Origin: Brevundimonas sp. LM2
GTDB lineage: Bacteria; Pseudomonadota; Alphaproteobacteria; Caulobacterales; Caulobacteraceae
Direction of reading: 5' to 3'
DNA length: 64,000 bases
NCBI RefSeq assembly: GCF_002002865.1
Contig: NZ_CP019508.1
Location: 806,001-870,000 of the forward strand
Part shown: positions 1 through 64,000 of the stretch, one piece after another
Layout of the letters: each line of letters opens with the position of its first letter
Numbering within the stretch: position 1 is the first letter of the stretch
Translations under genes and position numbers: made by a program
The notes under the pieces: generated by a model
What the model was told of the DNA's origin: nothing
Database searches by the model: none
What the model saw: the letters and a program-made list of their open reading frames with translations, nothing else

Positions 1-2
1 TC

Positions 3-194
3 GACGATCGGCCGGTCGATCTGATGTTCGCGCTGCTGGCCCCGGCCAGGAACGGGGCCGAGCATCTGCGCGCTCTGGCGGCGGTGTCGCGGGCGTTGCG
101 GTCGGCTGAACTGAGAGAACAGCTGCGGCAGGTGCGAACGGTCGACGCGCTTCACGCCCTGTTCGTCCGCAACGAGGCCGCCACCGCCGCCTGA
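3..194 (+). CDS. ptsN: PtsN (EIIA-Ntr), C-terminal fragment
   Basis: Only the last 63 residues are in the window; the gene begins before base 1. The fragment matches the C-terminal part of the nitrogen phosphotransferase regulator EIIA-Ntr: a central strand (PVDLMFALLAP) followed by the conserved helix around HLRALAAVSRALR. PtsN accepts phosphate from NPr and regulates potassium and nitrogen physiology in the cytoplasm. The phospho-acceptor histidine lies in the missing part. It is followed by the oppositely oriented DUF1150 gene, an order I associate with Caulobacterales. Assignment rests on the C-terminal pattern alone. Confidence 0.8.
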   Translation, partial: DDRPVDLMFALLAPARNGAEHLRALAAVSRALRSAELREQLRQVRTVDALHALFVRNEAATAA

Positions 195-202
195 ACGCCG
201 TC

Positions 203-457
203 CTAGTGGACGGACACCGGCTCCAGCTCGTGGGCGACAGCGGCGGCGAAGGCGGTCGCACGATCCAGCATCACGGCCAGCCGTTCGCCGTCCGCGCCAT
301 GGACGGCGTACAGGGTCTGCTCCGGGTCGATCGCAAGGCCCTGGGCCTCCGCCGCCGGCGTATCGGCCAGGACGTCGGCCGCGCTGATCTCGCGCACATA
401 GACGAGATCAGGCGCTCCGAAGCCTGCAAAATCTTCTTTGGTCATCATCGGCGTCAT
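203..457 (-). CDS. DUF1150 family protein
   Basis: An 84-residue cytoplasmic protein with the DUF1150 pattern: an N-terminal DFAGFGAPDLVYVR stretch, then a segment around LYAVHGADGERLAV. The function of the family is unknown; it is typically encoded beside a small heat-shock protein, as here (Hsp20 gene at 540-953, same strand, upstream). I chose the ATG at 457 because a strong AGGAGG lies 8 bases before it; a TTG one codon upstream is possible. Probably in the Hsp20 transcription unit. Confidence 0.85.
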   Translation of the reverse strand: MTPMMTKEDFAGFGAPDLVYVREISAADVLADTPAAEAQGLAIDPEQTLYAVHGADGERLAVMLDRATAFAAAVAHELEPVSVH

Positions 458-539
458 CAAGACCGCCTCCTTTTCAAATTAGACAACGCCCGACCGTGCG
501 GCCGGTTCGCCGCCGTGGCGTCGCGTCGCGTCTCCGGGA

Positions 540-953
540 TCAGCCCAGGGAGATCGGAATACGCCGGACCGTCTGGGCCTGTTCGGGCCGTTTCAGGTCG
601 ACATGCAGCAGGCCATGTTCGAGCCGGGCCCCTTCGACTTCCAGGCCATCGGCCAGAACGAAGGTGCGCACGAAACCGCGGGCCGCGATGCCGCGATGCA
701 GAAAGGCCTGATCCGGCCCCGGCTCGCGCTTGCCGGCGATCGTCAGCTGGCGGCCTTCCAGGGTGATGCTCAGATCGTCCGGCGAAAAGCCGGCCACGGC
801 CAGCGAGATCCGCACGGCCGTCTCGCCCAGCTGTTCGACATTGTAGGGCGGATAGCTCTCGGCCGCCGCCTTGGCGGCCCGGTCGATCAGGGCGCGCGTC
901 TGGTCAAAGCCGAGCAGGAAGGGGCTGTCGAACAGCACGGGGCGGGCGGTCAT
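540..953 (-). CDS. Hsp20/alpha-crystallin small heat-shock protein
   Basis: A 137-residue ATP-independent chaperone that would bind unfolding proteins in the cytoplasm. The alpha-crystallin domain spans about residues 35-130: NVEQLGETAVRISLAVAGF at its start, GKREPG in the middle, and the C-terminal strand with GLLHVDLKRPE. The tail RRIPISLG holds the I-x-I type anchor (IPI) used for oligomer assembly. The ATG at 953 has AAGGA 8 bases upstream; an open frame continues further upstream without protein-like sequence, so it was excluded. The DUF1150 gene follows on the same strand. No CIRCE or ROSE-like element was recognised. Confidence 0.9.
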   Translation of the reverse strand: MTARPVLFDSPFLLGFDQTRALIDRAAKAAAESYPPYNVEQLGETAVRISLAVAGFSPDDLSITLEGRQLTIAGKREPGPDQAFLHRGIAARGFVRTFVLADGLEVEGARLEHGLLHVDLKRPEQAQTVRRIPISLG

Positions 954-1120
954 GGTCTCAGTCCTTGCAGAAGCGACTGCGCCCGGTGACCCGATCAACG
1001 GCGATACCGGACGCAGGCCGGATATGGGGGGCCGGCCTGTTCGCAACAACCATGCAGGCAACTTTGCCTCCGCCGCGACGGTCCGTCCGGCGGCCTTCTC
1101 CACTGTCTTTAGGGTACGCC

Positions 1121-2158
1121 TTAAGGCTGCGGAACTCGGCCGGCGACCATGATGACGATCTTGCCCAGATCGCTGCTGGTCTCCAACGCCTGGTAGGCCT
1201 CGCGGGCCTCGGAGAAGGTGAACCTCCGTGCGATCGGGGGCTTGATCCCATGCCTGTCGACGAAATCGACGAGGTCGCGATACGCCATGGCGCTGCCGAC
1301 CGAGATCCCCCGGATCGATCCGCCCTTCATCATCAGAAGGACGAAGTTCGGCGCGGCCTCGGCGTGTTCGAACAGGCCCATCAGGGCGATCTCGCCCCCG
1401 GGGGCAAGGGCGACGATGCACTGGTCCAGCGATGCGCTGCCGGCGGCGTTCACGACCCGGTTGAACCCGCCCACACCCTCGGCCGCCCGTTCACCCCAGT
1501 TGGCGTCTGTGCCGTAGTGGATGACATCGCCAGCTCCGAGGGCCTTGATGCTTTCGATCTTCGAGTCGGACCCCGTGGTCGCAACGACGTCCGCGCCCGC
1601 GGCCTTGGCCAGCAGCAGGGCCAATACGGAGACGGAGCCGGTACCGGTGACCAGCACCTTGTCGCCCTGGCTGATCCTGTTCGTATAGGGACGGTTACCG
1701 TGAAGCGCGGTCCAGGCCGTGAGACCCGCACACGGCAGACACGCCGCCTCCTCGAACGACAGGGTTTCGGGTGCGGCGGTGAGCCTCCGAGCGTCCAGAA
1801 TGACATATTCGGCCAGCATCCCGTCCTGACCCGGCGATCCGAGGCCCCAACCCTGATCGGGCGCAGGGGGGCCATCCGCCCAGGACGGGTAGTAGTTGCC
1901 CGTGACCCTGTCGCCGATAGCCCATTCGGTCACGTCCGGTCCCACGGCGTCAACTTCGCCGGCGCCGTCAGACACGGCGACGAAGTCGGAAGGGGCTACG
2001 CCATATGCCCCGGTTACGAGAAGGAGATCGCGCCGATTGAGCGAGACGGCGTGAACCTTGACCCGCACCTGGCCCACGCCGGGGCCTGGAATGGCGACCT
2101 CTTCCAGAACGAGCTGATCGAGCGAGGTCGCTCCTCCTTTGACGATCCAACGTTTCAT
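1121..2158 (-). CDS. Medium-chain NAD(P)-dependent alcohol dehydrogenase/quinone oxidoreductase
   Basis: A 345-residue protein of the medium-chain dehydrogenase/reductase superfamily. The N-terminal GroES-like part contains HAVSLNRRDLLLV and GAGEVDAVGPDV; the nucleotide-binding Rossmann part has the glycine motif VTGTGSVSVLALLLAKAAG. The structural-zinc cysteine cluster of classical alcohol dehydrogenases is absent, which suggests a zinc-independent, quinone-oxidoreductase-like enzyme; substrate unknown. The gene diverges from an Rrf2-type regulator, and two matching palindromes lie between them, so repression by that regulator is likely. The ATG at 2158 has AAGG upstream. Confidence 0.85.
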   Translation of the reverse strand: MKRWIVKGGATSLDQLVLEEVAIPGPGVGQVRVKVHAVSLNRRDLLLVTGAYGVAPSDFVAVSDGAGEVDAVGPDVTEWAIGDRVTGNYYPSWADGPPAPDQGWGLGSPGQDGMLAEYVILDARRLTAAPETLSFEEAACLPCAGLTAWTALHGNRPYTNRISQGDKVLVTGTGSVSVLALLLAKAAGADVVATTGSDSKIESIKALGAGDVIHYGTDANWGERAAEGVGGFNRVVNAAGSASLDQCIVALAPGGEIALMGLFEHAEAAPNFVLLMMKGGSIRGISVGSAMAYRDLVDFVDRHGIKPPIARRFTFSEAREAYQALETSSDLGKIVIMVAGRVPQP

Positions 2159-2192
2159 GGCTCACCCTTGGTTTCCGGCAATGGAATGGCTT

Positions 2193-2215
2193 AATGTAAG
2201 GGTAGAAGTTTCATT
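2193..2215. promoter_or_regulatory. Candidate Rrf2 operator, copy 1
   Basis: A 23-bp imperfect palindrome of form AATGnAA-N9-TTnCATT. An element of the same form lies 34 bp away (2227-2249). It sits 35 bp upstream of the dehydrogenase start, where a repressor could block its promoter. Binding by the divergent Rrf2-like protein is inferred. Confidence 0.6.
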
Positions 2216-2226
2216 TTGGCGCGGAT

Positions 2227-2249
2227 AATGCAAGAGTCATTGTTTCATT
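2227..2249. promoter_or_regulatory. Candidate Rrf2 operator, copy 2
   Basis: Second copy of AATGnAA-N9-TTnCATT. Its outer bases extend the palindrome to ATAATG...CATTAT (2225-2251). It lies 34 bp before the Rrf2 gene start, which fits autoregulation. The two copies also agree at several spacer positions (AATGnAAGnGT....GTTTCATT), so they look like one site duplicated. Confidence 0.6.
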
Positions 2250-2282
2250 ATTGGCGGTTGATGGACGGAGCGGCCGTCGCTC

Positions 2283-2717
2283 ATGATTGATCTTCGATTC
2301 CCCACCGCGCTGCAGATGGTTCTGTCCCTCGCCGTGGCCCGCGAGACGGGGAGCCGCTGCACCAGCGCGGAGCTGGCCCTCGGCCTTGGCGCGAATCCGG
2401 TCCTCGTGCGCAAACTGCTGACACCGCTCGCGCGCGACGGCATCGTCATGGCGACCTTGGGCAAGAACGGGGGCGTGCGATTGGGGCGGGCGCCAGACGC
2501 CATTACCCTGGGCGAAATCTATGCCTCGGTCGTGGAGGACAAACGCCTGTTCGCCACTCGACCGAACGTGCCGGACGTCTGTGTCGTGAGCCGCAACATC
2601 GAGACCTTCTTCACCGCGGTTTCCGACACCATAGAGAAAGACGCCCTCGCTTCTCTGTCACGGATCACGGTGGCCCAAGGTCTCTCGGAAATCCGCAGGA
2701 TGGAGGGGCAGGGGTGA
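2283..2717 (+). CDS. Rrf2 family transcriptional regulator
   Basis: A 144-residue DNA-binding protein with the Rrf2 winged helix-turn-helix at residues 1-80: recognition region SAELALGLGANPVLVRKLL and wing GIVMATLGKNGGVRLGR. The three-cysteine cluster that binds Fe-S in IscR or NsrR is missing; only two separated cysteines (about residues 26 and 100) are present. It therefore resembles the YwnA-like branch, which senses by other means, possibly thiol modification. It is divergent from the dehydrogenase gene and is the obvious candidate to bind the two palindromes between them. Confidence 0.88.
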   Translation: MIDLRFPTALQMVLSLAVARETGSRCTSAELALGLGANPVLVRKLLTPLARDGIVMATLGKNGGVRLGRAPDAITLGEIYASVVEDKRLFATRPNVPDVCVVSRNIETFFTAVSDTIEKDALASLSRITVAQGLSEIRRMEGQG

Positions 2718-2901
2718 GGGTGCTGGTCCCCCGAGCCAGGACGGGCCGGGATCAGGGGCGGGCCCGAGACGGCGCTCAAAGAGGGGGGATGTCAGAGGAC
2801 GGCTGAAGCGAGACGGCCGGAGCCTCCTTGCCCACAAGTGCTGGATCTGGTGCGATCCGAGGTGATCCCACGCGGCCGGGTTCGCCACCCGCCCGGAAAG
2901 C

Positions 2902-2931
2902 AAAAGGGGTTAGCAGTTTCCTGCTAACCCC
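2902..2931 (-). terminator. Rho-independent terminator of tRNA-Ala
   Basis: Read on the minus strand, a perfect 10-bp stem (GGGGTTAGCA / TGCTAACCCC) with a 6-base loop is followed directly by TTTT. It lies about 10 bases past the 3' end of the tRNA, as expected for a tRNA terminator. Confidence 0.85.
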
Positions 2932-2940
2932 TTCGAAAAT

Positions 2941-3016
<76 letters not shown>

Positions 3017-3198
3017 GAACCTCGAGCCCACTGGGCCTTCTGGTCGGTACCGGGAGCCTTGTGATGGCCCTCGGCGAGGCGGCGGAACCTATGTCAGGCC
3101 CTTTTCGGGATCAACCCGATTCCGCAGTTTATTTTCGCAAACTTCCGGACGCCCGAAACCGGCGCATTTCGCCGGCTCCGGACGTCCCGGAAAGGGTC

Positions 3199-3663
3199 CT
3201 ACAGATCGTCGTCCTTGCCGCCCTTGACCACATCGCCGTCGAAGGCGTCATCGTCCTCGTCCTCGATGAAGGGCACGGAGTCATCGTCGTCGTCGTCGTC
3301 GGGCAGGACGTCGTCATCGCCTTCCGTGGTGCCCATGCCGGACTCCTCGGACGGATCGGCCGTCGTGTCGTCCTCGTCGTCCGGCGTCAGGATCGGCTCA
3401 TGGCCTTCCTGATCGATCTCGGGCGTGACGACCTCCTCTTCCTCGTCCTCATCGTCGGTGGCCTTCTTCTCGACGACCTGATCCTCGGCGTCGTCGGCGG
3501 CATAGCCGCCCGGACGGCCGCGACGGCTGCGCAGCTTGATCGCCTCTTCGGGATCGAACTCGGTGTCGCATTTGGGGCAGTGCGCCGGACGGCGCGAGAG
3601 GTCGTAGAATTTGGCCTGGCAGTTCGGACAGACCTGCTTGGCGCCAAGTTTGGGATCGGCCAC
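3199..3663 (-). CDS. TIGR02300 (FYDLN acid) family protein
   Basis: A protein of about 154 residues with an N-terminal zinc-ribbon-like motif (CPNC at about residues 11-14, then HCPKC about 17 residues later) enclosing the family signature KFYDLSRRP. The second half is almost entirely aspartate and glutamate, including a run of seven aspartates. The family is restricted mainly to Alphaproteobacteria and its function is unknown. I chose the GTG at 3663 because the protein then begins [10 protein letters not shown], as I expect for homologs; the frame stays open to a GTG at 3717. It is divergent from aroA. Confidence 0.85.
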
Positions 3664-3797
3664 GGGGGATGGAGACCTTTGGATGGAGGAGGGGATTTCG
3701 GCCGCGTCCCTTGCCACTCCGGGGGGGCGCTGTCAAAAGCCGTCTTTGGCGTGGCGACCGGCCGGCCCGTCCCAAACCCCTCCATGGAGCCTCAGCG

Positions 3798-5111
3798 GTG
3801 ACCCACGCAGCCCATCTGACTGCGCGACCGGGCGCGGCCCTGCACGGCACGGTGCGGGCGCCGGGCGACAAGTCGATGTCCCACCGCGCCCTGATCCTGG
3901 GGGCCATGGCGTCCGGCGTGACCGAGATCGAGGGCCTGCTGGAAGGCGAGGATGTCCTCGCCACCGCCCGGGCGGCCGAGGCCTTCGGGGCCCGGGTCGA
4001 GCGGCGGGGCGGCGGGCGCTGGCGGGTCACGGGGCAGGGCGGTCTGCGTGCCCCGGCCGGCGTGATCGACTGCGGCAACGCCGGCACCGGGGTGCGGCTG
4101 CTGATGGGCGCGGCGGCGGGCTATGCCATGTCAGCCACCTTCGATGGAGACGCCTCCCTGCGCGGCCGCCCGATGGGCCGGGTCACCGACCACCTGACCC
4201 GCATGGGGGCCACCTTCGACTGGAGCGGCCAGCCGGGCCTGCTGCCCGCGACCCTGACCGGCGGGGCGCTCCACGCCATCGACCATGTCCAGACCGTCGC
4301 CTCGGCCCAGGTCAAGTCGGCCATCCTGCTGGCCGGGCTGAACGCCACCGGCGTCACCTCCGTGACCGAGCCAGAGAAGAGCCGCGACCACACCGAGCGG
4401 ATGCTGCGGGCCTTCGGCGCGACGATCGACGTCGAAGCCGCCGGGCAGGGCTGGATCATCCGCCTGCAGGGCGGCCAGCCCCTGACCGGGACCGCCGTCG
4501 CCGTCCCCGGCGACCCGTCCTCCGCCGCCTTCCCACTCGCCGCCGGCCTGATCGTCCCCGGGTCCGAAGTCACGGTCGAGGGCGTCATGCTGAACCCGCT
4601 CCGCACTGGCCTGTTCGACACCTGGATCGAGATGGGCGCCGACCTGACCATCACCAACCGCCGCGTCGCGGGCGGTGAGGACGTCGGCGACATCACGGCC
4701 CGCCATTCCGCGCTGCGCGGCGTCGTCGTGCCCGAGACCCGCGCCGCCTCCATGATCGACGAATATCCAATCCTCGCCGCCACCGCCGCCTTCGCCGAGG
4801 GCCAGACCGTCATGCGCGGCGTGGGCGAGATGCGGGTCAAGGAAAGCGACCGTATCCGCCTGATGGTCGACGGCCTGCGCGCCTGCGGCGTGGCGGTCGA
4901 GGAGGAGCCGGACGGGTTCCTCGTCACCGGCGGGCCGGTCCCGGGCGGGGCCACCGTCCACACCGCCCACGATCACCGCATCGCCATGAGCCATCTGGTG
5001 CTCGGCCTGGCCGCCGCCGCGCCTGTGACGGTGGACGAGCCCGACATGATCGCCACCAGCTTCCCGGGCTTCGTCGGGATGATGCGCGGCCTGGGCGGGG
5101 ACCTAAAGTGA
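3798..5111 (+). CDS. aroA: 3-phosphoshikimate 1-carboxyvinyltransferase (EPSP synthase), class II-like
   Basis: A 437-residue enzyme that joins phosphoenolpyruvate to shikimate-3-phosphate in aromatic amino acid synthesis. Visible motifs: substrate loop GDKSMSHRA near the N-terminus, [43 protein letters not shown], and the C-terminal [12 protein letters not shown] and HDHRIAMS. SAQxK and RxHxE are class II hallmarks, as in Agrobacterium CP4. The residue matching the CP4 tolerance alanine is glycine here (GNAGTG rather than GNAATG). GTG start at 3798 with GGAG 7 bases upstream; further upstream the open frame does not look like protein. cmk follows. Confidence 0.96.
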
Positions 5112-5160
5112 ACAGAGGTTCACTGGCGCGACGGGATCGGTTGTGCTTCCTCGCGCCGAC

Positions 5161-5811
5161 ATGACCACGCCTTTCATCATCGCCGTCGACGGACCCGCCG
5201 CCTCGGGCAAGGGCACAATCGCCTCGCGCCTGGCCGCCCACTACGGCCTGCCGTTTCTGGACACCGGCCTGCTGTACCGCGCCGTCGGTCTCGACGTCCT
5301 GACGGGCGGCGGGGATCTCGGCGACCCGGTGGCGGCCGAGGCCGCGGCCCGCGCGCTGGATTCCGATCGCCTGTCCGACGACCCGGCCCTGACCAGCGGT
5401 GACGCCGGCGAGGCGGCCAGTCGCGTGGCCGGCCATCCCGGCGTCCGCGCCGCCCTGCTGGACCTGCAGCAGGCCTTCGCCCGCCAGCCGGGCGGCGGGG
5501 TCCTGGACGGCCGCGACATCGGCACCGTCATCGCCCCCGAGGCCCCCGCCAAGCTGTTCGTCACGGCCACGCCCGAGACCCGCGCCCGGCGCCGCTGGCT
5601 GCAGCTGTCGGGCCGCGGCGACCCCATCACCTTCGAGGCCATGCTGGCCGACATCCAGCGCCGCGACGAGCGCGACGCCGGTCGCGGTTCCGCCCCCATG
5701 GTCCAGGCCGCCGACGCGGTCTTGCTGGACACGACCGATATGGATATAGAGAGCGCCTTCGATGCGGCCCGCCGTATCGTCGAGGCGGCGCGCGCGAGAC
5801 ACGGCTTCTAA
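5161..5811 (+). CDS. cmk: Cytidylate kinase
   Basis: A 216-residue cytoplasmic kinase that phosphorylates CMP and dCMP with ATP. The P-loop is GPAASGKGT at residues 11-19; the CMP-binding region follows with DTGLLYRAVG; GRDIGTVI and the lid-region arginines (ARRRWLQL, QRRDERDAGR) are conserved. The ATG at 5161 gives the family's normal N-terminus; ribosome-binding signal weak. The aroA-cmk-rpsA-ihfB order is widespread in Proteobacteria. Confidence 0.96.
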   Translation: MTTPFIIAVDGPAASGKGTIASRLAAHYGLPFLDTGLLYRAVGLDVLTGGGDLGDPVAAEAAARALDSDRLSDDPALTSGDAGEAASRVAGHPGVRAALLDLQQAFARQPGGGVLDGRDIGTVIAPEAPAKLFVTATPETRARRRWLQLSGRGDPITFEAMLADIQRRDERDAGRGSAPMVQAADAVLLDTTDMDIESAFDAARRIVEAARARHGF

Positions 5812-5968
5812 GCCAGCTTGCAAATCCAACGCACCCATCCTCGGCTTCCGCGGGCGTTCCGGCACCGATCGCCTCGCGTCCGACGACCCCGACTGACATC
5901 TTCGATCTTCACCGCGCGCAGGACTCTCCGGTCGTGCGCCCCAGCCCTATCGGAAACACCAGAGCTAT

Positions 5969-7672
5969 ATGTCTGATACCCTGAACCCCACGCGCGACGA
6001 CTTTTCGGCGCTGCTCGACGAACAACTGCAAGGCCGCGATCTCGGCGAAGGCCAGGTCGTTCACGGCCGCGTCGTCGGCATCGAAAAAGACATCATCATC
6101 ATCGACGTCGGTCTGAAGACCGAAGGCCGTATCCCGGCCCGCGAGTTCGGCATCGGCGAAGGCTCGGTGATCCCCAAGGTCGGCGACAACGTCGAGGTCT
6201 ACCTCGAGCGCGTCGAGAACGCCCTGGGTGAAGCCGTCATCAGCCGCGACAAGGCCCGTCGCGAAGAAGCCTGGACCCGTCTGGAAGTCGTCTTCGCCGA
6301 GGGCGTGCCGGTCAATGGCGCCATCGTCGGTCGCGTCAAGGGCGGCTTCACCGTCGACCTCGGCGGCGCCTCGGCCTTCCTGCCCGGCTCGCAGGTCGAC
6401 ATCCGCCCGGTGCGCGACGTCGGCCCGCTGATGGGCAAGGAACAGCCGTTCCAGATCCTCAAGATGGACCGCCCGCGCGGCAACATCGTCGTCTCGCGTC
6501 GTGCGATCCTGGAAGAAGCCCGCGCCGAACAGCGCACGGAGCTGGTCGGCCAGCTGCAAGAGGGTGAAGTCCGCGACGGCGTCGTCAAGAACATCACCGA
6601 CTACGGCGCGTTCGTGGACCTCGGCGGCATCGACGGCCTGCTGCACGTCACCGACATGTCGTGGAAGCGCGTCTCCCACCCGTCGCAGGTGCTCGCCGTC
6701 GGCGACACCGTCCAGGTCCAGATCGTCAAGATCAACCCGGACACCCAGCGCATCAGCCTGGGCATGAAACAGCTGCAGTCCGATCCGTGGGACGGCGTCG
6801 AAGCCAAATACCCGCCCGGCGCGAAATACACCGGCCGCATCACCAACATCACCGACTACGGCGCGTTCGTTGAGCTGGAAGCCGGCGTTGAAGGCTTGGT
6901 CCACGTCTCGGAAATGTCCTGGACCAAGAAGAACGTCCACCCCGGCAAGATCGTCTCGACCTCGCAGGAAGTCGACGTCGTGGTCCTGGATGTCGACGCC
7001 TCCAAGCGCCGCATCTCGCTGGGCCTGAAACAGGCCCAGGACAATCCGTGGGATGCGTTCGTCGCCGCCAACCCGATCGGCTCGACCGTCGAGGGCGAGG
7101 TCAAGAACGCCACCGAGTTCGGCTTGTTCATCGGCCTGGACAACGACATCGACGGCATGGTGCACCTGTCCGACCTCGACTGGTCGGTCTCGGGTGAGGA
7201 AGCCATCCAGCGCTACCGCAAGGGCGAGATGGTCAAGGCCAAGGTCCTGGACGTCGACGTCGAGAAGGAACGCGTCTCGCTCGGCATCAAGCAGCTGGGC
7301 GGCGATCCCGTCGGCGACGGCGAGCTCTACAAGAAGGGCCAGACCGTCACCCTGACCGTCACGTCCATCGAGTCGGGCGGCATCGAGGTCAAGTTCGGCG
7401 AAGACGACGCGCCGGTCACCAGCTTCGTGCGCAAGTCGGACATCAGCCGCGACCGCAACGAGCAGCGCCCCGAGCGTTATGCCGTCGGCGATCGCGTCGA
7501 CGCCCAGATCACGGGCATCGACAAGGCCACGCGCCGCGTCTCGGTCTCGATCAAGGCGCTTGAAATGGCCGACGAGAAGGAAGCCATCGACCAGTTCGGC
7601 TCCTCCGACTCGGGCGCTTCGCTGGGTGACATCCTCGGCGCGGCCCTGCGGGAAAAAGCCAAGCAGGACTGA
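5969..7672 (+). CDS. rpsA: 30S ribosomal protein S1
   Basis: A 567-residue RNA-binding ribosomal protein that delivers mRNA to the 30S subunit. Six S1 (OB-fold) repeats are readable at about residues 28-95, 113-180, 198-268, 285-355, 372-442 and 457-530; repeats 3 and 4 both carry NITDYGAFV. The length matches alphaproteobacterial S1. A clean rho-independent terminator follows at 7697-7730, so rpsA is separated from ihfB, which has its own promoter-like sequence. Confidence 0.98.
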   Translation: MSDTLNPTRDDFSALLDEQLQGRDLGEGQVVHGRVVGIEKDIIIIDVGLKTEGRIPAREFGIGEGSVIPKVGDNVEVYLERVENALGEAVISRDKARREEAWTRLEVVFAEGVPVNGAIVGRVKGGFTVDLGGASAFLPGSQVDIRPVRDVGPLMGKEQPFQILKMDRPRGNIVVSRRAILEEARAEQRTELVGQLQEGEVRDGVVKNITDYGAFVDLGGIDGLLHVTDMSWKRVSHPSQVLAVGDTVQVQIVKINPDTQRISLGMKQLQSDPWDGVEAKYPPGAKYTGRITNITDYGAFVELEAGVEGLVHVSEMSWTKKNVHPGKIVSTSQEVDVVVLDVDASKRRISLGLKQAQDNPWDAFVAANPIGSTVEGEVKNATEFGLFIGLDNDIDGMVHLSDLDWSVSGEEAIQRYRKGEMVKAKVLDVDVEKERVSLGIKQLGGDPVGDGELYKKGQTVTLTVTSIESGGIEVKFGEDDAPVTSFVRKSDISRDRNEQRPERYAVGDRVDAQITGIDKATRRVSVSIKALEMADEKEAIDQFGSSDSGASLGDILGAALREKAKQD

Positions 7673-7696
7673 GCCTGATCAGGCTCTGAAGATCGC

Positions 7697-7730
7697 GGGC
7701 GGTCGGAGAAATCCGGCCGCCCGTTTCTTT
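7697..7730 (+). terminator. Rho-independent terminator of rpsA
   Basis: A 10-bp stem (GGGCGGTCGG / CCGGCCGCCC, one G-T wobble) with a six-base loop, followed by TTTCTTT. It begins 24 bases after the rpsA stop. Confidence 0.85.
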
Positions 7731-7846
7731 GTGCGCTGCGGCCGTCCGTGTACGGTTGACGACGATTTACCCTCTTCCCGACGGAAACTGGTCCGCACCC
7801 CCTTTTTCACGCGCCGGGCGACGGCTAGGGTGCCCTGGCAACGCTT

Positions 7847-7875
7847 TTGAAGTTGCACCCGTATTTGCTTTTAGA
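7847..7875 (+). promoter_or_regulatory. Candidate promoter of ihfB
   Basis: TTGAAG (7847-7852) and TTTAGA (7870-7875) are spaced by exactly 17 bases, a plausible sigma-70 pair. It lies between the rpsA terminator and the ihfB start and would leave a short leader containing an AGGAAAG ribosome-binding sequence. Prediction only. Confidence 0.45.
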
Positions 7876-7901
7876 GAGCAGGAAAGGGCGGGGGCCTGGA
7901 C

Positions 7902-8192
7902 ATGATCAAGTCTGAGCTGATCGAGAAGCTTGCGGCTGAGAACACCCATCTCACCCATGCCGAGGTCGAGCGCGTCGTGAACGTGGTGCTCGGCCGCATG
8001 ACCGAGGCCATGGCCGACGGCGGTCGCGTCGAACTGCGCGGCTTCGGCGCCTTTTCGGTCCGCTCCCGCCCGGCCCGCGCGGGCCGCAATCCGCGCACCG
8101 GCGAGACCGTGGACGTGCCCGCCAAGGCCGTGCCCTTCTTCAAGAGCGGCAAGGAGCTTCGCGAACGCCTGAACGCCAGCGGCGACGCCTGA
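7902..8192 (+). CDS. ihfB: Integration host factor subunit beta
   Basis: A 96-residue DNA-bending protein of the HU/IHF family that would pair with IhfA in the nucleoid. The dimerisation part starts [11 protein letters not shown]; the core is [20 protein letters not shown]; the beta arm carries the RNPRTGE signature with the DNA-intercalating proline. The position behind rpsA and the sequence favour the IHF beta subunit over HU. Its stop codon overlaps the mscL start (TGATG), implying translational coupling. Confidence 0.95.
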
Positions 8193-8611
8193 TGGCCCTG
8201 GTCGCCGAGTTCAAGGAATTCATCGCCCGCGGCAACGTCATCGACCTGGCCGTCGGCGTCATCATCGGGGCGGCCTTCAGCAAGATCGTCACCAGCCTGG
8301 TCGAACAGGTGGTGATGCCGCCCATCGGCCTGCTGCTGGGCGGGGTGGACTTCTCGGACCTGCGCTGGGTGCTGCGTGGCGAGGACGCGGCGACGGAAGC
8401 CGTCGAGGAGGTCGCGATCCAGTACGGGGCCTTCCTCAACACCGTCATCCAGTTCCTGATCGTGGCCTTCGTCATCTTCCTCATGGTGAAGGTGATCAAC
8501 CGGCTCAAGCGGGCCGAGGCGGCGGCCCCGCCCGCACCCCATGCCCCGACGCCGACCGAGGTCCTGCTGGCCGAGATCCGCGACGAACTGAAGGCGCGGC
8601 CCAGGGTCTAG
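8192..8611 (+). CDS. mscL: Large-conductance mechanosensitive channel
   Basis: A 139-residue inner-membrane channel that opens under membrane tension to release solutes. The N-terminal helix FKEFIARGN precedes the pore helix [18 protein letters not shown] (about residues 15-32) with its small-residue packing face. A second membrane helix lies at about 80-100 ([15 protein letters not shown]), followed by a cytoplasmic helix (LLAEIRDEL). The periplasmic loop holds an acidic insertion ([13 protein letters not shown]). The stop lies in the palindrome CTAG, which also supplies the stop of the convergent gene. Confidence 0.96.
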
Positions 8612-9732
8612 GCGGCTCGTCGAGCCGCGCAGGCCGGCGTCGGCACGGGACGCAGGCACAGGCCGTAATCGCCGTCGAACGGGGTGGGGGCCCACGTCTC
8701 GAGGCCGGTGGTCCCCGGCTCGAACCGGGCATGGCCGTGACCCCAGCCGCCTTCGCGTCGGGCCGAGGCGGCCAGCGGCCCCAGTCGACGGACCAGGTCG
8801 TCGTTCACCATCTGGATCCGCACCTTGGCCGCCCCCAGGGCGCGCGCATTCGTCATCAGGGCCTCCATCAAGGCGGGAATGGCCCGCTGGTCGTCCTCCA
8901 GGGCGATCAGGTCGAGGATTTCCAGCACGGGTGGCTCGATGGCGTTGCCCTTGGCCACCATGGCCATGGCGAAGCCGGTGATGGCCTTGCCGGCGTTGAA
9001 GGCCAGCAGGACCGGTCGCAGGGTCAGGTCCGGATCGCTCAGGCGCCAGCGCAGGGTCGCCGGGCTGCGATCGGCGATCAGCCGACCTTCGGCCTTCAGC
9101 GCGGTCCAAAAATCGCCGAACCGGGACCGGTCGCCGAGGTCGCTCACGACCGCGACCCCGGGCGGCAGGCTCAGGCGCGTCGGGTCCACCAGCCGGTCGT
9201 TCATCAGCCGCTCCCGCGCGGCGTCGATCAGGGCCGGGGTCAGGCCGTGCACCTGGCGCAGCACCCGGCCGCGCGCGCAGGCCAGGGTGTCGACCCGCCA
9301 GGACAGCTTCAGGGCGTGGGTGCGGGGCGGCCAGGCGGCCATCCCATGTCGTCCATAGATCGGGCTGGAAGCCGAATTGGCGTTCAGCACATAGCGGGCG
9401 AACAGGGCGGCCTGGTCGGCGAACCGGTCCAGCAGTCGCCGGCTCTGCCCCCGGGCGCGCGGACGCACGATGACCGAGAAGGCGCTGGCCCCATGGAGCA
9501 CCGTTGTGCCGCGATGAAACCGCTGCACGAAATTACCGGTCATGCCGCATGGCGCGCCGTCGTCGTCATCGACCAGCAGCCAGCCGGCCGGGGCCCCGGC
9601 CTCCAGCCGCGCCGGATTGTCCCATAGCCAGCGCCAGCCGGCCGGCGACCGCTGGGGCCAGCCGACCGAGCGGTGCAGGGCATTCAGGGCCTCGTGGTCG
9701 TCTTCCTCTATCGTTCGGACCGAAACGGTCAT
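8608..9732 (-). CDS. GNAT-fold acyltransferase-like protein
   Basis: About 374 residues, function unknown. The N-terminus ([23 protein letters not shown]) has the strand-helix start of GNAT acetyltransferases; [17 protein letters not shown] at about 95-115 resembles the acyl-CoA-binding V-x-P-x-x-R-G-x-G region. A second GNAT-like half is possible from about residue 190 ([18 protein letters not shown]). It may be a tandem-GNAT enzyme. I preferred the ATG at 9732; an ATG at 9804 lies in the repeat element and would add an atypical arginine-rich lead. Convergent with mscL, sharing the CTAG stop. Confidence 0.6.
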
Positions 9733-9807
9733 TCCAACACTATCCCAAGGCGGTACAAATCGCCCTTCCACGGCGAGGCGATGCAGGAGGCGTGCCGTCT
9801 TCATAAA

Positions 9808-9888
9808 CCCTCTCCCCCTGCGGGAGAGGGAGAGCGCGCACGGCGGCGCAGCCGTCGTCCTGGCGCGCTCGGGTGAGGGGTGAAACTC
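9808..9888. repeat. REP-like element, left copy
   Basis: A hairpin with 9-bp arms (CCCTCTCCC, 5-base loop, GGGAGAGGG; 9808-9830) followed about 40 bases later by a 19-bp end sequence (9870-9888) that reappears inverted, with one mismatch, at 10273-10291. The two copies face each other around the DUF559 gene. Confidence 0.75.
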
Positions 9889-9914
9889 CGTCCTCTAAAG
9901 GTTAAGCTTCGGTT

Positions 9915-10274
9915 ATGCTCAAGCCGTCCGATCGAACACGATCCAATGCCCGCAAAGGACGCAGCGATCCGACCTTGCCCGAGGCGGTGTTCTGGAAGCT
10001 TCTGCGCGATCGCAGGCTGGACGGTCTCAAGTTCCGCAGGCAGCTGCCGCTCGGTCCCTATATCGCCGACTTCGCCTGCCCATCCATCCGATTGATCCTG
10101 GAACTGGACGGGGGCGTCCATGTGCTGCGGACGCAGAGGGATGCCGTGCGTGATGCCTGGCTGACGGCGAACGGTTGGACGGTCCTCAGGTTCGCCAACG
10201 AAGCCGTGCTGAGAAACCCCGCGCTCCTGTTTGAGGCGGTGCGGGATCATGCAGTGCGTCACCCGCAAAGCTGA
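9915..10274 (+). CDS. DUF559 endonuclease-like protein
   Basis: A 119-residue basic protein of the DUF559 family, which is related to the Vsr mismatch endonuclease fold. Visible core: PEAVFWKLLRDRRLDGLKFRRQ with the conserved E and R/K residues, then PLGPYIADFACPSIRLILELDGG, where the D and E-x-D residues form the likely metal site, and finally the strand GWTVLRFANEAV. The gene is bracketed by inverted REP-like elements, its stop (10272-10274) overlapping the start of the right one. Activity is unproven for this family. Confidence 0.85.
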   Translation: MLKPSDRTRSNARKGRSDPTLPEAVFWKLLRDRRLDGLKFRRQLPLGPYIADFACPSIRLILELDGGVHVLRTQRDAVRDAWLTANGWTVLRFANEAVLRNPALLFEAVRDHAVRHPQS

Positions 10275-10327
10275 GTTTCACCCCTCATCCGCCCCTTCGG
10301 GGCACCTTCTCCCGCAAGGGGAGAAGG
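10273..10327. repeat. REP-like element, right copy
   Basis: Begins with the 19-bp end sequence (10273-10291, matching the inverted left copy at 18 of 19 positions), then a small hairpin GCCCC-TTC-GGGGC (10291-10303), then a hairpin with 9-bp arms (CCTTCTCCC / GGGAGAAGG; 10305-10327) and a 5-base loop, the same geometry as the left copy. Confidence 0.75.
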
Positions 10328-10933
10328 AAGATGGTGTCCACCTTCCATCGTCTAATTGTCCGCGTCCGCCCGGAATCCCCAAACCTTCTCAACACCCCTC
10401 CGCTTTTTCGACCCGTCCAACTCGCCCGCATCGGAAACCCGTCTAGACTCTTCCCGTCCCGTCGCGAGGGGAAGGCGTCCTGGGCCCAGGACCCGGACGC
10501 GCGCCGGGGTCGATCGCGGGATATGCCGGGGCGAAACCCCGGGTCCGGCGGCGCACTGGGCGTCGTCGCCTGTCGTGGGCTGAGAGTCGGAAAAGGACCA
10601 ATCGGGAAGGACCAGGACGGCGGGGAAGAGGCCCCGGCGTTGCCCGACACAAGACATCCTGCCCCCGAACGCTTGCGAAAACCGATCGAGCGGAGCCACG
10701 GCGACCACGCCGAAACTCTTTTACAGGCGACCGCCGGCGACGGCGGCCGTCACGGTCCCGGGCGCGATCGCCATGGCTCCGCCGCTTCCCCGACCCGTTC
10801 ACAGCGGAAGAGCGATGCCGCGCGGGCGACGTTCGTGACGCTTCGATGATCCATAAGGCTTGTCCGTTCCTGTCCGCCGTGCTGCTTATGCCGCCACAAG
10901 CGCCCCGGAGGCGCGATCCACAGGAGCGAGCGT
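10328..10933. other. About 600 bp without a convincing gene
   Basis: Open frames here have arginine/proline-rich, non-protein-like translations. Visible structures are a perfect 16-bp palindrome at 10477-10492 and a hairpin CCGGGG-CGAAA-CCCCGG at 10526-10542. The last part must hold the promoter of the peptide transporter; no clear -35/-10 pair was found. AGGAG at 10922-10926 is the transporter's ribosome-binding site. Confidence 0.5.
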
Positions 10934-12844
10934 TTGAGTGTGACGGATGGCGGAGGCGCGGTGGCGCCCCAGAAGCAGTTCCTGGGGCACCCGCGCGGAT
11001 TGGTGATCCTGTTCTTCACCGAGATGTGGGAACGGTTCTCCTTCTACGGCATGCGGGCCCTGCTGGTCCTGTATCTGACCCAGCATTTCCTGTTCGGCTC
11101 GTCCGAGGCGCAGGGCATCTACGCCGCCTACGCCGCCCTGGTCTATCTGATGCCGGTCCTGGGCGGGGCCATCGCCGACCGCTTCCTGGGCTCGCGCAAG
11201 GCCGTCACCATCGGGGCCCTGCTGCTGGTCGCCGGTCACGGCATGATGGCCTTCGAGGGCTCGGGCGGTCGCGAGACCATCCAGTATCAGGGCCAGTCCT
11301 ACGCCATTCAGGTCGAGGGTCGCGATACCGACCGCCAGCTGTTCGCCCTCGTCGGCGACCAGCGCTTGCCCATCCAGGTCACGCCGGAGGGCATCCGGGT
11401 CTCCGACCTGCCGACGACGGCCGAAAGCGCCGCCTCGGCGGCCGCCGCCTCGTCGCTGGGCACCGTGCCCGCCGTCGAGACGGTGACGGATCCCGAAGCC
11501 GCCGCCGTTCCCGCCGACGGGCCCGTCTCGGCCGCGGCCACGGCTCCCGAGACCGTCGTCGACCGGGCCAATGCCGCCGCCGCCACCGCGACCGACAACG
11601 CCGCCCGGGCCGGGCTTCCCGCCCTGATCGCGCCGGGGGCCTACACCATCGACAAGTCCGTCGATCTGGCCGGCCAGTCGGTTCTGTTCTTCGCCCTGGC
11701 CCTGATCGTCGTCGGCGTGGGCTTCCTCAAGCCCAACATCTCCACGGTGGTGGGTTCGCTCTATGAGCAGGGCGATCCGCGCCGCGATTCCGGCTTCACC
11801 ATCTTCTACGTCGGCATCAATCTGGGGTCGTTCCTGGCCTCGGCGGTCTGCGCCTGGCTGGGGATCGAATACGGCTGGAAATACGGCTTCGGCCTGGCCG
11901 GCATCGGCATGCTGGCGGGTCTGATCACCTTCTGGGTCGGTCAGAGCTGGCTCGGCAACCGGGCGGATCCGCCCGCCAGCGCCCAGCTGGACAAGAAGAC
12001 CTTCGGTGTCCCGCGCGAGGCCTGGATCTACATCCTCGGCATCCTCGCGGTCATTCCGATGTGGCTGATCGTCCAGCAGCATGACGCCGTCGAGGCCTCG
12101 CTGCTGTATCTGGTGCCGACCATCTTCGCGGGCCTGCTGCTGTATTCGGTGGTCTTCATCCGGGGCGACGGTCGCTGGCGCATGCTGGTGGCGATCATCC
12201 TGACCATGTTCTCGGTCCTGTTCTGGACCCTGTTCGAACAGGCGGGCTCCAGCCTGACGCTGTTCGCGGACCAGTCGACCGAGATGCCGGCCGGCTTCAA
12301 CGCCGCCATGACCCAGGTCTTCAACCCCGGCACCATCATCGTCTTCGGCCCGATCCTGGCCGGGCTGTGGCTGTGGCTGGGCAAGAAGGGGCTGGAGCCG
12401 AACGTCCCGGTCAAGTTCGGCCTGGGCCTGGTCTCGGTCGGGGCCGGCTTCCTGCTGCTGGTCTGGGCCGCCAATACCCAGGCCGACGCCCTGTTCAAAG
12501 TGCCGCTGATCTGGCTGTTCCTGGCCTATTTCCTGCACTCGATCGGCGAGCTTCTGGTGTCTCCGGTCGGCCTGTCCATGATCACCAAACTGTCGGTGCC
12601 CAAGATGGTCGGGATGATGATGGGGGCCTGGTTCATGGCCTCGGCCCTGGCCCACATCGTCGCCGGCATCATCGCCAAGTCGACCTCGACCGAGACGGTC
12701 GGGGGCGTGGTCACCAATCCGGCCCTGGCCCTGGAAACCTATTCCCGGGTGTTCCAGGAGATCGGCATCTGGGGCGTGGCGATCGGCGGCATTCTGCTGC
12801 TGCTCTCGCCGGGCCTCAAATGGATGATGCGCGGCGTCAAATAG
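10934..12844 (+). CDS. POT-family proton-dependent peptide transporter
   Basis: A 636-residue inner-membrane symporter for di- and tripeptides (PTR2/POT branch of the major facilitator superfamily). Family signatures: EMWERFSFYGMRALLVLYL at about residues 30-48, the GGAIADRFLGSRK loop, GVGFLKPNIST, and GELLVSPVGLSMITKL late in the protein. It carries an alanine-rich insertion of roughly 130 residues (about 110-240) between the third and fourth membrane helices, unlike short enterobacterial loops. TTG start, AGGAG 7 bases upstream. Convergent with a TonB receptor, which suggests shared peptide nutrition. Confidence 0.92.
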   Translation: MSVTDGGGAVAPQKQFLGHPRGLVILFFTEMWERFSFYGMRALLVLYLTQHFLFGSSEAQGIYAAYAALVYLMPVLGGAIADRFLGSRKAVTIGALLLVAGHGMMAFEGSGGRETIQYQGQSYAIQVEGRDTDRQLFALVGDQRLPIQVTPEGIRVSDLPTTAESAASAAAASSLGTVPAVETVTDPEAAAVPADGPVSAAATAPETVVDRANAAAATATDNAARAGLPALIAPGAYTIDKSVDLAGQSVLFFALALIVVGVGFLKPNISTVVGSLYEQGDPRRDSGFTIFYVGINLGSFLASAVCAWLGIEYGWKYGFGLAGIGMLAGLITFWVGQSWLGNRADPPASAQLDKKTFGVPREAWIYILGILAVIPMWLIVQQHDAVEASLLYLVPTIFAGLLLYSVVFIRGDGRWRMLVAIILTMFSVLFWTLFEQAGSSLTLFADQSTEMPAGFNAAMTQVFNPGTIIVFGPILAGLWLWLGKKGLEPNVPVKFGLGLVSVGAGFLLLVWAANTQADALFKVPLIWLFLAYFLHSIGELLVSPVGLSMITKLSVPKMVGMMMGAWFMASALAHIVAGIIAKSTSTETVGGVVTNPALALETYSRVFQEIGIWGVAIGGILLLLSPGLKWMMRGVK

Positions 12845-12869
12845 ACCCTGCGGTCCGCGCCCTTCCGGC

Positions 12870-14921
12870 TCAGAACGTCTTCTGCAGGCGGATTTGCCAG
12901 AAGGTGCGCGGATCGATGTCGCGGGTCTCGGTGAAGGCGATCGGCCGGCCGGCGTCACGGCTGGCATAGACCGTCCGCTCGACGTTGAAGTCGTCCCACA
13001 GGTTGACCTGGGCCCGGATCGAGGTGGAGGCCGTCGGCTTGTACTCGACGAAGGCCTCGATGTAGTCCGCACCGTAGAAGCCCGAGGTCTGGTCCGGGTC
13101 GTAGGAATACTCGGCCAGGGTGGACAGATAGGTCACCGCCCAGTTCAGCTTCCAGCTGGCGATGTCCTGGCTGATGGTGAAGTTGGGCTGGGACTCGCGG
13201 ATCCCCGAGATGGGCCGGGTCTGGCCGGTGGTCGGATCGGTGACCTCGGTGCTGTTCCAGTCGTTCTTGAAGGTGAACTGCCCGCCGGAAAAACCGGTCC
13301 GGTCCAGCGGGATGCTGATGTTGACCGTCAGCTGGTCCAGGGTGCCGTCGCCGATGTTGCCGACCGCCGACAGATCGCCGGGCAGGGGCAGCTGATCGAT
13401 CACCCCGGTGATCTCGTCATGGCGATAGCCCAGGGACACGATTCCGTCGCCCAGGAAGCGCCGCTCATAGACCAGTTCGGTGACCCAGCGCTGTTCCGGC
13501 TCCAGATCGACGTTGCCGCCGAAGACGTTGTCCTCCTCCAGCTCGGCCGAGGCCGCGAAGTCGTCGAAGTCCAGCTGCCCGACCTCGCGCTCCAGCCGGA
13601 ACCGCACCTGGTTGTTGGCCATCGGGGTCCAGGTGGCCTGGAACCGGGGCTTGGCGAAATAGAAGGATCGCTCTTGGTCCGCGTCCCCCGACTGGGTGAT
13701 GGTCGAGGCCTCGAGGCGCAGCCCGCCTTCCAGGGTCAGGTCCGGCCGGATGCGCCAGGTCGCCTTGCTGAAAGCCTCGCCCCGCGTCTCCTCGACCAGG
13801 ACCGAGGCCGAGGGCAGGGGCACGTTCGTCCCGCCGACGGTGAAGGCCTGATCGGTCTCCAGCATGTTGTAGGCGACCTCGGCCCCGCCCTCGATGGTCA
13901 TTGACGGCGACCGTTCCCAGCGCAGCAGCGAGCGCAGGATGGTCTCGGAGGCGTTGCCGACAGAGGTGAACCGCTGTTCGGGATTGACCATGCCCGCGAT
14001 CTCGCTGGACGACACCGACGCGCTGTCGAAGTCGTTCCACTCGCGGATGAACCGGGTCTCGCTGCTCAGGCCGGTCCGCAGCGGACGGGTGAACACCGCC
14101 CCGATCTCGCCGCTGGTGCCCTCCTCGCTGTAGCCGTTGTCGCGACGGATGCCGGGGGCCGTCTGCAGGCTGAAGTTGCGATAGTCGTTCTGGCCGAGGC
14201 GGGCCGTCAGGTCGATCTTGCCGCCCAGGAAGGCGTTGGCGTAGTTGACCCGGATGGCCTGGCCACCCCCCTGCTGATCGCTGTCATAGGCCTCGTCGCG
14301 CAGGACCACGCCGTTGGCGTCGCGCCGCAGCACGCGGCCCGGTCCGTTGGAATCGCTGGTGCTGACCCCGTCGGACAGGGTGACGCCGAAGGTGCGATCG
14401 CCGTCCTTGGCGGTGAACTGGTAGGAGCCGTTGTAGACGTCGATGCCGCCCTCGAACAGGAAGCCGGTCGCGGTCAGCACCGACTGGCGGCTCGACTGGC
14501 TCTTGGTGATCACGTTCACCACCACCGAATAGCCCTGCATGTCGATGCCCGGCGCCCCGCCCCGGACCAGCTCGATCCGCTCGACCTGGGCGGCCAGCGT
14601 CCGGCCCAGGACCGAGGTGCCGGAGTCGTTCTTGGACGCGGGCCGCGCGCCGTTGACCAGGATGTTGCCGACCGCGCCCTCGAAGCCGCGCGAGCCATCG
14701 CCGTCCTCGGCCGAAAAGCCGGGCACCCGGTTGACCATGTCCAGCGCCGTATTGGGTCGGTAATCGGTGAAGAAGTCCGGCGTGAAGACCAGGACGCCCT
14801 GCTGGCTGGCCGCCGCGGCGGGTTCCGCCGTCTGGGCGGAGGGGGCCGGGGCCGTCTGGGCCAGCACGGGCATCGCGCCGAAAAGCACAGCCGTCGTGGC
14901 CATCAGGATGGTCTTGGTCAT
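12870..14921 (-). CDS. TonB-dependent receptor
   Basis: A 683-residue outer-membrane protein. A signal peptide (cleavage after VLAQ, about residue 22) and an Ala/Pro linker precede a plug domain (FTDYRPNTALDMVNRVPGF through IELVRGGAPGIDMQG, then VVVNVITKS). The rest is a beta-barrel ending in phenylalanine (IRLQKTF), as typical for outer-membrane insertion. The barrel contains the conserved LEPEQRWVTELVYERRF. Ligand unknown; the convergent peptide transporter hints at peptides. The protein is slightly short for the family. Confidence 0.93.
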   Translation of the reverse strand: MTKTILMATTAVLFGAMPVLAQTAPAPSAQTAEPAAAASQQGVLVFTPDFFTDYRPNTALDMVNRVPGFSAEDGDGSRGFEGAVGNILVNGARPASKNDSGTSVLGRTLAAQVERIELVRGGAPGIDMQGYSVVVNVITKSQSSRQSVLTATGFLFEGGIDVYNGSYQFTAKDGDRTFGVTLSDGVSTSDSNGPGRVLRRDANGVVLRDEAYDSDQQGGGQAIRVNYANAFLGGKIDLTARLGQNDYRNFSLQTAPGIRRDNGYSEEGTSGEIGAVFTRPLRTGLSSETRFIREWNDFDSASVSSSEIAGMVNPEQRFTSVGNASETILRSLLRWERSPSMTIEGGAEVAYNMLETDQAFTVGGTNVPLPSASVLVEETRGEAFSKATWRIRPDLTLEGGLRLEASTITQSGDADQERSFYFAKPRFQATWTPMANNQVRFRLEREVGQLDFDDFAASAELEEDNVFGGNVDLEPEQRWVTELVYERRFLGDGIVSLGYRHDEITGVIDQLPLPGDLSAVGNIGDGTLDQLTVNISIPLDRTGFSGGQFTFKNDWNSTEVTDPTTGQTRPISGIRESQPNFTISQDIASWKLNWAVTYLSTLAEYSYDPDQTSGFYGADYIEAFVEYKPTASTSIRAQVNLWDDFNVERTVYASRDAGRPIAFTETRDIDPRTFWQIRLQKTF

Positions 14922-15056
14922 CGCCTGGAATTCCCCTCGTTTGCGAGGGCAGGTGTGCCGAGCCGAAGACCCGATCGCCAGTTACAAGGGAGACAGGTGG
15001 ATTAACTCGCGGACAGTATTACGCGACTGTAACGATTGAATTTTCTGAGCTGGCCC

Positions 15057-15581
15057 TCACTGGAAGAAGTCCTGGGAAGCGCTCATCCGCTGTGGGATTG
15101 CATCCGTGCTCGCGGACCGCTCGACCGCCGGTGGCGCGACGATCGCGCCTCTGTCGAAGCCGAACAGGCGCGATCCGTCGGCCAGGGGGTCTGTGCTCGT
15201 GATGACGGAATCTTCGGTCGGTGCGGATGGCATCGCGTGCGTCTGCGGTTCCGCAGCTGACGGCGGTGGCGACCAGTCCGACCCCGTATAGGCCTCCTGC
15301 GGCGCATAGGGCGTGTCCGTCATCTCGAGCTGCCGCTCCAGGACCGCGCGGTCAAACTCGTCGCTTAGCGTGCCCACCTCCAAAACGCCTCCCTCGACGA
15401 GGACCGGCTCGCGGGGCGGCACGACGGCGATCGACAACCGCGGACCTGGACCGGACGCGTTTGACTCGCGAGGCGCGACGCTCCAGGCCGCGACGCCAAG
15501 CGATAAGGCCGCGACAAGGGCGGTGCACACGACTACCGACGCCCGTCTTGCAGGCGATCGCGCTGGCGGCATGGTCTTCAT
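15057..15581 (-). CDS. Hypothetical membrane-anchored protein
   Basis: A 174-residue protein I do not recognise. A basic N-terminus is followed by one hydrophobic segment (SVVVCTALVAALSLGVAAW, about residues 15-33), so it is a signal-anchored or secreted protein with a proline/serine/acid-rich, probably disordered, periplasmic part. No catalytic motif is visible. The ATG at 15581 has GAGGAG 8 bases upstream, good support for a real gene. It lies 135 bases upstream of the TonB receptor on the same strand. Confidence 0.6.
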   Translation of the reverse strand: MKTMPPARSPARRASVVVCTALVAALSLGVAAWSVAPRESNASGPGPRLSIAVVPPREPVLVEGGVLEVGTLSDEFDRAVLERQLEMTDTPYAPQEAYTGSDWSPPPSAAEPQTHAMPSAPTEDSVITSTDPLADGSRLFGFDRGAIVAPPAVERSASTDAIPQRMSASQDFFQ

Positions 15582-15709
15582 CGGGGACGCTCCTCAGGTG
15601 ACGCGGAAACCCGGGAGCGGTGCAGGGGTTCCCGCGGCCCAAGGCCCGATGCCGTTGCATCGAACGGCGAGCGTGACGGTTGTCCGCGACGGTGAGCCGA
15701 CGGCTCGGC

Positions 15710-16393
15710 CTATCTGGCGATCAGCAACGGCCCCAGCGCCGAACCGGCCGGGATCCGCCGGGCCCAGGCGGCGCCTTCGGCCGCCCAGCCGCGGTCGATG
15801 TCGAAACTCACCGCCCGGGCCTTGGCTCCGGAGAAGTCGATCAAGAGACCGGGTCCGAAGGCGGTCTCCACGACGGACCCAAGGGGCGTCGAATCGGTGG
15901 CGAAAACCGCCACGATCCGGTCCGTGGGGGCGAGCATGCCCATGCCGTGACCGTGCAGGGGAAAGGCACAGATCGGGGCCATCTCGCCGGCAAGGGTCCG
16001 ACAGAGGCCCCAGGTCCAGGCTTCCTCGCCATCATTGATCAGGGCGGCGACGCCCGGAAGGCCTGAAGCGAATGCGGTCAGCAGCCGGGTGTCGTTCAAA
16101 CGGGCCGTTTGACCGAGCGCGACCTCGACCCGCGCCCCGACCCCGACGACGGCGTTCGGTTCTATTGCCGTCGGGGACAGATAGACGCTGAGGTCGTCCC
16201 CGAACGCGATGGTTGTCGTCTGCAACAGGTTGGTTCGTCTCATCCACGCCAGGGAGGTGCCGCCGGCTGTCCCTAGCGCACTGGACGCAAATGGGCCCTG
16301 TCGAACGGCGGCGAACAGGTACAGCGCCATGTTCTCGCGGTGCAACGCGGGCACCGTGGGACTGGAAAGCGTCACGGTCAGGTGTCGGGTCAC
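15710..16393 (-). CDS. Uncharacterised 227-residue protein, paralog B
   Basis: Unknown function. It is paralogous to the product of 16759-17442: the same order of blocks is seen, including an initial strand (HLTVTLSS vs YVIEISLP), a central LGQTA, CAFPLHG (CAIPLHG), and a C-terminal block GLLIDFSGAK...VSFDIDRGW...LGPLLIAR. No signal peptide or membrane segment, so probably soluble and beta-rich. The GTG at 16393, with GAGG about 6 bases upstream, gives exactly 227 residues, the same as the paralog. It is the last gene of a three-gene run behind an XRE regulator. Confidence 0.75.
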   Translation of the reverse strand: MTRHLTVTLSSPTVPALHRENMALYLFAAVRQGPFASSALGTAGGTSLAWMRRTNLLQTTTIAFGDDLSVYLSPTAIEPNAVVGVGARVEVALGQTARLNDTRLLTAFASGLPGVAALINDGEEAWTWGLCRTLAGEMAPICAFPLHGHGMGMLAPTDRIVAVFATDSTPLGSVVETAFGPGLLIDFSGAKARAVSFDIDRGWAAEGAAWARRIPAGSALGPLLIAR

Positions 16394-16416
16394 GAGAGCC
16401 TCGCAGACGATCCGTC

Positions 16417-16439
16417 GGGGCGAGGAAAGCCCTCGCCCC
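16417..16439. other. Strong intergenic hairpin
   Basis: A perfect 9-bp GC-rich stem (GGGGCGAGG / CCTCGCCCC) with a 5-base loop lies in the 53-base gap between the 80-residue gene and paralog B. No U-tract follows on the minus strand, so it is more likely an attenuator, RNA-stability element or partial terminator than a full terminator. Confidence 0.6.
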
Positions 16440-16446
16440 AACGGAC

Positions 16447-16689
16447 TCAGTAGGTGCAGGACAGGCCAGACGTCGTTTGGTTCGTGATGGTCAGCGTATT
16501 GTCGACCACCCGCACCGTGAAGGTGTGGACCTTGTTGTCGTCCATGGGCACGACGACTTCAGGCGCGTTGGCCAGCGTGTACCTGACATTGCCGGTGGCG
16601 GGGTGTGTGGTGATCACATCGACGTTGCCGGGGATGGTATGGGCGGCGAACGTGTGTGCCTGGCCCTTCAGGATGACGGTCTGAGGCAT
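16447..16689 (-). CDS. Uncharacterised 80-residue protein
   Basis: Not recognised. The sequence alternates hydrophobic and polar residues (VILKGQAHTF, DVITTHPATGNVRYTL, HTFTVRVVDNTLTITN), which predicts a small all-beta protein. One cysteine near the C-terminus (SCTY). The ATG at 16689 has AAGGA 8 bases upstream. It lies between two paralogous 227-residue genes on the same strand, 69 bases after paralog A, and is probably cotranscribed with them. A secreted or complex-forming partner role is only a guess. Confidence 0.7.
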   Translation of the reverse strand: MPQTVILKGQAHTFAAHTIPGNVDVITTHPATGNVRYTLANAPEVVVPMDDNKVHTFTVRVVDNTLTITNQTTSGLSCTY

Positions 16690-16758
16690 CGGGATAATCC
16701 TTGATAGAGGAAAGATGCGGCCGCCCGGTGGCGGGCGTGCCAGCGAGCCGGACGGAGG

Positions 16759-17442
16759 TCAGCTGTGGATCAGAAGGGGCACCAGGTCGGCCTGCGCCTT
16801 GATCGGCGTGGCCCAGGTGCCGTCGTCCCAGCTCCAGCCCTCGTTGATGTCGAAATTGACCTTGCGCGTGCTCTTTTCAGTCAGGTCGATGAGCAGGCTC
16901 GGGGCGTAGGCCTTGTAGATCACCGTGCCGGTGTTCACGGTTCTGGAGGCGAAGGTCAGGAGAACCTTCTCGATCGGCACCACGACGTCCAGCATGTTGC
17001 CGTGCAACGGGATCGCGCACATCGGATTGGCCGATCCAGCGACCTTCTGAGAGATGCCCGCCGTGTATTGCGTGCTGCTTTCGTTCAAGATCGAGATAGC
17101 GGATGCCGTTCCCTCGCTGACCGTCTCCAGGTTTCCGTCCACGTCGACATTCGCCGTCTGCCCGAGCGTGATGTCAGCGGCCGCGCTGGCCACGATGGTA
17201 CCGTCCGAGATGATCTTGGTGTCGGAGATATAGGCCTGGTACTGCTCGGTCCACGCCACCTTGGTGGTGGTCAGGAAACTCGGGTCAGAGAACCAAACGA
17301 GGGGCGCCGCTCCGCCGATCCTGCTCTTGACGGCCTTGAAACCATGAAGGGCGAACTTTTCGCCCTTCAGCGCTGTCACGGTGTCGGAGGGAAGGGAGAT
17401 CTCGATCACATAAGGCGTGGGCGTGGGTTCGGGCGTGGGCAT
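16759..17442 (-). CDS. Uncharacterised 227-residue protein, paralog A
   Basis: Unknown function. After a Pro/Thr-rich start (MPTPEPTPTP) the body runs YVIEISLPSDTVTALKGEKF, GFKAVKS, APLVWFSD, a central ITLGQTANVDVDGN, CAIPLHGNMLDVVVPIEKVL and the C-terminal LLIDLTEKSTRKVNFDINEG. The spacing of predicted strands suggests a beta-sandwich. No signal peptide. The ATG at 17442 has AGGAGAG 7-8 bases upstream and gives the same length as paralog B. A perfect 31-bp palindrome lies 77 bases upstream, and an XRE regulator gene precedes that. Confidence 0.78.
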   Translation of the reverse strand: MPTPEPTPTPYVIEISLPSDTVTALKGEKFALHGFKAVKSRIGGAAPLVWFSDPSFLTTTKVAWTEQYQAYISDTKIISDGTIVASAAADITLGQTANVDVDGNLETVSEGTASAISILNESSTQYTAGISQKVAGSANPMCAIPLHGNMLDVVVPIEKVLLTFASRTVNTGTVIYKAYAPSLLIDLTEKSTRKVNFDINEGWSWDDGTWATPIKAQADLVPLLIHS

Positions 17443-17518
17443 GGCTTCTCTCCTGATGGAGATGGCCCCGGCCGGGCCGGGCATGAATGGCGGAATGCAA
17501 CTCACGAGATAATGATCT

Positions 17519-17549
17519 CATGAAAATCTACCTAAGGTAGATTTTCATG
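17519..17549. promoter_or_regulatory. Perfect 31-bp palindrome, candidate operator
   Basis: Two perfect 15-base arms (first arm CATGAAAATCTACCT) around a single central base. It is AT-rich compared with its surroundings and lies between the XRE regulator gene and paralog A, 77 bases before the start of the latter. A second short inverted repeat (TTGCG-CCGGA-CGCAA, 17550-17564) abuts it. Likely binding site of the XRE protein; a transcript hairpin is the alternative. Confidence 0.7.
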
Positions 17550-17594
17550 TTGCGCCGGACGCAAGATCATTAGTTGTTTGATGCGGCTCACGCT

Positions 17595-17948
17595 TCAGTA
17601 TCTCGTCTTGCCAGCCTGAATCAGCCTCACGAGGCCGAGCAGGGCGGCGATCGCTTCGAGGGCCACATGTTCTGGAAGTTCGGACAGAAGCTCTCGGATC
17701 CCTCGAGACACGGGTGTGTCGTCGTCCCGGTGGCCGTCGATATGTCCGCGCCCGGTCAGGAGCCAGTCCAGGGACACGTCCAGAGCCCGGCTGAGATTCA
17801 CGGCGTTGTCGAGCGAAATGGATCGCCCTCGCCGCCACCGACTTATGGCGCTTTCGTCGACGCCCAGCTCGACCGCCAGCGCATATGACTTATGGACCGC
17901 CCGCGCCTCGAGCGCCTGAGCGAACCGTTCCTCCCAACCTTGCATCAT
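17595..17948 (-). CDS. XRE-family transcriptional regulator
   Basis: A 117-residue protein with a phage-repressor-like helix-turn-helix at about residues 7-65: WEERFAQALEARAV, then KSYALAVELGVDESAISRWRRG with recognition helix ESAISRWRR, and LSRALDVSLDWLLTGRG. The C-terminal half is a short helical segment without the LexA/CI peptidase residues. The ATG at 17948 follows an AGGGGG ribosome-binding sequence. It lies just upstream of the palindrome and the three-gene cassette on the same strand, so control of that cassette, and of itself, is the natural inference. Confidence 0.85.
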   Translation of the reverse strand: MMQGWEERFAQALEARAVHKSYALAVELGVDESAISRWRRGRSISLDNAVNLSRALDVSLDWLLTGRGHIDGHRDDDTPVSRGIRELLSELPEHVALEAIAALLGLVRLIQAGKTRY

Positions 17949-18050
17949 CAAACCCCCTGAGAGCCGTCGCGGGGGGTCCGGACGGCCATCCGGTGGTAGA
18001 ACGTTAAGAGAACAAGGTGGCGTGGGGCGTAGCGCTGAGGTCGGCGCGGC

Positions 18051-19481
18051 TCAGACGGCCGTGCCGCCGACGGTCAAGCCGCCGATCTTCAGTGACGGCT
18101 GTCCGATCCCGACAGGAACGCCCTGGCCCGACTTGCCGCAGACGCCGACGCCGGGATCGAAGGCGAAGTCGTCGCCGATCATCGAGACGTTGGTCAGGGC
18201 CGTGGCCCCGTCGCCGATCAAGGTGGCGCCGCGCACCGGTGCCGTGATCCGGCCGTCCTCGATCAGATAGGCCTCGGTGCACTGAAACACGAACTTGCCG
18301 TTGGTGATGTCGACCTGGCCGCCGCCGAAGTTCGCGGCATAGAGTCCTCGCCTGGTCGAGGCGATCATGTCGGCGCGGTTGTCCTTGCCGCCCTCCATGA
18401 AGGTGTTGGTCATCCGCGGCATCGGCATGTGGGCGAACGACTGGCGACGGCCGTTGCCGGTGGCGCGCTGGCCCAGCTGACGCGCGGACAGCCGGTCGTT
18501 CATCAGCCCCACCATGATGCCGTCCTCGATCAGGACGGTCCGCGAGGTCGGCGTGCCCTCGTCGTCGACGCTCAGCGATCCCCGACGGCCGGCGATGGAG
18601 CCGTCATCGACGACGGTGACGCCGGGCGCGGCGACGCGCTGGCCCATCATGCCGGAAAACACCGAGGAGCCCTTACGGTGGAAGTCGCCTTCGAAGCCGT
18701 GGCCGATGGCCTCGTGCAGCAGGACGCCAGGCCAACCGGCCGCCAGCACCACGTCCATCTCCCCGGCCGGGCAGTCGACGGCCTCGAGATTGACCAGGGC
18801 TCCGCGCAGGGCTTCGTCCACCTGGGCCTGCCAGCGCTCGGGCGCGATCCAGGTCTCGAACCCGGCCCGGCCGCCGGCTCCGCTGGACATGGTCTCGCGC
18901 CGCCCGTCCTTCTCGACGGTGACGGAGACGTTCAGCCGCACCAGGGGGCGCACGTCTCGCACCGTCAGGCCGTCGGCGCGCAGGATCTCGATCGCCCGAC
19001 GCTCGCCCACGATCGAGGCCGAGACCTGGACCACCCGCGGATCCCGCGCGCGGGCCCAGGCGTCGATCTCCTGCAGCAGGGCGATCTTGTCGGAAAAGGC
19101 GGGTGAGGCGAGCGGGTCGACGGCGTCGTACAGCTTCTGATTGGTCGCGCGGGGGCCCTCGGCGGTGACGCCGGCGTGGCCGGACTTGGCCAGGGAGGCG
19201 CTGTCGGCGGCGCGACGCAGGGCGGCGGTGCTGATTTCGTTGGCGTGGGCATAGCCGGCGGTTTCGCCCGCCACGACCCTCAGGCCGAAGCCCTCGCTGG
19301 CGTCATAGGCGGCGGATTTGAGCCGACCGTCGTCGAAGACCAGCGATTCGGACTCAGAGCGTTCCAGGAACAGCTCGCCGTCGTCGGCCCCGCGCAGGGC
19401 GGACTGCAGGATCGAAAGGGCTTCGGAAGGCTCGACGCCCGAGGTCTCGAGCAGGGGCGGCGGGGGGATATGGACGGTCAT
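18051..19481 (-). CDS. tldD: Metalloprotease TldD
   Basis: A 476-residue cytoplasmic protein of the TldD/PmbA family, whose heterodimer with TldE degrades unfolded peptides and matures microcin/CcdA-type substrates. The zinc-binding motif HEAIGHGFEGD (HExxxH) is intact at about residues 255-265, which identifies the catalytic TldD subunit rather than TldE. The conserved C-terminal half has VDDEGTPTSRTVLIEDG, PRMTNTFMEGG, FVFQCTEAYLIEDG and a final CGKSGQGVPVGIGQP. tldE is not in this window. Confidence 0.96.
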   Translation of the reverse strand: MTVHIPPPPLLETSGVEPSEALSILQSALRGADDGELFLERSESESLVFDDGRLKSAAYDASEGFGLRVVAGETAGYAHANEISTAALRRAADSASLAKSGHAGVTAEGPRATNQKLYDAVDPLASPAFSDKIALLQEIDAWARARDPRVVQVSASIVGERRAIEILRADGLTVRDVRPLVRLNVSVTVEKDGRRETMSSGAGGRAGFETWIAPERWQAQVDEALRGALVNLEAVDCPAGEMDVVLAAGWPGVLLHEAIGHGFEGDFHRKGSSVFSGMMGQRVAAPGVTVVDDGSIAGRRGSLSVDDEGTPTSRTVLIEDGIMVGLMNDRLSARQLGQRATGNGRRQSFAHMPMPRMTNTFMEGGKDNRADMIASTRRGLYAANFGGGQVDITNGKFVFQCTEAYLIEDGRITAPVRGATLIGDGATALTNVSMIGDDFAFDPGVGVCGKSGQGVPVGIGQPSLKIGGLTVGGTAV

Positions 19482-19514
19482 GACGGAAAGATAGGGAGGC
19501 CGAAGGCGAATGTC

Positions 19515-19542
19515 TTCTCCCTCCCCGAGCGGGGAGGGAGAA
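19515..19542. repeat. REP-like hairpin
   Basis: A perfect 12-bp stem (TTCTCCCTCCCC / GGGGAGGGAGAA) with a 4-base loop between the GIN-domain gene and tldD. It shares the CTCCC-rich arms of the other REP-like hairpins at 9.8, 10.3 and 46.1-46.3 kb. Confidence 0.65.
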
Positions 19543-19551
19543 ACCGTTGCC

Positions 19552-20340
19552 CTACCCCAGGCTTACCTCACCGGAGCCCGAGACGTTCTGGTTCACGGTG
19601 GCGGGCCGCGTCGTCACGTCGACGTCGCCCGAGCCGGAGATGGCGATGTCGGCCCGGCCGGACGGAGCGACGCGGGCGTCCCCCGAGCCGGCGATGGCGA
19701 CATTGGCGTCGGTCGTCGCCAGCGCCGACAAGTCCGCGTCACCCGAGCCCGAGATGTCGAGCTCCAGCGCTCGCGCCGTGCCGTTTGCCCAGACCTCGCC
19801 CGAACCGGAGATGTCCACCGTCAGGGTCTCCTGGTCGTAGTCCTTCAGCGTCAGGTCGGCCGAGCCCTGCAGGTTGAAGGTGTGGACGCCGGGCGCGGTG
19901 ACGACGATGCGAACCGCTTCGGACTGGGCCCACATGCCTCGGCCATTCTTATTGCGCCCGTAGACGACCGTCTCGTGGTTCGGGCCGTCCGCGTCTTCGG
20001 CGGCCCAGGTCAGGCGGCCGTCGATGAGCCGCACCTTTTCCACGAGGTCGGCCGGGCCGGTGACCGTCACGCCCGGGGTGTCGCCCTGGACATAATCGAC
20101 ATCGGCGGACAGATCGACGGTCAGGGTGTCTCCACCGGTCCAGGCGATCTGGCGCGTCACGTCCGCGCTGCGCTGGTCGTCGGCCCGCTGGAAGCGAACC
20201 GTGTCGCCGTCCTCGTCCTTGAAGGTCCAGGCCCAGCCGTGGCGGGCCAGATCCCGGCCGCCGAGGGCGAAGGCGCCGCTGAGGGAGGCCGTCGCCAGGA
20301 CCAGGCCTGCGGCGGCGATGATGAACAGGGTGCGGATCAT
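19552..20340 (-). CDS. GIN-domain (DUF2807) exported protein
   Basis: A 262-residue protein with an N-terminal signal sequence (IIAAAGLVLATASLSGAFA). The C-terminal half is the GIN/head domain, a repeated right-handed beta-helix: five near-copies of a ISGSGEV-type turn (ISGSGEV, ISGSGDA, IAGSGDA, ISGSGDV, VSGSGEV) about 18-20 residues apart. It would lie in the periplasm or on the outer surface. It is the last gene of a PadR-DUF1700-GIN operon; its start overlaps the DUF1700 stop (ATGA). Function unknown. Confidence 0.88.
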   Translation of the reverse strand: MIRTLFIIAAAGLVLATASLSGAFALGGRDLARHGWAWTFKDEDGDTVRFQRADDQRSADVTRQIAWTGGDTLTVDLSADVDYVQGDTPGVTVTGPADLVEKVRLIDGRLTWAAEDADGPNHETVVYGRNKNGRGMWAQSEAVRIVVTAPGVHTFNLQGSADLTLKDYDQETLTVDISGSGEVWANGTARALELDISGSGDADLSALATTDANVAIAGSGDARVAPSGRADIAISGSGDVDVTTRPATVNQNVSGSGEVSLG

Positions 20341-20930
20341 GCGGGGTCTCCCACGGCAGGGGTGATGGTTTGAGGCTCGAGGGCGGGCTTCAGCAGGCGG
20401 TAGTGCAGGCGGGCGAACCAGATGATGCCGTTGACCAGCCAGATGGTCAGGATCGCCACCAGGGCCCCGGCCGAGGCCGCCGCGGCCATCAGTCCGAGAC
20501 CGGCCAGGATGGCGGCGAACGCTCCGCCCGGAAAGCCGGCGAACGGTCCCGCCACCATGATGGCCCCACCCGAGACGAACAGGGCGATGGCGGCGATGCC
20601 GAACCCGAACAGGGTGCCGACCACACCCATCAGGATCGGCAGCAGGATCAGGATGTCGATCGCCCCCAGGCCGAGCACCGCGAAGACGGCGGCGGCGGCG
20701 GCGGAGGGGTTCTTTTCCTGGTGCCAGCGCTGGGCCCCGGCCTCGGCCCGGAGTTCGCGGGCCAGGCGGTCGGGATCGCCGAGCGCGGCGGCCACCTCGG
20801 CCTCGGTCCGCCCGGCGGCGGCACCGTCGGTGAAGTGCGTCTCGTAGTCGTTGAGAATGTCCGCGGCGGTCGAGGTCGGCAGGCCGACCAGACCCTTCTT
20901 CAGGCGGGCAAGGAATTCGGCGCGCGTCAT
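20337..20930 (-). CDS. DUF1700-family membrane protein
   Basis: A 197-residue protein. The first 75 residues form the helical HAAS-like/DUF1700 motif (TRAEFLARLKKGLVGLP, DILNDYETHFTDG, AALGDPDRLARELRAE). About four membrane helices follow between residues 85 and 175 (AIDILILLPILMGVVGTLFG and further glycine/alanine-rich helices). Proteins of this type are typically encoded with PadR regulators and act as membrane partners; the mechanism is not established. ATG at 20930 overlaps the PadR stop, and its own stop overlaps the GIN start. Confidence 0.88.
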   Translation of the reverse strand: MTRAEFLARLKKGLVGLPTSTAADILNDYETHFTDGAAAGRTEAEVAAALGDPDRLARELRAEAGAQRWHQEKNPSAAAAAVFAVLGLGAIDILILLPILMGVVGTLFGFGIAAIALFVSGGAIMVAGPFAGFPGGAFAAILAGLGLMAAAASAGALVAILTIWLVNGIIWFARLHYRLLKPALEPQTITPAVGDPA

Positions 20931-21295
20931 GCGGGCTCTCCCGGTTGGGCGGTGGCAGGGGCGGGGACGACGGGATCGTTGGCGACGATCGCGTCGACGG
21001 CGCGGGTGAAATGGGTCCATTCGGCCGACTGGGCGGCCAGGGCGGCCCGGCCCGCCGGGCTCAGCCGATAGTATTTGCGCGACGGGCCCGAGGACGATTC
21101 GACCAGATAGGTCTCGACCAGGCCGTCGCTCTGCATCCGGCGCATGAGCGGGTAGATCGTGCCCTCGCCCATGTCGATCGCGTCCGACAGGCGGCTTGCG
21201 ATCTCGTAGGCGTAGCTGTCGGCACGCGCCAGAAGCGCCAGAACACACAGGCCCAGCACCCCCTTCTTCAACTGTATCTCTATGGTTTCGGGCAT
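20927..21295 (-). CDS. PadR family transcriptional regulator
   Basis: A 122-residue winged helix regulator: LKKGVLGLCVLALLARADSYAYEI, the recognition region GEGTIYPLMRRMQSDGLVETY, and the wing SRKYYRLSPAG are typical of PadR. The strong AGGAGG 9 bases before the ATG at 21295 fixes the start. It is the first gene of an operon with two ATGA overlaps, so all three proteins are probably made in linked amounts. A direct repeat lies upstream (21330-21354) and may be its own operator. Confidence 0.92.
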   Translation of the reverse strand: MPETIEIQLKKGVLGLCVLALLARADSYAYEIASRLSDAIDMGEGTIYPLMRRMQSDGLVETYLVESSSGPSRKYYRLSPAGRAALAAQSAEWTHFTRAVDAIVANDPVVPAPATAQPGEPA

Positions 21296-21329
21296 GTCCG
21301 ACCACCTCCTTTGATTTCTGAAGGCTATC

Positions 21330-21354
21330 GCAAGGTATCGTGCGCTGCAAGGTA
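21330..21354. promoter_or_regulatory. Direct repeat upstream of padR
   Basis: GCAAGGTA occurs at 21330-21337 and 21347-21354, 17 bases start to start, 35 bp before the PadR start codon. The position suits autoregulation; it does not match the better known ATGT-N8-ACAT PadR site. Confidence 0.35.
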
Positions 21355-21556
21355 GCTGTCCTAACATGACAGCGATTTAATGGTCGGGTCGGGTGTGACA
21401 TTCGCCGCATGCGGCGACGGAACGCGGCCGTATCGCTTGGCAAGGCCGAAGCGAGCCGATATGGACCGCGCTTGAAATCGCCGGGCCCCTCCCCAGAGGC
21501 CGGGCGGGGCGACGTAATGTCGTGGCCTGATCGCTGATGTAATGAGGATGTTTCGC

Positions 21557-22585
21557 ATGGGCCAAAGGGTCCCGAATTCAGGCACGCGAGCCATGAGCAA
21601 GACCGGTGGCCTTCTGGGCGCCGCTTCGCTCGCCGTCTTGTTAGCCACCCCCACGTGGGCGCAGGACCTCATGGGTCAGCCGACGCCGGGTGGCATCGAT
21701 CTGCAGCCGGCCGCCTCGCCGCTCAAGCATGAGGCGATCTGGTTTCACAATGTCATCCTGATGCCGGTCATCGTCGGCATCTGCGTGCTGGTCCTGGGCC
21801 TGCTGGCGTGGATCGTCTTCCGCTACAACGAAAAGTCGAACCCGGTTCCCGCCAAGTGGAGCCACAACACGGTGGTCGAGATCGTCTGGACGGTCCTGCC
21901 GGTCATGATCCTGGTCGGTATCTCGCTGTTCTCGTTCCGCCTGCTGTTCGCCTACCACGACACGCCGCCGGTCGACCTAACGATCAAGGCCACCGGCAAC
22001 CAGTGGAACTGGGCCTACGAATACCCGGATCAGGGCGTGTCGGAATACATCTCCAACATGCTGCCGGAAGACGAGGCCGGGCAACGCGGCGTGCCGTTCC
22101 GTCTGGCGGTCGACGAGCCGATCGTCGTGCCGGTCGGCAAGACCGTGCGCGTTCTGGTGACGGCCGCGGATGTGATCCACTCCTTCGCCCTGCCGGCCTT
22201 CGGCCTGAAGACCGACGCCATCCCGGGCCGGGTCAACGAGACCTGGTTCCGCGCCGAGCGCACCGGGATCTTCTACGGACAGTGCTCTGAGCTGTGCGGC
22301 GTCGATCACGCCTTCATGCCGATCCAGATCAACGTGGTCTCCGAAGCCGAGTTCGCGGCCTGGGTCGCCTCCAAGGGCGGCTCGATGACCGCTGCAGCCG
22401 ATGCGGCCGCGACCGCCGCTGCAGCGACTGCCGCCGCCGCCGTTCCTGCCGCGCCCGCCACGGGCGAGGCCCCCGCCGCCGCCGGTTCTGCCGTTCCCGC
22501 AGCGACCGAGGCTCCCGATCCCGCCGCCCCTACGACCGCTCCCGCGACGCCGGCGCCCGCCGCCGCCGCACCGGCCGCCCAGTAA
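21557..22585 (+). CDS. coxB: Cytochrome c oxidase subunit II
   Basis: About 342 residues, aa3-type oxidase subunit that receives electrons from cytochrome c at the CuA centre. Signal peptide ending near TPTWAQ, two membrane helices (about 55-80 and 95-118), then the periplasmic cupredoxin domain with NQWNWAYEY and the CuA ligands: H in DVIHSF, then CSELCGVDHAFM. An unusual Ala/Pro tail of about 75 residues follows the CuA domain. The start is uncertain: the ATG at 21557 has GAGG 9 bases before it, and in-frame ATGs exist at 21542 and 21593. Confidence 0.95.
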   Translation: MGQRVPNSGTRAMSKTGGLLGAASLAVLLATPTWAQDLMGQPTPGGIDLQPAASPLKHEAIWFHNVILMPVIVGICVLVLGLLAWIVFRYNEKSNPVPAKWSHNTVVEIVWTVLPVMILVGISLFSFRLLFAYHDTPPVDLTIKATGNQWNWAYEYPDQGVSEYISNMLPEDEAGQRGVPFRLAVDEPIVVPVGKTVRVLVTAADVIHSFALPAFGLKTDAIPGRVNETWFRAERTGIFYGQCSELCGVDHAFMPIQINVVSEAEFAAWVASKGGSMTAAADAAATAAAATAAAAVPAAPATGEAPAAAGSAVPAATEAPDPAAPTTAPATPAPAAAAPAAQ

Positions 22586-24286
<1,701 letters not shown>

Positions 24287-24310
24287 ACCCGTTCCGTTCA
24301 TGCCAAGGAC

Positions 24311-24342
24311 GAGGGCCGTCTCCCGACCGGGAGGCGGCCCTC
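24311..24342 (+). terminator. Hairpin between ctaD and ctaB
   Basis: A strong stem (GAGGGCCGTCTCCC / GGGAGGCGGCCCTC, one internal G-T wobble) with a short loop, 24 bases after the ctaD stop and 11 before the ctaB start; only TGACATTT follows. It may be a partial terminator that lowers ctaB expression relative to the structural subunits. Confidence 0.5.
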
Positions 24343-24353
24343 TGACATTTCAA

Positions 24354-25325
24354 ATGACCCAGACCCCTGCAACCGACACGCCGACCGTCTCGACCACCCA
24401 GCCGGAGGACTATTTCCAGCTGCTGAAGCCGCGCGTGATGTCGCTGGTGGTGTTCACGGCCCTGACCGGGCTCGTCGTGGCCCCGGGCGCGATCAATCCC
24501 TTCGTCGGCGCCATCGCCGTGCTGTGCATCGCCATCGGGGCCGGCGCGGCGGGGGCCTTCAACATGGCGCTGGAAGGCGAGACCGACGCCCTGATGCGCC
24601 GCACGCGTGGCCGTCCCGTGGCGGCCGGACGGTTGAAGAAGAACGACGCCATGGCCTTCGGCGTCGTGCTGTCGGTCTTCTCCGTCATGCTGCTGGGCAT
24701 GAACACCAACTGGTTCGCGGCCGGTCTGCTGCTGGCGACTATCGTCTACTACGCCGTCTTCTACACCCTGATGCTGAAACGGCGGACACCCCAGAACATC
24801 GTCATCGGCGGCGCGGCCGGGGCCTTTCCACCGGTGATCGGCTGGGCGGCCGCGACGGGGGACGCGCCGTGGCAGGCCTGGCTGCTGTTCGCCATCATCT
24901 TCCTGTGGACCCCGCCCCACAGCTGGGCCCTGGCCCTGTATTCCACCGGCGACTACGCCAAGGCGGGCATCCCGATGATGCCGGTGGCGCGCGGGGCCAA
25001 ATCGACCCGGCTGCAGATCCTGCTCTACAGCCTGGTGCTGGTGCCCGTGGCCATCGCGCCGGGCTTCACGGGTCTGGGCGGGCCCGTCTACCTGGCCGTT
25101 TCCATCGGCGGCGGCCTGATGTTCCTGGTGCTGGCGCTGCGGATCTGGCGTTCGCGCGCCGGGGACGCTCCGGACAAGGCCGAGGCCGTGGGGCGAGAGG
25201 CCGCATTGTATGACGTGCGCGCAGAGGCCAAACCGGCGCGCAATCTTTTCGCCTTCTCGATCCTTTATCTGATGGCCCTGTTCGCGGCCCTTCTGGTCGA
25301 GAGCTTCGGCCTTCCCGGGATCTGA
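24354..25325 (+). CDS. ctaB: Protoheme IX farnesyltransferase (heme O synthase)
   Basis: A 323-residue, multi-helix membrane enzyme of the UbiA family that farnesylates heme B to heme O, the first step to heme A. The first prenyl-diphosphate site reads NMALEGETDALMRRTRGRP; the usual first aspartate of N-x-x-x-D-x-x-x-D is glutamate here. The second site is in PPHSWALALYSTGDYAKAGIPMMP. The ATG at 24354 has no clear ribosome-binding site and lies next to a strong hairpin, so translation may be modest. Confidence 0.95.
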   Translation: MTQTPATDTPTVSTTQPEDYFQLLKPRVMSLVVFTALTGLVVAPGAINPFVGAIAVLCIAIGAGAAGAFNMALEGETDALMRRTRGRPVAAGRLKKNDAMAFGVVLSVFSVMLLGMNTNWFAAGLLLATIVYYAVFYTLMLKRRTPQNIVIGGAAGAFPPVIGWAAATGDAPWQAWLLFAIIFLWTPPHSWALALYSTGDYAKAGIPMMPVARGAKSTRLQILLYSLVLVPVAIAPGFTGLGGPVYLAVSIGGGLMFLVLALRIWRSRAGDAPDKAEAVGREAALYDVRAEAKPARNLFAFSILYLMALFAALLVESFGLPGI

Positions 25326-25328
25326 TCC

Positions 25329-25505
25329 ATGCCTGTCTATCTGACGCCTGAACAACTCGCCGCCCGCAACAAGCGCAGCCTCTGGATCGCGCTCGGACTG
25401 GTGGCCTTCATCCTGCTGATCTTCTCCACCACCTTCCTGCGGATGCAGCGCAACCTGGCGGATCGGGAGGCCCAGCAGCAGGCGATCGCGGAGCGCTCGC
25501 GCTGA
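25329..25505 (+). CDS. Small CoxF-like membrane protein
   Basis: A 58-residue protein starting MPVYLTPEQLAARNKR, with one membrane helix (LWIALGLVAFILLIFSTTFL, about residues 18-37) and a charged C-terminal tail. Small single-helix proteins occupy this place between ctaB and ctaG in many alphaproteobacterial oxidase operons and are linked to oxidase assembly. It starts 3 bases after ctaB and its stop overlaps the ctaG start (TGATG), so it is cotranslated. Name by position, not by clear homology. Confidence 0.8.
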   Translation: MPVYLTPEQLAARNKRSLWIALGLVAFILLIFSTTFLRMQRNLADREAQQQAIAERSR

Positions 25506-26065
25506 TGAAGCCGAAGCTGAGTTCCAAGAACGCCATCGCCCTGGCCTGCGCGGCAGGGGTCTTGACCATGACCGGCGCGGCCTTCGCCGCGGTGCCGCTC
25601 TATCAGCTGTTCTGCCAGGTGACGGGTTTCGACGGCACCGTCCGTCGCGCGGACGCCGCCCCGACCGAGATGCTGGACCAACTGGTGACCGTTCGCTTCG
25701 ACACCAATGTCCGCAACCTGCCGATGACCTTCCGCGCCGAGCAGGTGACGCAGAAGGTCCGGATCGGCGAGACGGGCCTGGCCTATTTCGACGTCACCAA
25801 CACCTCGGACCAGCCGATCCAGGCGCGCGCGGGCTACAATGTCGTGCCGGAGCGGACCGGCCAGTATTTCCAGAAGCTGCAGTGCTTCTGTTTCGACGAC
25901 CAGACGATCGCCGCCGGCGAGACCCGCAAATTCCCGGTCCAGTATTTCGTGGCCCCCGAGATGGCCTCCGACGCCGAGACCAGAGGCGTTCAGGAGATCA
26001 CGCTCAGCTACACCTTCTATCCCGTATCCGACGACGAAACGCCCGCCACCACTGGCGCGGGCTGA
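25505..26065 (+). CDS. ctaG: Cytochrome c oxidase assembly protein CtaG (Cox11)
   Basis: A 186-residue copper chaperone that inserts CuB into subunit I. One N-terminal membrane helix (residues 10-32, ending VPLYQLFCQVTGFDG) anchors a periplasmic immunoglobulin-like domain. The copper-binding motif CFCFDDQTI is intact, preceded by KLQ and the typical VPERTGQYF. Overlaps the small upstream gene by one base. Confidence 0.97.
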   Translation: MKPKLSSKNAIALACAAGVLTMTGAAFAAVPLYQLFCQVTGFDGTVRRADAAPTEMLDQLVTVRFDTNVRNLPMTFRAEQVTQKVRIGETGLAYFDVTNTSDQPIQARAGYNVVPERTGQYFQKLQCFCFDDQTIAAGETRKFPVQYFVAPEMASDAETRGVQEITLSYTFYPVSDDETPATTGAG

Positions 26066-26126
26066 TCGGCGACGCTATAGCCGCTGCCAACCGCCCCATC
26101 TGACGATTTCAGAGACCGTAAGACGC

Positions 26127-26999
26127 ATGGACCACGCTTCTCCCAAGCACGACTACCATCTGGTCGATCCCAGCCCCTGGCCGCTGATCTCTTCCATGGC
26201 GACCGTCGTCATGATGGTCGGCGCGGTAGCCTGGATGGCGGGCGTCTTCGGCCTGCCGGAAGGCACCAGCTGGCTGTTCTTCGCCGGTCTCGCGGGCGTG
26301 CTCTATGCCGCCTTCGGCTGGTGGTCGGACGTGATCAAGGAAAGCCGCCGCGGCGACCACACCCCGGTCGTCTCGATCGGTCTGCGCTACGGCATGACGC
26401 TGTTCATCGCGTCGGAGGTCATGTTCTTCGCGGCCTTCTTCTGGATGTTCTTCGAGATGGCCGTGTTCAACGAGGCGCGCGCCCACATTCCCGAGATCGG
26501 CAACTGGGCCGACACCGCCGCCGCCTGGTCGACCTGGCCGCCCAAGGGCGTCGAGGTGCTGGACGCCTGGCAGCTGCCCCTGCTGAACACCGTCATCCTG
26601 CTGCTCAGCGGCACGACGGTCACCTGGGCCCACCATGCGCTGCAGGTCGGCGACCGTCAGGGCGCGCGGCTGGGGCTGATCATCACCGTGATCCTCGGCG
26701 CCATCTTCACGACCGTCCAGGTCATCGAATACCAGCACATCCTGCATGAGAATCTGTTCTTCAACGAGGAAGCCATCAACTCGGGCCTGTATGGTTCGAT
26801 CTTCTTCATGGCGACGGGCTTCCACGGCTTCCACGTCCTGCTGGGCACCATCTTCCTCGTGGTCTGCCTGGGCCGCCTGCTGGCCGGTCAGCTGACCCCC
26901 CAGAAGCATTTCGGCTTCGAGGCGGCGGCCTGGTACTGGCATTTCGTAGACGTGGTCTGGCTGTTCCTCTTCGCCTTCGTCTATGTGACGTTCGGCTAA
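26127..26999 (+). CDS. ctaE: Cytochrome c oxidase subunit III
   Basis: A 290-residue, seven-helix subunit without redox centres that stabilises subunit I and its proton uptake. Visible hallmarks: HDYHLVDPSPWPL at the N-terminus, FIASEVMFFAAFFWMFF, NTVILLLSGTTVTWAHHAL, the FHGFHVLLGTIFL histidines, and the final AAWYWHFVDVVWLFLF. The open frame extends upstream but only from the ATG at 26127 does the sequence match the family. Confidence 0.97.
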   Translation: MDHASPKHDYHLVDPSPWPLISSMATVVMMVGAVAWMAGVFGLPEGTSWLFFAGLAGVLYAAFGWWSDVIKESRRGDHTPVVSIGLRYGMTLFIASEVMFFAAFFWMFFEMAVFNEARAHIPEIGNWADTAAAWSTWPPKGVEVLDAWQLPLLNTVILLLSGTTVTWAHHALQVGDRQGARLGLIITVILGAIFTTVQVIEYQHILHENLFFNEEAINSGLYGSIFFMATGFHGFHVLLGTIFLVVCLGRLLAGQLTPQKHFGFEAAAWYWHFVDVVWLFLFAFVYVTFG

Positions 27000-27006
27000 G
27001 GACGCA

Positions 27007-27402
27007 TTGACCGGCGCTCCGCTCGAACCCGAAGCGACCCAGCCGGCGCGTATCCATGCGATCCGCGCCGGTTTGCTTTGCCGCTGCCCTCATTGCGGCA
27101 AGGGCCGGCTGTTCGCGGGGTTCCTCAAGGTCGTGGACACCTGCGCCGTGTGCGGGTTCGATTTCACGCGATTGAACACCGGCGACGGGGCCGCGATCTT
27201 CGTCATGCAGATCGCCGGGGGGCTGGTCGTGTTCACGGCCCTGTTCACCGAGATCGCCTATTCGCCGCCCATGTGGGTGCACCTGATCATCTTCCTGCCG
27301 CTGGTTCTGGTCCTGTCGCTGGGACTGATGCGACCGGGCAAGGGCGTGATGATCGCCCTGCAGATGCGCAACAAGGCCGGGCAGGCCAGCCGCGATGACT
27401 GA
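27007..27402 (+). CDS. DUF983 zinc-ribbon membrane protein
   Basis: A 131-residue protein with a C4 zinc ribbon (CPHCGKGRLF and CAVCGFDF) followed by two membrane helices (about 62-82 and 86-108). DUF983 proteins regularly sit in alphaproteobacterial cox operons between subunit III and SURF1, as here, suggesting a role in oxidase biogenesis; not proven. TTG start at 27007, 7 bases after ctaE, with AAGGA upstream. It overlaps the SURF1 start by 8 bases. Confidence 0.9.
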   Translation: MTGAPLEPEATQPARIHAIRAGLLCRCPHCGKGRLFAGFLKVVDTCAVCGFDFTRLNTGDGAAIFVMQIAGGLVVFTALFTEIAYSPPMWVHLIIFLPLVLVLSLGLMRPGKGVMIALQMRNKAGQASRDD

Positions 27403-28114
27403 CGCCCCCGCGGCCCGGGGCCGCTTCCCGCTCCTGCTGACCGTCTTCATCGCGCTGTGCGTCTGCGTCCTGTGCGGATTCGGCGTCTGGCAGGTTCAGC
27501 GACTGCAGTGGAAGGAGGGCCTGATCGATCAGGCCGAGACCGCGGCCGCCCTGCCGCCGGCACCCCTTTCGGAGGTGCTCCAGGCCTCTGACCCGGAGTT
27601 CCGCAAGGCCGTGGTCGTGTGTCGGGGTCTGCCGACGGCTGCTTTCGTCGAGCTCCAGTCCATCCATGACGGCGACCCCGGACGGCGGCTGATCTCGGCC
27701 TGTGTGCCCGAGGGGCAGACCCGGACCTATCTGGTGGACCGGGGCTTCCTGCCGGACGCCGTGACGGCGCGGCCGCGCGTCGTCTCCTCGACTCTCCCCC
27801 TGGCGCTGGCCGTCGAGTTGCGGCGGACCCCGCCCCTCGGGGCGATGGTGCCAGCGCCGTCGCAAGGGCGGTTCTTCGGTCGGGACAATGCGGCGATTGC
27901 GACCGCCCTGGGCGCGGCCGACCCGGCCGAGTTCACGCTCTTCGCGTTGACTTCGGCCAATCCGGAGCTTCCGGCTCTGGTCGCCTCGGCCCCCCCGGCG
28001 GCCTTTTCCAACAACCACCTCGGCTATGCGATCACCTGGTTCGGCCTGGCGCTGGCCCTGATCGGTTTCTATGTGGCCGTCCTGCGTCGTCGCAATCGAA
28101 AGCTCCAACCCTGA
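27395..28114 (+). CDS. SURF1 family oxidase assembly protein
   Basis: A 239-residue inner-membrane protein that helps deliver heme A to subunit I. Membrane helix 1 (LLLTVFIALCVCVLCGFGVW) leads into the SURF1 signature GVWQVQRLQWK; the C-terminal helix carries NNHLGYAITWFGLALALIGF. The periplasmic loop has the VDRGFLP motif. Start overlaps DUF983; stop overlaps the proposed start of the next gene. Confidence 0.95.
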   Translation: MTDAPAARGRFPLLLTVFIALCVCVLCGFGVWQVQRLQWKEGLIDQAETAAALPPAPLSEVLQASDPEFRKAVVVCRGLPTAAFVELQSIHDGDPGRRLISACVPEGQTRTYLVDRGFLPDAVTARPRVVSSTLPLALAVELRRTPPLGAMVPAPSQGRFFGRDNAAIATALGAADPAEFTLFALTSANPELPALVASAPPAAFSNNHLGYAITWFGLALALIGFYVAVLRRRNRKLQP

Positions 28115-29376
28115 CCGCCACGATCCATACCCTCTCCAACGGCGTCCGCATCGTCTGCGATCCCATGCCCGGCCTGCGCACCCTGGCCCTGACCGTCGCG
28201 GTGCGGGGCGGAACGCGGTGGGAAAGCGAGAGCCGGTCTGGCTGGTCCCACCTGCTGGAGCATCTGGTGTTCAAGGGCGCGGCGGACATGGGGGCCCGCG
28301 ACATCGTCGAGCGGATCGAGGCCGAGGGCGGCTCGATCAATGCTGCGACCGGCTACGAGCGCACGAGCTACGAGGTCCGCGCCCTCGACGGGTCCCTGGC
28401 GCTGGCCATGCAGGTGCTGTCGGACCTGGTGTTCCGGCCCAGGCTGGACGCCGCCGAGATCGAGCGCGAGAAGGACGTGGTCGCCCAGGAGATCGCCGAG
28501 GCCTTCGACACCCCCGACGACCATGTGTTCGAGATGGCCCAGACCATGGCCTTCGCCGGCCAGGCGATGGGACGTCCGATCCTGGGGTCGGTCGAGAGCC
28601 TGAAGCCGGTCGACCGGGCCGCGATTGAGGCCTGGCGCGCCCGGCTGTATTCGCCCGACCGGATGGTGGTGGCCGTCTCGGGCGCGGTGGACGAGACCGA
28701 ACTCCTGGCCCTGGCCGAGCGCTGGTTCGGCGACGCCGTGGCCATGCCGGCCGATGCGGCGGAGCCCGCGACCTTCACGGGCGGGGCGGCCACGCTGAGC
28801 CGCAAGATCGAGCAGGCCAACCTGGTGTTCCAGCTGCCCTCCATCCCGGTCCACGATCCGGCCATGCCGGCCATGCGGCTGTTCAGCGAGATTCTGGGCG
28901 GGGGCATGGCGTCGCGCCTGTTCCAGAGCGCCCGCGAGGATCGCGGTCTGGCCTATGCCATCGACGCCTATCACGAGCCCTATGACGACACCGGCGTGCT
29001 GGGCATCTATGCCGGGGCGGCGGCCGACCGCTCGCTGGAGCTGGCTCAGGTCTGCGCCGACGAGCTGCGGGATCTGACCGACAGGGGCCCCACGGACGCC
29101 GAGCTCTCGCGGGCCAAGGCGGTGCTCCGCGGCGGCGTGTGGATCTCGGACGAAAGCCCGGCCAGCCGCGCCGGCCGCAACGCCGCCCAGACCCTGATGT
29201 TCGGTCGACCCGTCGCATCGGACGACACCGTGGCGCGGCTGCAGGCCGTCACGGCCGGCGATCTGCGCGCCGTCGGACAGCGGGTCCTGGCGTCGGGACG
29301 GGCGGCGACAGCCGTGCTGGGTCCCAAGGCGGCGGCCCCGGCCGGTCGCGCCTTCGCGGAACGACTGGTCAACTGA
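28111..29376 (+). CDS. M16 family zinc metallopeptidase
   Basis: About 421 residues, pitrilysin/processing-peptidase type. The inverted zinc motif HLLEHLVFKG lies near the N-terminus, with the second glutamate about 75 residues later (VVAQEIAEAFDTPDDHVFE). The C-terminal half contains LFSEILGGGMASRLFQSARE. The first ATG (28165) would cut off the conserved first strand (TLSNGVRIVCDPMPG). In-frame homologous sequence reaches back to a CTG at 28111, which overlaps the SURF1 stop, so I infer a CTG start. No second M16 subunit is next to it. Confidence 0.9.
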   Translation: MTATIHTLSNGVRIVCDPMPGLRTLALTVAVRGGTRWESESRSGWSHLLEHLVFKGAADMGARDIVERIEAEGGSINAATGYERTSYEVRALDGSLALAMQVLSDLVFRPRLDAAEIEREKDVVAQEIAEAFDTPDDHVFEMAQTMAFAGQAMGRPILGSVESLKPVDRAAIEAWRARLYSPDRMVVAVSGAVDETELLALAERWFGDAVAMPADAAEPATFTGGAATLSRKIEQANLVFQLPSIPVHDPAMPAMRLFSEILGGGMASRLFQSAREDRGLAYAIDAYHEPYDDTGVLGIYAGAAADRSLELAQVCADELRDLTDRGPTDAELSRAKAVLRGGVWISDESPASRAGRNAAQTLMFGRPVASDDTVARLQAVTAGDLRAVGQRVLASGRAATAVLGPKAAAPAGRAFAERLVN

Positions 29377-29401
29377 GCGGCGACCGCGTTAGTCTGTCCC
29401 C

Positions 29402-29998
29402 ATGGCCCTGCTGGACTGGATGACGGATGCGACCGGTCCCGTGGTCGAGGGCCAGGGGGTGCTGCTGCGCCCGCCACGCGCCAGCGACTATCCCGCCTGG
29501 TCGGAGCTGCGCGAAGCGTCCCGCGACTATCTGCAGCCGTGGGAGCCGTCCTGGCCCGACGACGACCTGACCCGGGCGGCCTTTCGCCGTCGGCTGGGCG
29601 TCTATGCCCGGGAAATGGAGCTGGGCCACGCCTGGCCGTTCTTCGTCTTCGATCCACCGGGCCGGACGCTTCAGGGGGCGATCACCCTGTCGAACGTCCG
29701 ACGCGGCGTCGCCGAAACGGGGACGCTCGGCTACTGGATCGGACAGCCCTTCGCGGGGCGAGGCGTCGGAACGGCGGCGGTCAGGGCCATGACGCGCTTC
29801 GCCTTCCAGTCCGCCCGGTTGCACAGGCTGGAGGCGTCCTGCCTGCCGACCAACCTGGCGTCGCGCCGCGTGCTTGAAAAAGCGGGCTTCGTGAAGGAGG
29901 GCGAGGCGCGGGCTTATCTTAAAATTAACGGCGCATGGGCAGATCATGTGCTGTTCGGCCTGGTGTGCGACGACCCCCTCGTGCGAACCCACGCCTGA
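29402..29998 (+). CDS. GNAT acetyltransferase, RimJ/RimL-like
   Basis: A 198-residue cytoplasmic acetyltransferase. The pattern is that of ribosomal-protein N-terminal alanine acetyltransferases: VLLRPPRASDYPAW, YLQPWEPSW, GYWIGQPFAGRGVGTAAV (acetyl-CoA site) and CLPTNLASRRVLEKAGFVKEG. RimJ-like enzymes act on protein N-termini, but other acceptors are common in this family. Start ATG at 29402. It is followed after 7 bases by the c-di-GMP phosphodiesterase gene, the same arrangement suggesting one transcript. Confidence 0.9.
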   Translation: MALLDWMTDATGPVVEGQGVLLRPPRASDYPAWSELREASRDYLQPWEPSWPDDDLTRAAFRRRLGVYAREMELGHAWPFFVFDPPGRTLQGAITLSNVRRGVAETGTLGYWIGQPFAGRGVGTAAVRAMTRFAFQSARLHRLEASCLPTNLASRRVLEKAGFVKEGEARAYLKINGAWADHVLFGLVCDDPLVRTHA

Positions 29999-30005
29999 AG
30001 GACCA

Positions 30006-31682
30006 GTGACCGTTTTGAACCCGCGATCCCGAAGTCTGACCTGGGACGCGACGACCGCGATCGAAGCGCTGGCGGCTGCCGATTCGGCGCTGTGGATCTG
30101 GACCCCTGCCGAAGACTCGATGCGCTTCACCGGCGCGACCCGCTCGCTGGGGCTGGGACCGCTCGCCCCTGACTGTTCCGGCGCCGCCTTCATCGCCCTG
30201 GCCCTGCCGCAGGATCGGTCTCTGGCCGAACGGGTCCTGAAACCGGCCGAGGAGGGCACCGAGGTCGCCGTTCGCCTGCGCATGCGGGGCGCTGAGACCT
30301 GTCTCTGGCGGGGCGTGTGGCTCGAGGATGGTCTGCGCGCCGCCGGGATGGTGGCGATGGAGACCAAGATCGCGGGGTCGGACAAGGATCTGCTGACCGG
30401 CCTGCTCGACCGCCGGACCTTCCTCGCGCGCGTGACCGAGACCCTCACCGCGCCGGGCGAATATGACATGGTCGTCGCCGACATCGATCGGCTGCGTCGA
30501 CTGAACGAGGCCCTGGGCCACGATCGGACCGACATGGTGATCTCCGCCCTGGGGTCGCGGATGTCGGCCGCCTTCGCCAACGAGGCCTCGCCGGCGCGGA
30601 TCGGCGAGGACGAGTTCGCCGCGATCGTGCCGCGCGGCCTCGGCAACGCCGCGGACCGGCTGCGCGAGGCATTGGAACAGCCGCTGCGCGTGGCGGGCTT
30701 TGATATCTACCCGACCGTCTCCATCGGCGCCGTGACCTGCGAGGGTGGACCAGACGCCCCTGATGCGGCCGAACTGCTGCGCCGGGTCGAGCTGGCCGTC
30801 GGGTCGGCCAAGAAACTGGGTCGGAGCGGGGTGGCCGTCTATGGCCGGGCGCTGGAAAGCGACAGCCTGAGTCGGCTGGCGCTTGAAGCCGATCTCAGGA
30901 ACGCATTCGTCCGGGGCGAGATCGAGCCCTTCTACCAACCCATCGTGAACCTCAACACCGGCGCGGTGGCGGGGTTCGAGGCCCTGGCGCGCTGGCGCCA
31001 TCCCAAGCGGGGCCTGGTGCCGCCGGACGAGTTCCTGGGACTGGCCGACGAGATGGGCCTGATGAACGAACTGGGTCTGATGATGATGACCCAGTCGGCG
31101 CGCCAACTGGCGGACTGGCTGCAGCGCCATCCGATGGCCGGGAAACTGTTCTGCAGTGTGAACCTGTCCGTCGGCGAGATCGAACGCCCCAATCTGATCG
31201 AGGACGTGGCCCGGGTCATCCGCGAAACCGGCCTGCCCAAGGGGGCGCTGAAGCTCGAGGTCACCGAGGGCGACATCATGCGCGACACGGCGTCCGCCGC
31301 CGTGATCCTGCAGAAGCTGAAGGACGTCGGGGCCTCTTTGGCCCTCGACGATTTCGGCACGGGCTTCTCGTCGCTCAGCTACCTGGCCCGGCTGCCTTTC
31401 GATACGCTGAAGATCGACCGCTATTTCGTCCTGACGATGAACAAGGACGAGGGCTCGGCCAAGATCGTCAAATCGGTGGTCAACCTCGGCCGCGACCTGT
31501 CGCTGGAGGTGGTGGCCGAGGGGGTCGAGAACGCGACCCTGGCCAAGCTGCTGCTCGACGCCCAGTGCCATTACGGCCAGGGCTTCGGCTATGCGCCCGC
31601 CCTGCCGGCCCAGGAGGCCGAGGTCTATCTGAACGAAAGCCTGTCGGACGGGGCCGCGCCGCTGAAGGCGCGCTCGGCCTAG
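30006..31682 (+). CDS. pdeA: c-di-GMP phosphodiesterase, PdeA-like (GEDEF-EAL)
   Basis: A 558-residue protein: an N-terminal PAS-like sensor (about 1-120), a degenerate GGDEF domain with GEDEF (about 200-204) and GHDRTD in place of GHxxGD, and an EAL domain with EAL at about 325-327. The EAL residues are retained (QPIV, EVTEGD, DDFGTGFSSLSYL, KIDRYF, AEGVE), so hydrolysis of c-di-GMP is expected. In Caulobacter crescentus the GEDEF-EAL protein PdeA (CC3396) is GTP-activated and lies near the cox genes, so orthology is likely. The C-terminus is KARSA, not the RG end reported for ClpXP recognition. GTG start at 30006. Confidence 0.85.
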   Translation: MTVLNPRSRSLTWDATTAIEALAAADSALWIWTPAEDSMRFTGATRSLGLGPLAPDCSGAAFIALALPQDRSLAERVLKPAEEGTEVAVRLRMRGAETCLWRGVWLEDGLRAAGMVAMETKIAGSDKDLLTGLLDRRTFLARVTETLTAPGEYDMVVADIDRLRRLNEALGHDRTDMVISALGSRMSAAFANEASPARIGEDEFAAIVPRGLGNAADRLREALEQPLRVAGFDIYPTVSIGAVTCEGGPDAPDAAELLRRVELAVGSAKKLGRSGVAVYGRALESDSLSRLALEADLRNAFVRGEIEPFYQPIVNLNTGAVAGFEALARWRHPKRGLVPPDEFLGLADEMGLMNELGLMMMTQSARQLADWLQRHPMAGKLFCSVNLSVGEIERPNLIEDVARVIRETGLPKGALKLEVTEGDIMRDTASAAVILQKLKDVGASLALDDFGTGFSSLSYLARLPFDTLKIDRYFVLTMNKDEGSAKIVKSVVNLGRDLSLEVVAEGVENATLAKLLLDAQCHYGQGFGYAPALPAQEAEVYLNESLSDGAAPLKARSA

Positions 31683-32248
31683 GCCCGGCCGCTCTGGCTG
31701 GACAGCCGGGCCGCATCGACCCCGATCCCGGCCAGGGCGCGGCTCCATTTGGTCTCGAAGTCGGTGTCGAACAGCAGGTCCAGATCCGGCTCGGCGGTCA
31801 ACCAGACATTGTCGGCCAGTTCCTCTTCCAGCTGACCGTCCCCCCAGCCGGCATAGCCCAGAACCAGGACGGCGCGCCGGGGCCCGACATGACGGTCGGT
31901 CATGGCCGCCAGCGCCTCGCGCGTGGCGGTCAGGGCCAGGCCTTCGGTGACGGGGGCGGAGCTGTCGTGCACGGTCCAGTCGTCGCTGTGCAGGACGAAG
32001 CCGCGTTCGCGTTCGACCGGACCTCCGATCAGGACGGGCGTCTCTGCGGTGTGCGCCGGGGCGGGCACGTCGAGCTTGCCCAGGACGCTGTTCAGGGTCA
32101 CGCCGGGCGCGGGACGATCGATGCGCAACCCCATGGCATGATCGGGGCCGTGGGCGCAGACGAGGATCACCGCGTGCTCGAATCGCGGGTCGCCGATGCC
32201 GGGCATGGCCACGAGCAGACGGCCGGCGAGGGACTGGAAATCGATCAT
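31679..32248 (-). CDS. YqgE/AlgH family protein
   Basis: A 189-residue cytoplasmic protein of the UPF0301 family. Conserved stretches: LAGRLLVAMPGIGDPRFEHAV, GLRIDRPAPGVTL, TPVLIGGPVERERGFVLHS, and LVLGYAGWGDGQLEEEL. AlgH in Pseudomonas affects alginate production, but the biochemical role is unknown. Its stop shares the palindrome CTAG with the convergent pdeA gene. Confidence 0.95.
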   Translation of the reverse strand: MIDFQSLAGRLLVAMPGIGDPRFEHAVILVCAHGPDHAMGLRIDRPAPGVTLNSVLGKLDVPAPAHTAETPVLIGGPVERERGFVLHSDDWTVHDSSAPVTEGLALTATREALAAMTDRHVGPRRAVLVLGYAGWGDGQLEEELADNVWLTAEPDLDLLFDTDFETKWSRALAGIGVDAARLSSQSGRA

Positions 32249-32378
32249 GGGCGAATGATCGGGTGCAACCCGGCTCGGCGCAAGGTGCGGACCTATGATC
32301 TCGCTTGGCGCAACGCCCTGCGCCGACTACAGGACGGGCATCGGGCGCATGCCGCCGTCCTGTCTCGGAGATTTCCTC

Positions 32379-32864
32379 ATGACCATCCAGATCGGTGAAC
32401 GCCTTCCTCACGCTGTCCTGATGACGCCGACACCGGATGGTCCGCGGCCGGTCCAGACGGAAGAGTTCTTCAAGGGCAAGACGGTGGCGCTGTTCGCCGT
32501 CCCCGGGGCCTTCACCCCGACCTGCTCGGCCCGGCATCTGCCCGGCTTCGTCGACAACAAGGCGGCTCTGGCCGACAAGGGCGTGGACGTCATCGCCTGC
32601 CTGTCCGTCAACGACGCCTTCGTGATGAAGGCCTGGGCCGAGAGCCAGAGCCTGACCGAGGCCGACGTGGTCATGCTGGCCGACGGCAGCGGCGACTTCA
32701 CCCGCACCCTGGGCCTGGTGCTCGATGCCCGCGGTTTCGGCATGGGCGAGCGGTCGCAGCGCTATTCGATGCTGGTCCGGGACGGTGTGGTCGAGCAACT
32801 GAACATCGAGCAGGGCGGCGAGTTCAAGGTGTCCTCGGCCGAGCATCTGCTCGCCCAGCTGTAG
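32379..32864 (+). CDS. Peroxiredoxin, Prx5 type
   Basis: A 161-residue thiol peroxidase. The peroxidatic cysteine is in PGAFTPTCSARHLPGF (about residue 48), the Prx5/type II motif; the active-site arginine is in the GERSQRYS region. It would reduce hydrogen and alkyl hydroperoxides, using glutaredoxin or thioredoxin. The ATG at 32379 has GGAG 9 bases upstream and gives the expected MTIQIGERLP start. It is convergent with the hybrid kinase gene. Confidence 0.94.
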   Translation: MTIQIGERLPHAVLMTPTPDGPRPVQTEEFFKGKTVALFAVPGAFTPTCSARHLPGFVDNKAALADKGVDVIACLSVNDAFVMKAWAESQSLTEADVVMLADGSGDFTRTLGLVLDARGFGMGERSQRYSMLVRDGVVEQLNIEQGGEFKVSSAEHLLAQL

Positions 32865-32900
32865 GTGACGCGGCGAAGGTCACCGCGGTGACCTTCGCGC

Positions 32901-34826
32901 TCAGGCGGCGACGAAGTCCGCCTCGGCCGACGCATCGGTGTCGCCGGCCGTCAGCACCTGGTCGAGCGCTGCCAGCAGCGTGGCCGGCGTCAGGGGCTTG
33001 GAGACGAAATAGTTCATGCCCGCGGCCGTGCAGGCGGCGATGTCTTCGGCCGACGTGTCGGCGGTCACGGCGATGACCGGAACCTTCGCGTTCCGACCGC
33101 CCCCGGCCCGCAGGCGACGGGTGGTCTCGCGCCCATCCAGTTCCGGCATCCGAACATCCATGAAGACGACGTCGAACAGGGCGGTCTCGCACTGGGCGAG
33201 CGCGATCAGGCCATCGGCCGCGGTCGCGATATCGCAACCCAGCGGTGCGAGGATCAGCTCGATGGCCCGACGGTTGATGTCGTGATCGTCGACGACCAGG
33301 ATGCGAAGGGGCCGATCCTCGGACTCTTCGTCGATGGTGCCAAGCTCGGCCGGCGTTCGGGTCTCCGGCGTCGCGACCGGCGGGGGGGCGGGTGACGCGG
33401 CGGCAGGATCGGCGAGGGGGGCCCTGTTCGCACGGGGGGCGAGGCTGCGCAGGATGTCGCCGCGGCCGTCTTCGCTCAGGGGCGAGGCAACCAGGGCGTT
33501 CGCGTTTCCCTGTGGCATCATCAGGGACAGGGTGAAGGCCGCGCCGGCACCCTTGTGGCTGCGGGCCGTCAGGCGTCCGCCCATGAGCTGGGCCAGATCG
33601 CGGCTGATCGACAGACCCAGCCCCGTCCCCCCATGTCGGGCGGACACCCCTTCGGCCGTCTGATCGAACGGGGTGAACAGCCGGTCCAGCTGATCGGCCG
33701 TCATGCCCGGCCCGGTATCGGCGACCTCGATCAGCACGGCATAGTGTCCCGGTTCTTCCACCCAGGCCTTCAGCCGCAGCGTGATCGATCCCTTCGACGT
33801 GAACTTGACGGCGTTCGAGATCAGATTGTTCAGAACCTGGCGCATGCGGATCGGATCGCCGCGGACGCTGGCGGGGACGCTGGAGGCCCCTTCCAGACCC
33901 AGGGCCAGGCCCTTGTTCCGGGCTTCGCCCTGCCAGAACATCACGGTCTGGGCGATCAGGCTGCGCAGGTTGAAATCGACCACCTCGACCGTCATGCGCC
34001 CGGCCCCAAGTTTGGCGTGATCGAGCAGGTCGTCGAGCAGGGCCTTCATCATGATGCCGGCGTCGGTGATCAGGGCGGCCTGATTGCGGGCCGCCCCGTC
34101 GACCGCGCCGCGTTCCAGCTCGGCCGCGCCCGTCATGATGGCGCTGATGGGGGTGCGCAGGTCGTGGCCCACGGCGGCCAGGAAGGCCTGGCGACTGGCC
34201 ATGGCGGCCTCGGCCTCGGCCCGCCGCCGGTCCGCATCCAGACGGGCGGCTGTTTCAGCCTCGGCAGCGCGGTCGATGTGCTTCCAGGTGGACAGGCAAT
34301 AGGCCCCGAAGACCGCGAAGGCGACGCAGACGGCCGTGACGAAGGCGGGCGAGGCTCCGTACCAGGCCATCCAGAACGGCATGGAGAGCATGTAGAGGAA
34401 ATGCGGCGTGGTGGTCACGAACAGCACAAGGCGCGATCGGGGTGAGTTCAGGGTCCCGTAGATCGCACCGGAGACGCAGAGGATCGCCGCGCAGACGCCC
34501 CCCATCGGCCCGCCCAAATGCCACAGCGGGATGGAAAGACTGCCGAACAGGGCTGCATTAAGAAACAGCAGGCACCAGGCCACAGCGGTTCTCAACCGCC
34601 CCATCTTTTCGGTCCGGCCGCTGGTGATCGGCGAGAAGATCGCCAGGTCCAGCCCTTGAACCACGAAATAGAGCGCGACCCAGGCCGCGCTGAAGGCCCA
34701 GCCGAAGATCGGGGCGAAAATCATGGCGGTGGCGGCGCCCATGCCCAGCCGCTGGAGCAGGGCGCGTCGGCGGCGGCGCACGGCGGGTGCCCAGCCTGGA
34801 GACGCTTCTGTTCTGGCCTCCGACAT
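32901..34826 (-). CDS. Hybrid sensor histidine kinase/response regulator
   Basis: About 641 residues. Several membrane helices in the first 185 residues form an integral-membrane sensor without a large periplasmic domain. Then a coiled-coil linker (EAETAARLDADRRRAEAEAA), HisKA with GHDLRTP (H at about 221), and HATPase with NLISNAVKF, DTGPGM and GGTGLGLSIS. After a proline-rich linker follows a receiver domain, phospho-acceptor D at about 557 in VVFMDVRMPELDG, with the conserved lysine in FVSKPLTP. A TTG 36 bases upstream could extend it. Signal and target unknown. Confidence 0.93.
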   Translation of the reverse strand: MSEARTEASPGWAPAVRRRRRALLQRLGMGAATAMIFAPIFGWAFSAAWVALYFVVQGLDLAIFSPITSGRTEKMGRLRTAVAWCLLFLNAALFGSLSIPLWHLGGPMGGVCAAILCVSGAIYGTLNSPRSRLVLFVTTTPHFLYMLSMPFWMAWYGASPAFVTAVCVAFAVFGAYCLSTWKHIDRAAEAETAARLDADRRRAEAEAAMASRQAFLAAVGHDLRTPISAIMTGAAELERGAVDGAARNQAALITDAGIMMKALLDDLLDHAKLGAGRMTVEVVDFNLRSLIAQTVMFWQGEARNKGLALGLEGASSVPASVRGDPIRMRQVLNNLISNAVKFTSKGSITLRLKAWVEEPGHYAVLIEVADTGPGMTADQLDRLFTPFDQTAEGVSARHGGTGLGLSISRDLAQLMGGRLTARSHKGAGAAFTLSLMMPQGNANALVASPLSEDGRGDILRSLAPRANRAPLADPAAASPAPPPVATPETRTPAELGTIDEESEDRPLRILVVDDHDINRRAIELILAPLGCDIATAADGLIALAQCETALFDVVFMDVRMPELDGRETTRRLRAGGGRNAKVPVIAVTADTSAEDIAACTAAGMNYFVSKPLTPATLLAALDQVLTAGDTDASAEADFVAA

Positions 34827-34895
34827 GTACACCCCGACGACTGGCGGTGTTCGTCCCGCCAAGCTCCAGAATGGCAGATCGGGACTAACGCTCCG

Positions 34896-35927
34896 TCAAC
34901 GGGCGCGGCCGACGGCCTCGGTGACTGTGGAAAATCCGTCGGCGCGCAGCCGGGCCGCCAGGTCGCGCTTGATCGCCCCGACCAGGGCGGGGCCTTCATA
35001 GATCAGGGCCGAATAGATCTGGATCGCCGAGGCCCCGGCCCGGATCCGTTCATAGGCGTCCCCGCCCGAGGCGATGCCGCCGACGCCGATCAGCGGCAGC
35101 CGATCTTCGGCGGCCTCGGCGGCATGTCGCAGGGCCGCCAGCGCCAGGGTCTTCAACGGCGCGCCGGACAGGCCGCCCGCCTCCGCCCGGTCCCCGGATC
35201 TCAGGGTCTGGGGCCGGTCCAGGGTGGTGTTGGAGACGATCAGGGCATCGATGCGGTGGGCCAGGGCCGCCTCGACGATCATGGCGATCTCGGCCGCCGT
35301 CAGGTCCGGCGCGATCTTCAGGAACACCGGTGCCGGCGTGTTCCGCGCCTCTGCCACCCGCCCCAGCAGATCGTCCAGCGCCGCGCGTCCCTGAAGGGCG
35401 CGGAGACCGGGCGTGTTGGGCGAGGAGATGTTGACGGTGAAATAGTCGGCGAGCCCGGCCAGGCGACGCAGGCCGGTGACATAATCGGCCGCGCGATCTT
35501 CGGTGTCCTTGTTGGCTCCCAGATTGGCCCCGACGATCGCCTGGGCCGGTCGGTGCGACAGATGCCCGGCGAAGGCGTCGAGCCCGTCGTTGTTGAAGCC
35601 CATCCGGTTGATGATCGCCCGATCCGAGGTCAACCGGAACAGCCGTGGCCTGGGATTGCCAGGCTGGGCGAGCGGCGTGACCGAGCCGCATTCAAGAAAG
35701 CCGAAACCCAGGCGCGACAGGCCGGCCAGAGCCTCCGCATTCTTGTCGAGACCCGCCGCCAGTCCGATCGGATTCGGCAGGCTCAGCCCCGCCAGGCGGG
35801 TGGCCAGAACGGGGTCGTCGGACGCGGGGCGGGGGAGCGGCGCATGCTTCAGCGCCGCGATGGCCAGGCCATGCGCCGTCTCCGGCTCCAGCAGCCGAAG
35901 CGCGGCCGCGCCGAGATTGCGGATCAC
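34896..35927 (-). CDS. pyrD: Dihydroorotate dehydrogenase (quinone), class 2
   Basis: A 343-residue membrane-associated flavoenzyme that oxidises dihydroorotate with ubiquinone in pyrimidine synthesis. The class 2 N-terminal amphipathic helix region is present (RNLGAAALRLLEPETAHGLAI). FMN and substrate motifs: GLAAGLDKNAEAL, GFLECGSVTP, RMGFNNDG, NISSPNTPGLR (catalytic serine), SNTTLDRP, and GVGGIASGGDAY. GTG start at 35927 overlaps the DUF952 stop. It is the last gene of a four-gene operon running from 37564. Confidence 0.97.
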   Translation of the reverse strand: MIRNLGAAALRLLEPETAHGLAIAALKHAPLPRPASDDPVLATRLAGLSLPNPIGLAAGLDKNAEALAGLSRLGFGFLECGSVTPLAQPGNPRPRLFRLTSDRAIINRMGFNNDGLDAFAGHLSHRPAQAIVGANLGANKDTEDRAADYVTGLRRLAGLADYFTVNISSPNTPGLRALQGRAALDDLLGRVAEARNTPAPVFLKIAPDLTAAEIAMIVEAALAHRIDALIVSNTTLDRPQTLRSGDRAEAGGLSGAPLKTLALAALRHAAEAAEDRLPLIGVGGIASGGDAYERIRAGASAIQIYSALIYEGPALVGAIKRDLAARLRADGFSTVTEAVGRAR

Positions 35928-36295
35928 GCCGACGGCTCCGGGTCGGCGAACACGAACCGGCCTTCGGGCGAAACGGCGCAGGCGCGCGCCGAGGTCACGG
36001 CCCCGGTCGGCAGGGAGCCATAGAGGTGCGGAAACAGGGCCCCGCCTCGGGAGGGTTCCCAGACCAACTCGTCGCCGACCTGGTCCAAGTCGACGCTCAG
36101 CAGCATCAGGTCGGTCTGACCGGCGTAATGTTTCTCGGCGGTGGTGGACAGCTGGTCCGCCGTCGACATGTGGATGTAGCCGTCGGCGAGATCGACGGCC
36201 GAACCGTCGTAGGTTCCCTCGCTCACGGCGCGCCGCCACTCCGCCGCGGCGATGATCTTGAAGGCGACGGATGGGGCTTCCGCGGGTTCGGTCAA
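35924..36295 (-). CDS. DUF952 family protein
   Basis: A 123-residue cytoplasmic protein of the DUF952 family. Conserved pattern: FKIIAAAEWRRAVSEGTYDG, DLADGYIHMSTADQL, VDLDQVGDELVWEPSRGG and FPHLYGSLP. Function unknown; the fold has been compared with ADP-ribosyl-handling proteins but I see no basis to assign one. TTG start at 36295 overlaps the phosphatase stop; its stop overlaps the pyrD start, so translation is coupled on both sides. Confidence 0.92.
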   Translation of the reverse strand: MTEPAEAPSVAFKIIAAAEWRRAVSEGTYDGSAVDLADGYIHMSTADQLSTTAEKHYAGQTDLMLLSVDLDQVGDELVWEPSRGGALFPHLYGSLPTGAVTSARACAVSPEGRFVFADPEPSA

Positions 36296-36804
36296 TCGTC
36301 CGCTCCGCCGCCAAAGGCCTTGGGCGTCAGGAACCCGTCATAGGCGCAACGCCCCGCCACATCGACTTCGAACACCGCCGCAGCGCCCGTCGGGAACCCG
36401 CCCGCCATCCGGTCCAGCACCGACGGCGAGGCGGCGCTTTCGCTCAGATATTCCATCGCCAGGAGGTGGACCCCCGGATTGTGGGCGAGGACGAGCAGAC
36501 AGCCGGCCGCGTCTTCCGCCTCCTCCACGAAGCGACGGATTACGTCGGGGGTGGCGTCGTACAGGCGCGGTTCGATCCGGACCTCGACGTCGCCGAGGGC
36601 CTCGTGAATTGCGTCCCAGGTTTCGCGCGTGCGGACGGCGGACGACACGATCGCCAGATCGGGGCGCAGGCCCTTCTCGGCCAGGATACGGCCCATCAGG
36701 GCGGCGTCCTCGCTTCCGCGTGGGGTCAGGGCCCGGTCGCGATCGAGGCCGGACGCGGCGGCTCGTTCGGTCTTGGCGTGGCGCATCAGGATCAGGCGGT
36801 GCAT
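36292..36804 (-). CDS. SixA-like histidine phosphatase
   Basis: A 170-residue member of the histidine phosphatase superfamily. Catalytic RHG-type motif is LILMRHAKTE near the N-terminus (RHA, as in SixA), with a distal histidine in LVLAHNPGVH; ARGs in SSAVRTRETWD. SixA of E. coli acts on phosphohistidine of ArcB or PTS protein NPr. The ATG at 36804 fits the family start; the frame stays open upstream without protein-like sequence. Ten bases separate it from the methyltransferase gene. Confidence 0.9.
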   Translation of the reverse strand: MHRLILMRHAKTERAAASGLDRDRALTPRGSEDAALMGRILAEKGLRPDLAIVSSAVRTRETWDAIHEALGDVEVRIEPRLYDATPDVIRRFVEEAEDAAGCLLVLAHNPGVHLLAMEYLSESAASPSVLDRMAGGFPTGAAAVFEVDVAGRCAYDGFLTPKAFGGGADD

Positions 36805-36814
36805 GGCCAGCCGC

Positions 36815-37564
36815 TTAAAGGGGTTCGCCGTCGGCATCCAGCCCGCGTGTGACCGTCTGGGGCTGCAGACCGCGCGCCTCGGCCCGCACACGCTGGGTCG
36901 CGACCGAGGGACGGATGCGTGCATAGGCCCGGCGCGTGGCCTCCAGCAGGATGACCCCGGCGAAGCCGGGGGCGATGTGGCGGCCGACCTGCTCGAACCC
37001 GTCGGCCAGGCCCAGCAGCGGGGTCCAGGGCGGGACGTAGAGGGTCTGGGACCAGGCGGTCGGTTCCAGCCCCGCCTCCCGCACCAGCCTTTCCAGCTGA
37101 CCGCGGGTAAAGGGTCGGCCGTGGCCGAACGGCGTGGCCTCCGCCCGCGCCCACATGCCGCCCCGCGCCGCCGCCGCCAGGATGATCCGGCCCGCCGGAG
37201 CGAGGGCGCGCACCGCCTCGTTCAGAAGTTGGGTCGGATCATCGGCCTCTTCCAGCGCATGGACCAGCAGCACGCGATCAAACGATCCCGCGGCGAAGGG
37301 CAGGGCTCGGTCATCGACCAGAAGGGTCCGGTTGCGACCCGCGGCGGGCCACCGTTCGACGCCCTGGCCGGAGGGCATGGCGGCGATCACCCGCCGGGCG
37401 CCGACGAAGGCGTCCAGCCAGGGGGTCGCATAGCCGATGCCGAGCACGTCACAGGCGTTCGCCTCGCCCCAGGCGTCCTCGATTCGGCGGGCCAGCAGAC
37501 GGCGCACCAGAGCCCCGGTGGGCTCGCCGTAGAAGGTTCGCAGGTCTTCGATGGCGCGACGCAT
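36815..37564 (-). CDS. Class I SAM-dependent methyltransferase
   Basis: A 249-residue protein with a methyltransferase-type Rossmann core: LGIGYATPWLDAF as a divergent motif I, DDRALPFAAGSFDRVLLVHALEE as the motif II/III region, and LAPAGRIILAAAARGGMW. Motif I lacks the full GxGxG pattern, so the substrate and even activity are uncertain. First gene of the operon with the SixA-like phosphatase, DUF952 and pyrD; divergent from gloB with 62 bp between. AAGGGAG lies just before the ATG. Confidence 0.85.
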   Translation of the reverse strand: MRRAIEDLRTFYGEPTGALVRRLLARRIEDAWGEANACDVLGIGYATPWLDAFVGARRVIAAMPSGQGVERWPAAGRNRTLLVDDRALPFAAGSFDRVLLVHALEEADDPTQLLNEAVRALAPAGRIILAAAARGGMWARAEATPFGHGRPFTRGQLERLVREAGLEPTAWSQTLYVPPWTPLLGLADGFEQVGRHIAPGFAGVILLEATRRAYARIRPSVATQRVRAEARGLQPQTVTRGLDADGEPL

Positions 37565-37626
37565 GATCTCCCTTATATCCCGTCCGAGGGGCACGCACCA
37601 AGGCCGTGTCCGTGAAGGACCGTGCC

Positions 37627-38355
37627 ATGCCCCTGACCGTCCACCTGTTTCCGGCGCGTACCGACAACTATGCCTTCCTGGCACGGGACGCGGCGACGGG
37701 GATGGTCGCGGCGATCGATACGCCGGACGCCCAGGTGATCCTGGACGGGATCGCGACGCTGGGCTGGGGCCGGCTGGACCGGATCATCAACACCCACTGG
37801 CACCCGGACCACACCGAGGGCAACGCCCGGCTCCAGGCCGAGACGGGTTGCGACATCTGGGGGCCGGCGGAGGTGCGCAAGGTCGCCCCGCTGGACCGGG
37901 TGGTGGAGGAGGGCGACGTCGTGACCATCGGCGCGACGCCCCTGCATGCGACCGCGACGCCTGGCCATACGCTCGGCCACCTCGTCTTCCGCTCGGTCGA
38001 GGATGGAATCGCCTTCACCGGGGACACCCTCTTCCCCCTGGGATGCGGGCGGCTGTTCGAAGGCACGCCGGGGCAGATGTGGGATAGTCTGTCGCGCCTG
38101 CTGGCCTGGCCGGACGAGACGGTCCTCTACGGGGCTCACGAATACACGGCCGCCAATGCCCGGTTCACGCTGACCGTCGACGACCGGCCCGAGGTCGCGG
38201 CTCACACCGAGGCCATCTTTGCGGCGCGCGCCCGCGGTGAACCGACGGTGCCGACGACGATGGCGATCGAGCGGGCCTTCAACCCGTTCCTGACCGCCGC
38301 CGACGGCGCCGAGTTCGCCCGACGCCGCGCGGCCAAGGACGGCTTCGCCGGTTGA
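37627..38355 (+). CDS. gloB: Hydroxyacylglutathione hydrolase (glyoxalase II)
   Basis: A 242-residue metallo-beta-lactamase-fold enzyme that hydrolyses S-lactoylglutathione, completing methylglyoxal detoxification. Metal motif NTHWHPDHTEGN, then TPGHTLGH, FTGDTLFPLGCGRLFEGT and GAHEYTAANARF match GloB; the C-terminal glutathione-binding part ends with AFNPFLTAADGAEFARRR. The ATG at 37627 has AAGGA 7 bases before it. Its stop abuts the stop of the convergent DUF4908 gene at TGATCA. Confidence 0.95.
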   Translation: MPLTVHLFPARTDNYAFLARDAATGMVAAIDTPDAQVILDGIATLGWGRLDRIINTHWHPDHTEGNARLQAETGCDIWGPAEVRKVAPLDRVVEEGDVVTIGATPLHATATPGHTLGHLVFRSVEDGIAFTGDTLFPLGCGRLFEGTPGQMWDSLSRLLAWPDETVLYGAHEYTAANARFTLTVDDRPEVAAHTEAIFAARARGEPTVPTTMAIERAFNPFLTAADGAEFARRRAAKDGFAG

Positions 38356-39135
38356 TCAGTTGCCGGCCACGGCCCGGATGATGCGCGCCGAGGACGGACG
38401 TCCTGCCTGACCTTCGTCGGGATCGACCACGATCCGAAGGTCGCCGCGCAGGAAGCTGACGGTGCTGCGGTCGCCCTCCACCAGGGTGATGCTGCGCAGG
38501 GTGGCGATGCTGGCCCGGAACGTGGGGCTGCGGGCCATGCGGATCACGGCCTCGGTCGAGACGATCAGGGTGTCGACCATCAGGGCTTCCGACCGCTCGC
38601 CTGACAGGTTGATCACCACGAGACGACCCAGCGCCTGGCTGACAAGACTGCCGCGCTGATTCATCAAGGTGAACAACCGGATGGGGCCGAGCGGCGGCAG
38701 GGTCAGGGCGGCGGCGGGGCCCGTCCGCGACACCGGCGCGCCGTTCGGAGCCGCCGTCGTGTAGAGTGTGATCCCCCCCGCCGGCGTGACGCGCAGGATC
38801 TGGGAGCCGGCGTCGTTGCGGTAGATGATGTCTCCACGCGGCGCGGGTGTCGCCCGCAGCACCCAGGTCTCGGGTCGCCGCTCGAAGCGGAACAGAGGCA
38901 GCAGGCCGGTGCCGTCTAGGATGAAGGCTTCGCCGCCGTCGGACACATAGCGGCCGGAGGGCGGCAGGCCGCGCCGGGTCGGCACGGCGATGGCGCGGCG
39001 CTGCTCCGCCTGGGCGTTGCTGCGGACCTGAGCGACGGCGAAGTCGGGCGCCAAGGTTATGGCCATCAGCATGGCAAACGCCGCCATATGCGCGACCGGC
39101 ATTCTTGCCGTCTCGACCTTAACCCGGGACTTCAT
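38356..39135 (-). CDS. DUF4908 family secreted protein
   Basis: About 259 residues with a signal peptide (AAFAMLMAITLAPDFAVAQ). The mature part has FILDGTGLLPLFRFERRPETWVLR, RGDIIYRNDAG and IRLFTLMNQRGSLVSQALG, which I associate with DUF4908, a family of unknown function found mainly in Caulobacterales. Start could also be the ATG at 39102; neither has a strong ribosome-binding site. Confidence 0.75.
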   Translation of the reverse strand: MKSRVKVETARMPVAHMAAFAMLMAITLAPDFAVAQVRSNAQAEQRRAIAVPTRRGLPPSGRYVSDGGEAFILDGTGLLPLFRFERRPETWVLRATPAPRGDIIYRNDAGSQILRVTPAGGITLYTTAAPNGAPVSRTGPAAALTLPPLGPIRLFTLMNQRGSLVSQALGRLVVINLSGERSEALMVDTLIVSTEAVIRMARSPTFRASIATLRSITLVEGDRSTVSFLRGDLRIVVDPDEGQAGRPSSARIIRAVAGN

Positions 39136-39183
39136 GGTCGGACGATGGGCGCGCGGCACGGCGGATTTTGGGCAAGCGCCCCC

Positions 39184-39909
39184 TCAACCCACCAGGTACT
39201 GACCGCCGTTCAGCGACAGGGTGCAGCCTGTGACATATCCGGCACGCTCGCCCGACAGCCAGGACACCATGTCGGCGATTTCCTCGCCCTTTCCCAGGCG
39301 TCCGACCGGAATCTGGGCGACGATGGCGGCCAGGACCTTCTCGTCCATGGCCCCCACCATTTCGGTGTCGATATAGCCCGGGGCGATGCAGTTGACGGTC
39401 ACGCCCTTGCGGGCGTTCTCCAGCGCCAGCGCCTTGGTGAAACCGATCATCCCGGCCTTGGCGGCGGAATAGTTGGTCTGGCCCACCTGGCCCTTCTGAC
39501 CGTTGATTGAGGAGATGTTGACGATGCGGCCATAGCCCCGCTCGCGCATGCCGTTGATCACCTGACGCGTCATGTTGAAGACGCTGTCCATATTGACGCG
39601 GATCACGTCGGACCACTGGTCCGCGCTCATCTTGTGGAAGAAGCCGTCGCGGGTGATGCCGGCGTTGTTGATCAGCACGTCGATGGGGCCCAGTGCCGCC
39701 TCGACCTCGGCCACGGCGCGGGCGCAGTCGTCGTAGGATCCGACATTGCCTTTCACGACCATCACGCCCAGCTCGCGCGCCGTAGCCTCGGCGGCCTCGG
39801 CATTGCCGGAATAGCCGCAGGCGACGGCCAGGCCGTCCTCCTTCAGCCGTTGCGCAATGGCACGGCCAATCCCGCGGGTGCCGCCGGTCACGAGAGCCAC
39901 TCGAGCCAT
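39184..39909 (-). CDS. phbB: Acetoacetyl-CoA reductase
   Basis: A 241-residue short-chain dehydrogenase that makes (R)-3-hydroxybutyryl-CoA with NADPH for polyhydroxybutyrate. Cofactor motif VTGGTRGIGRAIA, NNAGITRDG, catalytic S...YxxxK in NISSINGQKGQVGQTNYSAAKAG and the PhbB-type ALALENARKGVTVNCIAPGYI and GRLGKGEEIADMVSWL. PhbB/PhaB is favoured over FabG by FFHKMSADQW and QKGQVGQTNY. No thiolase or synthase gene is adjacent in this window. Confidence 0.92.
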   Translation of the reverse strand: MARVALVTGGTRGIGRAIAQRLKEDGLAVACGYSGNAEAAEATARELGVMVVKGNVGSYDDCARAVAEVEAALGPIDVLINNAGITRDGFFHKMSADQWSDVIRVNMDSVFNMTRQVINGMRERGYGRIVNISSINGQKGQVGQTNYSAAKAGMIGFTKALALENARKGVTVNCIAPGYIDTEMVGAMDEKVLAAIVAQIPVGRLGKGEEIADMVSWLSGERAGYVTGCTLSLNGGQYLVG

Positions 39910-40031
39910 AAGATGTTCCTTTCCCTGACGGCCCCGTCTGCTGCGGACCTGTTCGCGGAAAGGTTAGCGGGCGATGGCGCAGGGGTCGAGGGCGAGAGAC
40001 GGACTTGCGCCGTCTCGCCCTCTGACCGGGG

Positions 40032-41090
40032 CTAGAGCTGCGCCATGTCCAGGACGAAGCGGTAGCGGACGTCGGACCGGCCCATCCGCTCATAGGCCTC
40101 GTTGATGCGGTCGGGCGCGATCACCTCGATGTCGCAGGCAATGGCGTTGGCGGCGCAGAAATCCAGCATCTCCTGGGTTTCGCGGATGCCGCCGATCAGC
40201 GATCCGGCCACGGAACGGCGACGCCACAGCAGGCCCATGGCATAGACCGGCAGGCCTTCGGTGGTCAGGCCCAGCATGACCATGGTGCCGTCCTTGGCCA
40301 GCAGCTGGACCTGGCTGGCGATCTCATGGGTCGCCGACACGGTGTTGATGATCAGGTCGAAGGTCTCGCCCGCCGCCGCCATCGCCTCGGTGTCGGAGTT
40401 GATCAGGAAATGTTTCGCGCCCATCCGCTCGGCATCGGCCTTCTTGCGATCGGAGGTGGAGATGACGGTCACCTCGGCGCCCATGGCGGCCGCCTGTTTG
40501 ACCGCCATGTGGCCCAGCCCGCCCAGGCCGACGACGGCGACCTTGGAGCCGGGGCCGATGTTCCAGTGCTTGAGGGGCGAATAGGTGGTGATGCCCGCGC
40601 ACAGCAGCGGCGCGGCCGCGTCCAGCGGGATCGAGTCGGGGATCGACAGGACGTAGTTCTGGTCCACTGTGATGTGGTCCGAATAGCCGCCCTGGGTGAC
40701 GGTCTGGTTGACCGGGCCGCCCTTGGGATCGGGCGAGCCATAGGTCTGGGTCATCCCGGGGACGCAGTACTGCTCCTCGCCTTCGCGGCAGGGGGCGCAG
40801 GTGCGGCAGCTGTCGACCATGCAGCCGACCCCGACGCGGTCGCCGACCTTGAACCGGGTGACATTGGCCCCGACCGCCGAGACGACGCCCGCGACCTCGT
40901 GGCCCGGCACGATCGGATATTGGGTGTTGCCCAGGTCGTTGGTCGCGATGTGCAGGTCGGAGTGGCAGACGCCGCAGAATTTCACATCGATCGCCACATC
41001 GTCCGGACCCGGATCACGACGCTCGAAGCTGTAGGGCTCCAGCGGCTTATCGGCGGCGACGGCGGCGAAGGCGCGTGTGGCGATGGGCAT
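40032..41090 (-). CDS. Zinc-dependent NAD(P) alcohol dehydrogenase
   Basis: A 352-residue cinnamyl-alcohol-dehydrogenase/YahK-type enzyme. Catalytic zinc site: GVCHSDLH and GHEVAGVV; structural zinc cysteines in CRTCAPCREGEEQYC; Rossmann motif VVGLGGLGHMAVKQAAAMG; then STSDRKKADAERMGA, where S/R favour NADPH. It probably reduces a broad set of aldehydes. ATG at 41090 with AAGGA 9 bases upstream. Confidence 0.94.
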   Translation of the reverse strand: MPIATRAFAAVAADKPLEPYSFERRDPGPDDVAIDVKFCGVCHSDLHIATNDLGNTQYPIVPGHEVAGVVSAVGANVTRFKVGDRVGVGCMVDSCRTCAPCREGEEQYCVPGMTQTYGSPDPKGGPVNQTVTQGGYSDHITVDQNYVLSIPDSIPLDAAAPLLCAGITTYSPLKHWNIGPGSKVAVVGLGGLGHMAVKQAAAMGAEVTVISTSDRKKADAERMGAKHFLINSDTEAMAAAGETFDLIINTVSATHEIASQVQLLAKDGTMVMLGLTTEGLPVYAMGLLWRRRSVAGSLIGGIRETQEMLDFCAANAIACDIEVIAPDRINEAYERMGRSDVRYRFVLDMAQL

Positions 41091-41156
41091 GGCAGTCCGT
41101 CCTTGAAGAGAAAGGGATGGACCTAGGTGTGGGCGGGCTCGACCCACCGCAACGGA

Positions 41157-41906
41157 TCAGCCCAGCTTTTTAATCAGCGCCTGGCCCGCCGCCGGGTTCC
41201 GGACCTTAGCTCCGGCGATGAAATAGGCGAACACCGCGCCGCGTTTCGACCAGGCCCGGGTCCGGTCGGCGATGGCATCTAGATCGGCCGAGGTCATGCC
41301 GGTCGGCTCGTCCTCGCGGCTGGACATCAGCCGGGCATAGGTAAAGTCGGCTGTCGGCTGGTCGATGCGGGGCCAGGTGGGCTCCTCGTCGTCCTCGGCA
41401 TAGACGATGGCGACGCCGTATTTCGTCGCCAGGTCGAAGAAGGCCGGGGTGTCGAAGGTCGGATTGCGGACCTCCAGGGCGTGGCGCAGGCGAAGGCCGT
41501 CGCGCTCCTGGGGCAGCAGTTTCAGGAAGCCCTCGAAATCCTCAGCGTCGAACTTCTTGGTGCCCATGAACTGCCAGTTGATGGGGCCCAGCTTGTCGCC
41601 CAGCGCCGTCATCCCCTGACCCAGGAACCGGTCCATCGACTCGCCCATGTCGGACAGGATCTTGCGGTTGGTGCAGTAGCGGCTGGCCTTGACCGAGAAG
41701 ACGAAGCCGTCCGGCGTCTCGTCGCGCCACTTGATCCAGCTGTCGGGCTTGAAGGTCGAATAATAGGTGCCATTGATCTCGATCGAGGTCAGGGCGCGCG
41801 AGGCATATTCCAGCTCGCGCTTCTGGATCAGGTCGTCCGGATAGAAGACGCCGCGCCAGGGCTCATAGGTCCAGCCGCCGACGCCGATACGGATGGGGTG
41901 GGTCAT
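41157..41906 (-). CDS. DUF72 family protein
   Basis: A 249-residue TIM-barrel-like protein of the DUF72 (YecE) family. Typical motifs: IRIGVGGWTYEPWRGVFYP, SIEINGTYYSTFKPDSWIKW, FVFSVKASRYCTN, LGPINWQF and HALEVRNPTF. Function not established. ATG at 41906 with GAGGAG 6 bases upstream. It lies 10 bases after gshA on the same strand and is probably cotranscribed. Confidence 0.93.
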   Translation of the reverse strand: MTHPIRIGVGGWTYEPWRGVFYPDDLIQKRELEYASRALTSIEINGTYYSTFKPDSWIKWRDETPDGFVFSVKASRYCTNRKILSDMGESMDRFLGQGMTALGDKLGPINWQFMGTKKFDAEDFEGFLKLLPQERDGLRLRHALEVRNPTFDTPAFFDLATKYGVAIVYAEDDEEPTWPRIDQPTADFTYARLMSSREDEPTGMTSADLDAIADRTRAWSKRGAVFAYFIAGAKVRNPAAGQALIKKLG

Positions 41907-41916
41907 GCGTCGCTCC

Positions 41917-43272
41917 TCAATAGGCGAAGTCGCGGTACATCCGGCTGACGTCGCCCTGCCAGTCGCCATGGTAGAGGTCGAGCAGCCGTTCGGCCGGGGT
42001 GACGCCCGTGTCGGCGATGTCTTCCAGCTCCGACAGATAGCCCCGCTCGTCGACCATGCCGCCGCTGAAGCGGGCGCGGTTCTTCAGACCCTGGCGGGCG
42101 ATGGCAACCATGTCGACGGCGATGTCGCGCACCGACCGGCCGGCGACTTCGGCGCGCAGGCCCAGTCGGGTCACGTCGCGGCGCAGGCGTTCGTGATCCT
42201 CGATGTCCCAGTCCTTGCACAGGTCCCAGGCGGCGGCCAGCGAGGGGCCGTCGTAGAAGATGCCGGTCCACAAGGCGGGCAGGCCGCAGATCCGGCTCCA
42301 CGGGCCGCCGTCCGATCCGCGCATCTCCAGATACTGTTTCAGCCGGACTTCCGGGAACAGGGTGGTCAGGTGGTCGCCCCAGTCCTTCAGCGTCGGCCGC
42401 TCGCCGGGCAGGGCGGGCAGTTTCCCGTCCATGAAGTCCCGGAAGGACTGGCCCGAGGCGTCGACATAGCGGTCGCCGCGCTTGGCGAAATACATCGGCG
42501 TGTCGAGGGCGTAGTTGGCATAGGTCTCGAAACCGAAGCCGTCCTGGAAGACGAAGTTCAGCATGCCGGTGCGGTCGGGGTCGGTGTCGGTCCAGACGTT
42601 GGCCCGGGCCGAAAGGAATCCGTTCGGCCGACCCTCCGTAAACGGACTACAGGCGAACAGGGCCGTGCCGATGGGCTGGAGCGCCAGACTGGTGCGGAAC
42701 TTGGCCACCATGTCGGCTTCGCTGTCGAAATCGAGATTGGCCTGGATGGTGCAGGTGCGCAGCATCATGTCGAGGCCGAGGTTGCCCTTCTTGGGCATGT
42801 AGGACCGCATGATGTCGTAGCGGCCCTTGGGCATGACCGGCACGTCCTCGCGCCGCCACATCGGGTCGAAGCCGGCCCCGAGGAAGCCGAGGTTCAGCTC
42901 GTCGGCGACCATCTTGACCTCCATCAGATGCTGGCCGGTCTCGGCGCAGATCTCGTGGATGTCCTTCAGCGGCGCGCCCGACAGTTCGAACTGGCCACCG
43001 GGCTCGAGGCTGATGGACGCGGCGTAGCCGTCGGCGTTCTTGCGCTCCAGGGCGATGACGTGGCCGGCCTCCTCGACGGGGGCCCAGCCGAAGCGCTGCA
43101 GGCCGGTCAGCATGGCCAGGATGCCGTTGGGACCGTGATAGGCCGGGCGGCGCAGGGTGGACTTGTCGAAGCCGAATTTCTCGTGCTCGGCCCCCACGCG
43201 CCACTGGTCTTTCGGCTTCATGCCCTTTGACATGACGCCCACCAGGTCGTCGAAGGTGATCGGATCGGTCAT
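41917..43272 (-). CDS. gshA: Glutamate-cysteine ligase, plant/alphaproteobacterial type
   Basis: A 451-residue enzyme that makes gamma-glutamylcysteine, the first step of glutathione synthesis. The class is recognised by RVGAEHEKFGFDK, SLEPGGQFELSGAPL, the MRSYMPKKGNLGLDMM and TCTIQANLDF blocks, and YLEMRGSDGG. This is the GCS2-like class of Alphaproteobacteria and plants, not the E. coli class. Starts ATG 43272. With gloB and peroxiredoxin nearby, several glutathione-linked functions occur in this stretch, though not in one operon. Confidence 0.96.
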   Translation of the reverse strand: MTDPITFDDLVGVMSKGMKPKDQWRVGAEHEKFGFDKSTLRRPAYHGPNGILAMLTGLQRFGWAPVEEAGHVIALERKNADGYAASISLEPGGQFELSGAPLKDIHEICAETGQHLMEVKMVADELNLGFLGAGFDPMWRREDVPVMPKGRYDIMRSYMPKKGNLGLDMMLRTCTIQANLDFDSEADMVAKFRTSLALQPIGTALFACSPFTEGRPNGFLSARANVWTDTDPDRTGMLNFVFQDGFGFETYANYALDTPMYFAKRGDRYVDASGQSFRDFMDGKLPALPGERPTLKDWGDHLTTLFPEVRLKQYLEMRGSDGGPWSRICGLPALWTGIFYDGPSLAAAWDLCKDWDIEDHERLRRDVTRLGLRAEVAGRSVRDIAVDMVAIARQGLKNRARFSGGMVDERGYLSELEDIADTGVTPAERLLDLYHGDWQGDVSRMYRDFAY

Positions 43273-43354
43273 TCAGGCCCCGGCGCGGGCGACGGGCCCG
43301 TGGCGGCTAGATGGGCGAGAATGCGGCCGGTCTCAAGGTCCAACGCGGCGACCT

Positions 43355-43795
43355 TCAGCCGTTGTGATGCCGAGCCGGAATGAAACGCGTCATCAGCGTG
43401 ACGAAGAAGGCCACGGACCAGCCCAGCAGCATGGAGCCATTGATGCCTTCGATGGCCCCGAGCAGCTTCCACTCCGGGGCCATGACCGCGTCCGAAAATC
43501 CGATCGAGCCATAGGCGATGGTGGAGAAATAGACCGCGTCGCGCAGCACGGCGATCGCGCCGATCGCCCGGTACAGGAAGGCGTAGAGCCAGATCTCGAC
43601 ACCATGAAGGACCACGAGTCCCAGGGCCGCGACGACCGCGACGATGGCCCCCTCGCTGGACAGGGGGCTGGCCCGCGCCTCATTGCTCCGCCGGTCCCGC
43701 AGGGCCATGGCGTGACCGAGGGCCAGCAGGCCGGCGCCGTGAATCATGACGGTGAGCAGCACCATCACCGTCGCGATGGCCAGCTCCGCCAGCAT
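43355..43795 (-). CDS. Small two-helix ion channel
   Basis: A 146-residue inner-membrane protein with the pore-loop architecture of Ion_trans_2: outer hydrophobic segments (residues 5-27 and 48-80), then a pore loop and selectivity-filter-like STIAYGSIGFSD at about 93-104, then a last helix (about 113-138). TIAYG replaces the canonical TVGYG of potassium channels, so selectivity is uncertain. No RCK/TrkA domain. Adjacent to rsmE (5 bases). Confidence 0.85.
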   Translation of the reverse strand: MLAELAIATVMVLLTVMIHGAGLLALGHAMALRDRRSNEARASPLSSEGAIVAVVAALGLVVLHGVEIWLYAFLYRAIGAIAVLRDAVYFSTIAYGSIGFSDAVMAPEWKLLGAIEGINGSMLLGWSVAFFVTLMTRFIPARHHNG

Positions 43796-43799
43796 GTCT

Positions 43800-44513
43800 C
43801 TAACGCTCCCAGTCGCCGACGGCGGCCTGCCACAGGGTCATGGCCGCGATGGCGGCGGTATCGGCGCGCAGAATGCGGGGGCCGAGCGAGACGGCGGTGG
43901 TGAAGGGCAGGCCGCGCAGCCGCTCCCGCTCCTCCGGCGCGAAGCCGCCCTCGGGGCCGATCAGGATGGCCCAGGGCCCGGGCTGGGTGACGGCCGAGGC
44001 GACCGGTGCCCCGCCGGTCTCGTCGCAGAACATCAGCCGCCTGGCGGGGTCCCAGTCGTCGAGAAGGGTCGCCAGTCTTTGCGGGTCGTCGATGGTCGGC
44101 ACATCCAGCCGGCCGGTCTGCTCGGCCGCCTCGATGGCGATGGCGTCGAGCCGGTCCAGGCGGACGTGCTCGACATTGGTGCGCTGGGTGACGGTCAGGC
44201 GCACGCGTTTGGCCCCCAGTTCGGCCGCCTTCTCGACGATAGTCTCGACGCGCGACTTCTTGACCACGGCGACGATCAGATCGAGGTCGGGGCCGAAGGC
44301 CTGGGGCCGCACCTGGTCCTCGACCCGCAGGATCACACCCTTCTTGAGGATCTCGGCGATGACGCAGCGCCATTCGCCGTCGCGGCCGTTGAAGACCAGC
44401 AGGGCGTCGCCGAGCTTCAGCCGCATGACCTGGGTCAGGTAGCGGGACTGGTCCAGCGTCGGGGCGACGGCGGCATTGGGGGCAAGATCAGGGGTGACGT
44501 GAAGGCGGATCAT
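43800..44513 (-). CDS. rsmE: 16S rRNA m3U1498 methyltransferase RsmE
   Basis: A 237-residue SPOUT methyltransferase acting on 30S subunits. The N-terminal PUA-like part (IRLHVTPDLA, YLTQVMRLKLGD, FNGRDGEW) precedes the knotted SAM domain with VVKKSRVETIVEKAAELG, RTNVEH, ILIGPEGGFAPEE and SLGPRILRADTAAI. All family signatures are intact. Confidence 0.97.
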   Translation of the reverse strand: MIRLHVTPDLAPNAAVAPTLDQSRYLTQVMRLKLGDALLVFNGRDGEWRCVIAEILKKGVILRVEDQVRPQAFGPDLDLIVAVVKKSRVETIVEKAAELGAKRVRLTVTQRTNVEHVRLDRLDAIAIEAAEQTGRLDVPTIDDPQRLATLLDDWDPARRLMFCDETGGAPVASAVTQPGPWAILIGPEGGFAPEERERLRGLPFTTAVSLGPRILRADTAAIAAMTLWQAAVGDWER

Positions 44514-44522
44514 CGCGGGACT

Positions 44523-44915
44523 CTAGCTTCCCGGGGGCGTCTCGGGCAGTCGCACGCCGAACGATTTCGCCACGACCGGGAAAATGGCGTCCGCCTCCTC
44601 TTCGGTGGTGCCGAACGGGGCGCGCAGGTCCAGCCAGTAGGCGCGGAACTCCGCCCCATCGCTCTTGGCCAGAACGGTCAGGGCGGCCTTGATGCGGGTC
44701 TGGGTCTCGCGAGTCAGGTCGGCGAACGGCCCTGCGATGTCGGAGCGCAGAGCCCGCGCGACATCCTTCGCCCCCAGCGGATCGACGGGGCCGAGGCGGT
44801 CCAGGGTCGCGGCGTTTCCCGCCTGGCCGATCCAGGGATCGAACAGGCTGTCGAGCAGTTCGGAGCGGGCGCGGGCCTCGCGTTCCGCCAGTCTCTGGGG
44901 GGCTGTCTTGCGCAT
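44523..44915 (-). CDS. Hypothetical protein
   Basis: A 130-residue, predicted soluble, mainly helical protein I do not recognise. It has a charged N-terminus (RLAEREARARSELLDSL) and a conserved-looking DLRAPFGTTEEEADAIFPVV near the end. No signal peptide or motif. It lies between rsmE and an acyl-CoA dehydrogenase gene on the same strand with short gaps (9 and 10 bases), so it is probably a real operon member. Confidence 0.65.
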   Translation of the reverse strand: MRKTAPQRLAEREARARSELLDSLFDPWIGQAGNAATLDRLGPVDPLGAKDVARALRSDIAGPFADLTRETQTRIKAALTVLAKSDGAEFRAYWLDLRAPFGTTEEEADAIFPVVAKSFGVRLPETPPGS

Positions 44916-44925
44916 GGGCCCCGTC

Positions 44926-46104
44926 TTACAGCGAACGCGCGATCAGCACCTTCATGATCTCGTTGGTGCCGCCGTAGATGCGCTGCACCCGGGCGTCCTT
45001 GTACAGCTGGGCGATCGGGTATTCGTTCATATAGCCATAGCCGCCGTGCAGCTGGAGCATCTCGTCCAGCACCTCGCCCTGGATGTCGGTGACCCAGTAT
45101 TTGGCCATGGAGGCGGTGACGGCGTCCAGCTGGCCCTTCAGGTGCAGGCCGATGCAGTGGTCGACGAAGACCCGGGCCACGGTCAGCTTGGTCTTGACCT
45201 CGGCCAGTTTGAACTGGGTGTTCTGGAAGTCGAGGATCGACTTGCCGAAGGCCTTGCGCTGTTTGACGTAGTCCAGCGTCTCCTGCAGGCCGCGCTCGGC
45301 GGCGGCCACGCCCTGGACGGCGATGTTCAGCCGCTCCTGCGGCAGCTGCTGCATCAGCTGGATGAAGCCCTGGCCCGGGGTGCCGCCGATGATGTTGTCG
45401 CCGGGGACCTGGACGTCGTTGAAGAACAGTTCGGAGGTGTCGTTGCCCTCCATGCCGATCTTGTGGAGGTTGCGGCCGCGCTCGAAGCCCTCGACGTTGC
45501 CTCCATTGTCGCCGTCGGTCTCGACCACGATCAGGCTGGTGCCCTTCGCGCCCGCCGTCGGGTCGGTCTTGGCCACGACGATGATGAAATTGGCCAGCTG
45601 GCCGTTGGTGATGAAGGTCTTGGAGCCGTTCACCACATAGCCGTTGCCGGACTGGATGGCGGTGGTCTTGATGCCCTGCAGGTCGCTGCCGGCGCCCGGC
45701 TCGGTCATGGCGATGGCCCCGACCAGCTCGCCGGTCAGCAGGCGGGGCAGCCAGCGGGCCTTCTGCTCTGCCGTGCCGTAGTGCCAGATGTAGGGGGCGA
45801 CGATGGCGTTGTGCAGGCTGATGCCGAAATGGTCCGCGCCCTTCCAGCCCAGCTGACGCATCAGCACGACCTCGTGGCGATAGTCGCCGCCCATGCCGCC
45901 GTCTTCTTCCGGCATGGACAGGCCCAGAAGGCCCGCCTCGCCGGCGGTGTTCCACAGCGCGCGCGGGACGCTGGAGTTGGCGATCCAGGACTGGATCGCC
46001 TCCGGCGGGGCGTGCTCGTCGATCCATTTGCCGACGCTGTCGGAGAACATGACGATGTCCTCTTCCAGCATGAAGTCGGGAGAGGGGGTGTCGATGACGT
46101 TCAT
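44926..46104 (-). CDS. Acyl-CoA dehydrogenase
   Basis: A 392-residue FAD enzyme of fatty-acid or branched-chain beta-oxidation. Family motifs: IAMTEPGAGSDLQGIKTTA (FAD/substrate region), GSKTFITNGQLANFIIVVAKTD, RKAFGKSILDFQNTQFKLAEVKT, QLHGGYGYMNEYPIAQLYKDARVQRIYGGTNEIM is split into two conserved blocks near the C-terminus. The final YGGTNEIM pattern suggests a long-chain or isovaleryl-type enzyme, with catalytic Glu in the earlier helix (QERLNIAVQG region). ATG at 46104 with GGAG 8 bases upstream. Confidence 0.94.
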   Translation of the reverse strand: MNVIDTPSPDFMLEEDIVMFSDSVGKWIDEHAPPEAIQSWIANSSVPRALWNTAGEAGLLGLSMPEEDGGMGGDYRHEVVLMRQLGWKGADHFGISLHNAIVAPYIWHYGTAEQKARWLPRLLTGELVGAIAMTEPGAGSDLQGIKTTAIQSGNGYVVNGSKTFITNGQLANFIIVVAKTDPTAGAKGTSLIVVETDGDNGGNVEGFERGRNLHKIGMEGNDTSELFFNDVQVPGDNIIGGTPGQGFIQLMQQLPQERLNIAVQGVAAAERGLQETLDYVKQRKAFGKSILDFQNTQFKLAEVKTKLTVARVFVDHCIGLHLKGQLDAVTASMAKYWVTDIQGEVLDEMLQLHGGYGYMNEYPIAQLYKDARVQRIYGGTNEIMKVLIARSL

Positions 46105-46124
46105 GGGGAACACTCCGGCATTCT

Positions 46125-46265
46125 CCCTCCCCCTGCGGGGGAGGGTGGCCGCGCAGCGGCCGGGTGGGGGCGGCAAGGCGAGGCGGGCACGGTCTGTGGG
46201 GCCTTGCCTGGCCGTCCCCAACCGGTCTCCGCTTCGCGTCGACCCCCTCCCCCGCAGGGGGAGGG
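46125..46265. repeat. Pair of REP-like hairpins
   Basis: Two identical hairpins (CCCTCCCCC / GGGGGAGGG with 3-base loop) at 46125-46145 and 46245-46265, about 120 bp apart in the gap between two acyl-CoA dehydrogenase genes. The left is followed by a second palindrome (GGCCGC-GCA-GCGGCC). Both resemble the hairpins around the DUF559 gene. Confidence 0.75.
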
Positions 46266-46281
46266 AGAGGTCAGTGCGTGA

Positions 46282-48063
46282 TCAGAACGCCTCCGCCGGC
46301 ATCTGCATCAGGACGTCCGCGCCGGTCTTCAGCTTGGCCAGGTGGGCGGCGGCGTCGGGCAGGATGCGTTCGACGAAATAGCGGCCGGTCTGCAGCTTGG
46401 TGACGTAGAAGGGGTCGGTCGAACCGCCGTCGACCTGGGCCTGCGCCGCCTTGGCCATCTGGGCCCACATGTAGGCGAGGGCGGTCAGGCCGAACAGGTT
46501 CAGGAAGTCGGTCGAGGCGGCCCCGGCGTTGTCCGGGTTCTGCATGCCGTTCTGCATCAGCCACATGGTGGCCTCCTGCAGCTTCTTCTTGGAGTCGGCC
46601 AGGCCGTCCACGAAGGGCTTGATCGGACCCTCGGCGCCGTTCTCGGCCACGAAGGCGTCGATGTCGGCGAACCAGCTCATGATCGCACGGCCGCCGTTGC
46701 CGGGCAGTTTGCGGCCGACCAGGTCCAGGGCCTGGATGCCGTTGGTGCCTTCATAGATCATGGTGATCCGGGCATCGCGCAGATACTGGCTGGCCTGGAA
46801 ATGCTCGGTATACCCCGAGCCGCCGTGGACCTGCATGCCCAGTGACGCGACGTGGAAGCCCTTGTCGGTCAGATAGGCCTTCAGCACCGGGGTCAGCAGA
46901 CCCATGTAGTCCTTGGCCTTCTGGGCCGTGGCCTCGTCGTCGGACTTCTCCAGATCGGCCTGGAGCGCGGTCCACAGAATGAAGGCCTGGCCGCCTTCGA
47001 CGAAGGCCTTGGCCTCCAGCAGCATGCGGCGGACGTCGGGGTGGACCATGATGGAGTCGGCCTGGGCGTCCGGGCTCTTGGGTCCGGTCAGGCTGCGGCC
47101 TTGGATGCGATCCTTGGCGAACTCCAGCGCGGCCTGATAGGCGGCGGCGCCGATGGCCAGGCCCTGAAGCCCGGTGCCCAGGCGCGCCTCGTTCATGACC
47201 ACGAACATGTTGTTCATGCCCCGGCCTTCCTCGCCGATCAGCCAGCCGGTGGCGTCGTCATACTGCATGACGGCGGTGGCGTTGCCGTGGATGCCCATCT
47301 TGTGCTCGAGGCCGGTGCACTGCAGCGTGTTGCGCTCGCCCAGCGAGCCGTCCTCATTGACCAGCACCTTGGGCACCAGGAACAGGGAAAGGCCCTTGAT
47401 CCCGGCGGGCGCGCCTTCGACGCGGGCCAGGACGGTGTGGATGATGTTGTCGGTGAAGTCGTGCTCGCCGGCCGAGATCCAGATCTTCTGGCCGGTGATC
47501 TTGTAGGTGCCGTCGCCCTGGGGCACGGCCTTGGTGCGCACCATGCCGAGGTCGGTGCCGCACTGGGGCTCGGTCAGGTTCATGGTCCCGCCCCACTCGC
47601 CGGTGGCCATCTTGGGCAGGTATTTGGTCTTCAGCTCGTCCGAGGCATTGGCGTGGATACCGGCATAGGCCCCCGCGGTCAGGCCCGGATACATGGAGAA
47701 GGCGGCCGAGGCTCCGGCCGTGAACTGGCCGAACGCCATGCCGACGACGGCGGGCATGCCCTGGCCGCCATAGGCCGGATCCGCCGACAGGGCGGGCCAG
47801 CCCGCCTCGACCATGGCCTGATAGGCCTCTTTCCAGCCCTTGGGTCCGGTGACGACGCCGTTGTCCCAGTGGCAGCCCTCCTTGTCGCCCGAATGGTTGA
47901 TCGGGGCGATGACCTCTTCGGCGAACTTGGCGCCTTCTTCCAGAACCTGCTGGACCAGGTCGGACGAGACGTCGGCGAAGCCGGGCGAGTTCGAATAGCG
48001 GTCGATCTCCAGGACTTCGTTCAGGATGAAGGTCAGGTCGCGGACGGGCGCCTTGTAGGCCAT
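46282..48063 (-). CDS. Acyl-CoA dehydrogenase with C-terminal extension
   Basis: A 593-residue member of the long acyl-CoA dehydrogenase branch (DmdC/FadE-like with a C-terminal helical domain). FAD-binding: NLTEPQCGTDLGMVRTKA and KITGQKIWISAGEHDFTDN; catalytic glutamate in MIYEGTNGIQALDLVGRK. The last 120 residues (from about 470) form the extra domain common in this branch. It would oxidise acyl-CoA thioesters and pass electrons to ETF. The MerR regulator lies just upstream (4 bases). Confidence 0.95.
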   Translation of the reverse strand: MAYKAPVRDLTFILNEVLEIDRYSNSPGFADVSSDLVQQVLEEGAKFAEEVIAPINHSGDKEGCHWDNGVVTGPKGWKEAYQAMVEAGWPALSADPAYGGQGMPAVVGMAFGQFTAGASAAFSMYPGLTAGAYAGIHANASDELKTKYLPKMATGEWGGTMNLTEPQCGTDLGMVRTKAVPQGDGTYKITGQKIWISAGEHDFTDNIIHTVLARVEGAPAGIKGLSLFLVPKVLVNEDGSLGERNTLQCTGLEHKMGIHGNATAVMQYDDATGWLIGEEGRGMNNMFVVMNEARLGTGLQGLAIGAAAYQAALEFAKDRIQGRSLTGPKSPDAQADSIMVHPDVRRMLLEAKAFVEGGQAFILWTALQADLEKSDDEATAQKAKDYMGLLTPVLKAYLTDKGFHVASLGMQVHGGSGYTEHFQASQYLRDARITMIYEGTNGIQALDLVGRKLPGNGGRAIMSWFADIDAFVAENGAEGPIKPFVDGLADSKKKLQEATMWLMQNGMQNPDNAGAASTDFLNLFGLTALAYMWAQMAKAAQAQVDGGSTDPFYVTKLQTGRYFVERILPDAAAHLAKLKTGADVLMQMPAEAF

Positions 48064-48067
48064 GGGG

Positions 48068-48550
48068 TCAGGCTCTCAGTTTGAACGGGTGGTGATGGGG
48101 GTGGTCGAGGTGTTCGCGCAGCACCGAGGCATATTCCTCGGCCCCGGGCAGAAGGTCGGGGCGCTGTTCGGTCAGGCGTTCTTCCATCGCGGCGCAGGCC
48201 GCCTCGGCCATCTCGATGGCGGCGTCGAGGTCCTCGCGCTGTTGCTTCAGGGCCTCGATCTGGGCCCGGTGGCGGCGCAGGGCGATGGCCATCTGATGGG
48301 TGTTGCCGTCGTTGCGGTCGTACAGATCCAGCATCTCCTGGATCTCGGTCAGGGTGAAACCGATCCGACGGCCGCGCAGGATCAGCTTCAGCCGGGCGCG
48401 ATCGCGGGCGTCATAGACCCGGGTCTGCCCCTTGCGGGCCGGGGTCAGCAGACCCTTGTCCTCATAGAAACGCAGCGCGCGCGCCGTGGCCCCGAACTCG
48501 CGGCACAGCTGGCGGATCGAATAGGTGCGATGGTCGTCTGCGGTCGCCAT
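48068..48550 (-). CDS. MerR family regulator, LiuR-like
   Basis: A 160-residue regulator: MerR helix-turn-helix at residues 9-75 (YSIRQLCREFGATARALRFYEDKGLL, then RVYDARDRARLKLILRGRRIGFTL), a long dimerisation helix (IALRRHRAQIEALKQQREDLDAAIEMAE) and a short C-terminus ending in a histidine cluster (HPHHHPF). Such regulators control acyl-CoA/branched-chain catabolic genes; the acyl-CoA dehydrogenase follows immediately. Confidence 0.92.
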   Translation of the reverse strand: MATADDHRTYSIRQLCREFGATARALRFYEDKGLLTPARKGQTRVYDARDRARLKLILRGRRIGFTLTEIQEMLDLYDRNDGNTHQMAIALRRHRAQIEALKQQREDLDAAIEMAEAACAAMEERLTEQRPDLLPGAEEYASVLREHLDHPHHHPFKLRA

Positions 48551-48631
48551 GCCGACGTCATAACTTGACGCGGACGTAAAGGGAAGCTTTCAGGTTGACG
48601 CAGCGGCGGTGGCAGGCCGATGCTCGGTCCA

Positions 48632-48835
48632 ATGTCGCGCAAACACGTCAACAAGGGGCTGTCGCCGCGCAAGGGCGACCTGCCGGAGAAGACCTGCGTG
48701 GTGTGTCAGCGTCCGTTCGCCTGGCGGGCCAAATGGGCCCGCGACTGGGACGCGATCACGGTCTGCTCCGACCGGTGCCGGTCGGCGAAGAGGCTCAGCG
48801 CGGGGCGCGGCGGCCCAGCAGCACCGGGATCGTGA
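48632..48835 (+). CDS. DUF2256 small zinc-binding-like protein
   Basis: A 67-residue protein with the DUF2256 pattern: CVVCQRPFAWRAKWARDWD followed by VCSDRCR, a four-cysteine arrangement that probably binds zinc. Function unknown; genes of this family are often near DNA photolyase or cryptochrome-like genes, which are not present here. The ATG at 48632 gives the family start. Its last 41 bases overlap the end of the convergent DoxX-like gene. Confidence 0.88.
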   Translation: MSRKHVNKGLSPRKGDLPEKTCVVCQRPFAWRAKWARDWDAITVCSDRCRSAKRLSAGRGGPAAPGS

Positions 48836-49241
48836 TCGCCAGCAGGGCCACGTTGGTCAGGGCCAGGCCGATGTCGAGACCCACGGCGTGCACGACCAGC
48901 ATGGTGGCCTCCAGCGCGATGAGGCCCACCGCCGCGACCAGCAGCGGCCAGCGACCCAGGGTCCAAGAGGCCAGCGGGGCGATCATCCCCAGGGCCAGAA
49001 CGATCTCGACGATGCCGATGCCGCGGACCAGATTCTCGCTGACCAGGGCCGGCCAGCCCATCAGGGCGGTCAGGGTCGTCAGCGGCTCGCTCAGCTTGGC
49101 GTAGCCGGCGGCGAGGAAGAACATCGCCACCCAGCCTTGCAGGGTCCACAGCGTCAGATTGCGGAACACGGCGCGATTGCGGATCTGCGCCGCCGACAGG
49201 GTCGGGCGCGAGGCGGGGGCGGGAGCGAAGGTGATGGACAT
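48795..49241 (-). CDS. DoxX-like membrane protein
   Basis: A 148-residue protein with four predicted membrane helices (about 33-50, 68-90, 92-113, 118-140). The pattern TLWTLQGWVAMFFLAAGYAKL with GWPALVSENLVRGIGIVEI resembles the DoxX/DoxD fold. Members of this family take part in quinone or thiol chemistry in other bacteria; no specific role is assigned. Antisense overlap with DUF2256 of 41 bp. Confidence 0.8.
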   Translation of the reverse strand: MSITFAPAPASRPTLSAAQIRNRAVFRNLTLWTLQGWVAMFFLAAGYAKLSEPLTTLTALMGWPALVSENLVRGIGIVEIVLALGMIAPLASWTLGRWPLLVAAVGLIALEATMLVVHAVGLDIGLALTNVALLAITIPVLLGRRAPR

Positions 49242-49576
49242 GCGCGTTTCGTTTCGTCGGGGAGGACGGGATTGGTAACAGTATCTAGATCAGATTGGCC
49301 GACCCGTTCCGCAAGGGCCCTGAAGCCCGGGCGTAACCGGTTGTGATGGACAGGCTGTGCCGGAGATACGCGGCGGCAATTCGGCGGTATGCATACAAAA
49401 CGGTAATCCGTCGGATCACCGTGAACACCATATGGCACGTCTCGCTCGGCTTGTCATCAGCCGTAGACATCAATTGATGACTTATTGTGGCCGGGACCAG
49501 TCCGGCAGCGCTGAAGGGCCCCGCGCTGAACGCGAGGCCCTCGGATCATTGCGAAATGGTGCCTTGATCGAGCCTG
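49242..49576. other. 335-bp intergenic region
   Basis: No protein-like open frame. It contains a perfect 12-bp palindrome CATCAATTGATG (49468-49479) and a hairpin GGGCC-c-CGCG/CGCG-a-GGCCC (49516-49540) just past the HTH gene stop. The hairpin has no U-tract on the minus strand, so it is a weak terminator candidate for the DUF2975-HTH transcript. The DoxX promoter should be near 49250-49300 but was not resolved. Confidence 0.45.
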
Positions 49577-49813
49577 TCACGCCTCGTCGGCGTTCCCCTC
49601 CGGCTGGGGTTCGGCCGAGTTGCCCAGCAGATGCCCCGGGGTACAGTCCAGCTCGCGGCACAGGGCGTCCAGGGTGCTGAAGCGGATGGCCCGCGCCTTG
49701 CCGGTCTTGAGGATGGACAGATTGGCGATGGTGACCCCAACCCGGTCGCTGAGTTCGGTCAGCGACATGCGGCGCTCCAGCAGCATCTGGTCCAGTTGCA
49801 CGGTGATGGCCAT
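49577..49813 (-). CDS. Small HTH (XRE/YozG-like) regulator
   Basis: A 78-residue regulator made almost only of a Cro/CI-type helix-turn-helix: LDQMLLERRMSLTELSDRVGVTIANLSILKTGKARAIRF, followed by TLDALCRELDCTPGHLL. The pattern is typical of HTH proteins encoded with DUF2975 membrane proteins. It lies 14 bases after the DUF2975 gene. It could bind the TCGATA repeats upstream. Confidence 0.9.
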   Translation of the reverse strand: MAITVQLDQMLLERRMSLTELSDRVGVTIANLSILKTGKARAIRFSTLDALCRELDCTPGHLLGNSAEPQPEGNADEA

Positions 49814-49827
49814 GATCTTCGTGCCCC

Positions 49828-50352
49828 TCAGACCGTCATCTGCGCATCGTCGCGCATGGCCGCGCCCTGGCGGAAGACTTCGGCGAGCATGAAGACAATC
49901 AGGATGCCCAGCCAGGCCCCCAGGTTGATGTCATAGTCCCGTTCGGCCGCGCCCTCGGCCAGGGGCGCGCTGAAGGTCAGGATAGCCGTCGAGATCTGAA
50001 CGCCGATCAGGCCCAGGCCCGCGCCGCGCAGCCGGTTGACGTTGGCCGGCTCGAAGGCGTCCCCCTGGTTCACGGCCAGAAAGATGCGGCGCAGTCGGTT
50101 GATGACCCACCAGGTGCTCAAGGTGCCGACAACGGCGGCGATCAGGCTGACCTGATGGCTCAGGCCCGCATCCCCCGCGTTCACGGTCACGCCGGAGAGG
50201 CCTTCCAGCAGGCCCGCACCGAAATCCGGGTCGATCAGCGCCACGATGAGCGCGCCCGCGCAAAACAGGACCGCGCCGCTGATGAAGACGTTCAAGAAGC
50301 CCAGGATCCAGCGCATCACGCTGGCGACCGAGCGTCGTCCGATGAGTTTCAT
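49828..50352 (-). CDS. DUF2975 membrane protein
   Basis: A 174-residue protein with four membrane helices (about 12-38, 62-84, 106-130, 140-160) and the cytoplasmic LRRIFLAVNQGDAFEPANVNRLR segment that is the DUF2975 hallmark. Together with the HTH partner it forms a widespread two-gene module of unknown role, perhaps membrane-linked control of the regulator. ATG at 50352 with GGAGGAA 7 bases upstream. Confidence 0.9.
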   Translation of the reverse strand: MKLIGRRSVASVMRWILGFLNVFISGAVLFCAGALIVALIDPDFGAGLLEGLSGVTVNAGDAGLSHQVSLIAAVVGTLSTWWVINRLRRIFLAVNQGDAFEPANVNRLRGAGLGLIGVQISTAILTFSAPLAEGAAERDYDINLGAWLGILIVFMLAEVFRQGAAMRDDAQMTV

Positions 50353-50391
50353 ATCCGTTCCTCCCCGCCGCAAAAGCGCGGCCATCTCGAA

Positions 50392-50444
50392 AATCGATAT
50401 GCAAACATCGATTATCGATCAAGAGTTTTTCTGTTTTTCGATAT
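50392..50444. promoter_or_regulatory. Operator cluster/promoter of the DUF2975-HTH module
   Basis: An AT-rich patch with four TCGAT motifs. AATCGAT (50392-50398) and ATCGATT (50407-50413) form an inverted repeat with 8-base spacing; ATCGAT (50414-50419) and TCGATAT (50438-50444) follow. On the minus strand TTGATC and TATCGA are spaced by 17 bases and could be the -35 and -10, placing the motifs inside the promoter. Confidence 0.5.
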
Positions 50445-50459
50445 GAAACTTATGTAATC

Positions 50460-51872
50460 TCAGCTGCGCGCGGCTCGCGCCGCATCGATCCGGCCCAATT
50501 TCTGCTTGAGAGGCGACCAGTCGTCGTCACCGTCGATCGCGGACCAGATCGCTTCGACCTCGTCGATCAGCATCTCTTCGGGTTCCGCGGTAGCGAAGGC
50601 GGGATGCTCCAGCCGTTCCGGCCGGTCGGGCTCGTGTTCGAACAGGGCGAAGCGGAAGGCGTCGAAGGCCTCGCCCTGCCAGGCCTTCGCGCGCGGCCCC
50701 GACAGGGCGCGGGCCGCGGAGGCGAAGCCGCCGAACCAGTCGTGGAACAGGGGCTCCCACCGGATCGCCGCGCCGCCCTCGCGCAGCAGGGCCAATGTGG
50801 TGTCGAGCAGCCTCTGGTCGGCCGCCTCGCCCAGGCTCTTGACGCCCAACCGCTCCAGGAAGGCGGCGCGGAGCTCTCGAATATAGGCGGGGCCGAAGCC
50901 GTTCAGGGCCTCGGTCAGGGGCCCGGCCTCGGCGACCAGCTTCAGGCAGCCGGCCAGCTGGGTCAGGTTCCAGAACACCGCCTCGGGCTGGCGGGCGAAG
51001 GCATATAGACCCTGGCTGTCGAAATAGGCGGCGGTGAAGCCGGGCTCGTAATGCGGCAGGAAGCGCCAGGGGCCGTAGTCGAAGCTCTCGCCCGTGACGT
51101 TCAGATTGTCGGTGTTCAGCACGCCGTGGACGAAGCCCGCCGCGATCCAGCGCGCGGTCAACCTAGCCGAGGCCGCGGCGATGGCCGCCAGCAGCCCGGG
51201 CGCATCGCCGGGGGCCACGGCCGGGTGGTAGAGGCTGCGGACATGCTCGACCAGGGTCTCGATCTGGTCGGTCCGCTCGAAATAGGCGGCGCGTTGAAAC
51301 GTGCCGAAGCGGATGTGGCTGTGCTGCAGCCGCACCAGAACGGCGGAGCGGGTCGGGGACGGCTCGTCGCCGCGCTCCAGCGCTTCTCCCGTCTCGATCA
51401 GGCTGAGCGCCCGGCTGGTCGGCACGCCCTGGCTTTCCAGCATGGCCGCGGCCAGCACCTCGCGCACCCCGCCCTTCAGCGTCAGCCGGCCGTCGCCCGA
51501 CCGCGACCACGGCGTCGTGCCGGATCCTTTGGTGCCGAGGTCGAGCAGGCGACGCGCCGGCCCCGAGGCCTCCCGCAACTGGCCGGCGAGGAAGCCACGC
51601 CCGTCGCCGAGGTCTGGATTGTAGGTCCTGAACTGGTGGCCGTGATAGCGCATGGCGATCGGACCCGGTTGGCCGGGCAGGGGCTGGAACCGACCGAAGG
51701 CCGCGATCCACTCGGCCTCCGTCAGGGTGGCCAGGCCCACGCTGGCGGCCGCGGCCTGGTTGCGATGGCGCAGGATCGTCCGCGGGAACTCGGCCGGGCG
51801 GACGGCGTCGCCGTATTCATCTCCCAGGTCGAAAAAACGGGGATCGGGCGCATAGGTCGGGCTGACGGGCAT
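50460..51872 (-). CDS. selO: Protein adenylyltransferase SelO (YdiU)
   Basis: A 470-residue pseudokinase that transfers AMP from ATP to Ser/Thr/Tyr of proteins, linked to redox homeostasis. Conserved: YHGHQFRTYNPDLGDGR, LGTKGSGTTPWSRSGDG (phosphate binding), GGVREVLAAAMLE, and the metal site GVLNTDNLN followed by FDYGPWRFL. Bacterial SelO lacks the C-terminal selenocysteine, as here. No clear partner gene. Confidence 0.95.
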   Translation of the reverse strand: MPVSPTYAPDPRFFDLGDEYGDAVRPAEFPRTILRHRNQAAAASVGLATLTEAEWIAAFGRFQPLPGQPGPIAMRYHGHQFRTYNPDLGDGRGFLAGQLREASGPARRLLDLGTKGSGTTPWSRSGDGRLTLKGGVREVLAAAMLESQGVPTSRALSLIETGEALERGDEPSPTRSAVLVRLQHSHIRFGTFQRAAYFERTDQIETLVEHVRSLYHPAVAPGDAPGLLAAIAAASARLTARWIAAGFVHGVLNTDNLNVTGESFDYGPWRFLPHYEPGFTAAYFDSQGLYAFARQPEAVFWNLTQLAGCLKLVAEAGPLTEALNGFGPAYIRELRAAFLERLGVKSLGEAADQRLLDTTLALLREGGAAIRWEPLFHDWFGGFASAARALSGPRAKAWQGEAFDAFRFALFEHEPDRPERLEHPAFATAEPEEMLIDEVEAIWSAIDGDDDWSPLKQKLGRIDAARAARS

Positions 51873-52218
51873 CGACCACAGATGCGGGGCGAGCGGCCGG
51901 GGCGCAACCGCAGCCAGATGGGTTTTAACATGCGACCCCGACCCGAGCCGGGGAACGAAGGCATCGCCTCAAGAGACCAGGGTGCGAATACTGACCGGAA
52001 TAAGCCCGATATTGACGTAAGGTCACCGTTATTTGTCGCTTTTGCGTCACACCGGTCGCCGTCGGACGGCCTAAATGCGGCTCAGCCGCTCACGGTCGCT
52101 TGTCGCTACAGGCGGCTTGGACTAGGCCGGATGCACAAGAATCCGATGCCCCCGCAAGAGGGGCGCGGACTGGGAACAGGAAACGCCGCGACGCATCCCG
52201 ACAGGGGGAGTCCGGCAC
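51873..52218. other. 346-bp intergenic region upstream of TonB receptor
   Basis: No gene seen. It contains TGAC-GTAAG-GTCA (52013-52025) and GCGGCT-GCCGC-like inverted bases near 52080. It should hold divergent promoters for selO and the TonB receptor; no Fur box or convincing -35/-10 pair was recognised. Confidence 0.4.
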
Positions 52219-54900
52219 ATGAGCCGGGAGTCCATCATGCGTCTTACCAATTTCCTCCGTTGCACCGCTTCGGCGGCCGTCGTCGGAACCGCCGTGTTCG
52301 GCTGGGCCGGCGTCGCCGCCGCTCAGGACCAGGCCTCGTCGGTCGATGACATCATCGTCACCGCCCAGAAGCGCGAGCAGAGCCTGCAGGACGTGCCGAT
52401 CGTGGTCACCAGCCTGTCGGAAGACCTGCTGCAGGACGCCGGCGTCCGCGACATCAAGGACATGCAGATTCTGACGCCGGGCCTGACGGTCACCTCGACG
52501 CAGTCGGAAGCCTCGACCACGGTCCGCATCCGCGGCGCGGGCACCGTCGGCGACAACCCGGGTCTGGAAAGCTCGGTCGGCATCGTCATCGACGGCGTCT
52601 ACCGCTCGCGCAACTCGGTCGGCTTCGGCGATCTGGGCGAACTGAGCCGCATCGAGGTTCTGAAGGGTCCGCAAGGCACCCTGTTCGGCAAGAACACCTC
52701 GGCCGGCGTCATCAACATCATCACCGCCCTGCCGTCCTTCACCCCCGGCGTCGAGGCCGAGGCCACCGGCGGCAACTACGGGGCCTGGGGTGTGTCCGGC
52801 TCGGTCACCGGCCCGATCAGCGACACGGTCGCCGGCCGCCTGTTCTTCGCCACGCGCAAGCGCGACGGCTTCTACGACGTCGACCTGGGCGACGGCCCGC
52901 GCACCAATACCGAAGACCAGACCCAGGACTTCTGGACGGGCCGCGGTCAACTGCTGATCCTGCCGAACGACGACGTCTCGGTCCGGCTGATCGCCGACTA
53001 TTCGAAGCGCGAAGAGTTCTGCTGCGGTGCCGTGCAAACGCGCGTCGGTCCCTCTCAGGCCTTCATCGACGCCCTCTCGGCCGGCTCGGGCCAGGCGCCG
53101 CCGGTGGCGGGCTTCGGGACGGTGCCGTTCGACCGCACCTCCTACGCCAACCGCGACACGCCGCAGGAAATCGAGGACATGGGTCTGTCGGCGGAAGCCA
53201 ACATCGACCTGAACGAATGGAACGCCACCCTGACGTCGATCACGTCTTGGCGCGACTGGTCGTTCCAGCAGGGCATGGATCTGGACTATACCGGGGCCGA
53301 CCTGCTGTACCGAGCGAACGACGGGTCCAACGGCTACGGCGTCGACAACCTGACCCAGGAGTTCCGCCTGGCGGGCGCGACCGACAAGCTGGACTGGCTG
53401 GTCGGTGTCTTCGCGACGCTGGAGAACGTCTATCGCGACGACTCCTATGTTTACGGATCGGACTACAACGCCTTCCAGTCGTTCCTGTTGACGGCGACCG
53501 TGCCGACAGCAGCCGGCGGCCCCTCGCCGTCGCGCCTGCAGTGCTTCACCAATCCGGCCGGCCTGCTCGTCAACACGGTGCCTTTCCCCGGAGGAATCCC
53601 GGCAGGCTCCGCGCTTTGCGCCCTCGGCGGCGTGGCCCCCAGCGCCGCGGCCCCGGTCAATCCCGTCGGCAAGGCCTATCAGGATCACTACAGCCAGCGG
53701 TCCGAATCGCTCGCCTTCTTCACCAACAACACCTACCGCGTGACCGAGCAGTTCGACCTGACCTTCGGTCTGCGGGCGACCTACGACAAGAAACGTCTGA
53801 TGGGGCTGCAGGACAACCTGGGCACCAATGGCGCGGCCTGCGGCGGGGCGCTGGCGAACCAGAACCCGGCCAACCGCGCCGTGTCGCCGATCCCGGGCAC
53901 GGCCAATGTGGCCACGCCGGCCGCGGCGCTCGGCCTGCTCTGCCTGCCCTGGGCCAACCCGCTTTACGACAACCGCCGCATCTCCGAAGAGTTCGACGAC
54001 TCCGACATCAGCGGCACCGTCAAGGCGGCCTATCGCCCGAACGACGACCTGCTGCTGTATGTGTCCTATGCCCGCGGCTACAAGGGCTTCGGCTACAACA
54101 TGGACCGGGTGCAGACGGGCGTGACCCCCGACGCCTCGCTGTTCTTCGCGGCCGAAACCGTCGACAGCTATGAAGCCGGCTTCAAGGCCACGCTGTTCGA
54201 CGGCGTGATGCTGCTGAACGCGACCTATTTCGACCAGACGTTCGAGAATTTCCAGCTCAACACCTTCCTGGGCACCGCCTTCGTGGTGGAGTCCATTCCT
54301 GAGCTGACCTCGCGCGGTGTCGACGCCGACCTGATCTGGTTCACCCCGATCGAGGGTCTGTCGTTCCAGGGCGGCCTGACCTACACCGACGCCAAATACG
54401 GCGACTTCGGTGCGGCCGACCTGTCCAGCCCGGGCCGCTTCCCGCAGCTGTCGCTGCTGCCTGGCGCGCGGGCCTCGTTCGCGCCCGAGTGGTCGGCGAC
54501 CGGCGCGATCAGCTTCGATCGGTCGTTGGGCGGCGGGCTGCGCGGCGGGTTCAACCTGTCGGCCAAATATTCGACCGAGTACAACACCGGCTCCGACCTG
54601 CTGCCCTACAAGTTCCAGGAGGATTTCACGGTCGTGAACGGCCGGGTTTCGCTCGGCAGCGAAAGCGAGAGCTGGACCGTCGATCTGTGGGCCCAGAACC
54701 TGCTGGACGAAGAATACACCCAGGTCGGCTTCTCGGCCCCGCTGCAGGGGACGGCCTTCGCCAACACCACCACGCCCCAGGCGGACGGCACCTTCTACGC
54801 GCCGTATAACGCAGCGACCAACACGGGCGACACTCAGACCTACAACGCCTACCTGGCCGCGCCCCGCACCTACGGCGTGACCCTGCGCGTCAAATACTGA
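52219..54900 (+). CDS. TonB-dependent receptor
   Basis: An 893-residue outer-membrane transporter. Signal peptide ending GVAAAQ, TonB box DDIIVTAQKRE, plug domain with DVPIVVTSLSEDLLQDAGV, IRGAGTV, VIDGVYRSRN, RIEVLKGPQGTLFGKN and SAGVINIIT, then a large barrel (KGFGYNMD, YEAGFKATL) with a C-terminal VTLRVKY. The plug is of the type common in Caulobacterales/Sphingomonadales receptors. Two in-frame ATGs (52219, 52237) each have a GGAG 6-8 bases upstream. The terminator at 54926 follows. Confidence 0.95.
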   Translation: MSRESIMRLTNFLRCTASAAVVGTAVFGWAGVAAAQDQASSVDDIIVTAQKREQSLQDVPIVVTSLSEDLLQDAGVRDIKDMQILTPGLTVTSTQSEASTTVRIRGAGTVGDNPGLESSVGIVIDGVYRSRNSVGFGDLGELSRIEVLKGPQGTLFGKNTSAGVINIITALPSFTPGVEAEATGGNYGAWGVSGSVTGPISDTVAGRLFFATRKRDGFYDVDLGDGPRTNTEDQTQDFWTGRGQLLILPNDDVSVRLIADYSKREEFCCGAVQTRVGPSQAFIDALSAGSGQAPPVAGFGTVPFDRTSYANRDTPQEIEDMGLSAEANIDLNEWNATLTSITSWRDWSFQQGMDLDYTGADLLYRANDGSNGYGVDNLTQEFRLAGATDKLDWLVGVFATLENVYRDDSYVYGSDYNAFQSFLLTATVPTAAGGPSPSRLQCFTNPAGLLVNTVPFPGGIPAGSALCALGGVAPSAAAPVNPVGKAYQDHYSQRSESLAFFTNNTYRVTEQFDLTFGLRATYDKKRLMGLQDNLGTNGAACGGALANQNPANRAVSPIPGTANVATPAAALGLLCLPWANPLYDNRRISEEFDDSDISGTVKAAYRPNDDLLLYVSYARGYKGFGYNMDRVQTGVTPDASLFFAAETVDSYEAGFKATLFDGVMLLNATYFDQTFENFQLNTFLGTAFVVESIPELTSRGVDADLIWFTPIEGLSFQGGLTYTDAKYGDFGAADLSSPGRFPQLSLLPGARASFAPEWSATGAISFDRSLGGGLRGGFNLSAKYSTEYNTGSDLLPYKFQEDFTVVNGRVSLGSESESWTVDLWAQNLLDEEYTQVGFSAPLQGTAFANTTTPQADGTFYAPYNAATNTGDTQTYNAYLAAPRTYGVTLRVKY

Positions 54901-54925
54901 TCTTCGGCGCATCGCCGGAGTGACC

Positions 54926-54963
54926 AGGCCGGTCGGGGATGTCTCCGACCGGCCTATTTCTTT
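54926..54963 (+). terminator. Rho-independent terminator of TonB receptor
   Basis: An 11-bp perfect stem (AGGCCGGTCGG / CCGACCGGCCT) with an 8-base loop, followed by ATTTCTTT, 25 bases after the stop codon. Confidence 0.85.
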
Positions 54964-55171
54964 GGCCGGTAACGGGACCCTCTGCCAACGGCCGCCTGGG
55001 CCCTGATAACGCGCCGACGTCGCGGCTCGCAAGAACAGGTCGTGCCGCGGCCGGCGGTGTCCGCCTCAGGCTGATGTCCGTGCGGCACACGGGGGCTGCT
55101 GCGGGCCCCGTGCGTTCCGCAACCCCAAGACACGCACTGCGGATCTGCGCCGGTGCCGTGCCTTCGGAGTC

Positions 55172-58100
55172 CTATTCCGCGGGCCGGGGGGCTTCCGGGC
55201 GGGCGGGCGCGACTTCGTGCTGACCGCCGAACATGCGGTTCATGCGACCCTCCAGCCGGACCTTCAGTCCGTCGATCAGGCTGAAGATCACCGGCACGAA
55301 GATCAGGGACAGGGCGGTCGAGGTGATCAGGCCTCCGATCACGGCCACGGCCATCGGCGAACGGAAGGCGGTGCCTTCGCCCAGGGCCATGGCGATCGGC
55401 AGCATGCCCAGGCCCATGGCCAGGGTGGTCATGATGATCGGCTGGGCCCGCTTGTGCGCCGCGTCCATCAGGGCGTCGCGGCGGGTCATGCCCTGCTGCA
55501 TGGCGATGATGGCGTAGTCGACCAGAAGGATGGAGTTCTTGGCCGCGATGCCGGTCAGCATGATGATCCCGATCAGGGCCGGCATCGACAGCGACTTGTC
55601 CGTCAGCATCAGGGCGATGAAGGCCCCGCCGAACGAAACAGGCAGGGCGGCCAGGATGGTGATCGGGTGCAGGAAGCTTTTGAACAGCAGGACCAGCACC
55701 GCGTACATCAGCAGGATGCCGGTGACGATGGCGAAGCCGAACCCGGTGCCCAGCTCCTGGAAGCTTTCGACATCGCCGGACACGGCCTGCATCACCCCTT
55801 CGGGCAGGTTGGTGATCGCCGGAAGCGCGTTCACCGCCGTGGTGGCCTCGCCCAGGGTGGTGCCGGGCATTTCGGCGCTGATGTTGGCGACGCGCCGCCG
55901 ATCATAGCGGTCGATCTGGTTGGGCCCGGCCCCGAAGCTGATGTCGGCCACGGCCGACAGGGGCACGGATGCGCCCGAGGCGGTGGGCACTTTCAGATTC
56001 TCGATCACGCCCAGGGAGGTCCGGGCATCCTCGGTCAGCATGACCCGGATGGGGATCTGACGATCGCCCAGATTGAACTTGGGCAGCAGTTGGTCGGCGT
56101 CGCCCAGGGTGGCGACGCGCGCGGCCTGGCTGATGTCCTGGGTCGAGACGCCGGTCAGGGCGGCGACGTCGGACTTGGGCGTGATCAGGATCTCCGGCCG
56201 CACCAGGGCGGCGGAGGAGACGACGTTGGACAGGCCATCGATGCCCCGCATCTCGCGGGCCACGTTCGCGGCCGCCGCTTCCAGGGTTGCGCCGTCGTCG
56301 CCGACCAGGGCGATGGTCAGAAGACTGCCGCCGCCCCCGCCGCTGGTCCCGAACTGGACCCGGGCCCCGGGCGTCTGGCGCAGGATGGGACCCATCTCGG
56401 CCTCGAACGCCTGCTGGCTGATGTCCCGGTCCGCCCGCTTCAGCAGATTGACCGTCAGGTTGGCGCGCCGCACCTCGCCCGCGCCGGACCCACCGCCACC
56501 GCCGAAACTGGTCGTCGCCGAACCGATCGACGAGAAGATGGAGGCCACCTCGGGCCGCTTCTGCAGTTCGTCGGTGATCTGCCGGACGGCCGCGTCGGTC
56601 TGGTCCAGGGTCGTGCCGGGGGCCATCTCGACGGTGACGGTCGAGCGCGAGATGTCCTCGACGGGGATGAACTCGCCCGGAATGCGCATGGCCAGGAAGA
56701 TGGAAAAGACGAAGAACGCCAGACCCATGCCGACGACCCAGATCCGATGGTCGAACAGGCGGTTGCGCATGCGGCGGCCGAAGCCGGGGCGGCGCGCGCC
56801 GAGGGTGGCGTCCGGGCGGGCCGAACTGTTCAGGGACCAGGACAGGAGCCGCTGGTAGGGGGCCATCCAGAAGGGTTCGGCGTGTTCCTTGCCCTGGTCG
56901 CCCTTCAGCAGATAGGCCCCCATCAGCGGCGTCAGGGTCCGCGCGACCAGCAGCGAGAACAGCACGCTGACGCAGGTGGCGATGGCGAAGCTCTTGAAGA
57001 ACTGCCCGACGATCCCCGGCATGAAGCCGGTGGGGGCGAAGACGGCGACCAGGGTGGCGGTGGTGGCCAGGACGGCCAGGCCGATCTCGTCGGCGGCCTC
57101 GATCGCGGCGGGATAGGGGGCCTTGCCCTGGCGGATGTGGCGGACGATGTTCTCGATCTCGACGATCGCGTCATCCACCAGGATGCCGACCGTCAGCGAC
57201 AGGGCCAGCAGGGTCACCACGTTCAGCGACTGATTGGTCAGGTCCATGACCCAGAAGGTCGGGATCAGCGACAGGGGCATGGCCACGGCCGTGATCAGGG
57301 TCGCCCGCCAGTCGCGCAGGAAGATGAAGACCACGATGACGGCCAGGGCGGCCCCCAGCACCAGGGCCTCGACCGAGGCATGGAAGTTGTTGATGACGTC
57401 GGAGGTGGTGTTGGCGACCTCCTCGATGACCACATCGGCGCGCTCTTCGTCCAGGGCTTCGATGGCCGCGACGGACTGTTCATAGACGTCGACCTCGCTG
57501 GAGCCGATCGAGCGGACGACCCCGAAGCCGACCACTTCCTGGCCGTTGAACCGGGCGCGGCCGCGCGGTTCCGACCATTCGTCCACGACCTGGCCGAGGT
57601 CACCCAGGCGAACCGTGCGGGTGCCGATGGGGATCAGGGTCTCGGCCAGGGCCTCCACCGATTCGGCCGAGCCGACCGTGCGGATCGCCTGTTCCTCGCC
57701 GCCGATCTCGCCCCGCCCGCCGGGCAGGTTGATGTTGGAGCCGCGCAGCTGGTTCGAGACCGCCGCGGCCGTGATGCCCTGGGCCTCCAGTCGGGCCGGG
57801 TCGAGCTTGATGCGAATCTCGCGGTCCACGCCGCCGTCGCGCTGGATCTGGCTGACCCCGTTCACGTTCAGCAGGCGTTTGGCGATGGTGTTGTCGACGA
57901 ACCAGCTGAGCTCCTCGGGGCTCATGCCCGGGGCGCGGACGACGAAGTTGGCGATCGGGGTGCCGGTGAATTCGATGCGCTGGATGATCGGTTCCTGCAC
58001 ATCGGCCGGCAGGTCCTGACGGACCCCCGAAACCGCGTTGCGGACGTCGTTGGTGACCTTCTCCAGATCGACCCCGAGCTGGAATTCGATCAGCGTGGTC

Positions 58101-58375
58101 GACACGGAGTCGTTGACCGTCGAGGTGATGTGGCGGACCTGCCCGAGACCGGCGACGGCATCCTCGACCAGACGGGTGACCTGGGTCTCCATCTCGGTCG
58201 GGGCCGCCCCCGACTGAACAACGGTGACGGCCACGACTGGCAGGTCGACATCGGGGAAGTTGTTGGTCCGCAGATTGAAATAACTGCCGATGCCCGCCAG
58301 CGTCAGGATAATGAACAGCAGGATGATCGGAATGGGATTCCGGATCGACCAGGACGAGATGTTGGCGAAATTCAC
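55172..58375 (-). CDS. RND efflux pump, inner-membrane permease
   Basis: A 1067-residue proton-driven transporter of the HAE1/AcrB-like family with twelve membrane helices and two large periplasmic loops. Signatures: SIRNPIPIILLFIILTLAGI, DVDLPVVAVTVVQSGAAPTEME, helix 4 SLTVGILVDDAIVEIENIVRH with the proton-relay aspartates, and repeat-2 GIAAKNSILLVDYAI. GTG start overlaps the adaptor stop (GTGA), so the pair is one operon, adaptor first. No outer-membrane channel gene is adjacent. Confidence 0.96.
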   Translation of the reverse strand: MNFANISSWSIRNPIPIILLFIILTLAGIGSYFNLRTNNFPDVDLPVVAVTVVQSGAAPTEMETQVTRLVEDAVAGLGQVRHITSTVNDSVSTTLIEFQLGVDLEKVTNDVRNAVSGVRQDLPADVQEPIIQRIEFTGTPIANFVVRAPGMSPEELSWFVDNTIAKRLLNVNGVSQIQRDGGVDREIRIKLDPARLEAQGITAAAVSNQLRGSNINLPGGRGEIGGEEQAIRTVGSAESVEALAETLIPIGTRTVRLGDLGQVVDEWSEPRGRARFNGQEVVGFGVVRSIGSSEVDVYEQSVAAIEALDEERADVVIEEVANTTSDVINNFHASVEALVLGAALAVIVVFIFLRDWRATLITAVAMPLSLIPTFWVMDLTNQSLNVVTLLALSLTVGILVDDAIVEIENIVRHIRQGKAPYPAAIEAADEIGLAVLATTATLVAVFAPTGFMPGIVGQFFKSFAIATCVSVLFSLLVARTLTPLMGAYLLKGDQGKEHAEPFWMAPYQRLLSWSLNSSARPDATLGARRPGFGRRMRNRLFDHRIWVVGMGLAFFVFSIFLAMRIPGEFIPVEDISRSTVTVEMAPGTTLDQTDAAVRQITDELQKRPEVASIFSSIGSATTSFGGGGGSGAGEVRRANLTVNLLKRADRDISQQAFEAEMGPILRQTPGARVQFGTSGGGGGSLLTIALVGDDGATLEAAAANVAREMRGIDGLSNVVSSAALVRPEILITPKSDVAALTGVSTQDISQAARVATLGDADQLLPKFNLGDRQIPIRVMLTEDARTSLGVIENLKVPTASGASVPLSAVADISFGAGPNQIDRYDRRRVANISAEMPGTTLGEATTAVNALPAITNLPEGVMQAVSGDVESFQELGTGFGFAIVTGILLMYAVLVLLFKSFLHPITILAALPVSFGGAFIALMLTDKSLSMPALIGIIMLTGIAAKNSILLVDYAIIAMQQGMTRRDALMDAAHKRAQPIIMTTLAMGLGMLPIAMALGEGTAFRSPMAVAVIGGLITSTALSLIFVPVIFSLIDGLKVRLEGRMNRMFGGQHEVAPARPEAPRPAE

Positions 58376-59508
58376 TGGGCCGCTCCGGTCGCCGCGGGCG
58401 AGGCCGGGGCCGGGCGGGCCCCGGCGGTGTTGGCGCGGTTGACCGAGACCTGATCGCCCTCGCCGAGGAAGCCGGCGCCCTGGACCACGACCTGCTGGCC
58501 CGAGGCCAGGCCGGCGGTCACGGCGACCCGGTCGCCCGACCGTTCGCCGGTCTGCACCGGGGTGAAACGGACGGCGGCGTTGTCGCCGATCACATAGACG
58601 CCCGCCCGACCCTCGCGGAACACGACGGAGTCCGACGGCACGGTCAGGGCGGGGGCGGCTCCGACGTCGATCCGGGCCCGGGCGAACATGCCGGGACGCA
58701 GCCCGCTGTCGCCCACCAGGGCGATGCGGGCGGTGCCGAGGCGGGTGGCCGGGTCGACTTCGGAAGTCACGATGCGAACCCGGCCGGTGCTCTCTCCGCC
58801 CTGATCCGCCACGATGGCCGCCGGCATGCCCGACCGGACCAGGGCCAGTTCGGTCTCCGGGACCTGCGCGTCCAACTCCAGCCGGCCATCGCGGACGATG
58901 CGGAACAGTTCGGTGCCGGGTTGGACGATCTGACCGCGCGTCACGCTGCGACGGATGATCAGACCGGCGACGGGCGCGCGGACCGTGGCCTGGTTCAGCT
59001 GGGTCTGGGTCTGGCTGAGCGCCGCACGGGCGGAGGCCACGCTGGCGGCCGACGAGCGCTGGTCGGCCTGGGCCGTGTCCAGCGAGGCCTGGCTGAGGAA
59101 GCCGCGTTCCTTCAGCTCCTGGGACCGCGCCAGGGCGGCCTCGTCGCGCGCGAGGTTGGCCTCGGCGGTCTGGACCGCCGCCTGCTGCTGCCGCAACTGG
59201 GCGCGGAGGAGAGCGTCATTCAGTTGGACCAGGGTCTGACCCTGGCGGACATAGCTGCCCTCGTCGACGAAGACCCCGGTGGCAACAAGGCCGCCGGTCT
59301 CGGCCCCGACGGGCACCTCTTCCCAGGCGGAAACGCTGCCCGAGGCGTTGACGACGCGGGGCAGGTCGACCGCGCTGACGGTCGCGGCGGTGACCGACTG
59401 GCGCTGGGGCGGTGCCTTCTCCTTGGCGTCCCCACCCCCGCAGGCGGCGACCAGAAGGCCCAGTCCGGCGACGGCGGCGGTGGTCTTGAGGGAGAGGCGG
59501 AGGCGCAT
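58372..59508 (-). CDS. RND efflux periplasmic adaptor (lipoprotein)
   Basis: A 378-residue membrane-fusion protein. Lipobox LVAAC near residue 22 gives a lipid anchor. Then the lipoyl-like half motif (GSVSAWEEVPVGAETGG, GTYVRQ-type turn as GSYVRQGQTLVQLND), a helical hairpin (about 85-160) and the second half with ATVRAPVAGLIIRRSVTRGQIV. The C-terminal part is a beta-barrel and MP domain. Start ATG 59508; frame is open upstream. No regulator gene is adjacent; divergent from lepA. Confidence 0.94.
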   Translation of the reverse strand: MRLRLSLKTTAAVAGLGLLVAACGGGDAKEKAPPQRQSVTAATVSAVDLPRVVNASGSVSAWEEVPVGAETGGLVATGVFVDEGSYVRQGQTLVQLNDALLRAQLRQQQAAVQTAEANLARDEAALARSQELKERGFLSQASLDTAQADQRSSAASVASARAALSQTQTQLNQATVRAPVAGLIIRRSVTRGQIVQPGTELFRIVRDGRLELDAQVPETELALVRSGMPAAIVADQGGESTGRVRIVTSEVDPATRLGTARIALVGDSGLRPGMFARARIDVGAAPALTVPSDSVVFREGRAGVYVIGDNAAVRFTPVQTGERSGDRVAVTAGLASGQQVVVQGAGFLGEGDQVSVNRANTAGARPAPASPAATGAAQ

Positions 59509-59744
59509 CGGCGTCGTGGGGGCCACGGAAGGGTCCTGTCGATGAGGCGGGCGACAGCGCCGGCCGGGGGTCGTGTCTGCGCAGGCCAAGCTTGCCTAGC
59601 CCGGCGTCATACCGCGTTCGCCGCGTGTTCTCAAACGGCGGCGACGGCATTACAGCAAAGTAATCCGCATCTCGACCCGCCGTCCGGCAGGGAGGTTCGG
59701 TCGCGTTGGCACGATCCCCTCCGCCATGCTAACCGCGCCGCACA

Positions 59745-61553
<1,809 letters not shown>

Positions 61554-61586
61554 CCGGGACGAGGACGCTAACGCGCGCTCGCGGAG

Positions 61587-61605
61587 CGGCGCTGCTTGAG
61601 CGCCG
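61587..61605. terminator. Hairpin between lepA and the HepT-like gene
   Basis: A perfect 7-bp stem (CGGCGCT / AGCGCCG) with a 5-base loop between convergent lepA and HepT-like genes. No U-tract on either side; may act as a weak bidirectional terminator. Confidence 0.4.
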
Positions 61606-61620
61606 ACCGGCGGCCGTGAC

Positions 61621-61953
61621 TCAAGAGGCGAGCGCGGCTTCGGCGGCGGCGATCAACACGGGTAGATTGATGATCGCGGTGTAGCGAATACGCAGCGGCG
61701 TGATCTGATGATAGGCGTGCCGATAGGCATTGCCACTGTCCATAATGGCGCGCCATGGCAGGTCATCGGAACGGGCGGGTTCCGACAGGCGGCGAGCCGC
61801 TTCCGACACGATCTCAAGACACCGGACCGTGGCGTGAAAGCGCATAAGGTCCCTCGCGAACGCCTCCGCATCGACTTCGACGGCCCAGTCGTGCGCGAGA
61901 GCGCCGTGATCGGCGATGTCGCGCCACGCCTGCCGGTCCGTGTCAGAAGGCAT
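61621..61953 (-). CDS. HepT-like HEPN toxin
   Basis: A 110-residue helical protein of the DUF86/HepT family, encoded with an MntA-type nucleotidyltransferase (type VII toxin-antitoxin architecture). The HEPN active-site region reads GNAYRHAYHQI: the Asn and the H-x-Y pair, whose Tyr is the AMP acceptor in studied HepT, are kept, but the usual preceding catalytic Arg (RNxxxHxY) is Gly. It may therefore be an altered or weak RNase. ATG at 61953 overlaps the upstream gene by 11 bases, typical of a coupled pair. Confidence 0.85.
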   Translation of the reverse strand: MPSDTDRQAWRDIADHGALAHDWAVEVDAEAFARDLMRFHATVRCLEIVSEAARRLSEPARSDDLPWRAIMDSGNAYRHAYHQITPLRIRYTAIINLPVLIAAAEAALAS

Positions 61954-62239
61954 GGATCGCGTCGCGTTCCGCACTCGGGCGAACATGGGCCTTCAGCGCC
62001 GCGCGCTCCGATACGTCCACCTTCACGGGGAAGAGATCGCCGATGAAATGCGTGATGCCCAAATACTCCCAGACGCCGACAGGAGCCGCAGGATCGATCT
62101 CGACCATGATGTCGATGTCGCTGTCGGGCCCGGCCTGCCCGCGAGCGACGGACCCGAACAACGCCGCATGCGTCACGCCCTTGAGACGCAGCGCCGCTTC
62201 GTTGGCGCGCAGGGTGGCGATGACGGCGTCGCGGGTCAT
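61943..62239 (-). CDS. MntA-like nucleotidyltransferase antitoxin
   Basis: A 98-residue minimal nucleotidyltransferase. The signature GSVARGQAGPDSDIDIMVE gives GS-x10-DxD, and a third acidic strand (VKVDVSE) completes the metal site, so AMP transfer is expected to be possible. In MntA/HepT pairs it AMPylates the toxin. ATG start at 62239; the HepT-like gene follows with an 11-base overlap. The pair lies between lepA and a decayed piece of the lepA 3' end. Confidence 0.88.
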   Translation of the reverse strand: MTRDAVIATLRANEAALRLKGVTHAALFGSVARGQAGPDSDIDIMVEIDPAAPVGVWEYLGITHFIGDLFPVKVDVSERAALKAHVRPSAERDAIHAF

Positions 62240-62357
62240 GGGGGGACTGTAGGTCGGAATTAGACGGGTGGCGAGTGGGCCGCCATCGGCTGGAACCAGG
62301 GACTCACCCCAAATTCCAGGCGGATAGTGATCTCACGGTCGCAGTGGTGGGGCGGCT

Positions 62358-62407
62358 GCGGCGACGCGACGCGCGAGAAAACGCTGCTGGAGAAGCAGGC
62401 GGCCGGC
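62358..62407 (+). pseudogene. Remnant of lepA 3' end
   Basis: Forty-four of 50 bases match lepA 61423-61472 in the same orientation and frame. The translated piece reads CGDATREKTLLEKQAAG against [17 protein letters not shown] in LepA. No similarity was seen on either side. It is too short to be a gene; it is a decayed duplication lying beyond the HepT/MntA pair. Confidence 0.75.
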
Positions 62408-62497
62408 GTCACTCGCACGGCCACGCCGGCCCCCCTGTCCTTCGCGCGGAGGAGATTTGGCCGCGGCCAGGCCCCTCCGTAGAAAAGCCGCCCCGGC

Positions 62498-63181
62498 TCA
62501 GCGCACGAACCGCTCCGAGACCGCCAGCATGGTGACGGCGTGACCGGCCTGGCCGAGGAGCTGGTCGAAGGCGGTCCGATCGGCGTCCACGCCGTCCTGG
62601 AACGCCGTCAGGGTGGGCCACCACAACTGACGGGCGCCCAGGAACGGTGCGTCGTCGCTGTGCACCTCGGCGCTCGGCCGGTTCACCGCGTGACGCAGCG
62701 CGCCGATCCGCAGGCCGAGCTCGGCGTCGTTCGCGCCCGCCCAGCCGGGATCGCCATCAAGGTGCACGAACTGCAGGAGATGGATGCTGGTCGGCCGCTC
62801 CAGCACGTCCCACTGCCGATCGACGTCGGATACGGCGCCGATAGGGGGCCGCGAGACGATCACCTCCTCCTCGGTGATGAAGAAGATGACATTGGGCAGG
62901 TCCTGGAACAGCGGCTCGTCGGGGCGGATATTGTCGACGAACAAGGGCTCGTCGACCAGCGCGGCGGCGTCCTTCGGAGAGTCGAACGAGGGCATGGCGA
63001 CGCCGTCGTACTGGTCCTGACCCGGGCCGAGGCGGTCGGTGTCGAACTGGTGTCCTTGGACATAGGTGAGCATGCCGGGGATCTGGCGGCCCAGGGTGCC
63101 GTGCGGGTGGCGCCAGTGGTCATGGAAGCGCTGGCGGTCGATGTCGGGGCGGCGGGGGAGGAGGGCGAAGAAGCGGATCAC
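62498..63181 (-). CDS. EthD domain-containing protein
   Basis: A 227-residue protein with an EthD-type ferredoxin-like fold: IRFFALLPRRPDIDRQRFHDHWRHPHG is the helix with the conserved histidines, followed by YVQGHQF and the DGVAMPSFDS strand. A second similar half seems to start near residue 125 (SIHLLQFVHL), making it a duplicated dimeric barrel. EthD proteins assist cytochrome P450 or quinone chemistry in some pathways; no partner is next to it. Divergent from an HxlR regulator, which may control it. Confidence 0.82.
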   Translation of the reverse strand: MIRFFALLPRRPDIDRQRFHDHWRHPHGTLGRQIPGMLTYVQGHQFDTDRLGPGQDQYDGVAMPSFDSPKDAAALVDEPLFVDNIRPDEPLFQDLPNVIFFITEEEVIVSRPPIGAVSDVDRQWDVLERPTSIHLLQFVHLDGDPGWAGANDAELGLRIGALRHAVNRPSAEVHSDDAPFLGARQLWWPTLTAFQDGVDADRTAFDQLLGQAGHAVTMLAVSERFVR

Positions 63182-63370
63182 GGAAAGGTCCTGACTTTGT
63201 TGAGTCGATTGATTTGATGAGCCTGCGCCTGGCCAAGGATGCCGGCCGGAAGGCTGCGCATCATCGAGGGCGTTACCAAGCGATTCGCCAGATCATCGAG
63301 CCGATGCGGAAGGGTCGAAGCAGGACGTTGGTTGAAGCCATGGCGCGCACTTTCTCGTGGATTAGGACGA

Positions 63371-63424
63371 TAGGTATACGTGTGATACTAAAGCGCAAGA
63401 ACGCACCTAAGATCGCCTAGGTAT
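63371..63424. promoter_or_regulatory. Candidate operator region of the HxlR regulator
   Basis: TAGGTAT occurs at 63371-63377 and 63418-63424, 47 bases apart. GTATACGTGTGATAC (63374-63388) and ACCTA-N8-TAGGT (63405-63422) are inverted repeats. This AT-richer segment lies just before the HxlR start and is a likely autoregulatory and EthD-controlling site. Confidence 0.45.
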
Positions 63425-63439
63425 CTTTGAGGAAACCGC

Positions 63440-63805
63440 ATGTCCGTCTGTCAGCATTTCGATGAAAGCTGTCCTAGTCGTTCGCTGTTCGACAATATCG
63501 CTGACAAGTGGTCGATGATGGTGATCAGCGTGCTGGACGCAGGGCCCATGCGCTTCAATGGTATCAAGCGGCACCTGGAGGGCGTGACGCAGAAGGCGCT
63601 GGCCCAATGCCTGCGGCGGCTGGAACGCAATGGCCTCGTGTCCCGCCGGGTCATCATGACCTCGCCGATCGGGGTCGAATACGCCATCACGCCGCTCGGC
63701 CGCTCGCTGTTGGGTCCGTTTCGAGCCCTCCATGTGTGGACCCTGGAGCATCTGGATGAGGTGGAGCGGGCGCGCCAGGCGTTCGACGGCCGCGCCGCCG
63801 CGTGA
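63440..63805 (+). CDS. HxlR family transcriptional regulator
   Basis: A 121-residue winged helix regulator. Family features: an N-terminal cysteine (CPSRSLFDNIADKW, with DKW typical), the helix-turn-helix GPMRFNGIKRHLEGVTQKALAQCLRRLERNGLV, and the wing region PIGVEYAITPLGRSL. HxlR proteins often sense thiol-reactive aldehydes or quinones via such a cysteine. ATG at 63440 with TGAGGAA 10 bases upstream. Divergent from EthD gene. Confidence 0.92.
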   Translation: MSVCQHFDESCPSRSLFDNIADKWSMMVISVLDAGPMRFNGIKRHLEGVTQKALAQCLRRLERNGLVSRRVIMTSPIGVEYAITPLGRSLLGPFRALHVWTLEHLDEVERARQAFDGRAAA

Positions 63806-63837
63806 CCCGAAGAGAGGTCGATCTCGCCTCTCCGTAG

Positions 63838-64000
63838 GGCCGTAGGAGCGACTGGCGACGGGATGAGGGCGCGGAGGGCTGGCTGAGCGCGGAACTGGCG
63901 TCGGTTCTAGGCCAATGGAAGTACGACACCTTCCTACAGGTGGTGCGCAAGACGCGGGTGGCCTGGGCGCCGGGGGGGGCGGTGGCGGCGACCCTATTGC
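63838..64000 (+). CDS. Possible partial gene, DinD/BRO-like
   Basis: The frame after a TAG at 63835 stays open to the window end. It contains EGWLSAELASVLGQWKYDTF, which loosely resembles the N-terminal W-s-A-r-x-L-x-x-v-L-G-y pattern of DinD/BRO/KilA-type DNA-binding proteins. No clear start codon or ribosome-binding site is visible, so it may be a decayed copy. Confidence 0.25.

Follow-up and report, generated by a model that had tools for sequence, protein, structure and literature searches.

Analysis of a 64,000-nucleotide stretch of DNA (hereafter, the window) revealed a four-gene cassette on its minus strand, two genes of which, P1 and P3, encode paralogous proteins of a family that is undescribed in the libraries searched and has predicted beta folds. 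As judged from sequence comparison across related loci, the unit of inheritance in this family is the P1/P3 pair, whose first and second copies form largely separate lineages, and the small protein encoded between them, P2, is a real but optional partner. An RNA hairpin lies between P2 and P3, and its position recurs upstream of the second paralog at most of the loci compared. In what follows, related loci are labelled L, genomes G and listed homologs of P1 P.

Organization of the cassette

The XRE-family regulator gene, the perfect 15-1-15 palindrome and the two paralogs flanking an 80-residue protein were all found where the preliminary description of this DNA had located them, with the genes on the minus strand (Table 1). 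The sequence similarity it had noted between P1 and P3 amounts to 33% identity over 221 aligned columns (E 5e-43), which identifies the two proteins as true paralogs. Its observation that they are exactly equal in length stands for the starts chosen here, both being 227 aa; the open reading frame listing sets earlier starts and gives 248 aa for P1 and 243 aa for P3. At the nearest relative, L003, where the context of the P3 GTG start, GTGACCCG, is also present, the same starts give paralogs of 222 and 227 aa. Since the N terminus of P1 is five residues longer than in close homologs, P3 carries an eight-residue insert and the L003 paralogs differ in length, the equality is a coincidence, and it was dropped as evidence. 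Consistent with the same description, a crude screen of hydropathy detected no signal peptide in any of the proteins P1, P2 and P3.

Table 1. Features of the cassette in the window, in order along the minus strand.
Feature	Coordinates	Strand	Remarks
XRE-family regulator, 118 aa	17595..17951	-	First cassette gene; HTH_3 5.9e-10, Phage_CI_repr 9.8e-9
Perfect 15-1-15 palindrome	17519..17549		In the XRE-P1 spacer; candidate operator
P1, first paralog, 227 aa	16759..17442	-	ATG at 17442; conserved, presumed major; predicted beta-sandwich and one N-terminal helix
P2, small jelly-roll protein, 80 aa	16447..16689	-	Presumed P1 adaptor
Intercistronic RNA hairpin	16411..16445	-	Arms 16411-16425 and 16431-16445; directly 3' of the P2 stop codon, 5' of P3
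P3, second paralog, 227 aa	15710..16393	-	GTG start at 16393; fast-evolving, presumed minor

The paralog family

A total of 316 homologs of P1 were identified at E<=0.001 among 1059 candidates. Among the best 120 of these, the window's own protein included, 71 consist of the core alone, 43 carry an N-terminal extension, some of which may be over-long gene calls, five carry a C-terminal extension and one carries both. In one listed homolog (P0046) an XRE domain continues in frame into the family core. Named family loci were found in Pseudomonadota, Acidobacteriota, Actinomycetota and Myxococcota, and profile comparison places in the same family a more distant branch that occurs in further genomes (98.8% probability, E 5e-17).

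The paralogs had been described as unrecognised, and our searches agree, as no accepted match was found in Pfam, NCBIfam, PHROGs or PADLOC. P1, P2 and P3 gave nothing over the cut-off in Pfam, NCBIfam and PADLOC, the distant branch gave nothing over the cut-off in Pfam and NCBIfam, and the best PHROGs match had an E-value of 0.11 for P1 and P2, with none for P3. Assignment of P3 as RemA-like (PF04025) was rejected, the match covering 46 residues only and scoring 17.4 bits where the cut-off is 26, with no match for P1. Profile searches of the PDB gave E-values of 0.78-0.79 at best, or no match, and hence no PDB relative by sequence. The predicted P1 model is of high confidence (pLDDT 96.4, pTM 0.91), and nothing convincing was found among the matches listed for it against PDB structures (Foldseek, VIA). 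A profile of the second copy found 24 proteins, none with an assigned function, and word searches of the literature, which are blind to nameless sequence families, returned no description of the paralog family. In the libraries searched no annotation was found for this family, which has several hundred members from four or more bacterial phyla as well as a distant branch, and a confident P1 model with no clear PDB match makes a good target for structure determination.

The invariant residues in a 22-row alignment are mostly glycine, tryptophan, proline and hydrophobic residues, with no invariant histidine, cysteine or glutamic acid. A phage origin of the cassette was rejected on the PHROGs searches together with a tblastn search of 50,697 phage records, which found no relatives, and a search of viral contigs, in which none of eight pattern matches was a relative. 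Matches to the family occur in 15 plasmid records from Rhizobium, Skermanella and Vibrio. On two Skermanella plasmids (L036 and L086) the neighbours of the pair are genes for a 4'-phosphopantetheinyl transferase and an NRPS, and on Vibrio plasmids a lone distant relative (20-24%; L037 6737-7465 and L038 6998-7723) lies near DUF917, racemase and Rid-family genes.

Aegerolysin/partner systems consist of signal-less beta-sandwich proteins that act in pairs, and P1 and P3, as paired proteins with predicted beta-sandwich folds and no signal peptides, may resemble them in this respect. The cassette could encode a two-component membrane-active or lectin-like pair of this kind, directed at competitors or grazers and released by lysis or through an exporter of its own; we consider this unlikely. 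No Pfam entry for aegerolysins or other two-component pore-formers matched P1, P2 or P3 at E<=1. As a separate observation, the N terminus of P0097 is Tat-like and that of the second copy at L019 (1425-2282) looks secretory by eye, and some family members, such as these two, may be exported.

The P1/P3 pair as the unit of inheritance

Of the 32 genome loci, 28 have a tandem pair of copies, both encoded on the same strand. An intact pair is missing at L011, L014 and L025, which have a single copy, and at L034, which has fragments, and therefore the first gene may act alone. At one further locus (L035 6844-7404, Rhizobium sp. NXC14) the second copy is a 21-bit remnant beside an intact first copy.

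The preliminary description had treated the paralogs, the small gene and the XRE gene as one unit. The part of this that holds is the co-inheritance of the pair and the status of P2 as a real partner, indicated by its fusions to P1; the four-part layout does not define the family. The full order XRE-P1-P2-P3 is kept in five of the 32 loci (L003, L004, L012, L031 and L033), P2 being missing at 19 of the 28 loci with a pair and the XRE gene at 24 of the 32. A fixed tie of the paralogs to the small gene and the regulator is contradicted by this scattered occurrence, and the pair itself survives it.

Comparison of the two copies was made without the fragments of L034 and the decayed second copy of L035. 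On a tree of 65 rows the labels first and second required five changes against a mean of 21.8 for shuffled labels (0 of 500 shuffles as low), the split being not fully clean, with long branches that include several second copies, an unsettled bootstrap and a Skermanella pair that groups with itself. Among 30 paired loci (the 28 genome loci, one plasmid locus and the window) the median identity was 48% between first copies, 28% between second copies and 34% between the two copies within a locus, and the second copy was less conserved than the first in all 435 locus comparisons. The distance matrices of first and second copies are correlated (Spearman 0.61; 0 of 2000 permutations as high), and such correlated divergence is what a co-inherited functional pair would predict. 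In the second-copy part of the tree a Nitrosomonas MAG falls among alphaproteobacteria and Chelatococcus among Halomonadaceae; Chelatococcus has the same placement in the first-copy part. The recurrence of the Chelatococcus/Halomonadaceae grouping in both halves suggests that the whole pair has been transferred between bacteria.

P2 as a partner of the first paralog

In nine of the 32 loci the two paralogs flank a gene for a P2-like protein of 78-80 residues, and a P2-like domain is fused to the C terminus of P1 in six of the 120 listed homologs (E 2e-7 to 0.019). On these two grounds P2 is taken as a partner of the first paralog, and the fusion is the best single argument that P2 works with the paralogs. 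The predicted model of a fused homolog supports the earlier description of P2 as all-beta. A protein search with P2 returned only P2 itself among two candidates, and in 101 relative genomes P2 had two matches, in its own genome and in G041, both of which carry the cassette.

The XRE regulator and the palindrome

An XRE relative precedes the first paralog in eight of the 32 loci, a number counted solely from one eight-locus gene cluster; stretches at L009 and L032 proved to be N-terminal extensions and not XRE. Among the 101 relative genomes the XRE protein was found in its own genome, in the cassette-bearing G041 (61%) and, weakly at 29%, in G128. Upstream genes were tested at five other loci: two had AraC-type regulators (L022 and L032), one a LuxR-type response regulator (L009) and one a sigma-54 activator (L029), and at the fifth (L005) an HTH-AAA-TPR protein is encoded about 2 kb off, on the far side of an oxidoreductase gene.

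No perfect inverted repeat (spacer 0-6) longer than the palindrome was found in the window, and the arms reached at most 11 bases in 20 simulated first-order Markov sequences, each of 64 kb. Other perfect inverted repeats in the window, with 13-base arms, occur at 2904-2933, 19515-19542 and 32873-32898. The 17-bp core of the palindrome has one exact site in the genome. The core recurs as CTACCT-N-AGGT-N-G, with 11 of 13 bases kept, at position 7895 of L003, and it was not found in the other seven of the eight XRE-bearing loci. The palindrome is a putative operator of the XRE protein, a candidate reading that draws on position and one relative because the core recurs in L003 alone. As a conserved signature of the family the palindrome was rejected, the best repeats upstream of the first gene at 33 related loci having arms of 8-11 or none that passed.

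These observations bear on the possibility that P1 and P3 form a functional pair beside which P2 and the XRE gene lie by chance, the palindrome being merely a transcribed hairpin. Both genes are missing from most loci, and the palindrome can also fold as RNA and is conserved only in its core. Against this, a P2-like domain is fused to P1, neither gene was found apart from the cassette in the 101 relatives save for the 29% XRE match, and all four genes occur in order at five loci, so that an incidental role for P2 and the regulator appears rather improbable. Our preferred reading retains P2 as an optional partner and the XRE protein as the probable regulator.

The hairpin before the second gene

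The hairpin in the window has 16 pairs, and the 63-nt spacer that contains it folds at -38.2 kcal/mol (z -4.2), an energy equalled or bettered by one shuffled sequence in 200. A local test, in which the best fold of 36 or 50 bases was compared with 40 dinucleotide shuffles and z<-2 was taken as a pass, was applied to loci with two copies other than L035, L037 and L038. Upstream of the second gene 23 of 30 loci passed, compared with six of 30 upstream of the first gene, six of 30 after the second and one of 10 between the first gene and P2, the test and control stretches being unequal in length and the loci not independent. No hairpin was found by the local test at L015 and L028. When whole spacers were folded, two of seven loci (the window and L004) gave z<-2 and the other five gave z of -0.7 to -2.0.

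The window hairpin has no U-run, and a terminator scan of that strand was empty; a T-run 3' of the stem was seen by eye at four loci (L004, L010, L031 and L033). With a T-run at these four loci but not in the window, the hairpin could equally well be a leaky terminator or an element for RNA processing or stabilisation. A search of Rfam gave no match. Its position suggests unequal dosage of P1 and P3.

Genomic site and distribution

The genome is caulobacterial and, to judge from the nearest loci (L003 and L004), most likely that of a Brevundimonas. At the window, L003, L004, L031 and L033 the cassette immediately follows tldD and precedes a gene for a TonB receptor, with traB between the cassette and the TonB receptor gene at L003, L004 and L033; at L011, P1 alone lies between tldD and traB. 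Six cassette-free genomes were examined, out of 18 of the same genus, and in five of them tldD, traB and the TonB receptor gene lie in this order without the cassette; the sixth (L087) has no traB or TonB receptor gene within 6 kb. Several other features were noted around this site. At L004 (9733-9856) the last 133 bases of tldD (79%) are repeated 3' of the cassette, and in the cassette-free genome G001 (L087 1923-2119) two tldD pieces follow tldD, the second partial tldD looking like a recombination scar at the cassette site. A 174-aa open reading frame with no family match (window 15057-15581) occupies the position that traB has in relatives, and a 38% relative of it follows traB at L003. 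In distant hosts, related (27%) unannotated proteins of 180-188 aa are encoded upstream of the pair (L017 5807-6346 and L030 4984-5547).

The cassette is rare, being present in three of 150 relatives with its own genome counted. The family was found in two of 385 genomes in the class and six of 398 in the phylum, counts that both take in the cassette's own genome and otherwise consist mostly of the distant branch. No convincing recurrent neighbours other than regulators were found among gene clusters common to at least three loci; these clusters comprised the family itself, regulators, Brevundimonas genes on the tldD side, genes shared by Halomonadaceae and unannotated open reading frames, in neighbourhoods where gene calls are rough and many open reading frames are antisense artefacts in GC-rich DNA.

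A patchy distribution, with so few of the relatives carrying the cassette, and insertion between tldD and traB at a site that is empty in five genomes would fit an XRE-controlled anti-phage or other conflict cassette at a variable site, and the XRE protein matches PADLOC regulators through its HTH (RmrA 1.5e-6, HTH only). However, P1, P2, P3 and the fused homologs P0012 and P0100 had no PADLOC match at E<=1, there is neither an enzymatic signature nor a phage relative, and defence genes were not seen in the clusters common to at least three loci; a conflict role is therefore considered very unlikely. We return below to a regulated, non-enzymatic assembly as the preferred reading.

Proposed mechanism

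Overall, our analysis leads us to propose, tentatively and as the foremost of several readings none of which commands even odds, that the cassette encodes a regulated non-enzymatic heteromer of P1, P2 and P3, with a conserved major subunit, an exchangeable adaptor, a fast-evolving minor subunit, dosage set by the hairpin and control by the XRE protein. When the regulator permits, the two paralogous beta-sandwich proteins would be made and would assemble into a complex without enzymatic activity, with P1 as its conserved major subunit. The P2 jelly-roll would dock on P1 as an exchangeable adaptor, its place being filled in relatives by a P2-like domain fused at the C terminus or by different domains at the N terminus, and P3 would be the fast-evolving minor subunit that confers specificity. 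The hairpin between P2 and P3 would lower or uncouple the expression of P3 and so leave P1 and P2 in excess, and the XRE protein would govern the operon, with the palindrome as its probable binding site. The assembly would act in the cytoplasm or after release, in a binding or coat-like manner, toward another organism or a surface. The family, its pairing and co-inheritance, the P2 fusion, the position of the hairpin and the predicted folds are results of the analysis; complex formation, the excess of P1 over P3, operator control by the XRE protein, the non-enzymatic nature and the target are inferred.

Pairing, fusions and the hairpin make a set of anonymous 'hypothetical proteins' a testable multi-subunit system. 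A further claim, which we hold with slightly less confidence still, is that the cassette may represent a new structural family: an inducible two-subunit assembly with interchangeable adaptors, a quickly varying second subunit, a subunit ratio set by a hairpin, pairs that have spread between bacterial classes and a beta-sandwich with no solved relative.

Comparison with known systems

P2 is like nucleoplasmin/HDT and small cupin-like jelly-rolls in structure only, and the fold is a common one. It differs from them in having no PDB sequence relation and, in a 10-row alignment, no conserved metal-binding set.

In operons that encode multi-subunit complexes, intergenic stem-loops reportedly determine the ratio of the subunits (PMC4423207). 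The cassette hairpin shares with such hairpins of selective RNA processing and stabilisation the placement of an intergenic stem-loop between genes of presumed partners and a proposed role in stoichiometry. Unlike those, the cassette hairpins are predicted from sequence, and their sequences differ between clades.

PixA and AidA, according to a published account, are encoded by operon neighbours under quorum-sensing control, are dimeric proteins of 173-191 aa and are beta-rich with one short N-terminal helix at residues 13-21 (PMC9060813). The cassette resembles that system in its tandem beta-rich paralogs, short N-terminal helix, lack of signal peptides and dedicated regulators (PMC9060813). 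A PixA/AidA-like lifestyle for P1 and P3 would make them tandem, regulated, beta-rich paralogs of the cytosol that build up in stationary phase or aggregate into inclusions and that influence gene expression or other organisms. It would agree with the predicted model of a fused P1 homolog, in which a strand at residues 4-11 is followed by a helix at 13-21, with the lack of signal peptides and with the varied regulators at family loci. The sequences argue the other way: P1, P3 and their relatives had no PF12306 match in Pfam scans, and profile comparison gave a probability of 0.1%, a weak test with three PixA proteins only. Membership of the PixA family (PF12306) was on both counts unsupported. 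The genome of the window had no PF12306 match, and 4lzk was not among the best 50 matches listed for the P1 model (Foldseek, VIA). The cassette paralogs, for which no sequence or profile relation to PixA/AidA was found, differ further in being about 40 residues longer and in having adaptor domains and an intercistronic hairpin. A lifestyle of this type seems improbable as the full account of the cassette. The role proposed above for the assembly would itself be outward or accumulating, as with PixA/AidA, a resemblance in lifestyle and, perhaps, in fold.
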